From: Asaia bogorensis
Lineage (GTDB): Bacteria > Pseudomonadota > Alphaproteobacteria > Acetobacterales > Acetobacteraceae
Reading direction: 5' to 3'
Assembly (NCBI RefSeq): GCF_900465345.1
Contig: NZ_UEGO01000031.1
Location: forward strand, 124,001 to 188,000
DNA length: 64,000 nucleotides
Of this stretch, positions 1 to 64,000 are shown one piece after another. The position numbers were made by a program, and so were the translations under genes. A model generated the notes under the pieces. The model had not been told where the DNA came from. It worked only from the letters and a program-made list of their open reading frames with translations, and made no database searches. Each line of letters begins with the position of its first letter. The stretch's first letter is position 1.

Positions 1-1312
1 CATCCGCCAGAGTTGCGGCACTGCCATCATGAAAATAAGGGGCCGTCAGCGCAACGTTACGCAGGTTGGGCACCTTGAATTTCTGATGGTCATCGAGCGC
101 ATGGGTGAAACCCTCACGCCCTGAGTCCACATCGGTCAGCTCTGCCTTGCGATCCGTGAAATACGGCCCCTCCAGCCCCATAACCTCATAGGCATCGCCG
201 CCCACGGCCACGCCGCTGTGGCAGCCCGAGCAACCAATCGCCTTGAAGCGCTCATAGCCGCGCTTTTCCTGCGCCGTAATCGCATTGTTATCCCCCTTGA
301 GATAAAGGTCGAACGGGCTGTCAGGGGTGATCAGGGTTTTTTCATACTCGGCAATGGCATTGGTGACCGTGCCTTGATTGATCGCGTTGGGGCCATAGAG
401 CGCCTCGAACGCTGTGTGATATTCCGGCACAGCGGCGATGATGGCGGCCACGGCGGGCCAATCATGCGACCCCATTTCCACCGGGTTGGTTACAGGTCCC
501 GCGGCCTGAGCCGCAAGATCCACTGCACGTCCATTCCAGAACTGGGCCACGTTGAACACGGCATTATACACGCTGGGTACGTTGATCGGGCCTTTCTGGC
601 CGTTGATTCCCGTTGCCGTGACGAGATTATCCACGCCTCCCTTATCGAGCCCGTGGCAGCTAGCGCAATTCAGCTTGCCATCACCCGAAAGACGACGATC
701 AAAGAAAAGCTGCCGACCCAGTTCAGCCTTCGTCCAGTCCACCGGCAAGCTCTCGGGAATAGGCTGAATGACCTCTCCCGCAAATTGCGGCGCGACCCCG
801 GGGGTTGCGTAATAGCGACGACGCTGATCCGCCACCCACGCCAGCACATCGCCACGGGCCTTTTCAGTCATATACGCATGGGGGTGCATGAGCAGATAGG
901 CCGCCGGCGGCATGCGGTTCTGGCTGATCACCTCCTCGATACGAGACAATTGTTCGACCGAGGGCGGCTTGCCTGCCTGGAACGCCGCAAGGATAGGCTC
1001 GAAACGGAAATGCCTCTGCCCCGCTACCAGATCGCGCTCCATGATCCGATTGGCAAAAGGCAGCCTGAAATAGAACGGGAGGTCTGCGTTGCGCGTATGG
1101 CAGTAATCGCAGCGTGTTTCCTGAAATGCCTGAAACGCGGCCAATGCCTTGGGGTCGTGCCATGTCGCGCTGCTCGTTGGCAGACGCGGCGCACCCTGAT
1201 GATCGAAATGGGTCAGATAAGCGATTGTGGCGCCGTAGGCCGCAATCCCCGCGACCGCCAGTCCGGCAATGGTTCTTCTTATGAGTTTTTTCTTCCCGGC
1301 GGCATCCGACAA
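1..1312 (-). CDS. Tri-haem cytochrome c peroxidase, partial (C-terminus off the window)
   Basis: Periplasm-facing di-haem peroxidase family (CCP/MauG), which reduces hydrogen peroxide. The minus-strand frame is open to the window edge. It shows three CxxCH haem sites: CDYCH near residues 68-72, CASCH at 216-220 and CSGCH at 361-365, followed by the family motif VPNLRNVALTAPYFHDGS. Residues about 12-33 form one hydrophobic segment, so the protein is probably membrane-anchored. The extra N-terminal haem site resembles the tri-haem E. coli YhjA type rather than the classical di-haem enzyme. No in-frame ATG was found; the start is taken as TTG at 1312 behind GGGAGA. The family assignment is firm, the start is not. 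Confidence 0.85.
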   Translation of the reverse strand, partial: MSDAAGKKKLIRRTIAGLAVAGIAAYGATIAYLTHFDHQGAPRLPTSSATWHDPKALAAFQAFQETRCDYCHTRNADLPFYFRLPFANRIMERDLVAGQRHFRFEPILAAFQAGKPPSVEQLSRIEEVISQNRMPPAAYLLMHPHAYMTEKARGDVLAWVADQRRRYYATPGVAPQFAGEVIQPIPESLPVDWTKAELGRQLFFDRRLSGDGKLNCASCHGLDKGGVDNLVTATGINGQKGPINVPSVYNAVFNVAQFWNGRAVDLAAQAAGPVTNPVEMGSHDWPAVAAIIAAVPEYHTAFEALYGPNAINQGTVTNAIAEYEKTLITPDSPFDLYLKGDNNAITAQEKRGYERFKAIGCSGCHSGVAVGGDAYEVMGLEGPYFTDRKAELTDVDSGREGFTHALDDHQKFKVPNLRNVALTAPYFHDGSAATLAD

Positions 1313-1554
1313 CCGACAATCTCCCAATTCTTGCAGATTGGGGCACCATGTCCAAACAGGTTGCGCCTGTCAAAGTATTGTTACCGATGACCTTGATAGG
1401 TATCACCGATAATATTAATCTATTTTAACGATATGTCATTTTTGCGCACGCGCTACATGCCTGATACAGCAGCTTCGGCTTCAGAGACTACAGCAGTCAA
1501 TCACGGTCGTCCTGCCGCACATCAGGGGATGGGGGATGGTTGCAGGATCTCCCA

Positions 1555-2391
1555 TCAGGTAGCTTCGTCATCCGTCTCACCAAGAGCCTCGCGCAGTCGA
1601 CGCCGTGCAACAGAAACATAGCGGGTGTCGATATCAATCCCGATCCCGCTGGCCCCGAGCTCATGCGCGGCCACCAGACTTGTTCCTGTCCCCATGAAAG
1701 GATCCAGCAGAACCGTGCGCTCGTCATAGCCATGCAGGGTCATGCACGCCGTCGGCAGCGCCACAGGGAAGGTTGCAGGGTGGAGGAATTTCTCCTTGCG
1801 ATGACGCACGGTCTCATACGGGATGAACCAGGTGTTCCCCCGACAGCGACGATCGACCGCATGACGCCGGCGGTTGATGTTCGACTTGTCAGTGAAAGGA
1901 ACACCGGCAGCAAGTCGCTGAAGCGGCACATCCCCCTGATGCGTCAGGTGAAAGACATGCTCGTGATTATGGTTGATAAAGCGTGTGGAATTGACCGGCT
2001 TGAAATGACCATAGGTCTTTTCCTCAATCGAGACAGACTTGATCCAGACGATATGGTTCTGCAGCACGAAAATATCGCGTAGCTGCGTGATCAGCTCGAA
2101 TGGGAGCCAGGGCTGCGCCGATGAGCCGGCAATATTCAGAAAGAACGAGCCGCCCGGTTTAAGCACGCGGGCAATCTGGGCGCAGATGATCTGCATCCAG
2201 CCGATATAATCCTGCTCGTCCAGACGATCATTATAGGTGCGGTAGGCAAGACCGATATTATAGGGTGGCGAGGTCACGACAATATCGACCGATGCCTCTG
2301 GCATACGGCGCATGACATTGAGCGCATCGCCACGTATCAGGGCGTGGGGGCCAATCGCCTCCCGACGCGCCCTGACCTTGTCATGCTTCAT
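1555..2391 (-). CDS. Site-specific DNA methyltransferase (beta class, TSPPY motif)
   Basis: Amino-methyltransferase acting on adenine N6 or cytosine N4 of DNA. Catalytic motif IV reads TSPPYN near residue 40. The AdoMet-binding region DPFMGTGTSLVAA lies near the C-terminus (about 235), an order that marks the beta class. TSPPY rather than DPPY leans towards N4-cytosine, but this is not proof. The start codon overlaps the stop of the upstream mltA by one base (TGATG), so the two are translated together. No restriction endonuclease gene is adjacent, so it looks like an orphan methylase. Its length (278 aa) is normal for a compact enzyme. The recognition sequence cannot be read from the protein. 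Confidence 0.88.
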   Translation of the reverse strand: MKHDKVRARREAIGPHALIRGDALNVMRRMPEASVDIVVTSPPYNIGLAYRTYNDRLDEQDYIGWMQIICAQIARVLKPGGSFFLNIAGSSAQPWLPFELITQLRDIFVLQNHIVWIKSVSIEEKTYGHFKPVNSTRFINHNHEHVFHLTHQGDVPLQRLAAGVPFTDKSNINRRRHAVDRRCRGNTWFIPYETVRHRKEKFLHPATFPVALPTACMTLHGYDERTVLLDPFMGTGTSLVAAHELGASGIGIDIDTRYVSVARRRLREALGETDDEAT

Positions 2392-3548
2392 CAGGCGGGA
2401 GGATGCGGCAGCAGCACGACCATCCGGCCATGACTGCGCAGTTTTCCAGCCAGCGCCTCGGCCTCGGTGCCCCAGCCGGTAAACAAATCCGCTCGCCCGA
2501 CACCCTTGATGTCGCTGCCGACATCCTGCGCGAAAACAAGATGCGTCCAGTGCCCCTCTGCCCCGTTTGCCTGCGGCAGATGCGTGTCGATCCAGAGCGG
2601 CACGCCCAGCGGTAGCACATTGCGATCAACCGCAACGGAACGACCGGGTGTAAGGGGTATCCCCATCGAGCCGGGGGCACCACGATCGAGCGGCACCGTA
2701 TCGATACGCCGGAAGAACACGTAGTTGGGGTTTTGCTCCATGATACTCTGGGCGCGATCGGGATGCGCAGCAAGCCAGGCCCGCAGCGTCGCCAGCGACA
2801 CATCCTGCGCCGCCATCTCACCCTGGCTCACCAGCACACGCCCGATTGGCACGTAAGGCTCGCCATTCTTGGCTGCAAAGCCGACGCGACGCACGGAGCC
2901 ATCGGTCATGACCAGACGACCTGCCCCCTGGATCTGCAGAAAAAACAGGTCCTCGGGCGAGCGCAGCCAGGCAATTTCCAGACTACGCCCCTCAAGCGCA
3001 CCGCGGTCGATTTCGGCGCGGCTGTAATAGGGAACGAACTTGTCGTTCTCCCATCGTCCTGTCACCCAGTCACCCGCCGTGTCCTTGGTACGAACGAGGT
3101 CGGCAGGCTGCCCGTAGAGCGGTGTCTGGAATTCACCGCCCTTCTGGGCTGAAGCATAGATCTGCGGCTCGTAATAACCGGTGATCAGACCATCGCTTGC
3201 GACCAGATAGGGTGCGAACCATGTCTCGAAATAGCGCCGCGCTTCGCCTGGCTCACTCCCGACCGATTGAAGCGCAGTGCAGGCGCCGCTCCAGTCCCCG
3301 GCAAGGCTGCCATTGGGGATCGTGCCCTGCGCACCGCCAAGGTGAGTTTCCGGTGGCAGCCTGGTGATGCGCTGGCACTCGGTGCGCAACTCCGGCAGGA
3401 GCGACTCAGGCGTTTCTGCTGACCAGCCATCGAGCATGGCATAGGTGACCGGGGTCAGATCGAGGCGGGTCTCCTCCCGCTCCGGCGTGGCGCAGGAGGC
3501 CAGGAGGGCAAGGCTGAGCCCGAATGAGAGGCGGGTAATTGTCTTCAT
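2391..3548 (-). CDS. mltA: Membrane-bound lytic murein transglycosylase A
   Basis: Cleaves peptidoglycan glycan strands to 1,6-anhydromuropeptides at the inner face of the outer membrane. The N-terminus is a lipoprotein signal with lipobox LLASC at residues 15-19. The MltA domain is recognised from GLITGYYEPQIYAS near residue 118. The C-terminal 3D domain carries QDVGSDIKGVGRADLF, with the aspartates typical of the catalytic site. 385 residues is usual for the family. The gene is followed immediately by the DNA methyltransferase and lies downstream of the Tim44-like gene on the same strand, the alphaproteobacterial timA-mltA order near secB. Confidence 0.93.
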   Translation of the reverse strand: MKTITRLSFGLSLALLASCATPEREETRLDLTPVTYAMLDGWSAETPESLLPELRTECQRITRLPPETHLGGAQGTIPNGSLAGDWSGACTALQSVGSEPGEARRYFETWFAPYLVASDGLITGYYEPQIYASAQKGGEFQTPLYGQPADLVRTKDTAGDWVTGRWENDKFVPYYSRAEIDRGALEGRSLEIAWLRSPEDLFFLQIQGAGRLVMTDGSVRRVGFAAKNGEPYVPIGRVLVSQGEMAAQDVSLATLRAWLAAHPDRAQSIMEQNPNYVFFRRIDTVPLDRGAPGSMGIPLTPGRSVAVDRNVLPLGVPLWIDTHLPQANGAEGHWTHLVFAQDVGSDIKGVGRADLFTGWGTEAEALAGKLRSHGRMVVLLPHPPA

Positions 3549-3691
3549 GGCAAACCGATTTCGTTATACGCCCTGCGGGACCCCCAGCCCGATGAGACCA
3601 TCAACCGGGCGATGCGGGTCTGCAGAGTGCACATTCATGGGCCAGCCGGAAGCATGATACGCGTTCCGACAACGGAGAGGCTCAGCAGATA

Positions 3692-4375
3692 TCAGGCTGC
3701 GCGCGCGGCCGCCAGATGCCAGGATGCGACTGGCTGGTTTGGGCCTGTTTCACTCTCGAATTCCCACAGATCGGAAAACTCGGTAACAGATTCCGTCCCG
3801 ATCAGCGGCTGCCCACCGACATCGTTGAGAATACTGATCTGGCGTGAAACGATCTGCACGTCGATACGCGCCTTATCGCCGCCTTCAAAGCGCGTCAGTA
3901 CGGCATCGACAATGGCAAGCGAGTTGATCCCGACAATCTCGGTGCGCTGCTGCTGCTGCGCCTCCTCTCGGGCCGTGATGGCTGCATCAAACCCGGCAAA
4001 AGCTTCAGGCGTCAGATAAAGACGCAGTTTTTCGCGATCACCCGTCGCGAAGGCCGTCACGACATCGCGGAAAGCCTTCTGCGCATTTTGCAGGAAGATT
4101 TCCGGTTTGAACCCGGGCTGTGCTGCCGCAATCTCGGCCAGAACCTGTCCGACCCGCGTTGCGGGCTGGGGAATATCGAACTTTGCGCTGGGTTCTTCCA
4201 CGGGCGCCGGTGCGGCCGCCGCAGGCTGCGGGCGGGCAGGCACAGGCGCGGCTGTCACGGATGATCCGCCAACATCGACGCGACGACCGAGCACAGCACG
4301 CAGCCGCCAGACCAGAAGGGCTGTCAGCAAGGCAAAAATGACGATGTCGTAGGGGATATGCGAAAGGACGGACAT
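3692..4375 (-). CDS. timA: Tim44-like domain protein (TimA-type adaptor)
   Basis: Bacterial relative of the mitochondrial import protein Tim44. Alphaproteobacterial members lie beside secB and are thought to act as inner-membrane adaptor proteins. One membrane helix (about residues 9-28) is followed by a proline/alanine-rich linker (about 40-62). The Tim44 fold then runs from about 70 to the end, with QNAQKAFRDVVTAFATGD and YLTPEAF typical of the domain. It is divergent from secB across about 230 bp and runs in the same direction as mltA downstream. 227 residues is normal. The family assignment is firm; the symbol rests on this context. Confidence 0.82.
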   Translation of the reverse strand: MSVLSHIPYDIVIFALLTALLVWRLRAVLGRRVDVGGSSVTAAPVPARPQPAAAAPAPVEEPSAKFDIPQPATRVGQVLAEIAAAQPGFKPEIFLQNAQKAFRDVVTAFATGDREKLRLYLTPEAFAGFDAAITAREEAQQQQRTEIVGINSLAIVDAVLTRFEGGDKARIDVQIVSRQISILNDVGGQPLIGTESVTEFSDLWEFESETGPNQPVASWHLAAARAA

Positions 4376-4609
4376 CAGGACTTCAGCTTCCCGCTATTTT
4401 TTTCTCGAAGGGCATCCTGACTAGGTAGAGCGGGTCGTGCGGTGGCACAACTCCCTGCCAATGCCTCCCAACCCGAAATATGGTCACATTTGCGCCGGAA
4501 CCTTAGGCTGTTGGCGTGAGTCATCGATCATGCTACCGCCTAGAGGTACGCAATGCAGCTCTCATGGGCTGCATGTTCACAACCGCCCATGCGAGCAATG
4601 CGAGGCTTT

Positions 4610-5128
4610 ATGTCCGATACCGTCCAGAACCCGGCCAACGACCAGGGCAACCCGCCCGCCCTGCCCCTGTCGGTCAATCTGCAATACACGAAGGACCTTT
4701 CCTTCGAGGTCCCGGCCGGTGCAGCGATTTTCGCAACGCTGCGCTCTGCACCCCAGATCTCGGTCAATATCGACGTGCAGGCCAATCGCCTCGAAGAAGC
4801 CCAGCCGGTTTTCGAGGTTGCACTCGCCATCCGCGCCGAAGCGACCGAATCGCCGGAAACCGAAGGCGGTGCAGCGGGCCGCACGGTGTTCATCGCCGAG
4901 CTGACCTATGCTGCCATCGTCACGCTGACCGACGCCCCCGCCGAGCTGATCGAACCGATCCTGCTGGTTGAAGTGCCGCGTCTGATTTTCCCCTATGTCC
5001 GCAGCATCATCAGCGACGTGACGCGCGATGGCGGCTTCCCGCCGATCGTTCTGCAGCCAATCGATTTCGTGGCACTGTGGCAGGCCAAGCGCGCCCAGCA
5101 GTTCCCTGAGACCGCAGGCAACGCCTGA
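4610..5128 (+). CDS. secB: Protein-export chaperone SecB
   Basis: Cytosolic tetrameric chaperone that keeps preproteins unfolded and hands them to SecA. The start is taken at 4610 (MSDTVQNPA), behind GCGAGG, rather than at upstream in-frame codons, giving 172 residues. Diagnostic stretches are LQYTKDLSFE (about 24), VFEVALAIRA (about 64) and VPRLIFPYVRSIISDVTRDG (about 124), followed by LQPIDFVALW. The tail is acidic and short. The gene is divergent from the Tim44-like gene, a common alphaproteobacterial arrangement linking export and membrane adaptor functions. A strong hairpin follows the stop codon. Confidence 0.96.
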   Translation: MSDTVQNPANDQGNPPALPLSVNLQYTKDLSFEVPAGAAIFATLRSAPQISVNIDVQANRLEEAQPVFEVALAIRAEATESPETEGGAAGRTVFIAELTYAAIVTLTDAPAELIEPILLVEVPRLIFPYVRSIISDVTRDGGFPPIVLQPIDFVALWQAKRAQQFPETAGNA

Positions 5129-5136
5129 TCATGAGC

Positions 5137-5161
5137 ACCGGGAGGGCCCACCCCTCCCGGT
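5137..5161 (+). terminator. Hairpin after secB
   Basis: A perfect 10-bp stem (ACCGGGAGGG and its complement) with a 5-base loop starts 9 bases after the secB stop. No T-run follows, so it is a terminator-like hairpin rather than a classical intrinsic terminator. Confidence 0.5.
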
Positions 5162-5381
5162 ACGCACGCGCCTCACGCGCCTGCAACGGCTGACGCGCCG
5201 AAAAACATACCTGACATCATGGGTATCGCCGTCGGCGCTTAAGCTGCTTGACGTCAAGCCTGTCAGAGATTGCCACCTCTTTCTTTGTCGATGGCGCGGT
5301 AACACCCCATAGACGCGCTATAGTGCGCGACGATCTGCTGCTGGACAGACCGCGATCATCACCGGGAATTTTTAGGAAAAA

Positions 5382-5471
<90 letters not shown>

Positions 5472-5727
5472 TGCGCTCATCAGGGTATGACCCCTGCGGC
5501 AAGAGCCGCTTCTTTGCCCGGTTTCATAACGGGATGCAAGAGGGGGAATGCCACGAAAAAGAGCTGTCACCCGACGCGCCCATGAAGGCCTTGCGCGGGC
5601 ACCTCCGTCCCTCCCGCAGCGAAACCGGAAGGGTCAGACCGGATCGAATGGTTCTCTAAACGCTGAGCTCTGCTCGATCTGCGCTCTCGCAGGCCCCTGC
5701 GTCACAACCATTACACCCGGCATAGCC

Positions 5728-5922
5728 TCAACCGAGCAGGTGAAACCAGGAAATGATGGCCCAGAGCGCACCGATCAGAAAAATCCCCATGCCAATGGTG
5801 GGTAAAACGATCGACCATAGAAAGCTTCGAACCGTCTGGGCTGGCTCGGCGATACCGGCCTGACGCTCAAGCGCATTCGCCTGTTCATCAATGTTGAACC
5901 AGGCATCGTCTTCTTTGCTCAT
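5728..5922 (-). CDS. Small single-span membrane protein, unknown function
   Basis: A 64-residue protein starting MSKEDDAWFNID. The start at 5922 has GGAAGG eight bases upstream; an ATG nine bases earlier lies too close to that site. The N-terminal half is charged, with no signal peptide, and residues about 34-60 form one hydrophobic helix rich in I, L, G and W, ending FHLLG. No domain was recognised. It lies alone between tRNA-Ser and tsaD on the same strand as both. Its good ribosome-binding site and sensible architecture support a real gene; function is unknown. Confidence 0.6.
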   Translation of the reverse strand: MSKEDDAWFNIDEQANALERQAGIAEPAQTVRSFLWSIVLPTIGMGIFLIGALWAIISWFHLLG

Positions 5923-6046
5923 CGCATGCACCTTCCCTGCTGTAACTGAAACCAGCCAAACACGGATGGCACATACAGGCCAATCAGTTCTCGGTCATCA
6001 CACGTCCCAGCGTTGGCGTAGTGCCTCAATACTATCGAAGTAGGGC

Positions 6047-7135
6047 TTATGTCCCGGATCGTTTCCCGGCAGGCAGAATGTCGCCCAGTGGCCAGCGGGG
6101 GCGTGGTGCGGCTATAATGCCGTCCTCAAGCATCACACCTGCCTGTTCGTGGGCGCGGATCGTCTCGATAGCCGCCCAGCCCACCATGACGGCATTATCC
6201 GTGCACAGACGCAGCGGTGGTGCCACGAACGGAATATGCGCCTCCTGCGCAACCTGCTCCAGCGCGGCCCGGATCGTCGTATTGGCAGCAACCCCGCCGG
6301 CCACGACAAGGGACCTGGCCTCTGGCAACGCCTGAAGGGCGTGGCGCGCCCTGTCTGCCATCACATCGCAAACGCATTGCTGAAAACTGGCTGCGATATC
6401 CGCTGCAACCTGCCGTGGCAGGGCCGCCATGCCATAGGGCTCGATCTGTCGGGCAACTGCCGTCTTCAGTCCTGAGAAGGAGAAATCGCATCCTGGCCTG
6501 CCCATCAATGGACGCGGCAGACTGATGCTTCCTGCATTGCCCTCAGCCGCAAGCTTTTCGAGGGCCGGACCACCCGGCCAGCCCAGCCCCAGAAGCTTGG
6601 CCACCTTGTCAAAGGCTTCACCTGCCGCGTCATCAATCGTCCCGCCAAGCTTTACGTAGTGCCCCACACCATGCAGGGCGACGCATTGGCAGTGCCCACC
6701 CGACACCAGAAGCAAAAGATACGGAAATTTAATATCGGTCGCGACCAGCCCCGGCAGTCGCGCTGTCAGGGCATGTGCCTCGATATGATTCACTGCGATG
6801 AAAGGCCGGTCCATCGCCAGTGCCAGCCCTTTCGCATAGTTGCTGCCTACAACAAGCCCACCGATCAGACCCGGCCCGGTGCAGGCCGCAAAAGCCCCCA
6901 TCTCGTGCAACGCAAGGCCCGATTTCTCAAGTGTTTGCCGGACGATATCAGGCAACAGGGACAGGTGCGCACGTGCTGCAATCTCGGGCACAACCCCACC
7001 CAACGCCGCATGGCCCGCCTGCGTATGCACGGTTTCGGCTAGCACCTGCCCTTCGGGAGAGAGAATTGCGCAGGCTGTCTCGTCACAGCTTGATTCGATG
7101 GCCAGAACCGGGGCCTGGAGTGAAAAACATGCCAT
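6047..7135 (-). CDS. tsaD: tRNA N6-adenosine threonylcarbamoyltransferase
   Basis: Transfers the threonylcarbamoyl group to A37 of ANN-decoding tRNAs, working with TsaB, TsaE and TsaC. Kae1/Gcp signatures are seen in order: LAIESSCDET near the start, GGVVPEIAARAH, the metal-binding VNHIEAH near residue 116, LLVSGGHCQ, and CDFSFSGLKTA near 216. The C-terminal CTDNAVMVGWA is also present. 362 residues is normal. The ATG at 7135 follows GGGGG. It is divergent from hemC, about 80 bp away, so the two may share a promoter region. Confidence 0.96.
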   Translation of the reverse strand: MACFSLQAPVLAIESSCDETACAILSPEGQVLAETVHTQAGHAALGGVVPEIAARAHLSLLPDIVRQTLEKSGLALHEMGAFAACTGPGLIGGLVVGSNYAKGLALAMDRPFIAVNHIEAHALTARLPGLVATDIKFPYLLLLVSGGHCQCVALHGVGHYVKLGGTIDDAAGEAFDKVAKLLGLGWPGGPALEKLAAEGNAGSISLPRPLMGRPGCDFSFSGLKTAVARQIEPYGMAALPRQVAADIAASFQQCVCDVMADRARHALQALPEARSLVVAGGVAANTTIRAALEQVAQEAHIPFVAPPLRLCTDNAVMVGWAAIETIRAHEQAGVMLEDGIIAAPRPRWPLGDILPAGKRSGT

Positions 7136-7214
7136 GCCCCCTGATAACGCGATGGAACGTCATAAGCGAGCCGTCTCTTTTCATGGATCACGCGGTGGAG
7201 TAGCAAGATCAGCC

Positions 7215-8333
7215 ATGAAACAGATGACGATGCCCGAAGCGCTCATGACCCAGAGCCTGCAATTGCAGCAGGTTGCTGCTGAAGCCATGCGCCGACAGGC
7301 CTCGCCCCATCCGCCGACCTCAAGGCACTCCCTGCCGCTCCGTGTGGGCACGCGCGGCTCGCCGCTGGCGCTTGTGCAGACAAGAGCTTTCCTGACGCGA
7401 CTCACCCGTTTTTGTCCGCTGCTGCGTGACATGGGCGCGTTTCAGGAACATCCGATCAATACGACAGGCGATCAGGTCCAGTCCCGCCTGCTGTCGGAAA
7501 TTGGCGGCAAAGGGCTGTTTGCCAAGGAAATCCACGAATCCCTGCTGGCGCGGCAGATCGACTTCGCCGTTCATAGCCTCAAGGATCTCGAAACGGTTCT
7601 GCCTGCCGGGCTGACACTGGCCTGCACGCTCAAGCGTGAAGACGCACGCGATGTGCTGATCCTGAGCCCGGCGCTGCGCGACAAGGCAAAGGCGCTGGTC
7701 GCAGCGGGCCACTCCCCGCTCGATGCCCTGCCCTTTGGCGCCAGGATCGGCTGCGCCTCTGTGCGTCGTCAGGCCCAGCTGCTGCATCGGCGTCCCGATC
7801 TGCGGTTTGGGCTGATACGCGGCAATGTGCAGACACGCCTCGACAAGCTTGCGGGCGGCGCTTGCGACGCGACCCTCCTTGCTCTGGCCGGGCTACGCCG
7901 TCTGGGCATGGAAGACCGGGCCGATATCATTCTCGACACCGATTTCATGATTCCGGCGGCCGGTCAGGGTATCGTTGGCGTGACAGTCCGTGCGGAAGAC
8001 CGTGAACTGCTCGACCTGCTGGCGGCCATAGAAGACCCGGAGGCACGCGCTGTTGCGACAGCAGAACGCGCGCTGCTCGATGTGCTCGATGGTTCGTGCC
8101 GCACGCCGATAGGTGGCTATGCAAGGCTGCGCCCCAAGGCCCAGCCGGGCGGGCGCGGTCATTTCGGAGATCGCGAGCTTGTCCTGACAGGTCTGGTGGC
8201 CCGCGAGGATGGGTCCTTCTTCCTGCAACGCGAGATCTGCGGCGAGCCGACCGAGGCCCTGCGTCTGGGGCGCGAACTCGGCCTGTCGCTCCGTGCCGAT
8301 TCCCCTGTCGATATCTTTGAGGATCATGGCTGA
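7215..8333 (+). CDS. hemC: Hydroxymethylbilane synthase (porphobilinogen deaminase)
   Basis: Polymerises four porphobilinogen units into hydroxymethylbilane in haem synthesis. Family motifs are LRVGTRGSPLALVQT (about residue 42), IGGKGLFAKEIHE, DFAVHSLKDLE, LIRGNVQTRLDKL and GSCRTPIGGYA. The cysteine in the last motif holds the dipyrromethane cofactor. With the start at 7215 the protein has 372 residues, about 40 more at the N-terminus than usual; ATGs at 7224, 7230 and 7245 are alternatives and no ribosome-binding site decides between them. It overlaps hemD by 8 bases. Confidence 0.93.
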   Translation: MKQMTMPEALMTQSLQLQQVAAEAMRRQASPHPPTSRHSLPLRVGTRGSPLALVQTRAFLTRLTRFCPLLRDMGAFQEHPINTTGDQVQSRLLSEIGGKGLFAKEIHESLLARQIDFAVHSLKDLETVLPAGLTLACTLKREDARDVLILSPALRDKAKALVAAGHSPLDALPFGARIGCASVRRQAQLLHRRPDLRFGLIRGNVQTRLDKLAGGACDATLLALAGLRRLGMEDRADIILDTDFMIPAAGQGIVGVTVRAEDRELLDLLAAIEDPEARAVATAERALLDVLDGSCRTPIGGYARLRPKAQPGGRGHFGDRELVLTGLVAREDGSFFLQREICGEPTEALRLGRELGLSLRADSPVDIFEDHG

Positions 8334-9072
8334 GACGCCGCGCCGGACGGTTCTTGTCACACGCCCGGAACCGGGATTGAGCGATACGCGCCGTGCGTTG
8401 GAGGCGCGGGGCTGGGAGCCTCATCTGGCCCCCATGCTGCGCATCATGCCTGTGCCCTTGCGTCCACTATCCCCTGTCGGCCGTGTCATCGTTACCAGCG
8501 GGCAAAGCCTCGACTCCCTGCGTGATGTGCTTCCACTGCAAACGCCGCTGACGGCCGTCGGCGCACGCACTGCCGAGCGCGCGCGTGCCTGCGGCTTCAG
8601 TCATGTCGATCATGCCGATGGCGATGCCCGCTCCCTGTTGCAGCATCTCGGTCGCCCCCGGTCAGACCCCTCTCTTCTTCTCGCGACAGGACGCGGCCTT
8701 GGGGGCATGCTGGCGCGTGACCTGCGTAACCAGGGCTGGCGCGTCACGAGACGGGTAGTCTACCATACCGCTCCCACCGGCACGCTGGATGACGCCACCC
8801 GGACGTTGCTCACCCAGCAGCGTATCGCCGCTGTCCTTTTTTACTCAGCTGCAACGGCCCGTGCCTTTCTCTCGGCGTTAGGGCCAGACAGCGCGCTTCT
8901 CGCAACGGTGCGGGCGCTTGCCCTGTCGGAGCAGATTGGCGACGCGCTGAGGCCATCGTCATTCGCCGATATCGCTATTGCCGCACGACCGGAGCAAGAG
9001 GCGCTGCTGGGTCTGCTCGGCCCATCAAGCGCTTCAGCACACGACACGCAATTCAGGAAAGACGCCCGTTGA
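8326..9072 (+). CDS. hemD: Uroporphyrinogen-III synthase
   Basis: Cyclises hydroxymethylbilane to uroporphyrinogen III, the step after HemC. The protein (248 aa) is recognised from its start RRTVLVTRPEPG, the middle VIVTSGQSLDSL and AVGARTAERA segment, and the late VLFYSAATARAFL motif, spread over two similar lobes as in the family. HemD is poorly conserved, so gene order strengthens the call. The ATG at 8326 lies inside the end of hemC. Its TGA overlaps the TTG start of rlmJ (TTGA). The chain of overlaps indicates one transcript with translational coupling. Confidence 0.88.
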   Translation: MAETPRRTVLVTRPEPGLSDTRRALEARGWEPHLAPMLRIMPVPLRPLSPVGRVIVTSGQSLDSLRDVLPLQTPLTAVGARTAERARACGFSHVDHADGDARSLLQHLGRPRSDPSLLLATGRGLGGMLARDLRNQGWRVTRRVVYHTAPTGTLDDATRTLLTQQRIAAVLFYSAATARAFLSALGPDSALLATVRALALSEQIGDALRPSSFADIAIAARPEQEALLGLLGPSSASAHDTQFRKDAR

Positions 9073-9926
9073 ACTACCGCCACGCCTATCACGCAGGCAA
9101 CTTCGCTGACATGATGAAACACGGGCTCCTGCTCGTTATCCTTCGCCATCTGCTGCGCAAGCCAGCGGGTTTTTGCGTGCTCGACACCCATTCGGGCTGC
9201 GGGCTCTATGATCTTGACGCAACCGAAGCGCAGAAAACCGGAGAATGGCGCGAGGGCATCGGCGCTTTCCATGACGCCCCGGCCCTGCCGGAAACCGTGC
9301 CCGAGGAACTGACTGATTACCTCTCGATCGTGCGCAGCTTCAATGCGCCCGATGGTCCGGCAAACCGCTATCCCGGCTCACCCGCATTGGTCGCCTCGGT
9401 GCTGCGCCCTCAGGACCGGCTCATCTGTTGCGAACTCCACCCTGACGACGCCCGCATACTCAAGCGCAACTTCCGCGATCAACCGCAGGTTGCGGTGCAT
9501 GAGCGCGATGGTTATGGCGCGCTCAAGGCCTTTCTGCCGCCGCGTGACCTCAAGCGCGGCCTCGTCCTGATGGACCCGCCTTTTGAGAAAACGGACGAGT
9601 TCGATACTCTTGCTACCGCCATGCGCAATGCAAGGCGTGCTTTCCCCATGGGCATTGTCGCCGCCTGGTATCCCATCAAGCATCGCGCCCCGGTGCGCCG
9701 TTTTCATGATACGCTGCGCGATATGGGTATGCGTGATATCGTCGATTGCAGCCTCTATCTGCGACAGCCCACCGATCCTGCCCGGCTCAATGGCTGTGGA
9801 CTGACTATCATCGCCCCACCCTATCGTTTCGAGGATCAGGCCAGAGTGTTTCTCAACTCCATTGCGCCCGTCCTTTCACCGGACGGTGAAGGCTACGCGG
9901 AAGTGACCCGGATCGTGGAAGAATGA
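9069..9926 (+). CDS. rlmJ: 23S rRNA (adenine-2030 N6)-methyltransferase RlmJ
   Basis: Methylates A2030 of 23S rRNA. The N-terminus MNYRHAYHAGNFADMMKH is the family signature. The AdoMet site VLDTHSGCGLYDL lies near residue 38 and the catalytic DPPF box at about 169-172. 285 residues matches the family. The start codon is TTG, overlapping the hemD stop as TTGA, so translation probably depends on ribosomes finishing hemD. The gpsA start likewise overlaps its stop as ATGA. No functional link to haem genes is known; the placement is probably just operon packing. Confidence 0.93.
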   Translation: MNYRHAYHAGNFADMMKHGLLLVILRHLLRKPAGFCVLDTHSGCGLYDLDATEAQKTGEWREGIGAFHDAPALPETVPEELTDYLSIVRSFNAPDGPANRYPGSPALVASVLRPQDRLICCELHPDDARILKRNFRDQPQVAVHERDGYGALKAFLPPRDLKRGLVLMDPPFEKTDEFDTLATAMRNARRAFPMGIVAAWYPIKHRAPVRRFHDTLRDMGMRDIVDCSLYLRQPTDPARLNGCGLTIIAPPYRFEDQARVFLNSIAPVLSPDGEGYAEVTRIVEE

Positions 9927-10888
9927 CAGCCGCCTCCCCTCATATCGCCGTTATCGGTGCCGGGGCCTGGGGCATCGCCCTGGCCTGCGCCAGCGCCCGT
10001 GCCGGCGCGCGCGTGACACTCTGGTCGCGCTCCTCTGTGGCACCCGGCACGCGAACACTGCCCCGCCTGCCTGCTGCCGTCCTGCCCGATGCGGTTGGCG
10101 TGACATCCGACCTCCCCGATCACGCCGATCTGACACTGCTGGTGGTGCCCATGCAGACGCTCAGGTCAATTGCGCCGCGCCTCAAGGGTACCTCACCGCT
10201 CATTGCCTGCTGCAAGGGGCTCGAACTGGGCACGGGAGATCTCCCGCTCGACATTCTGCGCGAGACCCAGCCCGATCGGCCTCACGCCGTTCTGTCAGGC
10301 CCGAATTTCGCGATCGAAGTTGCGATGGGTGCACCGGCAGCAGCCACCATCGCAGCGGCGTCGCTTGATGAAGCCCATCACTATGTCGGCCTGCTCTCCT
10401 CGCCGCATTTCCGTCTCTATGCCAGCGATGATCCGATTGGGGTGCAGATTGCCGGCGCTGCAAAGAATGTCGTCGCCATCGGCGCCGGGATCGCCATTGG
10501 CGCAGGGCTTGGTGAGAATGCACGTGCGGCGCTGATCACACGCGCCATTGTCGAGATCGGTCGCCTCGCCGCGGCGATGGGAGGGCGTCCTGCGACGATA
10601 GCGGGCCTCAGCGGTCTGGGTGACCTGATTCTCACCTGTACGGGGGCAGGTTCACGCAATTACAGCCTTGGTCTCGAGTTGGGGCGCGGCACAAGCTTGG
10701 CCGAAATCCTTGGCACACGCAGCACGGTTGCTGAAGGCGTTGCCACGGCGCCCGCCCTGGCTGCAAGGGCAAAGGCGCTCGGCATTGCCATGCCCATTAC
10801 CGAAACCGTCTCGGCCTTTCTGGCAGGGGAAATCGACCTCGCTCAGGCACGTCGCCACCTTCTCGAGCGGCCCATCACCGTCGAATAG
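9923..10888 (+). CDS. gpsA: Glycerol-3-phosphate dehydrogenase (NAD(P)+)
   Basis: Reduces dihydroxyacetone phosphate to sn-glycerol-3-phosphate for phospholipid synthesis in the cytosol. The Rossmann motif IGAGAWGIALA is at residues 11-21. VVPMQTLR, SGPNFAIEVA and the catalytic-region IAGAAKNVVAIGAG follow, and the late GLSGLGDLILTCTG is diagnostic. 321 residues is normal. The ATG overlaps the rlmJ stop by four bases, closing the hemC-hemD-rlmJ-gpsA run. It is the biosynthetic counterpart of the catabolic glpD encoded further along the window. Confidence 0.96.
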   Translation: MTAASPHIAVIGAGAWGIALACASARAGARVTLWSRSSVAPGTRTLPRLPAAVLPDAVGVTSDLPDHADLTLLVVPMQTLRSIAPRLKGTSPLIACCKGLELGTGDLPLDILRETQPDRPHAVLSGPNFAIEVAMGAPAAATIAAASLDEAHHYVGLLSSPHFRLYASDDPIGVQIAGAAKNVVAIGAGIAIGAGLGENARAALITRAIVEIGRLAAAMGGRPATIAGLSGLGDLILTCTGAGSRNYSLGLELGRGTSLAEILGTRSTVAEGVATAPALAARAKALGIAMPITETVSAFLAGEIDLAQARRHLLERPITVE

Positions 10889-10911
10889 AACCAACAATAA
10901 GGGACAGCATC

Positions 10912-11622
10912 ATGTGGATGCGCAATGAAGCCATGCGTCGCCTCGTCAGCCGGAACCGGTTCGTCCGGTTTCTGACATTCGGTGTGCACAGCATGATGCA
11001 GATGAAGCTGCTCGGTGGGCACAAGCATCCGGTGACACTGCGTCGTCTCGACAAGGCGCGTGCAGGCACGGATTCACTCCTCAGCAGTGACGAGGCCTTC
11101 GTGCTTCATGAGCTAGCTCAGGCGCAGGCCGTCTATGAAGGCGATATGGCCGAATTCGGTGTCTATCGTGGTGCCTCGGCCGAGCTGCTCTGCATGGTCA
11201 AAAATCACCGCAGGCTTCACCTGTTCGACACCTTCGAGGGTCTGCCTGCACCCTGCGCTAAAGAGGGCAAGGTCTTTGCCAAGGGTGAGTTCTGCGGCAC
11301 GCTCGACTCCGTCAGACGCAAGCTCGCAGGGTATGAGAACGTCGCCTTTCACCCCGGCTTCTTTCCGGACTCCGCTGCCTCGCTTGGCGATGAACGCTAC
11401 AGCTTTGTCCATCTCGATGTTGACCTCTACGAAGCGACACTGGCAGGGCTGACCTATTTCTACCCGCGCATGATCCCCGGCGGCATCATTCTCACGCATG
11501 ACTATTCCATCATCGACGGCGTGGCGCAGGCTTTTGCCGAATTTCTGGCAGACAAGCCGGAGCATGTCATTGAACTGCCCACCACGCAGGCCATGATCAT
11601 CCGTCACCCCCGTCAGGACTGA
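10912..11622 (+). CDS. TylF/MycF-type class I methyltransferase
   Basis: AdoMet-dependent O-methyltransferase of the macrocin O-methyltransferase (TylF) family. The AdoMet region MAEFGVYRGASAELL is near residue 78, and LHLFDTFEGLP, FVHLDVDLYEATLAGL and GGIILTHDYS follow in the family order. The aspartates in DVDLYE and HDYS match the metal-binding positions known for these Mg-dependent enzymes. 236 residues is typical. It begins 23 bases after gpsA and may belong to that operon. The substrate is unknown; relatives act on sugars or polyketide sugars, so an envelope glycan is possible but unproven. Confidence 0.8.
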   Translation: MWMRNEAMRRLVSRNRFVRFLTFGVHSMMQMKLLGGHKHPVTLRRLDKARAGTDSLLSSDEAFVLHELAQAQAVYEGDMAEFGVYRGASAELLCMVKNHRRLHLFDTFEGLPAPCAKEGKVFAKGEFCGTLDSVRRKLAGYENVAFHPGFFPDSAASLGDERYSFVHLDVDLYEATLAGLTYFYPRMIPGGIILTHDYSIIDGVAQAFAEFLADKPEHVIELPTTQAMIIRHPRQD

Positions 11623-11640
11623 TCCGTCGATATCACAGCA

Positions 11641-11665
11641 GAGGTGGCGCAGCCGGCGCCATCTC
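11641..11665. terminator. Hairpin between convergent genes
   Basis: A 10-bp stem with one G-T pair and a 5-base loop sits between the convergent TylF-type gene and the small membrane protein gene. It can serve both directions. No T-run flanks it. Confidence 0.45.
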
Positions 11666-11686
11666 ATGGCCCGTATGGGTCGATGG

Positions 11687-11983
11687 CTATCTGCCTCGTC
11701 CGGGCAGAATATTCTTTAACGTACCGCGCAGGCGCTCGAAACGGGCCACCATCGCATCGCCGGGCCGATCCATAAAGGCCCATGCCATGAGCGGCATCCA
11801 GATCCAGAACTCCCAGAAAAACACCAGATTGATCAGCGCGATCATCCGGAAAGACGGATGACGGCGCAGCCCTGCAACAAGCGTCGGCAGAAACACCCAG
11901 ACGAAGCAGACAAGCCCCACAAGAACTAGAGTGAGTGGATCATGATCATGCAGGCGGTGCAACAACGCGCTCTTATCTAACAT
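11687..11983 (-). CDS. Superinfection-immunity-like small membrane protein
   Basis: A 98-residue protein with two membrane helices (about 17-37 and 47-68). The segment FLPTLVAGLRRHPSFRMIALINLVFFWEFWIW follows the pattern of the superinfection-immunity (Imm) family: FLPT, a basic R-HP loop, then a long second helix. Chromosomal members of that family are widespread and mostly uncharacterised, so no phage function should be inferred. The start has GGAGG seven bases upstream. No phage genes are nearby. The family match is by pattern only. Confidence 0.6.
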   Translation of the reverse strand: MLDKSALLHRLHDHDPLTLVLVGLVCFVWVFLPTLVAGLRRHPSFRMIALINLVFFWEFWIWMPLMAWAFMDRPGDAMVARFERLRGTLKNILPGRGR

Positions 11984-12068
11984 GATAACGCCTCCGTCTG
12001 TTTCGGTAAGATAACGTTAAGACGCGTGGAGCGGTGACGCAATGCAACCATTCATTGCTTCGAAGTAA

Positions 12069-12986
12069 CTATCTCGCCTCGCCGGAAGTGCGGCCCTTAT
12101 GCCTGAACCATCTCGACAGGAAAAACGGCGCGCGCCCTCCATGACCGAAATAGGCCAGACGCGCTTCGTGCAGATGAACCCTGCCAAATGCTTCAGCCCG
12201 TATCAGGACGATCATGATACTGGCTCCAGCGAAGGGACCGAGCAGATAAACCCAGAAATGCTCCCATGATCCCGATATCAGCGCCGGTCCGACGCTCCGG
12301 GCGAGATTCGTACTATCGCCCGAAAGCCAGGCCTCGAAGGGATTGAGCACGAAAAACACCGGACCTGCCGCCCACGCAGCAAACCGCCTCAAGGCGGGCC
12401 GCGCACCGCAGAGCAGGACGACAGCAACAAGTATCGCCGTTGTATTGATCTCGCCTACAAAGGCCCACCATGGCGGCACAAAGGGAGACGGCACGGTCGC
12501 TGCAAAGCGTGACGACTGGCACCAGAGCCCCCAGACTGGCCAGATCAGGCCACTCGCCGCAACCAGCCCCGTTCCCATGACCGCACCCGAAATCTGAGCG
12601 AGCATGTAAAACACCATATCGGTCAGGGCCAGACGCTGGCCCAGACAGAATGCCAGGCTGATCGACGGGCTCAGATGAGCACCGCTGACACGCCCAAAAG
12701 GCGAAAGGGCCGCCAGCGTGGAGCTCAGACCAAAAACGAGCCCTTCGAGGGCACTGAGCAGATTGGGCCAGTCAGCCAGCGCTCTGGCGACCGGGCTATG
12801 CGGTGAGCCTATGGCAACGTTGGAGCAGATTCCACCAATCATGAGCAGGCAGGTCGCCCAGAACTCGCAGATATAGAGCCGCGTATGGAGGTTCTTGCCC
12901 GGTTCGGGCTTCCCCATGAGAGGGCGGTCATGGGGATCGGGGTAAAGGGAGTGAAGGTCCTGCTTGCCGGGTGTGTCATCCACCAT
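12069..12986 (-). CDS. Aquaporin-family protein with altered NPA boxes
   Basis: Membrane channel fold of the MIP family. The first half contains GAHLSPSISLAF where typical members have HLNPAVTL. The second half contains STNLARSVGPAL where typical members have NPARSFGPAL. So the first box reads SPS and the second NLA, while the flanking family pattern, including the following VYLLGPFAGA, is kept. About six hydrophobic segments are visible. The start is taken as ATG 12986 (305 aa); ATG 12917 is an alternative, and the open frame extends upstream without a convincing start. Water, glycerol or another solute is possible. It is distinct from the canonical GlpF in this window. Confidence 0.75.
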   Translation of the reverse strand: MVDDTPGKQDLHSLYPDPHDRPLMGKPEPGKNLHTRLYICEFWATCLLMIGGICSNVAIGSPHSPVARALADWPNLLSALEGLVFGLSSTLAALSPFGRVSGAHLSPSISLAFCLGQRLALTDMVFYMLAQISGAVMGTGLVAASGLIWPVWGLWCQSSRFAATVPSPFVPPWWAFVGEINTTAILVAVVLLCGARPALRRFAAWAAGPVFFVLNPFEAWLSGDSTNLARSVGPALISGSWEHFWVYLLGPFAGASIMIVLIRAEAFGRVHLHEARLAYFGHGGRAPFFLSRWFRHKGRTSGEAR

Positions 12987-13140
12987 GCCTGAGCTGTCCC
13001 TTTTCCTCTGCCTTCCTGCGCCCTGCCATCCGCGGCGTGTCAGATTTACGGGATCGGAAAATCCCGCTGCTGACCGGCAAGGACGCCCATGACGCCCCCG
13101 CGATAACCGGGTCTGTGCGAGGCTTTTGGGGGAGGCTGGC

Positions 13141-14382
13141 TCAGGCGGCAATAAAAAGCCCCGTGATCGTAGCACTCATGAGGTTGGAGAGCGTCCCGGC
13201 AATTACACAGCGTGAGGCGATCGTCGCGATTTCAGCGCGTCTTTCGGAAGCCACGCTGCCAAAGCCACCGATAAGGATCCCCACGCTCGAGAAATTGGAA
13301 AAACCGCATAGCGCGACCGAGACGATCGCGAGGCTATGAGCAGAAAGTGCATGCGCGTGGATAAGCGGCGATAGCCCGACATAGGCGACGAACTCGTTGA
13401 AGGCGATTTTCTGCCCAAGAAGCCCGCCAACGGTCAGGGAATCAGCCCAGGGGATACCGATCAGCCAGGCGAGCGGTGCCATCAACCCGCCCAGAAGCGT
13501 GGAGAGGCTCATGCCGGGCAGATGGAGCCACCCGCCCAAACCATGAAGAACGCCATCGACCAGTGCGGTGATGCCGACAAACGCAACAAGAACGGCACCC
13601 ACGGCAAAGGCCACGCGGGCACCGCTCATCGCGCCCTCGGCCAGCGCATCGAAAACACCGGATGTCTCGAGCACGGCGCGTGGCATGGGTTCCTTTGCCA
13701 GCGCGGCATCTTCCGGGGTGGGCCAGAGAATTTTGGCGAATAGCAGTCCGCCCGGTATCGCCATGAAAGACGCCGCCAGCAGGTAATGCATGGGCACACC
13801 AAGCCCCGCATAACCAGCCAGCACGGAACCGGAGACCGAGGCGGTGCCCGAACTCATGATCGTGAACAGTTCGGCGCGACGGAGCTTGTTGACATAAGGC
13901 CGCAGCACCACCGGCATTTCACTCTGCCCCAGAAACACGGTCATGACGGCAGAAAAGGATTCGATGGCCGTTGTGCCGAGTACACGGCAAAGGCCCTGCC
14001 CGATGACACGGGCCAGCGCCTGCATGACGCCCCAGTGATAGAAAAGGGCAATCAGCGCCGAGACATAAACAATGGCCGGCAACACCTGAAAGGCGAACAC
14101 GAAACTGTCCTGCCCGAACAGAGTATCCATTTTGGGCCCAGCAAGACCGCCGAACAGAAAATGCGTTCCAACCTGCCCATAGGCCAGCACTGCCCCGACG
14201 CCATCGGCCAGAGCCCCGAAAAGCCTGCGCCCCCAAGGTACGAAAAGCGCCAGGGCACCGATGCCGCATTGCAGCGCCAGAGCAATACCCACCTGACGGA
14301 AATTTATGGCTCTCCGGTTACTCGAAAGCAGCACGCCCAGCGCGATGAGCACTGCCATACCAACCAAACCGCGCAGGAACAT
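13141..14382 (-). CDS. Concentrative nucleoside transporter (NupC/CNT family)
   Basis: Inner-membrane cation-coupled nucleoside importer. 413 residues with about ten hydrophobic segments. Family signatures are GQSEMPVVLRPYV (about 154), MSSGTASVSGSVLAGY, and later GQKIAFNEFVAY near 328 and CGFSNFSSVGILIGG near 368. ATG 14382 follows AAGGG and is preferred to a TTG one codon earlier. It lies downstream of nothing on its strand; the next gene upstream is divergent. Substrate range within nucleosides cannot be told from the sequence. Confidence 0.93.
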   Translation of the reverse strand: MFLRGLVGMAVLIALGVLLSSNRRAINFRQVGIALALQCGIGALALFVPWGRRLFGALADGVGAVLAYGQVGTHFLFGGLAGPKMDTLFGQDSFVFAFQVLPAIVYVSALIALFYHWGVMQALARVIGQGLCRVLGTTAIESFSAVMTVFLGQSEMPVVLRPYVNKLRRAELFTIMSSGTASVSGSVLAGYAGLGVPMHYLLAASFMAIPGGLLFAKILWPTPEDAALAKEPMPRAVLETSGVFDALAEGAMSGARVAFAVGAVLVAFVGITALVDGVLHGLGGWLHLPGMSLSTLLGGLMAPLAWLIGIPWADSLTVGGLLGQKIAFNEFVAYVGLSPLIHAHALSAHSLAIVSVALCGFSNFSSVGILIGGFGSVASERRAEIATIASRCVIAGTLSNLMSATITGLFIAA

Positions 14383-14608
14383 CAACGGCCCTTCAGATCA
14401 TTCATTCCCTGCCCCCTCAGGGCATGAAACTGCGCCCAAGCGGGGGAGAGATGCGAGGAGTTACAACACGATAGAAGGCCAGCGTCGAGACATGACCTGC
14501 GGGAACCGTTCTACTCGCGAAAGGTTTTACTGTGTCGGGATGCTTGCACGCTGTCCAGCGGAAAGCCACAGTGGTGGTCAGGCTCATAACGAGGCATGAC
14601 GGACTGAC

Positions 14609-15097
14609 ATGACGACCAGTTTTTATGATTTGCAGATACCCGCCCTGTGCGGCGAGCCGATCTCGATGGCCGATTTCAAAGGCAAGGCGGTCGTGATTGC
14701 CAATACGGCCTCAAAATGTGGCTTCACCCCGCAATATGAAGGGCTGCAATATCTCTGGAGCCATTACGGCAAATCCGGCCTTGTGGTGCTGGGCGTGCCA
14801 AGCAACGATTTTGGCCAGCAGGAACCGGGAACAGCTTCCGAAATCCAGACCACCTGCTCGCGCAATTACGGCGTCAGCTTCCCTATGGCGACCAAATCAA
14901 CCGTCAAGGGCAAAGAGGCCACGCCGCTTTTTCGTTGGCTGGCCAGTCAGGGCGGGATCCTGTCGCGCCCGCGCTGGAATTTCTACAAATACATCGTTTC
15001 GCGTGAGGGTGAGCTGCTCAACTGGTACACGCCGCTCACCGCCCCCGACTCAGATCGCTTCAAGGCCAGCGTCATGCGTGCGGTGATGGATCGGTAA
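14609..15097 (+). CDS. Glutathione peroxidase (thiol peroxidase) family protein
   Basis: Reduces hydrogen or lipid peroxides with a cysteine active site. The signature NTASKCGFTPQYEGLQ places the peroxidatic cysteine at residue 37. It is followed by LGVPSNDFGQQEPG and the tryptophan motif RWNFYKYIV. The enzyme uses Cys, not selenocysteine. 162 residues is normal for bacterial BtuE-type proteins, many of which use thioredoxin rather than glutathione. It stands alone between divergent nupC and convergent LysE-type genes, with a hairpin after the stop. Confidence 0.94.
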   Translation: MTTSFYDLQIPALCGEPISMADFKGKAVVIANTASKCGFTPQYEGLQYLWSHYGKSGLVVLGVPSNDFGQQEPGTASEIQTTCSRNYGVSFPMATKSTVKGKEATPLFRWLASQGGILSRPRWNFYKYIVSREGELLNWYTPLTAPDSDRFKASVMRAVMDR

Positions 15098-15105
15098 TGC
15101 CCCTG

Positions 15106-15127
15106 CCCGGCCCGTTCGCGGGTCGGG
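15106..15127 (+). terminator. UUCG-loop hairpin after glutathione peroxidase
   Basis: A 9-bp stem (CCCGGCCCG with CGGGTCGGG, one G-T pair) closes a TTCG tetraloop 8 bases after the stop codon. There is no T-run. It lies between convergent genes, so it may act on both. Confidence 0.5.
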
Positions 15128-15183
15128 GCCTCTGCCACGCAATCACGTCAGAAATTTATCCCCAGACGCGATGAGGAAAAGTC

Positions 15184-15819
15184 TCAGCCCTGGCGTTCGA
15201 GGGCAAGACGCAGGCCAAAGGCCATGAAGATACCGCCCGTGGCGCGGTCGAGAATTCTTACAGTGGCGGGGCGGGACAAAAACGCCCCCAGCCTGACGGT
15301 CATGAGAATGAGCAATGTGAACCAGCTCAGCGTCAGCAGCACCTGAATTCCTGCAAGCAGCAGCGAAAATGCGACGAAATTGACCCCATGCGGGATGAAT
15401 TGCGGCAGGAAGGTAATGAAGAAGATGCCAACTTTCGGGTTGAGCAGATTGGTCGTCAGCCCCTGACGAAAGCTCTGCCAGCCAGACAGGGTGACACCAC
15501 GCAACGCGTCACCCTGTGTGGCCTTGCCACGGGGCTGGAGCAGCAGGCGTATCCCGACACTGAACAGATAGATGGCGCCCGCCCATTTCACGATAGTAAA
15601 ACCGAGTTTTGAGGCTGCAAGTAATGCCGTCAGCCCGAAAGCGGCGCTTGCCCCCCACACGAAAAGCCCGAGCGTAATGCCAAGCGCGGCACAGAATCCT
15701 GTGCGAGTTCCTGAAATGGTCGTGCTGCGCAGAACGAATGCCGTATCGAGCCCGGGGACGAGGGTGAATACCCCAGCCGCGAGGACAAAACTGGTCAGTG
15801 AAAGCACTATAGGGCTCAT
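15184..15819 (-). CDS. LysE/RhtB-family amino-acid exporter
   Basis: Inner-membrane efflux protein of the LysE/RhtB family, which exports amino acids or their derivatives. The start is ATG 15819 (MSPIVLSL), preceded by GAGCGAGAG, giving 211 residues; the frame extends upstream but that part is not hydrophobic and looks non-coding. Family features are an early VPGLDTAFVLRSTTISGTRTG segment, GITLGLFVWG, KWAGAIYLFSVGIRLL and LLNPKVGIFFITFLPQF near 130. About six membrane helices. The substrate cannot be inferred. Confidence 0.9.
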   Translation of the reverse strand: MSPIVLSLTSFVLAAGVFTLVPGLDTAFVLRSTTISGTRTGFCAALGITLGLFVWGASAAFGLTALLAASKLGFTIVKWAGAIYLFSVGIRLLLQPRGKATQGDALRGVTLSGWQSFRQGLTTNLLNPKVGIFFITFLPQFIPHGVNFVAFSLLLAGIQVLLTLSWFTLLILMTVRLGAFLSRPATVRILDRATGGIFMAFGLRLALERQG

Positions 15820-16299
15820 CTCTCGCTCGCCTTGTTCGACATCCGGCTGTCCGGATCCATCTTCTCTTGATGCCGGGCCACTTTTTGAGGCTCGCAGAAA
15901 GAAATCCTGCCAACGCGCTGCCCGAGGGGCGTTCTCTAGCCCCGGGAGATAGCTGCCCACAAGAAAAAGCTCGCAGGGTCAGCCATGCCTTTTCTGCACA
16001 ATCGAACCGTCAGATAACGTGTGAAAGAGAGCGGCCTGTCGGCATAGGGGAACAAGCTCAGGATATGTCTGGCTTTGCAGGCTAGTCTGGCCGTGCCTGC
16101 GTGTGGTGATGACGTAACGACACCCATTTTTCGCCGCGCTCATCCACCGCCACAGGAAAGCCACTCTCTGCCCCGATGGCTGGGCGCCGTCATGCTGATG
16201 ACCCCGTAGCCAATCCTCCCCGACCCGATGGCGCTCCAGCGCCGTTGCGTCTAAAGAGGCGCGTTCAATTTTAGCTTGTTCTCTGACTGGAAGCCCGGA
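15820..16299. other. Gene-free interval upstream of murJ and the LysE-type gene
   Basis: About 480 bp between divergent genes. Open frames here are antisense or read-through extensions without ribosome-binding sites or recognisable protein sequence. It should hold the promoters of both flanking genes, but no clear element was picked out. Confidence 0.5.
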
Positions 16300-17853
16300 A
16301 TGCTCCGAAACCTGATCACCGTCGGTGGTTGGACCATGCTGTCCCGTATCCTTGGTCTGGTGCGTGACCAGCTTCTTGCAGCGTTTCTGGGTGCTGGCCC
16401 GGTGCAGGACGCCTATCAGATTGCCTTCAGGCTGCCGAACATGTTCAGGCGGCTTTTTGGCGAGGGGGCTTTCAACGCAGCCTTCGTACCGCTCTTTACC
16501 GAGCGTCTGACAGCGCATGGGCAGGAAGATGCCTCGCGCTTTGCCTCGCAGGCCTTGAGCTGCCTCAGCGCATGGCTGCTCGGCCTCACGATCCTGGGTG
16601 AAGTGTTCATGCCCTGGATCATCGAAATCATCGCACCGGGTTTCAATCATGCCGGGGGCCGCTTCGAAATGGCGGTTACTCTCACACGCATCACCTTCCC
16701 CTATCTGATCCTGATCTGCACAGCTGCTCTGGTGGCGGGCGTGCTCAACGGGCTGCATCGTTTCTCCATGGCAGCCGGGGCCTATGTTTCCTTCAATATC
16801 GTGGGCATCGCCACCATCCTGCTTGGCGCGCTGGTGTTTCATGACACCGCCACCTGGACCGCCATCGGAATCACGGTTTCAGGATTCGTCCAGCTTGGCC
16901 TTCTGCTCTGGTCGGTTAGACGCGCCGGTGTGCGATTGACCCTGCCGCCCCCCCGCCTGACCGGCGAGATGCGCGACATGCTGCGTCGGCTCTGGCCGGG
17001 GCTGGTTGGCTCTGGCGCCACTCAGCTCAACCTGACCGTCGATACGCTCATTTCCACCCTGCTCCCGGCGGGGTCGATCTCGTGGCTTTACTTCGCCGAT
17101 CGCGTCAACCAGCTGCCATTAGGTGTACTGGGGGCCGCCGCAGGAACGACACTTCTGCCTGTCCTGACCCGTCATGCAGCCGAGCATGACACGGCAGGCG
17201 GACAGAAAACGCTCAATCAGGCCATTGATTATGCGTCTATCCTGACTTTTCCAGCCTGTTTTGGCCTGCTGGCCCTTGCGCCGGAAATCATGGCGACGCT
17301 TTTCGGCTATGGAAAATTCACGACCGAAGACGCGCTTTCATCAGCGCAATCGCTACGGGCCTACGCGCTTGGCCTGCCCGCCTTTATTCTAATCAAGGTG
17401 CTCTCGCCAGGCTTCTTCGCTCATGGTGATACCCGCACGCCAGTGCGTATCGGATTTCTCACCCTTGCGCTCAATCTTGCGCTTAATCTTGCGCTCTATC
17501 GCCCGCTCACCCATGTCGGACCACCGCTGGCGAGTACGATTGCGGCTCTGGTCAATCTCGGCTTCCTTGCCGTCATCCTGCACAGGCGATCCGTATTCCG
17601 TCCGGATGCGGCTCTGGTTGGCCGCCTGCTGCGTGTCATCGCCGCCTCTTTTCTCATGGCGCTTGTCACGGTCACGCTGGCACGCCTCATCGCGCCGGGT
17701 CTGGTCATGTGGCATGGCCTCATGCGGGCGATGATGCTCGGCATCCTCATGGGGCTGGCTGGTGTGGTTTACCTCGCCGCCCTCTGGGCCTTCGGCGTTG
17801 CACAGCCTGACCGCCTGCTTCGCCGTGTCCTGCGCCGCGGCCGCGCCCGTTGA
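16300..17853 (+). CDS. murJ: Lipid II flippase MurJ
   Basis: Flips lipid II across the inner membrane for peptidoglycan synthesis (MviN family). The start MLRNLITVGGWTMLSRILGLVRD is the family signature; ATG 16300 follows GGAAGCCCGGA and is chosen over an ATG 24 bases upstream. FRLPNMFRRLFGEGAFNAAFVPLF (residues about 46-69) and LPLGVLGAAAGTTLLPVL are diagnostic. 517 residues and many hydrophobic helices, about fourteen, fit the family. The C-terminus is arginine-rich. It is followed by a hairpin and then mutS and glnD on the same strand. Confidence 0.95.
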   Translation: MLRNLITVGGWTMLSRILGLVRDQLLAAFLGAGPVQDAYQIAFRLPNMFRRLFGEGAFNAAFVPLFTERLTAHGQEDASRFASQALSCLSAWLLGLTILGEVFMPWIIEIIAPGFNHAGGRFEMAVTLTRITFPYLILICTAALVAGVLNGLHRFSMAAGAYVSFNIVGIATILLGALVFHDTATWTAIGITVSGFVQLGLLLWSVRRAGVRLTLPPPRLTGEMRDMLRRLWPGLVGSGATQLNLTVDTLISTLLPAGSISWLYFADRVNQLPLGVLGAAAGTTLLPVLTRHAAEHDTAGGQKTLNQAIDYASILTFPACFGLLALAPEIMATLFGYGKFTTEDALSSAQSLRAYALGLPAFILIKVLSPGFFAHGDTRTPVRIGFLTLALNLALNLALYRPLTHVGPPLASTIAALVNLGFLAVILHRRSVFRPDAALVGRLLRVIAASFLMALVTVTLARLIAPGLVMWHGLMRAMMLGILMGLAGVVYLAALWAFGVAQPDRLLRRVLRRGRAR

Positions 17854-17880
17854 GATCATACTAGGCGTTCGAAATCAGGT

Positions 17881-17900
17881 CGGGGCGTGACGGCGCCCCG
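17881..17900 (+). terminator. Hairpin after murJ
   Basis: A 7-bp GC stem (CGGGGCG and CGCCCCG) with a 6-base loop lies 27 bases after the murJ stop. No T-run follows, so termination is uncertain. Confidence 0.35.
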
Positions 17901-18095
17901 CGCATTACATCTCTCCGCACCTGAGTGATTTGCACGGCTATATGTCGCTGGCTTCCTGACCGCACAGACAAGCGTTGCAAAATAATCATGGCTCCAAGGC
18001 GATCGCGCCTTGTGCCTCGACAGAGAGTTCACAGGACCGCGCAGTAACGTTAGGGTTTATGTCATGTGGCGCGACATACAGACCCGACATCCAGC

Positions 18096-20741
18096 ATGAC
18101 GACCCCCGCGATTACGGGTGCAATCCCCTCTGCCGAGGGGGCGACGCCTGCCATGGCGCAGTGGTTTTCCCTCAAGGCGCAGGAACCCGATGCGCTGCTG
18201 TTTTTCCGTATGGGCGATTTCTACGAGCTTTTTTTCGCCGATGCCGAAACGGCATCGATGGCACTCGATATCAGCCTGACCACACGGGGCAAGCATAACG
18301 AAGAGCCGATCCCCATGTGCGGCGTTCCGGTTGCGGCCGCCCCGGCCTATCTCGCCCGCCTGATTCGTCGCGGCTTTCGTGTGGCTGTGGCGGAGCAGAC
18401 CGAAGCTGCGCGCAAGGCGGGTGATCCTCCCCAGAAAGGCCCCCTGTCGCGGGCTATCGTGCGTCTTGTCACGGCAGGGACGCTGACCGAAGACGAATTG
18501 CTTGAGGCCGATCGCCCCAACCTTCTCTTCGCCCTTTCCGCCCCCGCTCGCAAACCGCGCGCCAGCGATGCGTGCGGCGCGGCCTGGATCGATATCTCGA
18601 CCGGATCGTTTGAAACCACGGCGCTGCCGCGCACCCAGATCGAGGAGTTGCTCGCCCGCCTCGACCCGTCGGAAATCCTTGCTGACCCGGCACTTGTCCC
18701 GGAACCCTTCGCGCTGCGCGTCGCCCCCAACATGGTTCCGCCCGGCATCGACTCAGCACGGACGCGCATGGCGCAGATTTTTGAAGTCCCTCAAATCAGC
18801 ATTCTGGGCGACTTCACCGACGAGGAGATCCGTGCAGGCGCCCTGGTGCTTGATTATGTGCGTCGCAGCCAGGCCGGTGCGATGCCCCGTATCGCCCGCC
18901 CCCTAAGACGGGATGATTCCGAGACGCTGGGTCTCGATCCTGCAACACGCGCCAGCCTCGATCTCGTGCAGGCCAGAGACGGCACAACCACCCATACGCT
19001 TTTTTCGGCGGTGGATCGCTGTGTCAGCGCAGCCGGGCAACGCCTGCTCGCCCAGTGGATTGCAGCCCCCTCTACCGATCTGACGCTCATCCAGAGCCGC
19101 CAGGAAGGCTGGCGCTGGATTGGTGCCCAGCCAGGGCTGATGGAGGCGATAACGCCCATCCTGCGGCGCAGTCCTGATCTTGCCCGCGCCTTGGGCCGCC
19201 TTTCGGCGGGGCGCGGCCTGCCGCGTGATCTGGCTGCCACACGTGATTTGCTGCAAGCGGCTGACGCGCTCGTGGCGTTGCTCGAACCGGTTTGCGACGA
19301 TGCAACGCCTTCGCTCATCCGGGCGCTTTTCGCCGGGCTGTACGGCCGCGCCGATGCCCTGCTGGAGACGCTTGAAAAAGCCCTGTCAGACTCCCTGCCC
19401 GCCCGTATCGAGGATGGCGGGGTTATCGCCACCGGCTATGATGCCGATCTCGATCGTTATCGTGGCCTGCGTGACGACAGCAAACGTACCCTTGCAGCGC
19501 TTCAGCAGAGCTATGCCGAGAGATTCGGCGTTGCCACGCTCAAGATAAAACATCACGCGCAACTGGGTTACATCATCGAGACCTCGGCGCTGCATGGGGC
19601 GAGGCTTAAGGATTGCCCCGAGCTTTCCTTCAGGCAGGGCACGGCCAATCTGGTGCGGTTCACCACAGAGGAACTGCTCGACCTCGACCGGGCTATTCTG
19701 GAGGCCGCCGACCGCGCCGGTGCGCTGGAGCGTCGTCTGTTCGCCGCGCTGGTTGCCGAGACTGTCTCGCATCCTGCCCTGCCGGAACTGGCGGAGCTTT
19801 TTGCGCTGGCCGATGTGCTGACTGGCTCTGCGCGACTGGCGCAGGGTGGCACCTGGTGCAGTCCCGAGATGACGCAGGATCAGAGCTTTGCGCTCAAGGC
19901 CTGCCGTCACCCTGTAGTTGAGGCGGCCCTGGACCGTGCCACGCGCTTCATCCCCAATGACTGCCACCTACCGCCCGACCAACGCGTGATGCTGTTGACC
20001 GGGCCCAACATGGCCGGCAAATCGACCTTCCTGCGCCAAACGGCCCTCGCCGTTATCCTCGCCCAGGCCGGTCTGCCCGTTCCTGCTGAGAAAGCCCGTA
20101 TCGGCATCGTCGATCGCCTGTTCTCGCGTGTGGGCGCTGCTGATGATCTCGCGCGCGGACGCTCGACCTTCATGGTTGAAATGACTGAGACAGCCGCCAT
20201 CCTGCGTCAGGCCGGGCCGCGCTCCCTTGTCGTGGTGGACGAGATCGGCCGCGGCACCTCCACGCTGGACGGGCTTGCCATCGCCTGGGCCACGCTTGAG
20301 GCGCTTCACTCGCAGCTTGGCTCACGCACTATCTTCGCCACGCATTTTCATGAGCTGTGCAGCCTGTCCGATTCGATGCCCCGGCTCACACCGTTCACCA
20401 TGGCGGTGCGCGAATGGCAGGGCGAGGTGATTTTCCAGCATGAGGTGCGCAAAGGCTCGGCACGCAAGAGCTGGGGGGTGCACGTGGCCCAGCTGGCAGG
20501 CGTTCCGCTACCGGTCGTGCAGCGTGCCACGCGCCTGCTGGCAGCCCTTGAGCGCGATCAGGGGCGCAGTGGGCCGCAACTCCCACTATTTGAGGCCGCC
20601 CCGCCTCCCCCTGTGGCGAAAGATCACCTGCGTGAAGCGTTGGAGACGATCGACCCCGATACCCTCTCGCCGCGCGACGCTTTGGAGGCCCTCTACGCGC
20701 TTCGTAAACTTGCGCTTGAAACAAAGAACGATTTGACCTGA
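18096..20741 (+). CDS. mutS: DNA mismatch repair protein MutS
   Basis: Recognises base mismatches and small loops and recruits MutL. The mismatch-reading motif GDFYELF has the conserved Phe and Glu at residues 42 and 44. The ATPase domain shows Walker A GPNMAGKST near 636-644, Walker B LVVVDEIGRGTST about 75 residues later, and the ATHFHEL motif. About 881 residues, normal length. The start is uncertain: ATG 18096 has a weak ribosome-binding site, and an in-frame GTG at 18066 would add ten residues. glnD follows 48 bases downstream on the same strand. Confidence 0.96.
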   Translation: MTTPAITGAIPSAEGATPAMAQWFSLKAQEPDALLFFRMGDFYELFFADAETASMALDISLTTRGKHNEEPIPMCGVPVAAAPAYLARLIRRGFRVAVAEQTEAARKAGDPPQKGPLSRAIVRLVTAGTLTEDELLEADRPNLLFALSAPARKPRASDACGAAWIDISTGSFETTALPRTQIEELLARLDPSEILADPALVPEPFALRVAPNMVPPGIDSARTRMAQIFEVPQISILGDFTDEEIRAGALVLDYVRRSQAGAMPRIARPLRRDDSETLGLDPATRASLDLVQARDGTTTHTLFSAVDRCVSAAGQRLLAQWIAAPSTDLTLIQSRQEGWRWIGAQPGLMEAITPILRRSPDLARALGRLSAGRGLPRDLAATRDLLQAADALVALLEPVCDDATPSLIRALFAGLYGRADALLETLEKALSDSLPARIEDGGVIATGYDADLDRYRGLRDDSKRTLAALQQSYAERFGVATLKIKHHAQLGYIIETSALHGARLKDCPELSFRQGTANLVRFTTEELLDLDRAILEAADRAGALERRLFAALVAETVSHPALPELAELFALADVLTGSARLAQGGTWCSPEMTQDQSFALKACRHPVVEAALDRATRFIPNDCHLPPDQRVMLLTGPNMAGKSTFLRQTALAVILAQAGLPVPAEKARIGIVDRLFSRVGAADDLARGRSTFMVEMTETAAILRQAGPRSLVVVDEIGRGTSTLDGLAIAWATLEALHSQLGSRTIFATHFHELCSLSDSMPRLTPFTMAVREWQGEVIFQHEVRKGSARKSWGVHVAQLAGVPLPVVQRATRLLAALERDQGRSGPQLPLFEAAPPPPVAKDHLREALETIDPDTLSPRDALEALYALRKLALETKNDLT

Positions 20742-20789
20742 AGATAGCAAATTCAGGTATTCCTTAACGCCCCTGACCGACGGATCTTA

Positions 20790-23597
20790 ATGCGCGAACC
20801 CTTCTCCCTCCTTGAAACCGACATGCAGTCAGCCCTGACCACGGCCCTCGACCGTGTGCGTCAGCCGGATGGCTCTGTTTCACGCGAGGATGCCGTCAGC
20901 CTCTTCCGCCGTCATATCGGTCGTCATCACGGCGAGATCCGCAGGCTTTTCGAGGGGCGCCAGCTCAAGGGCATTGCTGCCGCGTCAACTCTGGCGCAGC
21001 TGATGGATGGAGCCATCGCGAGCCTTTTCGACCTCTCCCGCGCGGCGGCCAAGGCCCCGGCAGACGGCCTCAGCCTCTGCGCTACGGGTGGCTATGGCAG
21101 TGGCCTTCTTGCCCCCTATAGTGACATCGATCTGCTTTTCCTTACCGACGAGATCCCCGCGCCTGAAACGACAGCGCAGATCGAATACATGCTGTATTTC
21201 CTGTGGGATCTGGGCGTTCGTGTGGGTCATGCCACGCGGTCCATTGAAGGCTGCCTGCAAGCGGCTGCTGAAGATCTGACCATACGCACCACCCTTCTGG
21301 ATGCGCGACGGATCACCGGGGCAGAGCGCCTGTCCGTCGAACTCGGTGCGCGTTTCAGCCGAAGCGAAGCAAACGCCCTGTCTTTCATCCATGACAAGAT
21401 CGACGAGCGCGAGAAACGTCACAAACGTTTTGGCGACAACCCCTATATGGTTGAGCCGAACATCAAGGAGGGACGCGGCGGCCTGCGTGACCTCCAGACC
21501 CTGAACTGGATGACGCGGGTCTTTCAGGACAGCAGCGACATCAACCCCGCCCATCCTCACCGCCCGCACGAACCCGTTTTCACGACACTGGGGCTCCTGA
21601 CCGAGCAGGAAGCCAACCGCGCCCGTCGCGCCTGGAATTTCCTCTGGACCATCAGGCTGCATCTTCATTACATCGCCGGAAGGGCTGACGAGCGTCTGGC
21701 CTTTGACGTCCAGCCTGTCATTGGCGGCCGTATGGGCTATGCCGGTCATGGACGGCAACAGGGCGTCGAGCGCTTCATGCGCCACTACTTCCTCACCACG
21801 CGTGAGGTCATGCGCCTGACCCGTATCCTCGAACCCAGCATCATGGAACGCCTGCAAGGCCCTGTTCGCGAGGCCCCCTATCAGGGAACGACCCTGACGC
21901 CTGCAGATGCCAGCCATTTCCGACTGATCAATGACCAGATTGCGCCCGCGGATGCGCAGTGCTTCGAGAACGATCCGCGCCTGATGGTCCGGATGCTCGA
22001 TGCGGCATTCCAGGACAATCTGGAACTGCATCCGACCGCCATCCAGCAACTCATACGTAATGAGCGCCGGATCGCCTCGCTGCGTGACGACCCGATGACC
22101 ATGCGGGTGTTTCTGTCGCTTCTCATGCGCCCGACAGAGATGAACCGGGAACATGCCCGCCCCAGCGGCGCAGACTGGCTCACCATTCTCAACGATACTG
22201 GATTTCTTGGCGCGTTGCTGCCTGACTGGTCGCGTATCGTCGGGCAGATGCAGTTCGATACCTATCATATCTATACGGTCGATGAGCATAATATCGAGGC
22301 CGTGCGTATGCTTGGCTGGATCGAGGCCGGGGCCATGGCGGATGAAATTCCGCTCGTTTACGATCTGGCTCGCGACATGCAGTCGCGTCGCGCCATGTAT
22401 GTCGCCACGCTTTTGCACGACGTTGCCAAGGGGCGCGGTGGCGATCACTCGGTCCTGGGTGCGGAGGTGGCACAGCATGTCTGTCCGCAGCTCGGACTGG
22501 ATGCCGAAGAGACCGAGACGGTCTCATGGCTCATCCTGCATCACCTGCTTCTGAGCCAGACTGCTTTCCGTCGCGATATTGACGACCCGCGCACCATTCT
22601 CGACCTCGCGGACATCATCCAGTCTCCAGAACGCCTCCGCCTGCTGCTGTTGCTCACCATTGCCGATATGCGTGCCGTAAGCCCGAATGTCTGGAATGCC
22701 TGGAAGGCGACCCTGCTGCGCGAGCTCTACAGCCGCGTTGCCGAGGTTCTCGAAGGAGGCCTGGCAGCCACAGAGCGCGACGAGCGTGTGAGTCATGCGA
22801 AGGAACTGGTGCGTGACGGCCTGCTTCAGCAGGGTGTCGCCGCCGATCAGGCCGAGCACTTCCTGACCCTGGGCTATGCCGGTTACTGGCTGGGCTTTGA
22901 CGCTGATACCCATATCCGCCACGCACGACTGGTTCTGGATTCCGAAATCCATTCGGCACCGCTGACAATCGAAGCGACCCCTATCCCTCAGCGCGACGTC
23001 ACCGAAATCACCATTTTCAGCGCCGACCATTCCGGGCTCTTCTCGCAGATCGCCGGAGGGCTCGCCGTTGCCGGGGCTTCGATCGTCGATGCGCGCATCC
23101 ATACGCTCAGCGACGGTATGGCGCTCGATACGTTCTGGGTTCAGGACAGCAATGGACGCGCCTTTGACACGCCGCTGCAACTGGCGCGCCTGAACAGTCT
23201 GATCGAGCAGGCTCTTTCGAGCCGCCTCGCCATCGGTGCTGAACTCGACCGCCTTGCCGATCAACGCGCGACACGCCGCATGAGAGCCATCCATGTCCCG
23301 GCCCGCGTCGTGATCGACAACCGCGCGTCGGAGCGTCACACGATCATCGAAATCAACGGGCGCGACCGCCCCGGACTGCTATACGATATCACCCGCACCA
23401 TCAGTGAGCAGTCACTGCAGATTTCCTCAGCACATATCACGACCTATGGCATGCGGGCGGTCGACGTTTTCTATGTGCGCGATCTGGTGGGGACAAAGGT
23501 CACCTCCGAAACCCGTATGGCGGAAATCCGTACTGCCTTGCTGGCAACCATGAATCAGGATGATACCACCCGACCGCTCAAGCCCGTCGCTGCCTGA
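20790..23597 (+). CDS. glnD: Bifunctional PII uridylyltransferase/uridylyl-removing enzyme
   Basis: Senses nitrogen status through glutamine and adds or removes UMP on PII proteins. Four parts are visible. The nucleotidyltransferase domain has GGYGSGLLAPYSDIDLL, with its aspartates at residues 112 and 114. A central helical linker contains EPNIKEGRGGLRDLQTL. The HD domain has LLHDVAKGRGGDHS near 541. Two C-terminal ACT domains (about 730-815 and 845-925) include EINGRDRPGLLYDITRTI. 935 residues is normal. The first ATG at 20790 is used; 20823 is an alternative. A hairpin follows the gene. Confidence 0.96.
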   Translation: MREPFSLLETDMQSALTTALDRVRQPDGSVSREDAVSLFRRHIGRHHGEIRRLFEGRQLKGIAAASTLAQLMDGAIASLFDLSRAAAKAPADGLSLCATGGYGSGLLAPYSDIDLLFLTDEIPAPETTAQIEYMLYFLWDLGVRVGHATRSIEGCLQAAAEDLTIRTTLLDARRITGAERLSVELGARFSRSEANALSFIHDKIDEREKRHKRFGDNPYMVEPNIKEGRGGLRDLQTLNWMTRVFQDSSDINPAHPHRPHEPVFTTLGLLTEQEANRARRAWNFLWTIRLHLHYIAGRADERLAFDVQPVIGGRMGYAGHGRQQGVERFMRHYFLTTREVMRLTRILEPSIMERLQGPVREAPYQGTTLTPADASHFRLINDQIAPADAQCFENDPRLMVRMLDAAFQDNLELHPTAIQQLIRNERRIASLRDDPMTMRVFLSLLMRPTEMNREHARPSGADWLTILNDTGFLGALLPDWSRIVGQMQFDTYHIYTVDEHNIEAVRMLGWIEAGAMADEIPLVYDLARDMQSRRAMYVATLLHDVAKGRGGDHSVLGAEVAQHVCPQLGLDAEETETVSWLILHHLLLSQTAFRRDIDDPRTILDLADIIQSPERLRLLLLLTIADMRAVSPNVWNAWKATLLRELYSRVAEVLEGGLAATERDERVSHAKELVRDGLLQQGVAADQAEHFLTLGYAGYWLGFDADTHIRHARLVLDSEIHSAPLTIEATPIPQRDVTEITIFSADHSGLFSQIAGGLAVAGASIVDARIHTLSDGMALDTFWVQDSNGRAFDTPLQLARLNSLIEQALSSRLAIGAELDRLADQRATRRMRAIHVPARVVIDNRASERHTIIEINGRDRPGLLYDITRTISEQSLQISSAHITTYGMRAVDVFYVRDLVGTKVTSETRMAEIRTALLATMNQDDTTRPLKPVAA

Positions 23598-23603
23598 GCG
23601 ATA

Positions 23604-23633
23604 GCGCGCCTCGGGGATACCGGTTAGGCGCGC
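23604..23633. terminator. Hairpin between convergent glnD and TPR gene
   Basis: An 8-bp stem GCGCGCCT/AGGCGCGC with a 14-base loop starts 7 bases after glnD and ends 6 bases before the TPR gene's stop. It is placed to serve both convergent genes. No T-run. Confidence 0.5.
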
Positions 23634-23639
23634 CGATGT

Positions 23640-25475
23640 TCAGAGCGCCTGTTTCTCGCATCCCCTGTCACGCAGGGCCTGAGCGACGCGTGTCACCACC
23701 ACAGGCCACGCCTCCGCAGGCGGTGCGTGATCGACAGGGCGGAACACCCGTGTCCTCGCGTACCATTCAGGCCCCTGCCAGCGCCAGTCTCCCCCGACGC
23801 GGTCGAGAAGCCAGAGCTCCATGCCCGCCGATCCCGCCACATGAGCCAGCAGGCTATCCACGCCGATGATCAGCTCGCATCGGGCCATTTCCCTTGCTGT
23901 GTCGAGCAACGTAGGACCAACGCCCTGCGCCATGCCAAATGACGGGTCCGCCGCACGCTCTCTTTCAGCCTGAAAGCTGACAAACTCATAACCGGGCACA
24001 GCGACCAGCGGCGCGAGCATCGAAACAGGTAGGGAACGCCGCGCATTGAAGCGATAGGTCGGACTCCCCGCATGAAAAATACCCACGCGGCCTGGCTCGG
24101 GCGCAACCCCGAGATCAAGGATCGGCTTTGCGTCGATGTGCTCCACACCCAGTACGTAAGGGAGGCTCAGCATCGGGCAAAAGAGCGTTGCCTCGCCTTC
24201 AAGAACGACACGACCCGAACGAAGGAGTGGCGCAACGGATGGCATGGCGCGAAGAAGCCCCTGAAGCGGTCCCGGTAAGGACAGAAGGAGCGGCGCCCGC
24301 TCAGCTGCCCGGGGCACGAAGCGCAGGAACTGCAACGCGTCCCCCAATCCCTGCTCGCCCTGGATGCAAACGCGTTGAGCTGTTTCCTCACCCGACCAGC
24401 GCGGCAGATCTGACGGTAGCGGTGTGAGAGCGAGCCTGTGCTCGAAATTTGCCCAGCCCTGCGCGTAATCGCCACGGGCCAGCTGAAGTACGCCCAGATT
24501 GAACCGTGCACGATGAAAGGCCAGCGCGTCTCCCGCATCATTCAGCGTTGCGTCCGTCGCTGTCGGATCGGGCACAGCCTGGAATATCTGCTCTGCTTCC
24601 TGCTCACGACCGATTTCTGCAAGAAGTGTCGCCTGGTTTCCCTTGATGCCTGCATCGTCAGGGGCAAGGGAGAGCGCTTGAGTAAACAGGCTGTCTGACT
24701 GAGCGAAAGCACCGAGCGCATGATAGACGAGGCCCAGGTTATTGAGTGTCTGCGCGCTTGGCACATCGAGCGATAAAGCTGTTTGCAGGGCGGTCAGAGC
24801 CTCGCTCATGGCACCTGCCTCGAAACACGCTGCGCCAAGGTTGGCATAGGCTGCCGCCTGTGCCTGCCGCAAAGTCTTGTCAGCGTCTCTGGCATGGGCT
24901 GTCCTGCTGTCGCAGTCAGCACCGACAGACAACCGGGCGATCAGCGCCTTGAACGTTTCGCATGCCGTCACGAAGTCGCGCTGCGCCATCAGGAAGGCAC
25001 CGCGGCGAGCGAGCAAGGGGGCCGGGTCGGCAGAAAGGGCGAGCGCCTCGCGGAACTCGCGTTCAGCCTCGTCACCCTGCCCACTGCGATACAGCAGCTC
25101 GGCGAGAAACGCCTTGCCCCTGAAATCGCGCGGCTCCAGCAGGAGAGCCACGCGACAAGCCGAGACCGCTTCTCGCAGATGTCCGGCCTCATCCAGCGCC
25201 GCAGCAAGCGTGATGTGAAAGCGCGATTTCTCGCGGTCATTCTTTTCCAGCTGAATGGCCTGCGCGGCTGAAGCAATCGCCACGCGGGGCTGCCCCAGGG
25301 CACGCGCCACGCAGGCCAGCCCATGCCACGCCCCCGCACACTCGACATCGACCGCGAGTATTTCCCGAAAGATGGCCTCCGCCTGCACAGTTTCCCCGCC
25401 TGCGAGAAGGGCAAGAGCCGTATCAATCCGTGAGGCGTGAACCCTTGAGCGCGTATCTGACATGATGCTGATCAT
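23640..25475 (-). CDS. TPR-repeat protein with GT9-like C-terminal domain
   Basis: A 611-residue protein. Residues about 1-330 are tetratricopeptide repeats (for example AGAWHGLACVARALGQPRVAIA and LNNLGLVYHALGAFAQSDSLF). The C-terminal half follows the glycosyltransferase family 9-like pattern: GEQGLGDALQFLRFVP near 375, then REMARCELIIGVDSLLAHVAGSAG and a DWRW motif near the end. Such TPR-glycosyltransferase fusions are common in alphaproteobacteria and are poorly characterised; a role in surface or protein glycosylation is inference. No signal peptide is seen. Starts at 25475 or 25463 are both possible. Confidence 0.75.
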   Translation of the reverse strand: MISIMSDTRSRVHASRIDTALALLAGGETVQAEAIFREILAVDVECAGAWHGLACVARALGQPRVAIASAAQAIQLEKNDREKSRFHITLAAALDEAGHLREAVSACRVALLLEPRDFRGKAFLAELLYRSGQGDEAEREFREALALSADPAPLLARRGAFLMAQRDFVTACETFKALIARLSVGADCDSRTAHARDADKTLRQAQAAAYANLGAACFEAGAMSEALTALQTALSLDVPSAQTLNNLGLVYHALGAFAQSDSLFTQALSLAPDDAGIKGNQATLLAEIGREQEAEQIFQAVPDPTATDATLNDAGDALAFHRARFNLGVLQLARGDYAQGWANFEHRLALTPLPSDLPRWSGEETAQRVCIQGEQGLGDALQFLRFVPRAAERAPLLLSLPGPLQGLLRAMPSVAPLLRSGRVVLEGEATLFCPMLSLPYVLGVEHIDAKPILDLGVAPEPGRVGIFHAGSPTYRFNARRSLPVSMLAPLVAVPGYEFVSFQAERERAADPSFGMAQGVGPTLLDTAREMARCELIIGVDSLLAHVAGSAGMELWLLDRVGGDWRWQGPEWYARTRVFRPVDHAPPAEAWPVVVTRVAQALRDRGCEKQAL

Positions 25476-25528
25476 GAAACGTCTGAGCGCCTGTTACAAC
25501 CGCGCGAAGCGCGCGGGTCAACGCGCAA

Positions 25529-25879
25529 TTACAGGACAAGCCCGAAGCGTGGCCCGATCCATGTCACTGCAAGGTAGAGTACGATCGTCAGCAGGCAGCC
25601 AGCACCGAGGGCGGGCCAGAACCCCACCCCGTGCCGAAGCAGCGCTGGGATAAGGAGGAACATCGGCAAGGAGGGCAGGACGTACCAGAACGTCGCCTCA
25701 GCATGATCGGCCATGTTGGCCGCATCGGGCCGGTCACGCCACAGCCAGATCATGCCCAGCACGGATACCAGCGGCAATGAGGCGATCAGCGCGCCGAAAC
25801 CGGGAAAGCGGCGCGCCACAATCGAAGCGCAAGCAATCAACACACCCGACAGGGCTGATCTGACAAACAGGGCAAGCAC
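25529..25879 (-). CDS. DUF3147-family membrane protein
   Basis: A 116-residue protein with four hydrophobic helices. The start is taken as GTG 25879, seven bases after GGGAGGA; the open frame continues upstream but that part is not membrane-like. The segment GALIASLPLVSVLGMIWLWRD, then FWYVLPSLPMFLLIPALLR, and a final short helix match the DUF3147 pattern, and the length agrees. Function of the family is unknown. It is divergent from the Yellow-like gene and lies beside the TPR gene on the same strand. Confidence 0.72.
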   Translation of the reverse strand: MLALFVRSALSGVLIACASIVARRFPGFGALIASLPLVSVLGMIWLWRDRPDAANMADHAEATFWYVLPSLPMFLLIPALLRHGVGFWPALGAGCLLTIVLYLAVTWIGPRFGLVL

Positions 25880-26027
25880 GAACCGTTCCTCCCAGGCGTG
25901 ATAGGGTGCCCCCCAATCCGCAACATATCTTCTGGCCCTTTGGCATAAGCGCCAATCCGATGGCGGCAAAATGCTGCTCTTGAAACAGATGGTTTTGCAA
26001 GGGGGCCGATTGGCCCTAAAAGGAGAC

Positions 26028-27167
26028 ATGGTTGCCTTCTCACGCTCTCTGCCCAGCCGCTTCCTGCCACCACGCCACGCGCTCAGATTCCGTTTCCGAG
26101 CGATTTCGGCCGTTGTTGGCCTAGCCTTGCTTGCCCATGCGGCACCGGCGAGAGCGTCTCATGAGCGCCCCTGGGTTGCCGATACCGAAGGCGCGCGCGT
26201 GGTTGCGACAATCGATCTGCCCGAGGCACGCCGCTGGAAACAGGCCCTCCCCCTCAAGAACAACCAGATCGTCCTGCTATGCGACGCTACGGAACAAGGC
26301 GCCGGGTCCGGAAATAACTGCCTGATGAGTCTGAGCGCAGATCAGACTTCGAAGCCCGTTGCCTCGCCCCTGACGCTTGTCTGGCCGGATGGCGGCACAG
26401 AGCCTCACGTCAACACGTCTCTCTCGCCCGTTGCCCTCGCTTACGGCACTGACGGTACGCTGTGGTTGCTCGACGGGGGCGCAGACAAGACCCCGCCGCG
26501 CCTGATCCGTTTTGACCCGACATCAGGGCGGGCCCTCCAGACGCAGGAGATCCCCGCCGAAGGGTACACGCCCCAATCACGCTTCACGGCATTCGCCGTT
26601 CATGGCGACATGGCCTATCTGGCTGATGAGGGTGGCATTGCCCTGACCGTGCTTGACTTCAGACGTCATGCGGCCACGCGGTTTTTCGCAGGCTACCCCA
26701 CGGCACGCGGGCATGTGCCCCTGACCATCGATGGCCACTCGGTACCGGGCAAGGACGGGCATCCGCTTACACGCGACCTCGCCTATCTGGCGCTCGAAAC
26801 CAACGGTCAGTGGCTGTATGAGCTGGCCCCTACCGGGCCGATCTACCGCCTCTCCGCCGATCTGCTGAACGATCCTTCCGTGACCCCGTCTGAACTCATG
26901 GAAGGGGTGACGCAATGGCGTGGCACGCCCACCGTCAGCGGGATCACGATTGATAACAAGGCCACGCTTTATCTGACCGATATCAGCGAAGGACGCGTTC
27001 TGAGTTTCGACACCGCACGGCATCCGCATATCCTTCTGTCATCGCCTGAACTGGTCGGGGCCGGTATGCCGCAATGGGCGCAGGGCGATTCCGGGCACAG
27101 CACTACGGGCGCGGGGGAGCTTTACATTCCGGTCGGATCCAGGCTGTTGCGCATTGCCCTGCCCTGA
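26028..27167 (+). CDS. Exported Yellow/major-royal-jelly-like beta-propeller protein
   Basis: A 379-residue protein starting at ATG 26028 behind AAAAGGAG. The N-terminus has an arginine-rich start, a hydrophobic stretch AVVGLALLAHAAPARA and a cleavage-like ARA-S, so it is probably exported. The body has repeated strands typical of the MRJP/Yellow family: LWLLDGG followed by PPRLIRFDPTSGRAL, QWLYELAPTGPIYRLSADLLND, and SGITIDNKATLYLTD. Bacterial members are largely uncharacterised; some propeller relatives act on lactones. A weak hairpin (27161-27176) and a T-rich tract follow the stop. The family call is by pattern. Confidence 0.7.
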   Translation: MVAFSRSLPSRFLPPRHALRFRFRAISAVVGLALLAHAAPARASHERPWVADTEGARVVATIDLPEARRWKQALPLKNNQIVLLCDATEQGAGSGNNCLMSLSADQTSKPVASPLTLVWPDGGTEPHVNTSLSPVALAYGTDGTLWLLDGGADKTPPRLIRFDPTSGRALQTQEIPAEGYTPQSRFTAFAVHGDMAYLADEGGIALTVLDFRRHAATRFFAGYPTARGHVPLTIDGHSVPGKDGHPLTRDLAYLALETNGQWLYELAPTGPIYRLSADLLNDPSVTPSELMEGVTQWRGTPTVSGITIDNKATLYLTDISEGRVLSFDTARHPHILLSSPELVGAGMPQWAQGDSGHSTTGAGELYIPVGSRLLRIALP

Positions 27168-27239
27168 AATACGGGCCATTTCTTTTTCTTCTGTTCTTTT
27201 TAGTCTTTTTCTCGCCCCCGGTTTTACAGCCAAGCAATC

Positions 27240-28658
27240 ATGAAGGCCATCATGCAGTACCGTTCCACCCGCGGCGATGCGCGCCCGCGCTCCTTTTCAG
27301 ACATCCTGCTCGCCGGTCTGGCAGAGGATGGTGGGCTGTACATGCCGGAAACCTGGCCCCGCTTCACGGCAGATGAGTGGCGCGCCATGCGCAGCCTCTC
27401 CTATCCTGATCTGGCCGCGAAGATCCTCTCGGTCTTTGCCGAGGGCAGCATAGATTTGCCGACATTGCAGAAGCTCTGCGCGAAGGCCTATGCCGGTTTT
27501 TCGCATGCCGCCATCGCGCCGCTGGTAGAGGTCGAGAACGGGCTGTTCTCGATGGAGCTGTTTCACGGCCCCACCCTCGCCTTCAAGGACATGGCCATGC
27601 AGCTGCTTGGCCAGCTTTTCGAGCATGTCCTGACCGAGCGCAACCAGCGCGTGACGATCGTGGGCGCCACGTCGGGCGATACCGGCTCTGCGGCCATCGA
27701 GGCTTTCCGTGGCAGCCCGCATCTCTCGGTTGCGATCCTGCATCCGATGGGCCGCACATCGGATGTGCAGCGCCGCCAGATGACGACTGTTCACGATGAC
27801 AACATCCTGAACATCGCCGTCGAGGGGACATTCGATGATTGTCAGGATCTGGTGAAGGCCATGTTTGCCGATACCGGCTTTCGCGATGAGATCGGCCTTT
27901 CCGCGGTCAACTCGATCAACTGGGCACGTATTGCCGCACAGATCCCGTATTACGTGCGCGCTGCCCTCATGATGGGTGCGCCTGATCGCGAGGTCTCCTT
28001 TGCCGTCCCAACGGGCAATTTCGGCAATGTGCTCGCAGCCTGGGCGGCCAGCCAGATGGGGCTGCCAATCCGCCGTCTGTGCATCGGCTCGAACCGCAAC
28101 GACATCCTTACCCGCTTCCTGACCAGCAACGACATGAGCATGCGCGCCGTTGAGCCAAGCCTGTCGCCCTCCATGGATATCCAGATTTCATCCAATTTCG
28201 AGCGCCTGCTGTTCGAGCTGCTCGATCGCGATCCGGTTGCCTGCCGGGAAACCATGCAGAATTTCCGCCAGACAGGCCGCATGAGCGTCGATCCTGCCGT
28301 ATGGAACCGTGCGCGTGAACGCTTTGGCGCTCTCATGCTCGATGATGAGGCAACGCTGGGCGAGATGAAGGCGCTGTGGGACAACTCGCTCTATCTGGCC
28401 GACCCGCACAGCGCGATCGGACTGGCTGCTGGCCGTCAGGAGCAGGAGCCGGGAATTCCGATGATCGTGGCCGCCACGGCCCATCCAGCCAAATTCCCCG
28501 ATGCTGTGCGCAAGGCCACGGGTATCGACCCGGCGCTACCGCCGCACCTGGCCGATCTGTTTGCCCGTGAAGAGCGTTACGAAACGCAGCCCAATGAGCT
28601 CAACCTCGTTGAGGATGCCGTAAGGCGTCATCTGGCCGGTCACGTTCACGCGGCCTGA
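27240..28658 (+). CDS. thrC: Threonine synthase
   Basis: PLP enzyme converting O-phosphohomoserine to threonine. The N-terminal motif YRSTRG, then GLAEDGGLYMPE, is the family start. The PLP lysine is K116 in PTLAFKDMAMQ. VGATSGDTGSAAIEAF (about 140) and VPTGNFGNVLA follow. 472 residues matches the longer bacterial/fungal class. ATG 27240 is used; ATG 27252 (MQYRSTRG) is equally likely. The leader is a striking pyrimidine-rich stretch. The downstream M16 peptidase gene begins about 130 bases later, after a hairpin. Confidence 0.95.
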   Translation: MKAIMQYRSTRGDARPRSFSDILLAGLAEDGGLYMPETWPRFTADEWRAMRSLSYPDLAAKILSVFAEGSIDLPTLQKLCAKAYAGFSHAAIAPLVEVENGLFSMELFHGPTLAFKDMAMQLLGQLFEHVLTERNQRVTIVGATSGDTGSAAIEAFRGSPHLSVAILHPMGRTSDVQRRQMTTVHDDNILNIAVEGTFDDCQDLVKAMFADTGFRDEIGLSAVNSINWARIAAQIPYYVRAALMMGAPDREVSFAVPTGNFGNVLAAWAASQMGLPIRRLCIGSNRNDILTRFLTSNDMSMRAVEPSLSPSMDIQISSNFERLLFELLDRDPVACRETMQNFRQTGRMSVDPAVWNRARERFGALMLDDEATLGEMKALWDNSLYLADPHSAIGLAAGRQEQEPGIPMIVAATAHPAKFPDAVRKATGIDPALPPHLADLFAREERYETQPNELNLVEDAVRRHLAGHVHAA

Positions 28659-28700
28659 CATCCGGGCTGGCGTCAGACACGCCATGGCACGATCATCCAA

Positions 28701-28729
28701 CGCGGGGGGCTAGGATTTTGTCCCCCGCG
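28701..28729 (+). terminator. Hairpin after thrC
   Basis: An 8-bp stem CGCGGGGG/CCCCCGCG with a 13-base loop lies 42 bases after thrC and 57 bases before the M16 peptidase start. No T-run follows the stem. It may be a terminator or part of the next gene's leader. Confidence 0.4.
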
Positions 28730-28786
28730 ACGCCATCTCATTTCACAGACCCCGTTTTCCTTCGATTTCAGGACCATCACCACTCG

Positions 28787-30052
28787 ATGACCGATCCGAT
28801 TACCGTCACCACCCTTCCCAATGGCCTCACTGTCGTAACCGAAAGAATGGAGCGCGTCGAAACCGTTTCCTTCGGGGCCTATGTTGCCACCGGCACGCGC
28901 AACGAAAGCGCAGAGGAAAACGGTGTTTCGCATTTTCTGGAGCATATGGCCTTCAAGGGCACGCAGCGCCGTAGCGCCGCACGTATTGCCGAAGAGATCG
29001 AGAATGTGGGGGGGCATATCAACGCCTATACGGCCCGCGAGCAGACGGCCTATTACGTCAAGCTTCTGAAGGAAGACCTCCCGCTCGGTATCGACATCAT
29101 TGGTGATATCCTTACTCACAGCACGTTTCTCGATCAGGAAGTCGAGCGCGAGCGTGGCGTGATCCTGCAGGAAATCGGTCAGGCCAACGATACGCCTGAC
29201 GACATCATTTTCGACCATTTTCAGGAAACGGCTTTCCGCGATCAGCCTATGGGGCGTCCGACCCTGGGCACCGAGGGACTTATTGCCTCGATGAAGCGCG
29301 AGACCATGATGCGCTACATGCAAACGCATTATACCACGCGTAACATGGTCATCGCCGCGGCTGGCAATTTGCAGCATGATGCCGTGCTGGAGATGGTGCA
29401 GGAGCATTTTCGCGATCTGCCCGACCATCAGCCGCCCTCACGTGAGGGATGCACCTATCTCGGTGGCGAGCATCGCGAGAAGCGCGAGCTCGACCAGGCG
29501 CATATCGTGCTGGGCTTTCCCTCGGTCAGCTATAATGACCCGGCCTATCATGCGACCATGCTGCTCTCGACCGTCCTCGGCGGGGGTATGTCCTCGCGTC
29601 TGTTCCAGGAAATCCGCGAAAAGCGCGGCCTTGTCTACTCGGTCTATTCCTTCGCCCTGCCCTTCCTCGATAGCGGGTTGTTTGGCATCTATGCCGGGAC
29701 GGGCGAGCAGGAGGCAGCGGAGCTTGTGCCGGTCCTGCTGGACGAGTTGCGCCGTATCGCCGATGGCATCAGCCCGGAGGAAATTGCCCGTGCCCGTGCA
29801 CAGGTCAAATCCTCGCTTCTGATGTCGCTGGAGAGCACGGGCAGCCGCTGTGAGCAGATTGCCCGCCAGATGCAGCTCTTCGGGCGGATTATCGACACGA
29901 GCGAGACCGTGGCAAAAATCGATTCTGTGGACGAAGGGGCCATGATCCGCGCCGCCGAGACACTGTTTCGTGCCCGCCCCACGCTCGCAACCATTGGCCC
30001 GGTGGGGGCCATTCCGTCATTTGAGGCCATCAGCCAGAGGCTTGTTGCATGA
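28787..30052 (+). CDS. M16-family zinc metallopeptidase (processing-peptidase-like)
   Basis: Alphaproteobacterial relative of the mitochondrial processing peptidase beta subunit. The zinc motif HFLEH is at residues 49-53, and the third ligand region follows in DQEVERERGVILQEI about 75 residues later. NGLTVVTE at the start and the glycine-rich GGGMSSRLFQEIREKRGL near 265 are also typical. 421 residues from ATG 28787; the frame extends upstream but without a ribosome-binding site. The pmbA start overlaps its stop (ATGA), so the two are coupled. Confidence 0.92.
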   Translation: MTDPITVTTLPNGLTVVTERMERVETVSFGAYVATGTRNESAEENGVSHFLEHMAFKGTQRRSAARIAEEIENVGGHINAYTAREQTAYYVKLLKEDLPLGIDIIGDILTHSTFLDQEVERERGVILQEIGQANDTPDDIIFDHFQETAFRDQPMGRPTLGTEGLIASMKRETMMRYMQTHYTTRNMVIAAAGNLQHDAVLEMVQEHFRDLPDHQPPSREGCTYLGGEHREKRELDQAHIVLGFPSVSYNDPAYHATMLLSTVLGGGMSSRLFQEIREKRGLVYSVYSFALPFLDSGLFGIYAGTGEQEAAELVPVLLDELRRIADGISPEEIARARAQVKSSLLMSLESTGSRCEQIARQMQLFGRIIDTSETVAKIDSVDEGAMIRAAETLFRARPTLATIGPVGAIPSFEAISQRLVA

Positions 30053-31392
30053 GCAAGGACCAGGAGCGTCTTTCAGACCTGATCGAAGCCGCAAAGCGCG
30101 CCGGAGCCGATCGGGCCCATGCGCTCATGGTGGCCTCGCGTTCGGTTTCGGCCATGTGCCGTCAGGGCGTACCGGAAGGGCTGGAGCACTCCGAAACTCT
30201 CGCGCTTGGCTTGCGGGTGTTCGTGGGCAAACGAGCGGCCAGTATTTCGGCCACAGCACTCGACCCGAGCCGTTTCGAGGCGCTTGCCCAGCAGGCCGTT
30301 GCCATGGCGCATGTCGTGCCTGAGGATGCCTGGGCCGGCGCAGTCGATCCCGACCGGCAGGGCGTGTACGATATCGCGGCGCTCGATATGGTCGATCCGA
30401 CCGACGCCCCGAGCCTGGATGCATTGCTGGCCCGGGCGCGCGAGGCCGAGGAGACCGCCCTTGGTATCAAGGGGATCACCAACAGCAATGGCGCCTCGGC
30501 GGGCTATAGCCGCGTCGAGATCACCCTTGCTGAAAGCAGCGGGTTCAGCGGCGCTTATGCCCAGACCAGCCATAGCAACGGCATCAGCGTGCTCGCAGGT
30601 GACGGGCCGAGCATGCAGCGTGACTATGCCGGACATAGCACGCGCCATCTGACCGATCTGGATAGCCCGGCGCTGCTCGGACGCGAGGCGGCCGAACGGG
30701 CTCTCGCACGCATGAACCCGGTCAAGCCGCGCACCGGATCCTTCCCGGTGGTGTTCGATCCACGTGTCTCGTCCAGCCTGCTCGGCCACCTGGCGGGTGC
30801 CATCAATGGCTCTGCCATCGCACGCGGCACGTCGTTTCTGTCCGGCCACAAAGGCAAGCGTATCCTGCCTGAAGCTCTCAGCGTCATCGATGACCCGACG
30901 CGTCCGCGCGGCCTGCGCTCAAAGCCTTTCGATGCCGAGGGCCTGTTGCCCAGCCCCCTCGCCTTCGTTGAAAACGGTATGCTTACAGACTGGATTCTGG
31001 ATGGTCGCTCGTCGCGCCAGCTTGGTCTGGTCAATAACGGCCGCGCCTCGCGTGGCGTAGGTGGTCCCCCCTCTCCGGCGGTTGGCAATTTCTATCTGAC
31101 GGGCGGCACGGGATCACGACGTGCGCTGATGGAGGACATTGTCGAGGGCATCTATGTGACCGAGATGATGGGTTCTTCCATCAACGGCCTGACCGGCGAT
31201 TACAGCCGTGGCGCGTCGGGTTTCATGATTCGTCACGGTCAGCTTGCGGAACCTGTCGCCGAGTTGACCATTGCAGGTAATCTCATCGAGATGTTCGCGG
31301 ACCTGCGTGCCGCCGACGATCTCGTCTTCCGCCACGGTGTCGATGCCCCGACACTAAGGATCGACGCCATGAGCGTTGCCGGAAGCCAGTAA
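30049..31392 (+). CDS. pmbA: TldD/PmbA-family metalloprotease subunit (PmbA)
   Basis: The TldD-PmbA complex degrades small peptides and matures microcin-type peptides. This is the PmbA-type subunit: the HExxxH zinc motif of TldD is not seen. Recognised from the N-terminal GADRAHALMVASRSVSAMCRQG, the SGFSGAYAQTSHSNGISVLAGD segment, and FDPRVSSSLLGHLAGAINGSAIARGTSFL near 238. The C-terminal MGSSINGLTGDYSRGASGFMI is also typical. 447 residues is normal. It overlaps the M16 gene by four bases and precedes the Tim44-like gene by nine. The partner tldD is not in the window. Confidence 0.93.
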   Translation: MSKDQERLSDLIEAAKRAGADRAHALMVASRSVSAMCRQGVPEGLEHSETLALGLRVFVGKRAASISATALDPSRFEALAQQAVAMAHVVPEDAWAGAVDPDRQGVYDIAALDMVDPTDAPSLDALLARAREAEETALGIKGITNSNGASAGYSRVEITLAESSGFSGAYAQTSHSNGISVLAGDGPSMQRDYAGHSTRHLTDLDSPALLGREAAERALARMNPVKPRTGSFPVVFDPRVSSSLLGHLAGAINGSAIARGTSFLSGHKGKRILPEALSVIDDPTRPRGLRSKPFDAEGLLPSPLAFVENGMLTDWILDGRSSRQLGLVNNGRASRGVGGPPSPAVGNFYLTGGTGSRRALMEDIVEGIYVTEMMGSSINGLTGDYSRGASGFMIRHGQLAEPVAELTIAGNLIEMFADLRAADDLVFRHGVDAPTLRIDAMSVAGSQ

Positions 31393-31401
31393 GGAGTTCT
31401 C

Positions 31402-32307
31402 ATGTCACGCCGCCTGTTCCGCGCCTCTCTTCTGCTTCTTGCCCTTGCCCCGCTTCTGGCCGCCCCGGCCGATGCGCGCCCCGGTGGCGGTCGCTCCATG
31501 GGAAGCCGGGGAAGCCGCACCTATTCTCCCCCGCCCATGACCCAGACCGCGCCTTATCAGGCCCGGCCCATGGAGCGAAGCTATGCCCCTTCATCCCCAT
31601 CCCCGGGCTATAGCAACCCGATGCAGCGCCCAATGGGCCAGCCTTACGGCTTTGCACAGCGCCGCCCCTTCATGACCGGCTTTGTGGGTGGCCTGCTGGG
31701 TGCCGGCCTGTTCGGCATGCTGTCAGGGCACGGTTTTCTTGGTGGTATCGGCGGGGGACTCTCCTTCCTCGGCCTGCTGTTCCAGATTGCGCTGTTCGGT
31801 TTCATTATCGTGATGGTGCTGCGCTGGCTCGGCAATCGTCGCCAGGGAGGTGTCAGCACCCCTCAGAGCCCCGGCTTTTCCGGCGGTGCCGGGGCGCCGG
31901 CCGTGACGCTCAACAACAACGATTACCAGAACTTCCAGCGCCTCCTGCTCGATATCCAGGCTGCCTGGAGTGCCCAGAACATGCGGGCGCTCTCCAGCAT
32001 GGCCACACCAGAGATGGTGTCATATTTCAATGAGCAGCTGGCCGATTACGCGAGCCGTGGTGCACGCAATATCGTATCGGACGTGCAGTTCATGCGCGGT
32101 GATCTTTCGGAAGCATGGCGTGAGGGCAACCTGACCTATGCCACCGTTGCCATGCAGTATTCGCTGTATGACGTCACAACCGATCAGCTCGGCAACGTCA
32201 TTGATGGCAGCAAAACAGAGCGTCAGGTGGTGACAGAGCTCTGGACCTTCGTGCGCGCCGATGGACGCGGCAACTGGGTGCTTTCCGCCATTCAGCAGGT
32301 TGGCTGA
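31402..32307 (+). CDS. Exported Tim44-like domain membrane protein
   Basis: A 301-residue protein with AAGGAG ahead of ATG 31402. A signal-like N-terminus (about residues 1-26, ending PADA) is followed by a low-complexity stretch rich in G, S, P, M and R (27-80). Two glycine-rich membrane segments follow (about 92-112 and 118-146). The C-terminal Tim44-like domain (about 165-300) includes YQNFQRLLLDIQAAWSAQNMRALSSMATPEM. The layout matches proteobacterial Tim44-domain proteins of unknown function. It is the second Tim44-fold protein in the window and probably belongs with the M16-pmbA operon. Confidence 0.85.
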   Translation: MSRRLFRASLLLLALAPLLAAPADARPGGGRSMGSRGSRTYSPPPMTQTAPYQARPMERSYAPSSPSPGYSNPMQRPMGQPYGFAQRRPFMTGFVGGLLGAGLFGMLSGHGFLGGIGGGLSFLGLLFQIALFGFIIVMVLRWLGNRRQGGVSTPQSPGFSGGAGAPAVTLNNNDYQNFQRLLLDIQAAWSAQNMRALSSMATPEMVSYFNEQLADYASRGARNIVSDVQFMRGDLSEAWREGNLTYATVAMQYSLYDVTTDQLGNVIDGSKTERQVVTELWTFVRADGRGNWVLSAIQQVG

Positions 32308-33085
32308 CACAACGGTTAGGACTGAGTTTTTGCCGGGCCAAGTCGGGTGATTGCTGACCCGGGAGGATGGGGGGCTTCTAGCCGCCTCCCACCGCTTTGA
32401 GAACCAAAGCCGGAGCCCCTGCGGGCTCCGGCTTTTATGTATGGGGAAGTCACCGAAGGTGTCTTCCTCGGATGGCACGCGCTCTGAACGGTCGAGTGCT
32501 TCCGTCCCGACATTGACGGGCCTGAACCAGCCCTTGGAGGCGGGGGACCCCCATTGGGCGGATTGTCGGGGCATCATTAATGATCCGTACCGGCTATATG
32601 ATCCCCACTTATCCGTGTGGGGCACCTCGACCCGGTGGCCATTGTGCACATCTTCCCATAGGGGAGCCGTTCTTTTCAGATGCCAGATCGTCGTTGGTCG
32701 TATCAGCTGATCGTTAACGGGACGTAAGGCTGCCCTCACCATCACAGATTCACAGCTACACCGGCCCTCACCTTGCCCGTCTGCCTGTGCGTAATGATTT
32801 GCGTCAGCTTCTGCATCGCAGCGCTGCCCGCGCTGTCTCAGACGCTTCTGAAAAGCCGCGCATTGTCCAGATCGGAGGGGTAACGCCGGCCAATCAAAAC
32901 GACGCCGGCCCCGGCCCTGTAAACATACCCGGCAAGCGGGAGACCCACAGAAATCAGCGGCGTTTCTGCGGCCCTATCATCATCGTTACCTCAAAGCAGC
33001 GCTACAGGCTTAAAGCCCGGGTAGCGGATCTCTCATGCCTCTCTGACGCGGGATCGGGCCGCAGTCGGGAAAGCTCCCGTGGTTC
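32308..33085. other. Gene-free interval with several hairpins, possible degenerate sequence
   Basis: About 780 bp between the convergent Tim44-like gene and the ctaB/CoxF-like genes. Both strands have open frames, but none has a good start signal or recognisable protein sequence. It holds a strong hairpin (32409-32432) and smaller ones near 32447-32470 and 32601-32620. On the minus strand, a frame of about 45 codons (roughly 32990 to 32850) with plausible composition ends in a stop, so decayed gene remnants are possible. Confidence 0.4.
32409..32436 (+). terminator. Strong intrinsic terminator, probably bidirectional
   Basis: A perfect 10-bp stem GCCGGAGCCC/GGGCTCCGGC with loop CTGC is followed by TTTT on the plus strand. 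On the minus strand the stem is followed by TTTGGTT. It ends transcripts coming from the Tim44-like gene about 100 bases upstream, and possibly minus-strand transcripts. Confidence 0.75.
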
Positions 33086-33196
33086 TCAGAGCCGCAGATA
33101 GGTCAGGGCGAAAAGAGAGATCATGACCAGTGACAGACCACCCAGCAGGCCCATGATCCGCCCCTGACGGCGCTCGGCGAGTTCGTTTTTCATCAT
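33086..33196 (-). CDS. CoxF-like 36-residue membrane peptide
   Basis: A tiny gene whose ATG overlaps the ctaB stop by four bases (ATGA). The product starts MMKNELAERRQGR, with a charged N-terminus, followed by one hydrophobic helix (about residues 14-33) ending YLRL. Small proteins of this shape follow ctaB in many alphaproteobacterial cytochrome oxidase operons (CoxF-like). The placement, overlap and architecture support a real coding sequence. In those operons ctaG and ctaE normally follow; here neither is recognisable downstream. Confidence 0.65.
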   Translation of the reverse strand: MMKNELAERRQGRIMGLLGGLSLVMISLFALTYLRL

Positions 33197-34134
33197 GGAA
33201 ACAACACCCGATCAATCAGCAGGGCTGAAAACAGGAAAAACAGATACGCCAGCGAGTACCGGAAGGCATAGCGGGCAGGCTTGTCAGCCGTCAGGCTCAC
33301 CCCGGTCTCGTCTTGTTTGTCGAGCAGAACACGCAAGGCAAATCCCACAAAGCCCAGCCCGAGAACCGCGGCGCTCACCGTGTAGATCAATCCGCAAAGA
33401 TGCAGAAAGGACGGCACCAGAGACACAGCCAGCAGGATCAGCGTGTAAACGAAGACATTCCAGCGCGTATGACGAGCCCCCTTCACCACGGGCAGCATCG
33501 GGATACCCGCCTTGGTGTAATCCTTGCATGCATAGAGCGAGAGCGACCAGAAATGGGGTGGCGTCCACAGGAACACGATGGCAAACATCACCACCGGCAA
33601 TACGCTCATGGAGCCTGTTGCGGCGGCCCAGCCGATCATGGGCGGAAAGGCGCCGGCTGCTCCGCCAATCACAATATTCTGCGGTGTGCTCCGCTTTAGC
33701 CACATGGTGTAGATGACGGCATAGAAGAAAATCGAAAACGCGAGAATACCCGCAGCAAGGGCATTGCTCGCAAGCCAGAGCAGAGCCACCGAAGCCAGCG
33801 ACAGGACGACGCCATAGATAAGGGCGCCATCGGCATCCATACGGGAGTCAGGAATGGGCCTCACGGACGTTCGCTTCATGATCGCGTCAATATCGCGGTC
33901 GTACCACATATTGATGGCACCGGCCGCCCCTGCCCCGACGCATATGCAAAGCATATCGATCAGACCGAGCGGAACCGAAGGCCAAGTCGGTGCCACGGCC
34001 ATGCCCGCCACACCCGTAAACACGACCAGCGAGATGACACGCGGCTTCAGCAGTGCAAGCCAGTCCTTGAGCGTCGCCCCTTGAAGGCGATCAAACGCCG
34101 GCTCGACATGCGGCAATGATTGTGAGGCACTCAT
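33193..34134 (-). CDS. ctaB: Protohaem IX farnesyltransferase (haem O synthase)
   Basis: Adds a farnesyl group to protohaem to make haem O, in the inner membrane. The first prenyl-diphosphate motif NMWYDRDIDAIMKRT lies near residue 94. The second region YACKDYTKAGIPMLPVVKG lies near 205, and the LLKPRVISLVVFTG start is typical. 313 residues with about nine helices is normal. Its ATG overlaps the stop of the COX1-like gene (ATGA), and the CoxF-like gene overlaps its own stop. Haem O would serve a bo3-type ubiquinol oxidase; with the local oxidase degenerate this is its likely remaining role. Confidence 0.95.
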   Translation of the reverse strand: MSASQSLPHVEPAFDRLQGATLKDWLALLKPRVISLVVFTGVAGMAVAPTWPSVPLGLIDMLCICVGAGAAGAINMWYDRDIDAIMKRTSVRPIPDSRMDADGALIYGVVLSLASVALLWLASNALAAGILAFSIFFYAVIYTMWLKRSTPQNIVIGGAAGAFPPMIGWAAATGSMSVLPVVMFAIVFLWTPPHFWSLSLYACKDYTKAGIPMLPVVKGARHTRWNVFVYTLILLAVSLVPSFLHLCGLIYTVSAAVLGLGFVGFALRVLLDKQDETGVSLTADKPARYAFRYSLAYLFFLFSALLIDRVLFP

Positions 34135-35324
34135 GAAAGATCGACTTTCGCAGGCTCACGCAATGGCATGATCAGTCTGACGCCCAGACAGGCGACGCAG
34201 CAAAGTGAGACCATCATGCCGGCCTCGCCGATATGACGCAGCATGGGCAGAAACGGGATCATGGCCAGCACCGCTATACCCATCGAAACAAGATGCAGAC
34301 GACCGAGCCAGAGTGGTGCGGCCAAATCGCCCAGCTGGGCCTGCCAGCGATAATAGCAGCCAAACAACGCGAAAACCGCGCCAAACAGCATGGCGGAATG
34401 AAAGGCCTCCGGACGCGCGGGGAAAAGATAGAGCGCCCAACCTGCCGAGAGCAGAAGCAGCGCCGGAAAGCTCCAGGAGAGCGCGTAGGTCATGGTGAAG
34501 CTGCGACGCCACAAAGAAGCGCAGATCAGCCCCATGATTCCGAAACAAGGGAGGGCAACCCCTGCCCCCAGAAGCCATGCCCCGGAAAGCCCCGGCACTA
34601 TAACTCCATGCGCCCAGACCACCGATACACCCAGCGTCGGTACCGCCATAAGCAGTGGCAGAACGATCTTGGCACGGGTTGAATGGAAAGAAACGAGGTT
34701 TGCAATCGCCCCGAGGGCCAGTTGCATGACAAGAGCCAGCACGGGAATCTGGATACGACCCAGCCATACGCCAGCGACAATCTGTGTATCCCCGCCCGCC
34801 ACAAGGTCATGGCTCAGGCCGGCCAGCACGACAGGGACGAGGACGACCAGGCCAAGTGACGCCAGAAGTTGTGACCAGGTAAAGGGCGACAGATCACGAA
34901 AGCGTACGACGCGACATTCGAGACATTTGACGATGGTCGACAGCGCCAGCAATACGACACCAATCGACCAAAGCCCCATCGAGACGGCAAACAGGCCAGG
35001 TCGTGATGCACCGCCAAGCGCGCAGAACGCCCCGAGGAACAAGGCGACTAGAGCCATGCGGTCAAAACGGACCATCAGGGACGGAAGGGATGTCAGTTCA
35101 CCCGGCAGGATCAATCGCCCCATACCGCCGAGAAAGGCCGGGATCAGGACAAAAAGATCAAGCAGCAATCCATGCCCCAGCGCATGGGCGGGGCCTGTAC
35201 CTTGGGAGACAAATCCGAGGAAACCACCTGCGAGACCGCAAAAAAGGGCAAGGGCCAGGAAAGCGGCCCCATCGGCACGCAACGCCAGACCCTCGCGGCG
35301 TCTCGAAATCGGCAACTGTAGCAA
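34131..35324 (-). CDS. Degenerate cytochrome oxidase subunit I-like protein, active site lost
   Basis: A 397-residue protein with about eleven hydrophobic helices that aligns by eye with haem-copper oxidase subunit I. HGLLLDLFVLIPAFLGGMGRL (from H51) matches the helix II haem-a ligand region. GGDTQIVAGVWLGRIQIP matches the GHPEVY helix, but the CuB histidine is R190 and the cross-linked tyrosine is P194. VVWAHG (239-240) has one of two CuB histidines. PEAFHSAMLFGAVFALF matches the HFHY helix, with A307 replacing the haem-a3 ligand and H309 retained. It lies directly before ctaB, where ctaD belongs. The TTG start at 35324 follows AAGGA. Catalysis of oxygen reduction is very unlikely; alternative families (NnrS-like) were considered. 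Confidence 0.7.
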   Translation of the reverse strand: MLQLPISRRREGLALRADGAAFLALALFCGLAGGFLGFVSQGTGPAHALGHGLLLDLFVLIPAFLGGMGRLILPGELTSLPSLMVRFDRMALVALFLGAFCALGGASRPGLFAVSMGLWSIGVVLLALSTIVKCLECRVVRFRDLSPFTWSQLLASLGLVVLVPVVLAGLSHDLVAGGDTQIVAGVWLGRIQIPVLALVMQLALGAIANLVSFHSTRAKIVLPLLMAVPTLGVSVVWAHGVIVPGLSGAWLLGAGVALPCFGIMGLICASLWRRSFTMTYALSWSFPALLLLSAGWALYLFPARPEAFHSAMLFGAVFALFGCYYRWQAQLGDLAAPLWLGRLHLVSMGIAVLAMIPFLPMLRHIGEAGMMVSLCCVACLGVRLIMPLREPAKVDLS

Positions 35325-35426
35325 GACCCGTTCCTTATTCCGTCCTGGGGGTCCTCATGCCATCAGCATCGCTATGGGACCCTGAGATCAAGGCCAGTCT
35401 GGTATGTTTTGTCGGGCACAAACGTG

Positions 35427-36149
35427 TCAGGCAACCAGGGCCGTCTCTTCCTTACTATCCTTCTCGAGCGGCAATGTCACGAGTGTAAACAACCCGGCAG
35501 GCGGAACCGGTGTGATGGTTGCACGGCCCAGATCTTCCGGAGGCAACAGGGATTCCATGGCAAAATCCGGATGCCAGCCGAGCGAGCGTGATGCACGGGC
35601 CATACCGCGCTCAACCGCCAGCCTGACACCGCCCGTCGCGAGGAAATGATTGACGAACAGGATATGTCCGCCAGGCTTTACCACCCGCTTGAGTTCGCCC
35701 AGAAGACGACGAGGGCTTGGCACGACCGATGCTACGAACATGGCCACAGCAATGTCGAAGCTTCCCGCCTCGAAGGTCGTTGCCTCTGCATCCATTTCAA
35801 GCAAGTCATCGACGTTGCCGAGCTGCTGGTTGATGACACGCTGACGGGCGCGTTCGAGCATGGCCTCGGAAAGATCAATTCCGGTGATATGCTTGTCGCG
35901 GCTGTAATGCGGCAGGGCGAGCCCCGTCCCGACACCGACCTCAAGAACACGCTGACCAGGCAACGCATTGACAGCCGCCACGGCACGGCGACGGCCAAAT
36001 GCCGATATGCCACCAAAGACGGAATCATACACCCTCGCCCAGCGGCGATAAGCGGCGCGTACTGCGTCCGCATCCAGCGCAGAGCGCGGGCGAGGATGCG
36101 TGTCGTCAAAGGAGACGGTTGGGTCGATCAAGGGGTCCGGTCGTGTCAT
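35427..36149 (-). CDS. PmtA-like class I methyltransferase
   Basis: AdoMet-dependent methyltransferase resembling the Rhodobacter-type phosphatidylethanolamine N-methyltransferase. The start is ATG 36149, giving 240 residues. The pre-domain RAAYRRWARVYDSVFGG near 28 is typical of the PmtA/UbiE group. The AdoMet motif VLEVGVGTGLALPHY lies near 68, and GIDLSEAMLERAR and VKPGGHILFVNHF follow. Phosphatidylcholine synthesis is plausible in this lineage, but ubiquinone-type methylation cannot be excluded. It is upstream of and in line with the COX1-like gene, about 100 bp away. Confidence 0.75.
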   Translation of the reverse strand: MTRPDPLIDPTVSFDDTHPRPRSALDADAVRAAYRRWARVYDSVFGGISAFGRRRAVAAVNALPGQRVLEVGVGTGLALPHYSRDKHITGIDLSEAMLERARQRVINQQLGNVDDLLEMDAEATTFEAGSFDIAVAMFVASVVPSPRRLLGELKRVVKPGGHILFVNHFLATGGVRLAVERGMARASRSLGWHPDFAMESLLPPEDLGRATITPVPPAGLFTLVTLPLEKDSKEETALVA

Positions 36150-36424
36150 CAGGCTTCGTTCGTCTGGTCGCACAAAATCATTGGTTTTGTCCTGATACCT
36201 GTCCCGGGACCCGCGCGCGAGACCTGGGCGATACAAAATTGTCGCCCGACCGCAGCCAGTGTGGCAGGCATCGAACAGAGTCTTCACCCTTAGCGTATAT
36301 CGCCAGAACTGGCGAGGGGCGGTTTGCATTTCGTCACGCCGCGCGCCTAGAAGATAGGCAATAACAACGGGAAACATCCTGAGCCCTGGCTATCTGCGAG
36401 CGCCCGAAAAGAAGAGTTCAAGCC

Positions 36425-36751
36425 ATGTCACGTCTTAACCTCTGCCTGATTCTACTGGCATTCGGATTCTGGTCATCAATCTATCTTCTCAAATTCAGGG
36501 AGAATATCGAGCGATGGTACCATACCAGATTCGACAAGACGCCTCCGCCTCTCCCTCCGGACGGGAAGATTCCGGATGTCCCCCTTCCCTTCTGCTACGA
36601 TCCACCCAAGGACGATGAGGAAGAGGCGGCAGCAAAGGGGAAAGAAACTCCTGCGCCCGCCACGCCAGCGTCTGATCAGGACAACGGACAGGACATCAAA
36701 TCCGATCGGACGGTATCCCCAGCCGGCAGCGTACAGGCAACGCGCGACTGA
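36425..36751 (+). CDS. Hypothetical single-span membrane protein
   Basis: A 108-residue protein with an N-terminal hydrophobic segment (about 4-22). A short basic region (KFRENIERWYHTRFDK) and a proline-rich stretch (TPPPLPPDGKIPDVPLP) follow. The tail is acidic, then low complexity (EEEAAAKGKETPAPATPAS). ATG 36425 has a modest purine stretch AAGAAGAG upstream. The gene ends in a strong terminator. No domain was recognised. Composition and terminator suggest a real gene; the helix could be an anchor or an uncleaved signal. Confidence 0.5.
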   Translation: MSRLNLCLILLAFGFWSSIYLLKFRENIERWYHTRFDKTPPPLPPDGKIPDVPLPFCYDPPKDDEEEAAAKGKETPAPATPASDQDNGQDIKSDRTVSPAGSVQATRD

Positions 36752-36788
36752 CCTGTACGGAAAAAAGACCAGCTACGGGAAAGGAAAG

Positions 36789-36810
36789 GCGCCTCAGCCG
36801 AGGCGCTTTT
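36789..36810. terminator. Bidirectional terminator overlapping the gshB stop codon
   Basis: Stem GCGCCTC/GAGGCGC with loop AGCC, followed by TTTT on the plus strand; the reverse side continues CTTTCCTT. It ends the hypothetical gene at 36751 and the convergent gshB. The gshB stop (36794-36796) lies within the hairpin. Confidence 0.7.
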
Positions 36811-37774
36811 CGATGGCATCCCAGACCAGGCCAGCACTGTTCAGGTCGTTGAAACGGTCGAGTTCCTGCAGGCCCGTCGGGGAGGTCACGTTGATCTCGG
36901 TCAGCCAATCGCCGATCACGTCGATCCCGACGAAGATGAGCCCATTCTCACGCAGATATGATCCGATACGCGCACAGATTTCCTGATCGCGCGCTGTCAG
37001 GGCAACGGCTTCCGCCCGACCACCCACATGCATGTTCGAGCGGGCCTCGCCTGTAGCAGGAACGCGGTTGATCGCACCGATCGGTTCGCCATCGACCAGA
37101 ATGATGCGTTTGTCGCCCTTGCGCACCATCGGCTCATAACGCTGGATCATGAGCGGTTCACGCGAGCGGCTGAAATGCAGCTCCAGCAGTGACGCAAAAT
37201 TCTCATCACCTTCACGGATACGGAAAATGCCCGCCCCGCCATTACCATAGAGCGGTTTGAGAATCACATCGCCATAACGGGCCCGGAATTCGGCCAGCGC
37301 CTCAGTGTCCCATGTGACCAGAGTCGGGGGCATGAGATCGGGATAATGCGTGACCAGCAGCTTCTCGGGAGCGTTTCGCACGGCTTGCGGGTCATTCACG
37401 ACCAGTGTCTTGCCGGGACCAACACCGTGGACATGCTCGAGCATATGGGTGGCAGTGATATAACCCATATCGAAGGGCGGATCCTGACGCATCAGCACCA
37501 CATCTGTCTCACCCAGATCCAGACGCTGCTCTGCGCCGAAGGTCGCATGCCCCCCCTGCACGCGCTGCACCGTGACCGGACGCGCCCGCGCAGAAACCCG
37601 ACCATGATGCAGCGTCTTCTCGGCCCCGCCTTCGCCGAGACACAGCGAGTCCACAGGATACACAAAGAGTTCATGCCCACGTCTCTGGGCTTCGAGCATC
37701 AGGGCGAAGGTGGAGTCCCCATTGATATTGACGTGCTCAAGCGGGTCCATCTGTACGGCTATGCGTAGGGCCAT
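36794..37774 (-). CDS. gshB: Glutathione synthetase
   Basis: ATP-grasp enzyme joining glycine to gamma-glutamylcysteine in the cytosol. The start ATG 37774 ([23 protein letters not shown]) follows AAAGGA; the longer frame is not supported. The family start [21 protein letters not shown] (about 135), [15 protein letters not shown] and the late [19 protein letters not shown] are diagnostic. The C-terminal [12 protein letters not shown] supplies metal-binding residues. 326 residues is normal. It converges on the hypothetical gene through a shared terminator. gshA is not in the window. Confidence 0.95.
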
Positions 37775-37945
37775 CGTCTTCGTCCTTTCGGTATCTGCAA
37801 ACCAGAATGTCATCGTCACAAACCAGGTGCGAACCCTGGCTTTTGCCCTGCGGGGCCGTTTGCATCTCGCCACACCCATATCATGAGCGTGCGCCCTGCC
37901 AAGCATGCGCAAACAGAAAGCCTCGCGGGACCTTACGGCTCCGCC

Positions 37946-38443
37946 TCAATGCGGATAGGCAATTTCCAGAATCTCCAGCGTGACCGTCCCGTTAGGGGTC
38001 AGCAGGCTCACTTCATCACCTACACGACCGCGCATCAGGGCACGCGCGACAGGCGACACGAGCGAGATTTCCCGCCGGGTCAGATCTGCCTCATCGCAGC
38101 CAACAATGGTCACATCATGCCTGACATCGTCCTCATCGGCATAGGCAACGCTCGCCCCGAAAAATACGCGGTCGCGCGTTGTCTGGCTGGCAGGATCGAC
38201 AATCAGGGCATGCTCGAGTCGCTTGCTCAGAAACCGGGCGCGGCGGTCAATCTCACGCAGCCGACGCTTGCCGTACAGATAATCGCCGTTTTCGGAGCGA
38301 TCACCATTGCCCGCTGCCCAGGAGACAATCTCCACAATGCGTGGCCGCTCAACCTGCATGAGCTCCCGTAATTCCTCACGCATACGCGCGGCCCCCTGAG
38401 GGGTGAGATACTGGCTGAGGGCAATACGGGAAGCGTCGGACAC
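37946..38443 (-). CDS. greB: Transcription elongation factor GreB
   Basis: Rescues backtracked RNA polymerase by stimulating transcript cleavage. The N-terminal coiled coil contains RMREELRELMQVERPRI and the tip GNGDRSENGDYLYGKRRLREID with the acidic residues. The C-terminal globular domain ends SLLTPNGTVTLEILEI. The YLYGKRR motif separates GreB from GreA. 165 residues is normal. The start is GTG 38443, seven bases after the galM stop, with no clear ribosome-binding site, so translation probably depends on the upstream gene. Confidence 0.93.
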   Translation of the reverse strand: MSDASRIALSQYLTPQGAARMREELRELMQVERPRIVEIVSWAAGNGDRSENGDYLYGKRRLREIDRRARFLSKRLEHALIVDPASQTTRDRVFFGASVAYADEDDVRHDVTIVGCDEADLTRREISLVSPVARALMRGRVGDEVSLLTPNGTVTLEILEIAYPH

Positions 38444-38449
38444 GAAAAT

Positions 38450-39343
38450 TCAGCCGCGCTGCTCGGTAATGCGATAGCGTATGACACCCGATATCCTCTC
38501 ACCGGGCGCGAGAACATGCAGCCCGTTTTCCAGTATCTCGGGATGGTTGATCGCGTTGTTCATGTTCGTCACGGCCTCGACCGCCACGAAAGGTTTTTCC
38601 GGCGCGGTGAAGACCACCAGATGCGAGAACGCTGCATCAGCCTCAATCGTCAGATCATAGCCAGCCGAGGGGTAACCGAGCGTTGCCTTGCCATCCCACC
38701 CGGCAAAGCAGTTATCGAGGCGTGTCGCCCCGACGAGCTTCGCCTTGTCGAAAAACTCCGTGCCCCCATAGGGCTGCAAATTGGTGGGAAGCATGTCCGG
38801 CCCATTCTGCCACATACCCCGCGCCCCGAATTGCAGCGTCATGTCGTCACTTCTGGCGAAGAACGGATGAAATCCCATGCCCACAGGCTGTGCACGCGTA
38901 TCGCGATTGGCGAGAAGGATTTCGACATCCAGCCCTTCTCGATGCAGCACGAAAGAGAGAACGGCGCGGTAGGCAAAGGGCCATTGCGCCGCATCGTCCC
39001 CCCTGGCGGGATCATGGTCGAGATAGAGAATGGCCCGCTCAGCATCGTGCTGGGCGACTTCCCAGCTGCGTTCCCAGCCATTGCCGTGGATGGCATGGGG
39101 CTCACTGACAAAGTTATGCGCCAGCTGGTACGGGATGCCCTCGAAACTGAATGCACCATTCGCGATGCGATTGGAGAAGGGCAGCAAGGGATAGCCCGCA
39201 ACTGGCGTGTTTTTCTGGGCGACAAGGTTCGGATCCGCGGTCGGCACCAGCAGATCGCGCCCGCGTAGCCGCCAGAAGGCAAGACTGCCACCAAGAGCGG
39301 GGAGTAATCCGAGATGGGCCTCGCCCAGTTTCAGCTCGATCAT
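38450..39343 (-). CDS. Aldose 1-epimerase family protein (GalM/YeaD-type)
   Basis: Interconverts alpha and beta anomers of sugars or sugar phosphates. 297 residues of the galactose-mutarotase fold. Key features are the [17 protein letters not shown] segment, [14 protein letters not shown] near 92 (first catalytic histidine), GMGFHPFF near 157 (second histidine) and a glutamate in [13 protein letters not shown] near the end. Substrate is not determinable. Its ATG overlaps the uvrB stop (ATGA), and greB follows seven bases after it, giving an unrelated trio uvrB-galM-greB on one transcript. Confidence 0.88.
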
Positions 39344-41559
39344 CCTGCTTTTCTCCTGCCACCGCCCCGCTTCTTGTTGGGGTCATAACCACCGCCACCC
39401 GGGCCGAGCGGTCGCGGCGTCTTGTCCTTGCTTCTGAACCCGCTACGCCCTGCGGTCGAACTCGGCAAGGGGGGAGGCTCAAGCCCGAGATCGATCGCCT
39501 CGAGCCGCTTGATTTCGTCTCGCAAGCGCGCGGCCTGTTCAAAATCGAGGTCCGCCGCCGCAGCGCGCATGCGCTTTTCCAGATCCTGGATAGAAGCAGC
39601 AAGCGACTTGCCCACGAATTCCTGCGTGTCCCCGGCCTCATCAGGACCAACCGTCACGTAATCCTGCTCGAACACGGACGACAGCGCATCGCCGATACGC
39701 GAACGCACGGTTTGCGGTGTGATCCCGTGCTCCTCGTTCCATGCTACCTGACGGGCACGACGACGCGCCGTTTCCTCAATCGCGAATTCGAGCGAGCCCG
39801 TCATCTTGTCGGCATAAAGCAGCACGCGGCCATCCACGTTACGCGCCGCACGGCCAATCGTCTGGATCAGCGATGTGCGGCTACGCAGAAAGCCCTCCTT
39901 GTCTGCATCAAGGATCGCAACGAGCGCACATTCAGGAATATCGAGCCCCTCACGCAGCAGGTTGATGCCAACCAGCACGTCGAAGGCCCCGAGACGCAGA
40001 TCACGAATGATCTCGATACGCTCGAGCGTATCCACATCAGAATGGAGATAGCGCACCTTGATCCCGGCCTCGCCGAGATACTCTGTCAAATCCTCGGCCA
40101 TGCGCTTGGTGAGCGTGGTCACCAGAACACGCCCTCCCGCCGTGATGGTGTCGCGGGCTTCAGCCAGCAGATCATCCACCTGCCCTTCGACTGGGCGCAC
40201 GATCGTGACAGGGTCGATCAGCCCGGTCGGACGAATGATCTGCTCGGCAAACACGCCGGCGGTCCGTTCCATCTCCCAGGGGCCGGGTGTTGCGGAAACG
40301 AACACGCTTTGCGGGCGCAGAGCCTGCCACTCCTCGAATTTGAGGGGCCGGTTGTCGAGACAGGAAGGCAGACGGAAACCATATTCGGAAAGCACGGATT
40401 TGCGCGCATGGTCACCCCGCGCCATGCCCCCGATCTGGGGCACGGTCACGTGGCTTTCATCGACAATCAGCAGCGCATCCTCTGGCAGATACTCGAACAG
40501 GGTCGGTGGCGGATCGCCGGGGCCACGACCAGAGAGGTAACGGGAATAGTTTTCAATGCCCTTGCAGGCCCCTGTGGTCTCGATCATCTCGAGATCGAAA
40601 ATCGTGCGTTGTTGCAGGCGCTCAGCCTCCAGCAGCTTGCCCGCCGCATTGAGCTCATCGAGGCGCTGGCGCAGCTCCGCCTTGATACCGATCATGGCTT
40701 GATTGAGCGTCGGACGTGGCGTCACATAATGCGAATTGGCATAGACGCTTATCTCTGTCAGATCGGCGGTCTTGTTACCTGTCAGCGGGTCGAACTCCGT
40801 GATGGCCTCGATTTCATCGCCGAAAAGCGAGACACGCCAGGCGCGATCCTCGTTCTGCACCGGAAAGATATCGATCTGCTCGCCGCGCACGCGGAATGTG
40901 CCGCGCTCGAACGCCGCGTCGTTGCGGCGATATTGCAATTCGACCAGCGCCTTGATCAGTCGGTCACGATCAATGCTGCCGCCCGCCTCAAGCTTGACCA
41001 CCATGCGCGAATAGGTCTCGACCGAGCCGATACCGTAGATGCACGATACCGAGGCCACGATGATGACGTCGTTGCGCTCCAGCAAGGCCTGCGTGGCAGC
41101 ATGGCGCATACGGTCGATCTGCTCGTTGATCTGACTGTCTTTTTCGATATAGGTGTCAGAACGCGGTACATAGGCTTCCGGCTGGTAATAATCGTAATAG
41201 GATACGAAATATTCGACCGCGTTATCGGGAAAGAACTGCTTCATTTCGCCGTAGAGCTGCGCCGCCAGTGTCTTGTTCGGCGCCAGAATCAGGGTTGGCT
41301 TCTGTGTCGCCTCGATGACCTTGGCCATGGTGAAGGTCTTGCCCGAGCCCGTGACACCCAGAAGAACCTGATCCACCTCCCCGTCATTCACGCCCTGTGT
41401 CAGTTCCGCAATGGCGGTGGGCTGGTCGCCCGCGGGCTCGTATTCGGATTTGACGACCAGACGCCGCAGCTTTTCCTTTGCGGGCTGTCGTTCAGGCCTG
41501 AATCCCATAAGCCGGTGCTCGGGGATCGCTTCCATAGTGGATCGTGTTGCTGTCGCCAT
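39340..41559 (-). CDS. uvrB: Excinuclease ABC subunit B
   Basis: DNA damage verification subunit of nucleotide excision repair. Motifs in order are [10 protein letters not shown], Walker A GVTGSGKT, the beta-hairpin [22 protein letters not shown], the helicase [22 protein letters not shown] and the QTIGRAARN box. The C-terminal UVR domain is [17 protein letters not shown], followed by a basic glycine-rich tail. About 739 residues from ATG 41559. An in-frame GTG at 41592 and an ATG at 41535 are alternatives and none has a clear ribosome-binding site. Confidence 0.96.
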
Positions 41560-41677
41560 GGCAGGAAAATGGGCTTTCAAAAGGGCTGTCACAAGAGCGC
41601 GCCAGATCGCGGGTTCAAAAGCGAGATTGTCGGCATCGGTATCGCATGACAGAACGCGTCATGGCAGACAGGGGTTC

Positions 41678-42448
41678 ATGATGCAGGATATCCTCAATTC
41701 GCCCCGTCACAGGCAGATCGTGACGCTGGTCCAAGCCCATGGCTTCATGTCCAATGAGGATCTGGCACAGCGTCTTGGTGTCACGGTTCAGACCATCCGG
41801 CGCGATCTCAATGCCCTGTCGGAGGCCGGGCATGTGGCGCGCTATCATGGCGGGGCAAGCCCCGCCTCTTCCACCGAAAACATCGCCTACGGCGAGCGCC
41901 AGAGCCTTCACTCGCGCGCCAAGGAGGCGATCGGGCAATGCGCGTCACGGCTCATCCCCGATGGCAGTTCGCTCTTCATCAATATCGGCACCACGACAGA
42001 GGCGTTTGCCCGGGCCCTGACCAGCCACAAAGACCTGCACGTCATCACCAATAATCTGCATGTTGCAGTTGCCCTGTCTCCCCGGCGCGATTTCCGCACC
42101 GTGCTGGCAGGTGGACTGGTGCGCCCCCAGGATGGCGGCATCGTCGGCGCAGGCGCGACGGAATCCCTGTCGGGCTTCCGGGCCGATTTCGGTGTTATCG
42201 GTATCAGCGGCATTGAGGAAGACGGCACGCTGCTTGATTTCGATCTCGATGAGATACAGTGCGCCCGCGCCATCATGCGCCATGCGAGACGTGTGATTCT
42301 GCTGGCCGACCACACCAAGTTCACACGCAGCCCGGTGGGGCGGGTGGGCGATCTCTCCAGCATTGATGACTTCGTGACGGATCGTATGCCTTCCTCCCCA
42401 TTCGTTGCCGCGCTCGAAGCGGCGAATGTTAGACTTCACATAGCCTGA
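41678..42448 (+). CDS. glpR: Glycerol-3-phosphate regulon repressor, DeoR family
   Basis: DNA-binding repressor whose inducer in this family is a sugar phosphate, here probably glycerol-3-phosphate. The helix-turn-helix lies at about residues 24-50 (NEDLAQRLGVTVQTIRRDL), the DeoR signature. The effector domain has INIGTTTEAFARAL and LAGGLVRPQDGGIVG. Start ATG 41678 follows GGGG; 256 residues is normal. It is divergent from uvrB and precedes glpD by 117 bases that carry operator-like repeats. The position at the head of glpD-glpF-glpK supports the specific assignment. Confidence 0.9.
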   Translation: MMQDILNSPRHRQIVTLVQAHGFMSNEDLAQRLGVTVQTIRRDLNALSEAGHVARYHGGASPASSTENIAYGERQSLHSRAKEAIGQCASRLIPDGSSLFINIGTTTEAFARALTSHKDLHVITNNLHVAVALSPRRDFRTVLAGGLVRPQDGGIVGAGATESLSGFRADFGVIGISGIEEDGTLLDFDLDEIQCARAIMRHARRVILLADHTKFTRSPVGRVGDLSSIDDFVTDRMPSSPFVAALEAANVRLHIA

Positions 42449-42495
42449 CCCACATTTTGCACACAAATAACACGAACGCGTTATATTTAACGTTT

Positions 42496-42515
42496 TATGT
42501 TCGCTTTCTTTCGTT
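42496..42515 (+). promoter_or_regulatory. Candidate GlpR operator, two TTCG half-sites
   Basis: TATGTTCGCT and the adjacent TTCTTTCGTT resemble the E. coli GlpR half-site WATKYTCGWW (9 and 8 of 10 by eye). The TTCG cores are 10 bases apart, one helical turn. A CGAAC at 42473-42477 lies upstream in inverted orientation. A weak promoter may precede them (TTGCAC at 42457, TATATT at 42482). Repression of glpD by GlpR is inferred. Confidence 0.45.
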
Positions 42516-42530
42516 TTTGATCTAGCTAGA

Positions 42531-42555
42531 CTTTCGAGTTTGTTCCCCTCGAAAG
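42531..42555 (+). promoter_or_regulatory. Inverted repeat covering the glpD ribosome-binding site
   Basis: CTTTCGAG and CTCGAAAG form an 8-bp inverted repeat with a 9-base spacer. The right arm contains the GAAAGG ribosome-binding site of glpD (ATG at 42566). It could be a GlpR-type operator or an mRNA hairpin limiting translation. Confidence 0.5.
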
Positions 42556-42565
42556 GTCTCACCCC

Positions 42566-44221
42566 ATGAGCGGTTCCACCCCCAACCACCCGAACGAGGG
42601 TTCCGACACGATTGAGCACGACCTGCTGATCGTGGGCGGTGGCATCAATGGCGCAGGAATTGCGCGCGATGCCGCAGGACGCGGCCTGAACGTGCTGCTG
42701 GTCGAGAAGGATGATCTGGCAAGCCATACATCCTCAGCCAGCACGAAGCTGATTCACGGCGGGCTGCGCTATCTCGAATATTACGAGTTTCGGCTGGTGC
42801 GCGAGGCGCTCAACGAACGTGAAAACCTGCTTCGCATTGCGCCGCACATCATCTGGCCCATGCGTTTCATCCTGCCTCATTCAGCCATGCTGCGTCCGGC
42901 ATGGTTGCTGCGCACGGGGCTCTTCCTTTACGACAATCTCTGCCGCGTCATGACCCTGCCCAAAACCCGCGTGCTCAGGCTGCAGCAGGACCCGGCAGGG
43001 CGTGTGTTACGCAACGAATTCCGCAAGGGGTTCGAATATTCCGATGGCTGGGTGCAGGACAGCCGGCTCGTCGTGCTCAATGCCATGGATGCCGCCCGAC
43101 GCGGCGCAACAATCTGCACCCGTACAAAGCTGGTCGGGGCCGAGCGTCACCCGGATCGTTGGATTGCCACCCTTCGTGACGAGGCGACCGGTCAGACAAG
43201 GCAGGTCAGCGTCCGTGCCCTTGTCAATGCCGCAGGCCCCTGGGTGGCAGAACTGCTCAAGGACAGATTGTCGGTACCAAGCAGGAATGATGTGCGGCTC
43301 ATCAAGGGCAGCCACATTGTCGTGCCCCGCATGTTCGAGACCGAGCAGGCCTATATCCTGCAAAATCCCGACCGGCGCATCGTCTTTGCCATCCCGTATG
43401 AGAAGGATTTCACCCTTATCGGCACGACCGACATTCCCTGGGAACAGGACGCCGGTGCCGTGGCCATTTCACAGGAGGAAATCACCTATCTCTGCGAGAG
43501 CGTGAATCGCTATTTCAAACGCGCCATCACACCAGATGACGTTGTATGGAGTTATGCTGGCGTACGCCCGCTCTATGACGACCATTCAGGCAGCGCCTCC
43601 GCCGTGACGCGCGACTATGTGCTCGATGTCGATCACAGCGCAGCTCCCGTACTGTCCGTTTTCGGCGGCAAGATCACCACCTATCGCAAGCTCGCCGAAC
43701 ACGCGCTTGAAAAGCTTGCGCCCCATCTGCCCGGATTGCCGGTTACGTCATGGACGGCCGATAGCGCCCTGCCCGGCGGTAATTTCAAGCGGGCAGATTT
43801 TAATAACCGCGTCCGTCTGCTCATGAAGCATGTGCCGGGGATGACTCAGGACACCGCAACGCGGCTCGTGCGCAATTACGGCACCCTGGTCGAAACGCTG
43901 ATGGTAGCAGGCGCAGAAGCGCATACCACCCAGCCCGGCACGGGCACACAAGCAAATGCCCTTCCCGCCGGGCATACACCCGATGCCAGTGCCCTTCCCT
44001 CGCTGGGTGCCTGCCTTGGAGCCGATCTGTATGAGGCCGAGGCCAATTATCTGATCGACCATGAATGGGCGCGCAACGCTGAGGATATTCTCTGGCGTCG
44101 CTCGAAGCTCGGCCTTCGTTTCTCCCCTCGCGAGACACGCGCTCTCGAGGATTACATCGCCCGGCGATCGCGCCGGAATTCCCCGCCTTTCGAGACCGGC
44201 CCCGCCCACGAAATGGCCTGA
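42566..44221 (+). CDS. glpD: Aerobic glycerol-3-phosphate dehydrogenase
   Basis: Membrane-associated FAD enzyme oxidising glycerol-3-phosphate to dihydroxyacetone phosphate and passing electrons to ubiquinone. The FAD-binding LLIVGGGINGAGIARDAAGRG is at residues 20-40, followed by TSSASTKLIHGGLRYLEYYEF. DFTLIGTTDIPWEQD and VWSYAGVRPLYDD are later family motifs. 551 residues is slightly long: a Thr/Gly/Ala-rich insertion near 450 (about PGTGTQANALPAGHTPD) is absent from many relatives. glpF and glpK follow on the same strand. Confidence 0.96.
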   Translation: MSGSTPNHPNEGSDTIEHDLLIVGGGINGAGIARDAAGRGLNVLLVEKDDLASHTSSASTKLIHGGLRYLEYYEFRLVREALNERENLLRIAPHIIWPMRFILPHSAMLRPAWLLRTGLFLYDNLCRVMTLPKTRVLRLQQDPAGRVLRNEFRKGFEYSDGWVQDSRLVVLNAMDAARRGATICTRTKLVGAERHPDRWIATLRDEATGQTRQVSVRALVNAAGPWVAELLKDRLSVPSRNDVRLIKGSHIVVPRMFETEQAYILQNPDRRIVFAIPYEKDFTLIGTTDIPWEQDAGAVAISQEEITYLCESVNRYFKRAITPDDVVWSYAGVRPLYDDHSGSASAVTRDYVLDVDHSAAPVLSVFGGKITTYRKLAEHALEKLAPHLPGLPVTSWTADSALPGGNFKRADFNNRVRLLMKHVPGMTQDTATRLVRNYGTLVETLMVAGAEAHTTQPGTGTQANALPAGHTPDASALPSLGACLGADLYEAEANYLIDHEWARNAEDILWRRSKLGLRFSPRETRALEDYIARRSRRNSPPFETGPAHEMA

Positions 44222-44268
44222 TCTCCCTCCCGACTCTCCCTCCCACTCTGGCTGACGGAAATTTTCTC

Positions 44269-45174
44269 ATGTCAGAAAGAAAACGCTATCTCGGCGAACT
44301 GATTTCCGAATTCATCGCCGTGCTGATCATCATCATCTTCGGCGACAGCGTCGCGGCGATGATCGTGCTTTACGATCCCAATCCGTATCAGAACGCCTAT
44401 TGGGGCGTGGCCATCGTGTGGGGGCTTGGCGTCACTATCGCCATCTATGCCACCGGGGCTGTAAGCGGCACCCATGCCAACCCCGCCGTGACCCTTGCTC
44501 TTGCCCTGTATCGTGGCTTTTCATGGAAAAAGGTCCTGCCTTACTGCACTGCGCAGGTGCTGGGCGGCATTGCCGGGGCTGCAGTCGTCTATCTCAATTT
44601 CCATCCTGTCATCGACCACTACAACATGACCCATCACTTCACCCGTGCGGGTGATGGCGGGGCCGCAGGGGTGTTCTTTACCCATCCCGGCCTTGCCGTG
44701 ACGGCCATGCATTCCTTTGTGGTGCAGATCGTCCTAACCGCCGTGCTGGTATTTGGCATTTTCGCCGTCACTTGCCAGTATAACACCCAGGCCCCCCAGG
44801 CGAATTCGGGTGCCCTCATCATCGGTCTTCTCGTTGCAGCCATCGGTGCCTCCTCCGGCTTCCTCGATGCCTGGGCCATCAACCCCGCACGTGATTTCGG
44901 CCCACGTACCTTTGCCTTCTTTGCCGGCTGGGGGGCTTCGGCATTCCCGGCACCCCAGCATTACTGGTGGGTTCCCATTGCAGGCCCGCTGGTTGGCGGC
45001 GTGGTGGGTGCTGGTATCTATCAGTTCACGCTCCGCCCGTTCATGCCGAACTACAACCCCGGCGCGACGACAGGCGCAGCCCAGACATTGCCCGATCCTG
45101 TCACCGCCACCCCCGTCATTGCCCCGGCACCCGTGTTTGCCTCGCGGGTCAACGAGGCCACGACGCTCCATTAG
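44269..45174 (+). CDS. glpF: Glycerol uptake facilitator (aquaglyceroporin)
   Basis: Channel for glycerol in the inner membrane. Both canonical boxes are present: THANPAVTL near residue 67 and AINPARDFGPR near 203; the aspartate after NPAR marks glycerol-conducting members. Six helices are visible. 301 residues is longer than usual because of a C-terminal Pro/Ala/Thr-rich tail of about 45 residues. It lies 47 bases after glpD and 117 before glpK, fitting a glpDFK transcription unit. Confidence 0.95.
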   Translation: MSERKRYLGELISEFIAVLIIIIFGDSVAAMIVLYDPNPYQNAYWGVAIVWGLGVTIAIYATGAVSGTHANPAVTLALALYRGFSWKKVLPYCTAQVLGGIAGAAVVYLNFHPVIDHYNMTHHFTRAGDGGAAGVFFTHPGLAVTAMHSFVVQIVLTAVLVFGIFAVTCQYNTQAPQANSGALIIGLLVAAIGASSGFLDAWAINPARDFGPRTFAFFAGWGASAFPAPQHYWWVPIAGPLVGGVVGAGIYQFTLRPFMPNYNPGATTGAAQTLPDPVTATPVIAPAPVFASRVNEATTLH

Positions 45175-45291
45175 ATCCAGCCTTACGAGGCACCGGCCGA
45201 CCGGAACAATCCGATCGGCCACCCCTCCCCGATTTCATAAGACAGCCTGCACCGGCACCGACATGCCACGCGTAGTTCAAGGACCATCACC

Positions 45292-46827
45292 ATGACCCGC
45301 AAGACCCATATCCTCGCCATCGATCAGGGCACGACCTCCACACGCAGCATCGTCTTTGACAGCAAGGCGCGCTCTCTTGCTCTGTCACGGCGTGAATTCA
45401 CCCAGCATTATCCCAACCCCGGCTGGGTCGAACATGATGTCGAGGATATCTGGCGCGATGCGCTCGACACGGCACGCGAGGCCATCGAGCAATCCGGGGG
45501 TATCGACAGGATTGCCGGTCTGGGCATTACCAGCCAGCGCGAGACCGTCGTGCTCTGGGAGCGCAGTACAGGCAAGCCGGTGCATCGCGCCATCGTCTGG
45601 CAGGACCGGCGCACAGCCGCCTTCTGCGCCGAGCTCAAACGCGATGGTGCGGAGGACATGGTGCGCGCCAAGACCGGCCTGCTCCTCGATCCCTATTTCT
45701 CTGCCAGCAAGATCACCTGGCTGCTCGACAATATCCCCGGCTTGCGGGCGCGGGCCGAGGCCGGCGAACTCGCTATGGGCACAATTGACTGCTTCCTCCT
45801 GTGGCGCCTGACCGGTGGCAAGGTGCATGCCACCGATGTCACCAATGCCAGCCGCACGGCCCTGTTCAACATCCACACACAGGAGTGGGACCAGGAGCTT
45901 CTGGCCCTGTTCAACGTCCCTCAGGCCCTGCTGCCCGCTCTTTGCGACAATAGCGGTGAGCTGGGCATGACCGATCCGGCCCTGTTCGGCCAGTCCATTT
46001 CCATCGGCGGCATGGCGGGCGATCAGCACGCAGCGCTTGTGGGTCAGGCCTGCTTCAAACCCGGCATGGCCAAGGCAACCTATGGAACAGGCTGCTTCAT
46101 GTTGCTCAACACGGGTGACAAGCCCGTCACCTCGCATCATCGGCTTCTGACCACAATTGGCTATCGTATCGGTGGCAAGACCACCTATGCGCTGGAAGGC
46201 TCAATCTTTGTGGCCGGGGCTGCCATCAAATGGCTGCGTGACGGGTTGCACCTCATCACCCATGCCTCACAGACCGATGACATGGCAACGCGTGTGCCAG
46301 ATAGCCACGGGGTATACATGGTGCCCGGTTTTGTCGGGCTGGGTGCCCCCCATTGGGATCCGGAAGCACGCGGTCTGATCTGTGGCCTCACGCTTGGCTC
46401 GACCGAGGCGCATATCGCCCGTGCAGCGCTTGAATCGGTCGCCTATCAGACTTTCGATCTGGCACACGCCATGCGTGAGGACGGCGCCATGCAGGCCCAG
46501 ACATTACGTATTGATGGCGGTATGTCAGCCAATGACTGGTTCTCGCAGTTTCTGGCGAACATCCTCGATACCGACGTGCAGCGCCCGGTGGATCTGGAGA
46601 CAACGGCTCTTGGCGCCGCTTTCCTGGCAGGCCTCGCCACAGGTGTCTGGCAGTCTCTGGAGGAAATCGGCACCATCTGGGAGCAGGAGCGGCTTTTCAC
46701 GCCTGATATCGACGGCGCCCTGCGCCTGACATTGCTGCGCGGCTGGGAAGATGCGGTGCGTCGCACCCTGACCCCTCCCCGTGAGACGACGAGCGTCACA
46801 TCCGCGCGTCGCGATCAGGCAGCCTGA
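45292..46827 (+). CDS. glpK: Glycerol kinase
   Basis: Phosphorylates glycerol to sn-glycerol-3-phosphate with ATP, trapping glycerol brought in by GlpF. The FGGY-family start [15 protein letters not shown] is at residues 8-22. [23 protein letters not shown], the phosphate-binding [12 protein letters not shown], and [15 protein letters not shown] follow. The C-terminal [19 protein letters not shown] is diagnostic. 511 residues is normal. The tail is short and basic. A long hairpin follows the stop and probably ends the glp unit. Confidence 0.96.
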
Positions 46828-46853
46828 ACCGGCCAGCAGGCGTATGATCCGAA

Positions 46854-46885
46854 CCGGGATGCGGGGCAAAGCCCCTGCATCCCGG
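46854..46885 (+). terminator. Hairpin after glpK
   Basis: A long stem CCGGGATGC-GGGGC pairs with GCCCC-T-GCATCCCGG around an AAA loop, 27 bases after the glpK stop, with one bulged T. It also lies about 40 bases before the end of the convergent DUF2938 gene. No clear T-run. Confidence 0.55.
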
Positions 46886-46925
46886 CTTCACTCAGCCCCC
46901 ACTCGTGGTCGGGGAAACATGTCCC

Positions 46926-47441
46926 TCAAAAGCAGGACGCAAACCCTATCGCTGCCGCATATTGCCCGATGGCAAAGACTGCATGGGCCAGCAGCACGAG
47001 ACCGTAAAGCTTCACCGGGTTGGGCGTCTTGAGACCGAGAAAACCGCCTCCCATACCCGGTACCATAAGTGTCAGGCCCGCAATGGTGGTCAGGACCACG
47101 CCGATAAGAATGATCGGCAGCCATGTGGGTGCCGCGATGAACGCCACACCCCAGAAAACCGGCAGCATAGCGGCATAGGCACAGCCCACCACGTAATGGA
47201 ACAGCCAGCCAAGCCCGTGTTCACCGGGCGTGTAGACCCCGCTTGCCGTCGGTTCGAACACAAAGCGCCCCTGCTTCATACCCTGTAGCCAGTGGCCGAC
47301 CGCGCCCCAATTGGTCTGGGGGAGACCCAGAGCCTTGTCGAGCACGAGCGCGTAGAGATCGAGGATCAGGGTCGAGGCAACGCCGACGATAATCGTGAAT
47401 ACAATGATGGCCCCCAGAGGGTGCGCGAGAAAACTGTCCAT
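46926..47441 (-). CDS. DUF2938-family membrane protein
   Basis: A 171-residue integral membrane protein with about five hydrophobic segments. The pattern STLILDLYALVLDKALGLPQTNWGAVGHWL, then HYVVGCAYAAMLPVFWG, with a final GLVLLAHAVFAIGQY, matches DUF2938. The start is set at 47441 (MDSFLAHPLG), with AGG nine bases upstream; ATG 47450 is also possible and the frame extends further without membrane character. Function of the family is unknown. It converges on glpK. Confidence 0.78.
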   Translation of the reverse strand: MDSFLAHPLGAIIVFTIIVGVASTLILDLYALVLDKALGLPQTNWGAVGHWLQGMKQGRFVFEPTASGVYTPGEHGLGWLFHYVVGCAYAAMLPVFWGVAFIAAPTWLPIILIGVVLTTIAGLTLMVPGMGGGFLGLKTPNPVKLYGLVLLAHAVFAIGQYAAAIGFASCF

Positions 47442-47957
47442 TCCGGTCATCCTGCAATGAGCGAGCCCGGCTGAGCATGAGGTGCTGACACCGGACCGTA
47501 AGCCCGCCCTCCATGACAGATCCGCCATCTGTCAGCCAGTTCGTAACACGTACGCATCATCGGACACGCGCAATAGTGATCAGGAGCAAATCACAAGCCC
47601 TTCATAGCTGCGGCTGAATGACTGCGACAAATGGTACCGAGCGGAAGTGCTGTATCAGCCAGAACAGAGCGGCCCCATGATGATGTCTGACTTGACAAGA
47701 AAAAAGGCCAGGAATTCAGGCACAGCACTGGTCTCGTATCGATCACGAAAAGTAATCGGGCAATTCTTCATTGCGACTGGCCAGAGCCTGATCACTAATT
47801 TAGCGTGATTTATAACATAGACATCACATTTTCACCTGGTACCCTTGTCGATCCAACCGGAACCTGACCCTGCCCCCGGCCTTCAATGACTAATCCCGTC
47901 CCGTTGCCGTCGCTTTGCGCGGCGACCGTGAAATCGAGCCTGCGAAAGGAACACCTC
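47442..47957. other. Gene-free interval upstream of the SMP-30 operon
   Basis: About 515 bp between divergent genes. No open frame with convincing start or composition was found. The last 200 bp become more AT-rich (for example ATTTATAACATAG near 47808), which may mark the promoter of the SMP-30 operon. No operator palindrome was picked out. Confidence 0.45.
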
Positions 47958-49292
47958 ATGCTACCTGCCACACTCCCCGCCCCGAAAGTCGTCGCCCGTG
48001 AAAAGGCGCTTTCCGGCGCCGACGATCCAGGCCCGGCAGGTTCGGCTCCTTCCCCAACACGGCGTGGGCTCATCCGGATCGGAAGCGCCGCGCTGGGCGC
48101 AGCGCTCGTGGCCCCCCTGATGCGGCGGAAAGCCTCGGCCCATGACGTTGCGGCTGATACGGCGCTTTCTCCGCCGAGTGTCGTCAGCACACCGCCGCGC
48201 CTCTGGGGGCCCGAATCTCCCGTCGCCTTTACCCCCGACCCCGACATCATATCCTACGACCCGTCCTTCTCGGCGGTGATTCTCGATAACGCGCCGCTTG
48301 TTCAGGCGTGGAAAGGCAAGGTGCTCTGGCTGGAAGGGCCTGCATGGTCGAACGAGGGCAGGTTTCTTATCACCAGCGATGTCATGGGAAGCACACAGTA
48401 CCGCTACCTGCCAGAAGAACGCTACATGACGGTATTCCGCAAGGAAAGCTACCACTCCAACGGCAATACGTTCGATCGTGAGGGACGGCTTATCACCTGC
48501 GAGCACGGGTTGCGCCGGGTGATCCGCTGGGAGCATGACGGGCGCTGCACGATGCTCGCGGAGAGCTTTAACGGCAAACGCCTCAACTCACCCAATGATA
48601 TCGTGGTCGATCATGAGGGCGGGATCTGGTTCACCGACCCGCCTTATGGCGACAGATTATGGGAAGGGCACCCGGATGCTCCTGACGGGACCACGCCGAC
48701 AAAAGGCAATCTTACTTGGAATCTGGATCTGGAAGCGACCGAGCAGATAGGGGGTGAGCATGCACAGGCAACCCATGTCTTTCATCTCGACCCCGAGACG
48801 CGTCATCTGACTGCGCTTCTCGATGGCGACGCTCTCGCGGGGCCGAACGGGCTATGCTTCTCTCCCGATCAGAAGACGCTTTATATCGTCTCCAGCGAGA
48901 AAGGCGCCCTCAGCCCCAAAGGTGGCGGGTATCGCAACATCTACGCATTTGACGTGCAGAAACCGGGGGGCACTCAACCCGGCACGAATGGCGTCCCGGC
49001 CCTTACGAACCAGCGCGTCTTTGCCGATATGACCCTTGGTGGTCACAAGCTCATGCCGGACGGTATCAAGGCAGACCGGCTGGGCAATCTCTGGGTCGCG
49101 GCCAATGGCCCGCTCGGGTTGTGCGGTGTGTTTGTCTATAACCCGGCAGGCAAGATGATCGGCCGCCTGCGCCTGCCGCGCAGTGTTTCCAATCTGTGCT
49201 TTGGCGGAACCCAGCGCGACCGTTTGTTCATGTGCGCTGAAAACACGATTTTCACACTCGATGTCGCCACACAGGGAGCCGGCCTTTCATGA
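47958..49292 (+). CDS. Exported SMP-30/gluconolactonase-family protein (Tat signal)
   Basis: A six-bladed propeller hydrolase, probably opening sugar lactones. Start ATG 47958 lies behind AAAGGA, giving 444 residues. A twin-arginine motif TRRGLIRIG (near 38) precedes a hydrophobic stretch, so Tat export to the periplasm is likely. Metal-site residues of the family appear in order: E in LEGPAWS, N in SPNDIVVDHEGGIWFTDPPYG, N in GPNGLCFSPDQ, and D in MPDGIKADRLGNLWV. In oxidative bacteria such an enzyme would hydrolyse aldonolactones made by periplasmic dehydrogenases; this is inference. The downstream MRJP gene overlaps by four bases. Confidence 0.87.
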   Translation: MLPATLPAPKVVAREKALSGADDPGPAGSAPSPTRRGLIRIGSAALGAALVAPLMRRKASAHDVAADTALSPPSVVSTPPRLWGPESPVAFTPDPDIISYDPSFSAVILDNAPLVQAWKGKVLWLEGPAWSNEGRFLITSDVMGSTQYRYLPEERYMTVFRKESYHSNGNTFDREGRLITCEHGLRRVIRWEHDGRCTMLAESFNGKRLNSPNDIVVDHEGGIWFTDPPYGDRLWEGHPDAPDGTTPTKGNLTWNLDLEATEQIGGEHAQATHVFHLDPETRHLTALLDGDALAGPNGLCFSPDQKTLYIVSSEKGALSPKGGGYRNIYAFDVQKPGGTQPGTNGVPALTNQRVFADMTLGGHKLMPDGIKADRLGNLWVAANGPLGLCGVFVYNPAGKMIGRLRLPRSVSNLCFGGTQRDRLFMCAENTIFTLDVATQGAGLS

Positions 49293-50518
49293 AAACGCCT
49301 TATCGATGCCTCATCGGGGGGAGCGCAGTCACTCTGCTTGCCCTCTCTGCCGCGCCTCGCGCACTGGCTGCACCAGCGCCCGATACAACCAAGCCGGATG
49401 CTGTCACACAGCGCATCGCTCCGAAAGACGGCACGACGGCGCTGGAGGTCGTCAAGCGCTTCCCGAAGGATTTCAACATGATCGGGGTCGGGGTCTCGCA
49501 TTCCGGCATCGTCTATGCCTCTGCCCCGGCAACCATGAAGCGCTACAGTGCGAGTGTCGTGCGGGTCGACCCTGCGACGGGCGCCCTCCGGCCGTTTCCC
49601 GATGCGGGCTGGAACCGCTTTGACCCGCATCCGGTGGACAAGGAAGTATGGGTTTCTGTACCGGCCCTGTGGGTGGATGACCGCAATCATCTCTGGGTGC
49701 TGGATTCATCGCTCCCTTCAGTGGACCAGAAAACCCTGCCGCCCAAACTGGCGGAATTCGACGCCGAAACCGGGCAACTCTATCAGATCTATCATTTCGG
49801 CCCCGACATTACTCCGGCCGACTCACTCAATGATGTGCGCGTGGATACGCGCACGCGCACTGCCTATATCACCAATGAATGGGGACGTGGCGGGCTGGTA
49901 GTGATGGATCTCGATACCGGGGCCTATCGTCTGGTTCTGGCCAATACGCGTTCGGGGATTGCCGATCCCAAACAGCATCTTCACATCTATGGGGAGCTTG
50001 CGCGCAAGAAAGACAATACGCTTCCCGTCACACAGGATGATGGCATCGCGCTCTCACCCGACCGCCAATGGCTCTATTATCGCCCGCTCACCGACCATCA
50101 TTACTGGCGCATCGCGACCTTGGATCTGCGCAACGCCAAGCTCACCGATGCGGAACTGGACAAACGGGTGGAGTATCTTGGCCAATCGGTCATGAGCGGC
50201 GGTATCGAGATGGATTCCTGCCAGCGACTATGGGTGGGGGATATCGAGAACCACGGTCTTTATGCCCTGAGTTTCCCAAAAGGCGCGACGACACCCAAAA
50301 TCGACTTCAGCTATCGCAACCCGGCGGTTCTGGACTGGGCCGATGGCTTCGCAATTGCGAAAGACTGGCTCTATATTTCCGACTCACGTCTTGATGAACT
50401 GGTCTTCAGCAATTCCCGTCCTGTTTCTGGTGCCACAACCATCTATCGTATGAAGCTTCCTGCCTGCGAGGCGGGTGGGGAAGCTCTACCTCAACAGATC
50501 GATGGACATTCAAATTGA
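49289..50518 (+). CDS. Exported major royal jelly (Yellow) family protein
   Basis: A 409-residue protein with a Sec signal peptide (about 1-27: KTPYRC start, LLALSAAP, cleavage near ALA-A). The MRJP pattern is clear: VSVPALWVDDRNHLWVLDSS, LPPKLAEFDAETGQLYQIYHF, SLNDVRVDTRTRTAYITNEW, DGIALSPDRQWLYYRPLTDHHYWRI and YISDSRLDELVF. Bacterial homologues have no settled function. Its ATG overlaps the SMP-30 stop (ATGA), and its own stop overlaps the YagU-like gene (TTGA). The coupling to a predicted lactonase suggests a shared substrate class. Confidence 0.87.
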   Translation: MKTPYRCLIGGSAVTLLALSAAPRALAAPAPDTTKPDAVTQRIAPKDGTTALEVVKRFPKDFNMIGVGVSHSGIVYASAPATMKRYSASVVRVDPATGALRPFPDAGWNRFDPHPVDKEVWVSVPALWVDDRNHLWVLDSSLPSVDQKTLPPKLAEFDAETGQLYQIYHFGPDITPADSLNDVRVDTRTRTAYITNEWGRGGLVVMDLDTGAYRLVLANTRSGIADPKQHLHIYGELARKKDNTLPVTQDDGIALSPDRQWLYYRPLTDHHYWRIATLDLRNAKLTDAELDKRVEYLGQSVMSGGIEMDSCQRLWVGDIENHGLYALSFPKGATTPKIDFSYRNPAVLDWADGFAIAKDWLYISDSRLDELVFSNSRPVSGATTIYRMKLPACEAGGEALPQQIDGHSN

Positions 50519-51030
50519 CTGGGAACAAGACCGCAAAGGCCTCCCTCAACAAGGCTCTATGGGCAGGATTTATTGGTGGCAACCTGTCCAGCTTCGTCAA
50601 ATGGGGGACCGAAGTTCCCCTGCCGCCCCGCACGCCGGACCGCCCCAGCCCACCAGCCGAAATGCTGCGCGATTTCGGCATCGACGTTCGTGGTCTGGTC
50701 TATCACTACTCGGACCATCTGGTGCAGGGCGGTGTGCTGCTCGTGCATCACCTCTTCTCTATCGTTTTCGCGCTGCTCTATTGCGTCATCTGGCGCTATG
50801 AGCCGCGCATTGCGCTCTGGCAGGGCGTTGCATTCGGGCTGGTCGTCACGGTGGTGTTCCATGGCATGGTACTGCCTTTGGGGCACTGGGCACCCGCCCT
50901 GTGGGATCTCCCGCGAGCGGAAATCCTGTCCGAGACAATTGGCCATATGTTGTGGGCATGGGTCATTGAGCTGATCAGACGTGAGTTCATGATCCCAGCC
51001 TCAGAGGCAAGGGAAACCCTGAAAGCCTGA
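50515..51030 (+). CDS. YagU-family inner-membrane protein
   Basis: A 171-residue protein homologous to E. coli YagU (DUF1440), whose loss is linked to acid sensitivity. The signature SSFVKWGTEVPLPPRTPDRPSPP lies near residue 25. LFSIVFALLYCVIW and a final SETIGHMLWAWVIELIRREF follow, as in YagU. Four hydrophobic segments. The start is TTG 50515, overlapping the MRJP stop as TTGA, so it is read after the upstream gene. An acid-stress role would fit an organism that makes sugar acids outside the cell, but that is inference. Confidence 0.85.
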   Translation: MTGNKTAKASLNKALWAGFIGGNLSSFVKWGTEVPLPPRTPDRPSPPAEMLRDFGIDVRGLVYHYSDHLVQGGVLLVHHLFSIVFALLYCVIWRYEPRIALWQGVAFGLVVTVVFHGMVLPLGHWAPALWDLPRAEILSETIGHMLWAWVIELIRREFMIPASEARETLKA

Positions 51031-51050
51031 AACACGGAATATGCTGCAAA

Positions 51051-51074
51051 GCGGGGCCATCATCTCGGCCCCGC
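51051..51074. terminator. Hairpin between convergent YagU and GNAT genes
   Basis: An 8-bp stem GCGGGGCC/GGCCCCGC with an 8-base loop lies 20 bases after the YagU-like gene and 8 bases before the end of the GNAT gene. It is placed to serve both. No T-run. Confidence 0.55.
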
Positions 51075-51082
51075 AGCGACGG

Positions 51083-51502
51083 TCAGAGCGTCAGCGCCAT
51101 GCGTTGATGCTCGATCGGGCCCTTGAAAAACAGATCCCCCATCGGCTGCATGGCGAATTTCTCGTAAAAGCCGCGTGCCGTGCTGCGGGCATCGAGTTCA
51201 AGACGCGTGACGCCAAGCATCCGACAGGTGTCGATCGCCTCGCGCATCAGTTGCGTCCCGATCCCCTTTCCCTGACAGCGCCCCGTCACGGCGAATTTGC
51301 GCAGCTGGTACAGACCCGGCCCGATGGGGCAAAGTGAGAGACAGCCCACCAGCGTCTCGCCGACAAACGCCCCCAGATGCGTGGCTTCGGGATCCTGTGG
51401 CACGCGACACTCATCTTCGGTCAGGGCTGGCCAAAGCACCTCGCGGCGCAAAGGCAGACAATCTTCGGTTGAAATTCGCGCAATGCGCAGAGCGTCCTGC
51501 AT
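51083..51502 (-). CDS. GNAT-family N-acetyltransferase
   Basis: A 139-residue acetyl-CoA-dependent transferase. Start ATG 51502 follows GGGAGTAGGGAA; the longer frame overlaps the upstream gene and is not supported. The acetyl-CoA loop is LRKFAVTGRCQGKGIGTQLMREA near 69-91, then GVTRLELDARSTARGFYEKF and a final HQRMALTL, as in the family. Substrate unknown. It is downstream of the zinc-ribbon membrane protein on the same strand, with about 75 bp between. Confidence 0.85.
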   Translation of the reverse strand: MQDALRIARISTEDCLPLRREVLWPALTEDECRVPQDPEATHLGAFVGETLVGCLSLCPIGPGLYQLRKFAVTGRCQGKGIGTQLMREAIDTCRMLGVTRLELDARSTARGFYEKFAMQPMGDLFFKGPIEHQRMALTL

Positions 51503-51578
51503 TTCCCTACTCCCTGATGAGGCATTTTCACGCATCATTCCCGGCCGGTACGATGCGCGTCCACGCCTCAAGCATAAC

Positions 51579-52688
51579 TCAGATTGCCGTCTGAGGCCCT
51601 GCGCCAAGAATTGGAGCCCTCTCAGCCGGGCCGACATCTGAACAGGCTTTTTCAGGCAACTGTCCCAGATCCTCCGCGCCACAACTCAGGCAGAAGCGGT
51701 TGAATGCCATGTTGCGCGTGTCGCAGCGCAGGCAGTGCTGATAGAGCGTCAAACCGCAATGGACGCAGAAATTCGTGTCCATGCCCTCAACCTGCAGGAT
51801 AGGCCGATCGCAATCGGGGCAGATCTTCTTCTCGATACGGGCATAGGCCTGTTCGCGATCAACGCGTTGACGGCGCTCCTTCTCCGACTCTGCTTCAGCA
51901 ATACGGCGCCTCGCCAGATAAGCCTGCATGTTCCTGATCAGCACGACGCAGATAACAACCGTCAGGACTGCGCCCACGCCGTAGCGCACATACCCGCCAT
52001 AGCTCGGCAGATAGGGGACGAGCTCGACGAAGAACGCATAAAGCGAGGCCAGAACGAAGCCGCGATAGAGTGGCCAGTAAGCGCTTTGCCGCTTGCGCAT
52101 GACCAGCCAGATGGCGAGCACCAGAAGCGGCAAGGTAAATGCAAGACGCATGAGAAATACGCGCATCTGCGCCATGAAGACAGCGCGGGCATAGACAGGC
52201 CGGTAAGCCTGCGCGATCGTATCGCGTTCCTGCTCGATCGAGGTTTTCTGCTGGCTGAGTTCATGCACACGCTGATCGATCGCCTCGATCTTCTGCGTTG
52301 CCTGATGCTCGCGCTGCTGCAATTGCTCGAGCGCCTCGGTACGACGGGTCAGTTCAGTGTCCTGCCGCGGGTCGGTCGTCGCCTTGCGAGTCTCAAGCCA
52401 GGCCTGGAAGGCCTCCTTCGCGCTGCTGGTTGCACTATGTGCCGCCTCCAGCGCGATCTCACCGCTTTCGCGCTGCGCGCGCAGCGCAACCTCCTCGGTG
52501 CTGATCGAACGCGCATGCTGCGTCAGTGTGTCAGGATAGATGGGTTTATAGGCGACATCCCCTGCGCGGCGCGGCAGATCATCGATAACCAGACCGCCAA
52601 GCCCGATCATAAACACCGCAAACGCAGCTGAAACGGCCCACATGGCCAGCCCATAAAGCCGCTCAGGGAGGCGATTGCCTTTTTTCAT
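51579..52688 (-). CDS. Coiled-coil membrane protein with C-terminal zinc ribbons
   Basis: A 369-residue protein starting MKKGNRLPERLYG behind GGGAAACAAGA. An N-terminal membrane helix (about 14-36) is followed by a long charged periplasmic-type region with coiled-coil character (about 80-165, many E, Q and R). Two or three further helices lie around 180-262. A basic linker leads to two cysteine clusters: CPDC...CVHC (about 297-318) and CLRC...CLSC (about 326-343), each the shape of a zinc ribbon. No enzyme domain was recognised. It is a possible membrane sensor or scaffold; function unknown. It is divergent from the ABC-F gene. Confidence 0.65.
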   Translation of the reverse strand: MKKGNRLPERLYGLAMWAVSAAFAVFMIGLGGLVIDDLPRRAGDVAYKPIYPDTLTQHARSISTEEVALRAQRESGEIALEAAHSATSSAKEAFQAWLETRKATTDPRQDTELTRRTEALEQLQQREHQATQKIEAIDQRVHELSQQKTSIEQERDTIAQAYRPVYARAVFMAQMRVFLMRLAFTLPLLVLAIWLVMRKRQSAYWPLYRGFVLASLYAFFVELVPYLPSYGGYVRYGVGAVLTVVICVVLIRNMQAYLARRRIAEAESEKERRQRVDREQAYARIEKKICPDCDRPILQVEGMDTNFCVHCGLTLYQHCLRCDTRNMAFNRFCLSCGAEDLGQLPEKACSDVGPAERAPILGAGPQTAI

Positions 52689-52843
52689 TCTTGTTTCCCA
52701 TGATGGTGCCAGGTTGCAGGGGCACGTTACAGCAAGGGAAGCGCGATCTGACGCCTGCGTCAAATATCCGCAGCGTGATCGTAATTGCACATTACGGGTC
52801 GAGCCCGTATCAACGCCACCTTCCCCCGTGACCCAGAGGTTCC

Positions 52844-54466
52844 ATGATCCGTCTTGATTCGATCAGCAAGCAGAACGGCCAGCGCGTCATTTTCATCGAG
52901 ACGAGCGCTGCCCTCCAGAAGGGCGAGAAAATCGGTCTGGTCGGGCCCAATGGCGCCGGCAAGACCACGCTGTTCAGGCTGATCACAAAGCAGGAATCTC
53001 CCGATGAAGGTCAGGTGTTCCAGGACCGCGGCATCACCATCGGGTTCTTCAGCCAGGACGTAGGCGAAATGGATGGCCGCTCGGTCGTGGCCGAGGTGAT
53101 GGACGGCGCAGGCGAAGTCGCAAAGATTGCTTCGGAGCTGGCAGAGCTCGAGGCCGCCATGTGCGATCCCGACAGAATGGACGAGATGGACGCCATTCTC
53201 GAACGCTTTGGCGATGTGCAGGCGCGCTTCGAGGAACTTGGCGGTTACGGGCTGGACAGTCGCGCCCGCGAGGTGCTGCACGGCCTCGGTTTCTCGCAGG
53301 AAATGATGTCCGGCGATGTGGGGCTTCTGTCGGGTGGGTGGAAAATGCGCGTGGCGCTGGCCCGCATTCTGCTCATGCAGCCTGACGTGATGCTGCTTGA
53401 TGAGCCAAGCAACCATCTTGATCTGGAAAGCCTGATCTGGCTCGAACAATTCCTGAAAAACTACGAGGGTGCGCTTCTCATGACGTCGCATGACCGCGCC
53501 TTCATGAACCGTGTCGTCAACAAGATCCTCGAAATCGACGGCGGGACGCTGACCTCCTACACGGGTGATTACGAATTTTACGAGCAGCAGCGTGCGCTGA
53601 ATGAAAAGCAGCAGCAGGCGCAGTTCGACCGTCAGCAGGCGATGCTGGCGAAGGAAATCGCCTTCATCGAACGCTTCAAGGCACGCGCCTCCCATGCCGC
53701 ACAGGTGCAGAGCCGGGTCAAGAAGCTCGACAAGATCGATCGCGTGGAACCGCCGCGCCGCCGCCAGACACTGTCTTTCGACTTTGCCCCTGCACCGCGC
53801 TCTGGCGATGCTGTTGCCACGCTCAAGCAGGTTGGCAAGGCCTATGGCTCACGCGTGATCTATCAGGATCTCGACCTGTTGATACGCCGTCAGGAGCGCT
53901 GTTGTATTCTCGGCGTTAACGGTGCTGGCAAATCCACGCTCCTCAAACTGATTGCAGGAGCCAGCGAGCCTGATTCAGGCAGTGTGAGCATTGGGGCCAG
54001 TGTGAAAATGGGCTATTTTGCCCAGCATGCCATGGATCTGCTCGATGGCAGCCGCACCATTTTCGAGACACTGGAGCACGCTTTCCCGCTTGCTGCCCAG
54101 GGCTCGCTGCGTGCTCTGGCAGGCGGATTCGGCTTTTCAGGGGATGATGTCGAAAAATATGTCAGCGTCCTTTCAGGCGGTGAAAAAGCCCGTCTCGTCA
54201 TGGCCCTGATGCTGTTCGATCCGCCGAACTTTCTCGTGCTGGACGAGCCCACCAACCATCTGGATATCGACACCAAGGAAATGCTGATCCGGGCGTTGTC
54301 CAATTACGAGGGCACCATGCTGTTCGTCTCGCATGACCGGCATTTTCTGGGAGCACTCTCCAATCGCGTGCTTGAAGTCACGCCGGAAGGGCTGCACCGC
54401 TATGATGGTGGCTATCATGAATATGTCGCTGCCACGGGTCAGGAAGCCCCCGGCCTTCACGTCTGA
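52844..54466 (+). CDS. ABC-F family ATPase (translation factor type)
   Basis: A soluble protein with two ABC ATPase domains and no membrane part. The first Walker A GPNGAGKTT is near residue 38, with LSGGWKMRVALARILL and LLDEPSNHLD. The second Walker A GVNGAGKST is near 360, with LSGGEKARLVMALML and VLDEPTNHLD. The linker (about 240-310) is rich in Q, K and R (EKQQQAQFDRQQAML), the P-site tRNA interaction motif region of ABC-F proteins. 540 residues; closest by pattern to the YbiT group. It probably acts on the ribosome. A hairpin follows the stop. Confidence 0.9.
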   Translation: MIRLDSISKQNGQRVIFIETSAALQKGEKIGLVGPNGAGKTTLFRLITKQESPDEGQVFQDRGITIGFFSQDVGEMDGRSVVAEVMDGAGEVAKIASELAELEAAMCDPDRMDEMDAILERFGDVQARFEELGGYGLDSRAREVLHGLGFSQEMMSGDVGLLSGGWKMRVALARILLMQPDVMLLDEPSNHLDLESLIWLEQFLKNYEGALLMTSHDRAFMNRVVNKILEIDGGTLTSYTGDYEFYEQQRALNEKQQQAQFDRQQAMLAKEIAFIERFKARASHAAQVQSRVKKLDKIDRVEPPRRRQTLSFDFAPAPRSGDAVATLKQVGKAYGSRVIYQDLDLLIRRQERCCILGVNGAGKSTLLKLIAGASEPDSGSVSIGASVKMGYFAQHAMDLLDGSRTIFETLEHAFPLAAQGSLRALAGGFGFSGDDVEKYVSVLSGGEKARLVMALMLFDPPNFLVLDEPTNHLDIDTKEMLIRALSNYEGTMLFVSHDRHFLGALSNRVLEVTPEGLHRYDGGYHEYVAATGQEAPGLHV

Positions 54467-54476
54467 TCCGTGTCCG

Positions 54477-54508
54477 TCTGCCGGGCGCGACATCAAGCAC
54501 CCGGCAGA
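54477..54508 (+). terminator. Hairpin after the ABC-F gene
   Basis: A 9-bp perfect stem TCTGCCGGG/CCCGGCAGA with a 14-base loop begins 11 bases after the stop codon. No T-run, so terminator function is tentative. Confidence 0.4.
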
Positions 54509-54698
54509 TGGCGTGATCCCGTCTTCCCGATAGCCAAACGCCTCGTGAGGGATCATCCGGTTTTTATGCAGGGTGCCGCACCAGACCCGGTACCCCAGCC
54601 ACCCCGAAGCGATAACGGTCTGTCGCCCTTCGGAATTGCCCCCTCGCAGGGCGGCAGGCGCGCCGCGATAGGATCGAAGCGTCTTTTCTGTCCCCCGC

Positions 54699-55214
54699 TC
54701 AGGCGGTGATGAACGCGAACCGCTCGAGCAACGTCCAGGGGCCGCCTTCATAGCGCCAGAGACGAAGAGCCACCGCGTGGCACCTAACCGGATGGGGGGC
54801 CGTCTGTAGGTCTGCAAGAAGCGCACGGGCCTGTTCCGGGGACACCTTGTTCTGAACTGTCAGATGGGGCCGCCATGATGCGGCATCCTGGCGGGTCAGG
54901 CGCTCTCTCCCGACCTCAGAGACGAGATCCTCACGCAGCCGGGCAAGATCCGGCGATTTCATTGCATAGGCCACACCGCGCCCCAGAAGGTAGGGTGCAC
55001 CGATCGTGATCTCTGGTGCCTCACCCAACGTCGCCAGATTCGCGCCGATGAGGCCGCGACACGATGATGGCAGGGCGTGAAACAGGGTCACATGAGCAGG
55101 GACGATATTGCGGGCTGCTGGAAAATGCGTGCTGCGCATGTTCTGCGCCCAATCCTGCGTAGCCGGGTCGAATTCCAGCGTCAGGATAAGCGGTGCGTCA
55201 TTCCCCTGATCCAT
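54699..55214 (-). CDS. 2'-5' RNA ligase (2H phosphoesterase) family protein
   Basis: A 171-residue protein with the two HxT motifs of the 2H phosphoesterase fold: PAHVTLFHALP near 41 and RPHLTVQNKV near 119, about 78 residues apart as expected. Members hydrolyse or join 2'-5' or cyclic phosphodiesters in RNA. Start ATG 55214 has GGAG upstream; an in-frame GTG lies 18 bases earlier. The substrate is unknown. It is followed on its strand by nothing for over 200 bp; upstream lies the TetR gene. Confidence 0.82.
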   Translation of the reverse strand: MDQGNDAPLILTLEFDPATQDWAQNMRSTHFPAARNIVPAHVTLFHALPSSCRGLIGANLATLGEAPEITIGAPYLLGRGVAYAMKSPDLARLREDLVSEVGRERLTRQDAASWRPHLTVQNKVSPEQARALLADLQTAPHPVRCHAVALRLWRYEGGPWTLLERFAFITA

Positions 55215-55362
55215 GCGGCCTGCTCTCCTCACATGCGTGACGGTATCTAACCGTCAAGACGCGAAAGAGCGTGGCGGGGTTGCCCCCCAAGACAGGCCAC
55301 ATGCTGGCAGACCGCCCGCCAGCCCTCCTCGAGGCAGTCTAATCCTGGCCTCCATCGCTGTT

Positions 55363-56034
55363 TCACCCGTTGAAAGCGATCATATCCGGGTGCCTTGTCA
55401 TGATCAGGCGCGCAAGCCAGGTGCGATAGGGAAAGACGAGCGCCATGATCTGGCTGAAACCCCATGAGAGATGGCTGTCATCTGGATCGCTAATGCCTGT
55501 CTGGTGGATGACGTAGCCAAGCCAGTAGCTCGATACGATGAAGATATTGGCGACGAGCGGCGGTATGGCGTCATCCTCAATCGATAATGCCCGAAGCCGC
55601 CTGAGTTCCAGGACAAGACCAGTGACCCGTGCCGAGAGATCGCGATTCAGGCTCATAGCGGCGTCCTGAATCTCGGGTGCAAGGCGGAATACCGCGTTAC
55701 CGTCGCGCATCAGCGCCCGATAATGCCAGCTGAGCGCGCACCATTCGCGCAAAAGGCTGATGGCCTGTTCGATGGCAGCAATGAGTTCGGCGCGATTGAA
55801 TTGTCGATGGATGAATGGCCTGGATGAGAAGATCTCCCGCGCATCAGTCTCAAACAGGGCAAACAGAGCCTGCACGATCTGGGCCTTTGTCTTGAAGTAA
55901 TAATAGAGGTTTCCCTCATTGATGCCGCAGCGCTCTGCAAGCTCACGCGTGGTGAGGCGATCGAACCCGACTTCATTGGCAACGACGCGCGCCTCCTCAA
56001 GGATTCGTGATCGTGTGGAGGGACCTCGCGCCAT
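55363..56034 (-). CDS. TetR-family transcriptional repressor
   Basis: A 223-residue regulator. The N-terminal helix-turn-helix is STRSRILEEARVVANEVGFDRLTTRELAERCGINEGNLYYYFKTK in pattern (residues 6-50), with the YYYF recognition helix end typical of TetR proteins. The C-terminal helical part should bind a ligand and dimerise; it is not recognisable as a named subfamily. It is divergent from the cytochrome P450 gene, with 75 bases between start codons holding two palindromes. Autoregulation and control of the P450 gene are the likely roles; the ligand may be a P450 substrate. Confidence 0.9.
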   Translation of the reverse strand: MARGPSTRSRILEEARVVANEVGFDRLTTRELAERCGINEGNLYYYFKTKAQIVQALFALFETDAREIFSSRPFIHRQFNRAELIAAIEQAISLLREWCALSWHYRALMRDGNAVFRLAPEIQDAAMSLNRDLSARVTGLVLELRRLRALSIEDDAIPPLVANIFIVSSYWLGYVIHQTGISDPDDSHLSWGFSQIMALVFPYRTWLARLIMTRHPDMIAFNG

Positions 56035-56050
56035 ATCTACGCTCGCTTTC

Positions 56051-56066
56051 TAAGGTGATCACCTTA
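56051..56066. promoter_or_regulatory. Operator palindrome 1 (TetR/P450 intergenic)
   Basis: TAAGGTGATCACCTTA is a perfect 16-bp palindrome, 17 bases from the TetR start codon. Size and position suit a TetR-family dimer site. Confidence 0.7.
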
Positions 56067-56073
56067 TATGGTT

Positions 56074-56089
56074 TAAGGTGTTAGCCTTA
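56074..56089. promoter_or_regulatory. Operator palindrome 2 (TetR/P450 intergenic)
   Basis: TAAGGTGTTAGCCTTA shares the TAAGG...CCTTA arms of palindrome 1, with centres 23 bases apart. It ends 21 bases before the P450 start codon. Probably a second, weaker repressor site. Confidence 0.6.
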
Positions 56090-56109
56090 GATAACGGAGT
56101 CCATCCGCA

Positions 56110-57549
56110 ATGTCATCCCTGCTCAACCCCGTCCGATCCCTGCCGAGCCAGATCAAGGCGCTGCACGCCACGATGAAAAACCCGGTGGAGGCCCTGCCCG
56201 AGGCGGTCTATCACGAGCGTATCGTCGAGCGTCGCCTGATGCGACAGCATATCGTTTATGTCTGCGCGCCAGACCTCATACGAGAAGCGCTCGTGACCCG
56301 CAGCCATGCACTCGACAAGGGCGAAGGGCTACGCCGTGCCATCGGGCCCGGGCTTGGGCAGGGCCTGCTGACGGCCGAGGGCAGCCATTGGCGCTGGCAG
56401 CGTCAGGCTCTTGCCCCGGTTTTCAGAGCCAACGCCACAGCTGCCTTCCTGCCTGCCATGACGCGGGCCACTCTTGGCTGTGTGCTTGATCTGGCCAGAC
56501 AGGGCGGCGTGGTGGCCATCGAGCAGATCATGATGCGGCTTACGGGACGCATCATTATTGAGACGATGCTGTCTGACCCCGAAGCCGTCGATGCCGACGC
56601 CATGGCCGACGGTCTGGCGGTATTTCTTCATCAGACGCGATGGAGCCTCCTGGGCGACCTGCTTGGCACCCCCGAATGGATGCCCCATCCGGGCAAGGCA
56701 CGCGGCCTTGCCGCCGCCTGTGCCTTGCGTCGTGAGGCGATGGCCCAGATCTCACGCCGCCGCGCGGCGATGACACGCGATACGCCGTCCGGATATTCGA
56801 CGCGGGAAAGCGCCCCGCAAAGCGATGGAGCGTCACCCCTGCCCGATGATCTGCTTGCGCGGCTCCTTGCGGCGCGTGACCCCGAGACGGGCCGGATGAT
56901 GAGCGATGAGGAGATCATCGATAATCTGCTGACGTTCCTTACAGCCGGTCATGAGACCACAGCGCTGGCGCTTGCCTGGACATTCGACCGTCTCGGTCGT
57001 CACCCCGAGATCGCACGCAGCGTGCAGGCGGAAATCGATGCCGTGCTGGGAACTGATGATGTGAAGAGCACTGGGGGCGATGCGCTTGCTATGGAGCAGG
57101 TCCAGCAGCTCACCCTCACACGTGCCGTACTGCGTGAATCCATGCGTCTGACGCCACCGGCACCGATGATCGTCCGTGAAGTGAGCGAGCCCTTCGAACT
57201 GGAGGGGGTGCAGCTTCATCGCGGCACTCGGCTGATTGTGCCTATCTGCGCCCTGCACCGGCACAGGAGCTTATGGTCGGCACCCGAGATTTTCGACCCA
57301 TCGCGGTTCATGACGCAGGAGGATGGCAAGGAAAAACAGATCGACCGCTTTGCCTATCTGCCCTTCGGCGCGGGGCCACGAATCTGCATCGGGTCAGGCT
57401 TTGCCGAAACCGAGGCCCTTGTCGTGATGGCGCTCATGCTCCGTCATGTCACCCTCACCCCGATATTGCGCGAAACCCCACCCGGCAGGATGGAAATCAC
57501 CATGCGACCGGCGTCCCCACTGCTCATGGCGGTGAAGACACGCGGGTAG
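56110..57549 (+). CDS. Cytochrome P450
   Basis: Haem-thiolate monooxygenase, 479 residues. The I-helix motif TAGHETTALA lies near 279-288, the K-helix ESMR near 345, and the haem-binding PFGAGPRICIGSGFAE near 418-433, with the cysteine ligand in RICIG. The N-terminus has no clear membrane anchor. Redox partners are not adjacent. The length and AGHETT/PFGAGPRICIG pattern resemble the CYP4/CYP102-like class that often oxidises fatty acids, but the substrate is not determinable. Control by the divergent TetR protein is likely from the two palindromes. Confidence 0.93.
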   Translation: MSSLLNPVRSLPSQIKALHATMKNPVEALPEAVYHERIVERRLMRQHIVYVCAPDLIREALVTRSHALDKGEGLRRAIGPGLGQGLLTAEGSHWRWQRQALAPVFRANATAAFLPAMTRATLGCVLDLARQGGVVAIEQIMMRLTGRIIIETMLSDPEAVDADAMADGLAVFLHQTRWSLLGDLLGTPEWMPHPGKARGLAAACALRREAMAQISRRRAAMTRDTPSGYSTRESAPQSDGASPLPDDLLARLLAARDPETGRMMSDEEIIDNLLTFLTAGHETTALALAWTFDRLGRHPEIARSVQAEIDAVLGTDDVKSTGGDALAMEQVQQLTLTRAVLRESMRLTPPAPMIVREVSEPFELEGVQLHRGTRLIVPICALHRHRSLWSAPEIFDPSRFMTQEDGKEKQIDRFAYLPFGAGPRICIGSGFAETEALVVMALMLRHVTLTPILRETPPGRMEITMRPASPLLMAVKTRG

Positions 57550-57564
57550 CGGGATTGCCGATGC

Positions 57565-58431
57565 TCAGTGGCCGGCAGTCGCTGCGGGGACTTCAGAATG
57601 CTCGTCATCAGCTGTCTTGGATGCGAAAGGGTGGAATGATGCATCCACCAGTTCTGTCATCCCCTGCACCTGAACCTCAAACTCGCATGGCAGACACAGC
57701 ATGTTGCATGACACTGTCCTACCGTAGATGTTGGCAGAATCTTGGCGAAAATTCCCTGGGTTGAAAAGCGGGACAAGGTGCCACCAGAGACGATAGCCTT
57801 CCGTCCAGAGATGTTCGACCAGGGCAGGAGATTGGGCTGGTCTGTCATTCTCGACATAGAGCACGGGGCGGCAGCGAGAAATAGTTTCGGAAGCCCCCTT
57901 GAGCGCCTCGAGTTCGAAACCTTCCACATCAATCTTCATGATCGTCACATGCTTGTCTTCGAGCATGCTGTCAGCCCTGATACAGGGAACCTTGACTTGA
58001 CCCGCCTTGCTGTCACGGGTCATCGAGACGCCGCCAAAATTACCTAATCGCTTGTAATCAGGGCGATCAAACCCCACGGTTCCTCTCTCCGCACCGCATG
58101 CGAAGGGCCATGCAACGACATTATCCAGAGCATTCAGCGCGAGATTGGCACATAGATTCTGAAACAGAAAGGGCTGTGGTTCGAATACAACAACATCGGC
58201 ACCAGTTTCTCGTGCAGACTTCGCCAGTCCTACGGTTTGACTCCCATTATTGCCACCGATTTCGACTACCGTCCCTCCCTCTCTCATGAAGAGACGCATG
58301 AGTTGCAGTTCGGCCTCTCCGTACTCTCCATAACGTAATAGCGCCTGGCCGATATAGTAGTCGCACTTGTTTGCAAGCATTGGCCCATATCGGCCTTCGG
58401 TCAATTCATATGGCGTCAGAGGCTTAACCAT
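57565..58431 (-). CDS. FkbM-family methyltransferase
   Basis: A 288-residue AdoMet-dependent methyltransferase. The AdoMet motif VVEIGGNNGSQTVGLA lies near residue 54. VVVFEPQPFLFQNLCANLALN and the FkbM signature IMKIDVEGFELEALKGA (about 165-181) follow. A C-terminal extension of about 60 residues has no recognised domain. FkbM enzymes often methylate sugars on surface glycans or secondary metabolites; no such cluster is present here. It converges on the P450 gene with 15 bases between stops, and its upstream side borders an AT-rich islet. Confidence 0.87.
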   Translation of the reverse strand: MVKPLTPYELTEGRYGPMLANKCDYYIGQALLRYGEYGEAELQLMRLFMREGGTVVEIGGNNGSQTVGLAKSARETGADVVVFEPQPFLFQNLCANLALNALDNVVAWPFACGAERGTVGFDRPDYKRLGNFGGVSMTRDSKAGQVKVPCIRADSMLEDKHVTIMKIDVEGFELEALKGASETISRCRPVLYVENDRPAQSPALVEHLWTEGYRLWWHLVPLFNPGNFRQDSANIYGRTVSCNMLCLPCEFEVQVQGMTELVDASFHPFASKTADDEHSEVPAATAGH

Positions 58432-59120
58432 ATTTGCGCTTCTTTCATCCTATTTTATACGCTGTGAGCAACGCAAATGCAGCCGTCACATCGTTAATCG
58501 GGGATACTCATACCGCACCCTCGTTAAATTTTTTATTTGAAAAACATGACAAACTTTGCAGTGATGGACGAGTTACGAAATTGTGAATGGTACAGGGCGA
58601 TCGAAGGTTGGTTAAGAAATCTATCATTATCAAAGTATGTAAATAATACTGAGCATTTTATGGGTTGTAGATATTTCTATAATCAGTTTTCTATTTACTC
58701 ATCACGCATCAGTAAAAATTCTTATTTCTACTTGATGTCATTATCGGACCGACGAATAGACTGGCGGAAAGCCGCGCGAGGCGTGGTCTCAGACTGCTCA
58801 TAAATCAGAATGAGTGTCCGCTATGGAGGATAGACGTACCCCGGATCATACGAGCCAATTATCCGTATCCGAATTTTGCACTTGCAAGATCCGTATTATC
58901 CGCCGGCTCGCTCATATTGTTACTGCGAGGGTCAGGCCGAGCACCTGAAAACACATTTTGCGGTGCAGCCAGAAGCGAGCCGTCAAATGCATGACGACTG
59001 GCCTTTTCCTCGGGGTAGGCAGCCGTCAGACTCTATATCGGGACAATTGCCTATCTGAGCCTTTTTCCTGCCCCTCCAACGCAGAGACACTACGATGAAA
59101 GGTCAGGATAGGGAGCTATC
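58432..59120. other. AT-rich islet with no convincing gene
   Basis: About 690 bp. Lines 58621-58740 are only about 25-28 percent GC by count, far below the rest of the window. The only notable open frame (58537-58803, plus strand, 88 codons, rich in N, S, Y and F) has no ribosome-binding site and no recognised domain. It may be a remnant of transferred DNA. The rest returns to normal composition without a gene. Confidence 0.5.
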
Positions 59121-60488
59121 TTACAAGCCTGCCAATGGGGGCGGAACACGTGCGGCTGCAAGGGCTACCTGCTGACGTTCGGCAAGGGCCACTTCATCAA
59201 AATCCGCAATCAGTTCCTGGAAAAGCTTGTGCCAGTTCAGCTTGGCGCGCAGACGAAGGAAAACGCTCCCCAGACCGATGGCAGAGCGATCGACCAGCAC
59301 GAATTCACGTGACGGACGCACGCCGCCCGTGCGCTTGAGCCCTTCATAAACACGTTCGGCAATATCACGCCCGAAATTCGGGTCGTCATTTTCCTGAATG
59401 AAACGTTCGCGGTCATCCATCAGCGGGCCATAGATGAAACGCGCCCACTCGTTCAGCACCGAGGCTGTCTCGCGCGATAGCCCCTTGAAGCCCCAGGCCT
59501 CATAAGCTGCAAAGGCCATGTCCTCATCGTTGTCACGCAGCGCATTGAAGAGGTCGATGATGCCCTTGATGAAGTGAGGCGGGAAAATCCGTATCGCACC
59601 GAAATCGAGCAGGTTGAGCCCCCAATCGGGGCGAATGGTGAAATTGCCCATATGCGGGTCACCATGGATAATCCCGTAGCGATAGACCGGTGTGTACCAT
59701 GCCTTGAACAGCGCAGTCGCAATGGCATTACGCTCTTCCTGGGTCGGGTTCGTATCCAGGATCTTCTGGATACCCCTGCCCGAGACCCACTCCATCGTCA
59801 GCAGGCGACGGGTGGAAAGCGCCTCGACAGGCAGTGGTACCGTGACCTCAGGAATATGCTGCAGCATGTCGCGATAGAGCCGCATATGCGAGGCTTCGCG
59901 CTCGTAATCGAGCTCCTCACGCAGGCGCTCTTCCAGCTCGCGCACGACTTCATCCTGTTTGATGGCTGGCAGGAATTGCTGCACGAGCCCGACCACCACC
60001 CTGAACTGACGCAGGTCAGATTCCACGGCAGCGTTCATATCGGGATATTGCAGCTTGCAGGCGACATCCTGCCCCTCTGCCGTTACCGCACGATGCACCT
60101 GCCCCAGACTGGCCGCCGCCATGGCCTGATGGGAGAAGGAGCGAAACTGCCGCTCCCAGTTCACACCGAGTTCAGTCACCATACGGCGGCGCACAAAGCT
60201 CCAGGCCATCGGCGGGGCATTGGCCTGCAGTTCTGCCAACTGATTAGCATATTCCTCAGGCAGGGCACCGGGGATGGTAGAGAGTATCTGCGCGCCCTTC
60301 ATGAGCGGCCCCTTGAGCCCCCCAAGAGCCGCACGCAGGTCATTGGCATGAATGGCCTGATTGGATTTGAAGCCAAGCTTGTTGCCAATCACGCGCGTCG
60401 CGATACCCCCAACCGTGCCCGAGGCACGCGCCATGCGCTTGATTTCGCCAAACAGGCCAGTCTGATCCAGATCCTTGGGTGTGCTCAT
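59121..60488 (-). CDS. AarF/UbiB (ABC1) family kinase-like protein
   Basis: A 455-residue atypical protein-kinase-like protein; relatives support ubiquinone synthesis or lipid homeostasis. The ABC1 N-terminal motif is LMKGAQILSTIPGALPEEYANQL near 58 (a KxGQ-type box reading KGAQ). SLGQVHRAVTAEGQDVACKLQYP holds the invariant lysine, ELDYEREASHM follows, and IIHGDPHMGNF with NLLDFGAI (about 270-295) gives the metal-binding aspartates. There is no C-terminal membrane pair as in UbiB, so it is closer to the AarF-like soluble group. Four bases separate it from pepF upstream. Confidence 0.9.
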   Translation of the reverse strand: MSTPKDLDQTGLFGEIKRMARASGTVGGIATRVIGNKLGFKSNQAIHANDLRAALGGLKGPLMKGAQILSTIPGALPEEYANQLAELQANAPPMAWSFVRRRMVTELGVNWERQFRSFSHQAMAAASLGQVHRAVTAEGQDVACKLQYPDMNAAVESDLRQFRVVVGLVQQFLPAIKQDEVVRELEERLREELDYEREASHMRLYRDMLQHIPEVTVPLPVEALSTRRLLTMEWVSGRGIQKILDTNPTQEERNAIATALFKAWYTPVYRYGIIHGDPHMGNFTIRPDWGLNLLDFGAIRIFPPHFIKGIIDLFNALRDNDEDMAFAAYEAWGFKGLSRETASVLNEWARFIYGPLMDDRERFIQENDDPNFGRDIAERVYEGLKRTGGVRPSREFVLVDRSAIGLGSVFLRLRAKLNWHKLFQELIADFDEVALAERQQVALAAARVPPPLAGL

Positions 60489-60491
60489 CGG

Positions 60492-62303
60492 TTAAGCGCT
60501 CTTGTCCTGTTTTTCCTGAGCCTCAAGCTCGTCAATGAAGCCGGAGATCACATCCAGACCCTTGCGCCAGAAACCGGGATCGGTCGCATCCAGACCGAAA
60601 GGCGCCAGCAATTCGGCATGGCGCTTTGTGCCCCCGGCTTCCAGCATCGCCACATAACGATCCTGAAACGCGGCTGTTCCACCCTGCTTGTCCTGTTCGC
60701 TCTGATAAACGCCATAGAGCGCATTCACCAGGCAATCCCCGAACGCATAGGCGTAAACATAAAACGGTGAGTGCACGAAATGCGGAACGTAAGACCAGTA
60801 GGCGTCATAATCGGGAGTGAACTCGAAAATCGGTCCAAGACTGCGCGTCTGCACCTCGCGCCAGATTTCGCCCAGACGCTCGGGAGACAGCTCGCCGTTA
60901 CGACGCTCATCATGCACCTTTACCTCGAACTGGTAGAAGGCAATCTGGCGCACGACCGTATTGAGCATGTCCTCGACCTTGCCGGCCAGCATGCGGCGCC
61001 TGCGCGCGGGGTCGAGTTCCTCGTCCAGCAGGGCACGGAATGTCAGCATCTCGCCGAACACCGAGGCTGTTTCGGCAAGGGTGAGCGGGGTCGAAGATTG
61101 CAGATAACCCTGCTTCGCTGCGAGAAGCTGATGCGCGCCATGTCCCAACTCATGCGCCAGTGTCATAACGTCGCGCGTGCGACCATGATAATTGAGCAGC
61201 ACGTAAGGATGGGTGTCCGGTGTGACCGGATGGGCAAAGGCACCGGATGACTTGCCCGGCACTGGCGGCACGTCGATCCAGTCATTCTCCATGAAGCGCC
61301 CCACGAGCGCACCAAGGCGCGGGTCAAAACGCTCATAGGCATCGCGCACGATGGTCTTGGCATCTTCCCACGGGATCAGCCTGTCTTCGTCACCGGGGAG
61401 CGGGGCGTTGCGGTCCCAGTGCTGCAGCTTGTCGAGGCCAAGCCATCCTGCCTTGAGACTGTAATAGCGATGTGCCAGTCGGGCGTAATCAGCGTCGACC
61501 GCCGAAACGAGCGCATCGACCACCTCATCCTCAACCATATTTGCCCGGTTGCGGCTCGATGAGGGACGCGGGAAGCCCCTGAGGCCATCCTCGATGGACT
61601 TGTCCTTGGCAAGTGTGTTGGTGATCAGCACCAGGAGGCGCTGATTGGCCCCCAGAGCGCGGCTCACCTCACCGGCTGCGATACGACGCTTCTCCCGATC
61701 GGGGCTCGATAACTGGTTGAGCGCGTCACCCAATGGGCGCTCCTCACCATCAAGCGTGACCGTCAGGGAGGCCATGGTCTCGTCAAAAAGCCGGTTCCAC
61801 GAAGCCCTGCCCGTCACCGACTTCTCGACCAGTACCTGTTCCACCTCATCAGAAAGCTGATAGGGCCGCCATACACGCAGGTCACGCAGGAAGGGAGCCC
61901 AGCGGGCGAGCTCGGCATCCTCCAGCAGCTTTTCCAGATGGGTATCATCCAACCGGTTGAGCTCAAGCGTGAAGAACAGCAGATGCGATGAGATCGCCGT
62001 CAGACGCTCTGTCATGCCCTGTGAGAAGCGCCCTGTGGCCGGGTCGGTCGTTCGCGCCGCAAAGCCAAGTTGCGCGAAGGCACCCAAGCGGCCCATGCGC
62101 TGGTCGATCTGCTCATACGCTACGATGGCAGAGGCCAGATCGCTGGCACTCGCTTCAGCCAGCCTGCCTTTCAAGCGTTCGGCGAAAGCCTTTGCCTGTT
62201 CATCGCACCAGGCGAGATCGTGCTCAATGGAAGGGTCATCGAGGCCGGCATACAGATCCGAGAGATCCCAGCGGGGCAAGGTAGGGCTGTCGGCTTGGGC
62301 CAT
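60492..62303 (-). CDS. pepF: Oligoendopeptidase F (M3 family)
   Basis: Cytosolic zinc metallopeptidase that cleaves medium-length oligopeptides. The zinc motif HELGH is at residues 384-388 in TLAHELGHGAHQ, and the downstream E in LAETASVFGEM supplies the third ligand. NYHGRTRDVMTLAHELG and the late AYGDCLVNALYGVYQ-like segment fit the PepF clade. 603 residues is normal. The ATG follows a purine stretch. The AarF-like gene starts four bases after the stop, so they form one operon. amn lies upstream on the same strand. Confidence 0.94.
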   Translation of the reverse strand: MAQADSPTLPRWDLSDLYAGLDDPSIEHDLAWCDEQAKAFAERLKGRLAEASASDLASAIVAYEQIDQRMGRLGAFAQLGFAARTTDPATGRFSQGMTERLTAISSHLLFFTLELNRLDDTHLEKLLEDAELARWAPFLRDLRVWRPYQLSDEVEQVLVEKSVTGRASWNRLFDETMASLTVTLDGEERPLGDALNQLSSPDREKRRIAAGEVSRALGANQRLLVLITNTLAKDKSIEDGLRGFPRPSSSRNRANMVEDEVVDALVSAVDADYARLAHRYYSLKAGWLGLDKLQHWDRNAPLPGDEDRLIPWEDAKTIVRDAYERFDPRLGALVGRFMENDWIDVPPVPGKSSGAFAHPVTPDTHPYVLLNYHGRTRDVMTLAHELGHGAHQLLAAKQGYLQSSTPLTLAETASVFGEMLTFRALLDEELDPARRRRMLAGKVEDMLNTVVRQIAFYQFEVKVHDERRNGELSPERLGEIWREVQTRSLGPIFEFTPDYDAYWSYVPHFVHSPFYVYAYAFGDCLVNALYGVYQSEQDKQGGTAAFQDRYVAMLEAGGTKRHAELLAPFGLDATDPGFWRKGLDVISGFIDELEAQEKQDKSA

Positions 62304-62369
62304 GTCGTCGGGTCCTTGTTATCTTTGTCTGTCTCATCCCATCTGGTGACGACCAGAGGGGACAGAAAG

Positions 62370-62384
62370 AGGGGTATTGCCCCT
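62370..62384 (-). terminator. Small hairpin after amn
   Basis: AGGGG/CCCCT with a 5-base loop, read on the minus strand 40 bases after the amn stop and followed by CTTTCTGT. Short and weak; it also precedes pepF. Confidence 0.35.
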
Positions 62385-62423
62385 GCCGTGCAAGAGTGAA
62401 CGTCGCGTCCGGTAAATGACGCC

Positions 62424-63872
62424 CTAGCGGAAAGCCGGTTCGTCAAAGCCGCGCAGCTTGCGCGAATGGAGACTATCCACCCCCCGCTCACGCAGCAGGC
62501 GCATGGTCTCGATCCCCACCATGAGGTGCTGGCTGACCCGCTCGCGATAGAACGCATTCGCCATTCCGCGCAGCTTCAGCTCGCCATGCAATGGCTTGTC
62601 GGACACACAAAGCAGCGTCCCATAGGGAACGCGAAACCGGAAGCCGTTGGCCGCAATGGTGGCGGATTCCATATCCACAGCGATGGATCGGCTCATATTG
62701 ATCTGGGTGAAGAGCGCCCGCAAACGGAGCTCCCAGTTGCGGTTATCGGTCGTCATGACCGTACCTGTGCGAAGCCTGGTCTTGATCTCGCGCTCGTCCA
62801 GCCCTGTCACACGCGCCATCGCCTCCTGAAGCGCCACCTGCACCTCTGCAATCGGGGGGACGGGCACCCATGTCGGCAGGTCGTCGTCGAGCACATGGTC
62901 GTCGCGCACATAGCCATGCGCCAGCACGTAATCGCCCAGCAGCTGGGTGCGGCGCAGCCCGGCGCAATGGCCTACCATCAGCCAGCAATGAGGGCGCAGA
63001 ACGGCCAGATGATCGGTGATTGTCTTGGCGTTGGAAGGGCCAACACCGATATTGATGAGCGTAATGCCATCACCATCCGGGCGGCAGAGATGATAGGCGG
63101 GCATTTGCGGCAAGGAGGCTGAAGGCTGCCCCGACATACCGGTCTTGCTGTAGATCGCATCGCCCGGCTCGACGAAAGCGCTGTATTCGCCGCCCGCATC
63201 GACCTGTGCACGGGCATAATCGCGAAAGCCATCGACATAGCGCTGATAATTCGTCAGTAGAATGAAGCGCTGGAAATGACGGGGCGCCGTGCCGGTATAG
63301 TGATGCAGGCGCGCAAGCGAATAATCCGTCCGCTCTGCGGTGAAAAGCGCCAGAGCCCTTGGCGCGTCGGGGTCCGGTATGATTTCGCAATTGGCAATGC
63401 GATCATCTGTCGCATGCAGATCCGGTAAGGCGTAATTATCCTGCAGGATCTTTAAATCACTCTCAGTGAGGCCAGTCACAGCCTCTTCCATGACATAGGG
63501 CAGCGGCATGGGGCGACGCGAAAGCCCGACATGCACAGGCTGTCGGTAACATTCGAGTAAGTTCTCGATCTGGGCACGCCAATAGCTGCGAAAGAGCGCA
63601 GGGCGCGTCAGGGTGGTGCCATAGAAGCCGGGCTCAAGCAGGACGCCAAAACGCGGCTTCACATCATGGGGGATCGATCCGCGCGCGAGAGAAAAAGCGA
63701 GATAGGGATAATAGGACTCCGCAGGCTCACGCGCCTCGAAGGCCTTGCGCAGCCGGGATGCCCCCTCGTCGTAAAGCGCTTCGATCCGGTCAAGCGCTGC
63801 CTCGGCATCATGAAACGGCATGAAGCCTGAACCGACCTGGTCGAACATGCCATCCTGATCCGATACGCTCAT
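62424..63872 (-). CDS. amn: AMP nucleosidase
   Basis: Splits AMP into adenine and ribose-5-phosphate, limiting the AMP pool. The 482-residue length and two-part layout fit the family. The N-terminal domain (about 1-180) begins with DAEAALDRIEALYDEGASRLRKAF. The C-terminal nucleoside-phosphorylase-like domain has INIGVGPSNAKTITDHLAVLRPHCWLMVGHCAGLRR near 275 and AVDMESATIAANGFRFRVPYGTLLCVSD near 400, with the catalytic-type DMES. The ATG at 63872 is used. Upstream to the window edge (about 128 bases) nothing else is seen. Confidence 0.93.
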   Translation of the reverse strand: MSVSDQDGMFDQVGSGFMPFHDAEAALDRIEALYDEGASRLRKAFEAREPAESYYPYLAFSLARGSIPHDVKPRFGVLLEPGFYGTTLTRPALFRSYWRAQIENLLECYRQPVHVGLSRRPMPLPYVMEEAVTGLTESDLKILQDNYALPDLHATDDRIANCEIIPDPDAPRALALFTAERTDYSLARLHHYTGTAPRHFQRFILLTNYQRYVDGFRDYARAQVDAGGEYSAFVEPGDAIYSKTGMSGQPSASLPQMPAYHLCRPDGDGITLINIGVGPSNAKTITDHLAVLRPHCWLMVGHCAGLRRTQLLGDYVLAHGYVRDDHVLDDDLPTWVPVPPIAEVQVALQEAMARVTGLDEREIKTRLRTGTVMTTDNRNWELRLRALFTQINMSRSIAVDMESATIAANGFRFRVPYGTLLCVSDKPLHGELKLRGMANAFYRERVSQHLMVGIETMRLLRERGVDSLHSRKLRGFDEPAFR

Positions 63873-64000
63873 CCTGCATCCTTCCCGTTTTTCAGCCCGC
63901 TCTTGAGGGGGTTGCGATCAGGCTAGCCCGAACTGCAGAACGACGATAGACGCAGATATCGGTACGTTATAACATAACAGCATGAGCCATCACGATTCCG

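Follow-up and report, generated by a model that had tools for sequence, protein, structure and literature searches.

It is not yet settled how terminal oxidases receive haem O and haem A in their subunit I (PMC5249081). Surf1, a haem A chaperone of COX assembly, lies in the membrane and is believed to hold haem on its way from the synthase to subunit I (PMC9145763). In Acetobacter, a "deranged COX1-like protein" adjoining ctaB was reported (Matsutani 2014, as cited in PMC10715153); that 2023 paper states that all metal-cofactor-binding residues have been lost and proposes a structural role, with retention alongside ctaB. Genes ctaB and ctaD are also listed in A. pasteurianus (PMC5158111). In A. 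bogorensis, bo3 is the sole terminal oxidase, and neither cyoE nor surf1 lies beside the cyo operons (PMC4596401).

We analysed a 64,000-nucleotide stretch of Asaia bogorensis DNA (the window) containing a gene for a COX1-like protein, here called the pseudo-oxidase, which is the same gene, in the same place and the same clade, as the Acetobacter gene described in PMC10715153. Compared with CtaD (aa3, PF00115), the pseudo-oxidase shares whole-length homology, 12 transmembrane helices, the low-spin His pair, synteny with ctaB, and, in its long forms, a C-terminal motif; however, it has no CuB centre, cross-linked Tyr, haem a3 His, or K-path Lys, and the MPRR segment and subunit II docking loops are deleted. 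CyoB, subunit I of the bo3 oxidase, has the same fold and low-spin haem b ligands, but it keeps the binuclear centre and the quinol-site residues, and it is encoded by two separate genes in the same genome. Surf1 is unrelated to the pseudo-oxidase in fold and family, although we propose it as a functional analogue. The gene itself is already published; the invariance of its low-spin pair and the shift in constraint described below are apparently new, as a literature search limited to open papers found no report of either.

Descent from cytochrome c oxidase subunit I

A single pseudo-oxidase sequence gave no Pfam (PF00115) or NCBIfam subunit I match up to E=1, and a PF00115 search of the whole genome matched just two CyoB-like genes, missing the pseudo-oxidase. 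Using phmmer, we aligned aa3 COX1 from the PDB to the single sequence with E=0.001; against a profile of 41 family members, COX1 from the PDB matched with E=4.5e-76, and it was this family profile that was needed to show the homology. The AlphaFold (AF2) model, which does not include haem, has twelve helices and a pLDDT of 88.4, and every Foldseek match to it at E<=0.001 was COX1. In VIA comparisons, the AF2 model aligned to R. sphaeroides aa3 subunit I over 368 residues (Z=33.3, 3.2 A), to bo3 with a Z of 30.6, and to cbb3 with a Z of about 28. The earlier note had read the protein as subunit I-like from its sequence and had named profile search and structure prediction as checks, with NnrS as an example of a different fold; both checks returned COX1, and NnrS or another fold is not supported. 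The pseudo-oxidase is a descendant of CtaD and, by its transmembrane-core homology, 12-helix COX1 fold, and low-spin haem axial His pair, a member by descent of the haem-copper oxidase superfamily.

Table 1. Features of the pseudo-oxidase locus in window coordinates, with residue counts across the family
Feature	Position	Strand	Detail
COX1/CtaD-derived pseudo-oxidase	34131..35324	-	397 aa, open frame, TTG start, 12 predicted TM helices
ctaB (haem O synthase)	33193..34134	-	directly downstream of pseudo-oxidase; TIGR01473 E=1.8e-94
ATGA, pseudo-oxidase stop / ctaB start overlap	34131..34134	-	sequence
AAGGAA, ribosome-binding-like	35331..35336	-	sequence; 6 nt before TTG
PmtA-like methyltransferase gene	35427..36377	-	upstream of pseudo-oxidase; NF045882 E=1.6e-42, below cut-off
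Tim44-domain protein gene	31402..32307	+	PF04280; convergent with ctaB
H51 codon, low-spin haem ligand, helix II	35172..35174	-	His 80/80; CAT 48 / CAC 32
H309 codon, low-spin haem ligand, helix X	34398..34400	-	His 79/79; CAT 66 / CAC 13
I193 codon, first CuB His position, lost	34746..34748	-	His 0/80
A197 codon, cross-linked Tyr position, lost	34734..34736	-	Tyr 0/80
H239 and G240 codons, CuB His-His pair positions	34605..34610	-	His 33/80 and 7/80
A307 codon, haem a3 His position	34404..34406	-	His 2/80

Using ctaB as bait, we collected 80 named loci. In all 41 loci of the acetic acid bacteria type (hereafter acetous loci), ctaB is preceded by a family frame of about 390-480 aa; these loci come from Asaia, Swaminathania, Gluconobacter, Tanticharoenia, Bombella, Saccharibacter, Neokomagataea, Acetobacter, Gluconacetobacter, Novacetimonas, Komagataeibacter, and Commensalibacter, plus two more loci. 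In outgroup Acetobacteraceae (Acidocella, Acidiphilium, Rhodopila, Acidisphaera, Roseomonas, Elioraea, and Lichenicoccus), an ordinary ctaD of about 530-555 aa stands at the same place before ctaB. The suggestion that the Asaia gene sits where ctaD belongs, overlapping ctaB, was thereby borne out, both by the ATGA overlap in the window and by the presence of a real ctaD at that position in Acidocella, Rhodopila, Roseomonas, Elioraea, and Lichenicoccus. A degenerate-looking outgroup CtaD (locus L140) was provisionally attributed to a wrong reading frame. The other cta genes of the outgroup loci, whose identity there was read from position and sequence, are gone from the acetous loci.

Adjacency of the family gene to ctaB is conserved in all 49 untruncated loci from a genome search as well as in the 41 named acetous loci, with an overlap or a short gap between the two genes that reaches about 30 nt in many genera. 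In the window, the ATGA overlap is compatible with possible translational coupling of the pseudo-oxidase and ctaB. Named Asaia records hold a homologue 70% identical to the window protein, and divergence within the family is high, with identity down to 20-30%. The C-terminal end of CtaD, NYWGxGARTLEW, survives as the motif NYWGxGAxTxEW in the long forms of Gluconacetobacter and Commensalibacter. In the tree, the family is monophyletic (79 tips, local support 1.0) and sister to Lichenicoccus CtaD. Our best explanation is that the oxygen-reducing centre was lost in the ancestor of acetic acid bacteria, while the fold and the bis-His low-spin haem site were kept.

Haem ligands and catalytic residues

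We counted residues in 80 distinct family proteins; for H309 the sample is 79, as one protein runs off its contig. By alignment, H51 and H309 correspond to the low-spin haem ligands of COX1, and histidine is present at both positions in every protein covered (Table 1). There has been time enough for change, because the His codons at both positions vary synonymously between CAT and CAC. The binuclear centre, in contrast, is gone: the three CuB histidines, cross-linked Tyr, and high-spin haem His that make a functional oxygen reductase are not kept as a set in the pseudo-oxidase. The earlier note had recognized this loss and had placed both low-spin ligands, the CuB His-His pair (H239-G240), and the haem a3 His position (A307) where our alignment puts them; however, its assignments of R190 to a CuB His and of P194 to the Tyr were each three residues off, the correct positions being I193 and A197. 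Residue P194 is instead the Pro of HPEVY, which is kept in 46 of 50 sequences.

Real CtaD has 174 conserved columns, and only a handful of these exceed 95% in the family (W150, W237, G205, H309, Y325, W327, and H51); H51 is absent from the CtaD conserved-column list only because five CtaD sequences lack a residue there. The MPRR propionate arginines are deleted in 78 of 79 family members, and Arg52/54 in helix I is kept in six and lost in 73 of 79. With the propionate pair and Arg52/54 lost, any haem would be held differently than in CtaD. The K-path lysine is lost as well, and so are the periplasmic loops, which in aa3 oxidases dock subunit II. Consistent with a protein lacking a subunit II partner of its own, both COX2-family matches in the genome adjoin CyoB genes.

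The residues associated with bo3-type quinol binding (R71, D75, H98, and Q101 in E. coli numbering, the register of R71 and D75 being approximate) are not retained as a set, and the columns of H98 and Q101 are not conserved in the family. Together with the frequent loss of Arg52/54, this speaks against the quinol-binding function that had been considered for the protein. Constraint almost as strong as on the haem ligands is seen at three further residues, W150 and W237 (each 80/80) and H344 (45/50).

Judging from the alignment, the statement that all cofactor ligands are lost, as it appears in PMC10715153, is wrong for the low-spin pair, which is invariant in 80 proteins, Acetobacter included.

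Purifying selection across the clade

In all 51 genomes examined, from 20 genera, the matched stretch is free of stop codons, and the window gene is itself open over all 397 codons, with a TTG start behind a ribosome-binding-like sequence, as had been noted. Using a simple Nei-Gojobori estimator limited to pairs with dS of 0.08-0.7, we obtained a median dN/dS of 0.169 over 59 close congeneric pairs; the value for the window gene and its nearest relative (locus L054) was 0.079, and that for ctaB, used as a control, was 0.042. Two other values were set aside: an all-pair median of 0.65 is a saturation artefact, and the saturated pairs were dropped; a value of 0.29 for outgroup ctaD is unreliable as a control, coming from distant GC-rich pairs, and ctaB was used instead. 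Thus, neither the broken frames nor the dN/dS near 1 of a decaying pseudogene were found; the pseudo-oxidase is under purifying selection and intact throughout the clade.

The distribution of site rates differs from that expected of an oxidase. In the ranking of 378 sites, H51 and H309 take places 5 and 6, and the catalytic positions places 121-312. The slowest helices are the two bearing the kept ligands, II and X (rates of 0.56 and 0.64), and helices VI, VII, and VIII, which together with X are the most conserved in CtaD, are relaxed in the family (0.92-1.22). By these rates, constraint has left the oxygen site and now lies on the low-spin haem site. The conserved ligands and the slow evolution of their helices suggest that the protein was retained for haem handling rather than being in decay, and the earlier proposal that it had been kept, for which dN/dS across related genomes was named as a check, agrees with values far below 1, intact frames across the clade, and the inverted constraint.

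Haem supply and candidate functions

The Asaia genome containing the window (3.38 Mb) has two cyoA/cyoB sets, and searches of it for CtaA, Cox11/CtaG, and Surf1 gave no matches. If CtaA is truly absent, no haem A is made, and the retained site could take haem b or haem O only. Since bo3 is the sole oxidase and no cyoE lies beside the cyo operons in A. bogorensis, we infer that CtaB must supply its haem O. Surf1 (PF02104) matches were found in 173 of the 249 genomes of the bacterial family and in none of the 51 with the pseudo-oxidase; E. coli, a control that makes bo3, also gave no Surf1 match. The mutual exclusion is suggestive only; one loss across the clade could account for it, as could a replacement of Surf1 function. 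Five complete small genomes (G029, G066, G070, G116, and G210) have neither a ctaB orthologue nor a family member, and in the genus of G210 the remaining members have retained both genes. Two of the five, G070 and G210, gave no PF00115 match and appear to be without any haem-copper oxidase.

From the kept and lost residues, we infer that the pseudo-oxidase holds one low-spin haem, either protohaem b or haem O. Less firmly, it may work in partnership with CtaB, because the two proteins are made together. Tentatively, the reading that we favour, although we would not call it probable outright, is that the pseudo-oxidase keeps one bis-His haem and works with CtaB in supplying haem O to bo3. By this reading, a CtaD descendant that lost its oxygen chemistry but kept the fold and the low-spin bis-His haem site would, being made with CtaB, accept or present haem, with haem b as the substrate of the synthase and haem O as its product, and haem from the pair would then be loaded into the bo3 ubiquinol oxidase. 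Such a role would correspond to the job thought to be done by Surf1 and CtaA for haem A in ordinary cytochrome c oxidase assembly. A bolder version, which we regard as unlikely, is that a single event in the ancestor of acetic acid bacteria made a catalytic oxidase subunit a dedicated haem carrier, which takes up haem b or haem O at CtaB in the old low-spin site and passes it to bo3, replacing chaperoning of the Surf1 type in a clade without Surf1.

The constraint on the axial ligands and their helices, the most constrained part of the protein, would be equally expected of a stand-alone membrane b-type cytochrome whose bis-His haem passes electrons, for example from ubiquinol or a periplasmic dehydrogenase to another carrier, with no particular tie to CtaB. 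Many periplasmic dehydrogenases do feed quinone in acetic acid bacteria (PMC4596401). However, with H98 and Q101 of the bo3 quinol site not conserved, with no obvious electron exit now that the subunit II docking loops and the second haem are gone, and with a gene that remains beside ctaB and disappears when ctaB does, we consider this role unlikely. The published proposal for Acetobacter, as given in PMC10715153, would make the protein a haem-free scaffold that stabilizes CtaB. The adjacency of the CtaD-derived gene and ctaB, their ATGA coupling, and the kept fold all fit a scaffold, but it leaves unexplained why the axial histidines are invariant in 80 proteins when the other metal and active-site ligands were lost, and its published premise, the loss of all cofactor ligands, does not hold for the family sequences; we judge it about as unlikely as the stand-alone cytochrome, these two being the chief rivals of the favoured reading.

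Loss of the propionate arginines and of those contacting the formyl group alters the pocket, and the two histidines might now bind a lipid, quinone, or metal instead of haem. Histidines facing each other from helices II and X are nevertheless the classic low-spin haem site of the superfamily, and those helices are the ones kept, which makes another ligand improbable. We give least credence to slow decay of a useless gene shielded only by translational coupling to ctaB, such that the frame but not the sequence would be needed. The ATGA overlap in the window, the overlaps or short gaps elsewhere, the disappearance of the neighbouring cta genes of the outgroup loci, and the high divergence of the family are what decay would leave, yet dN/dS is 0.08-0.2 in close pairs, invariant residues are spread along the chain, and in the many genera with a gap of up to about 30 nt, coupling would need no frame.

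If the favoured link to haem O supply is correct, a ctaB-linked, clade-wide protein that keeps only the low-spin site would offer a natural experiment on the haem delivery step. The family also shows that constraint in a respiratory enzyme can pass to the second haem site as the catalytic centre is lost, and it corrects the claim, as worded in PMC10715153, that the protein lost every cofactor ligand.

Adjacency to ctaB says little about partnership, because the ctaD-ctaB order is ancestral and other neighbours are conserved too: genes of the PmtA-like family and a glutathione-synthetase-like gene (gshB) each occur near the locus in all 41 acetous loci, so the whole neighbourhood is conserved. 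The true start of the PmtA-like gene in the window may be internal to the frame in Table 1. On the other side of the locus, where the Tim44-domain gene converges with ctaB, a gene of the same family is present in 34 of the 41 acetous loci.
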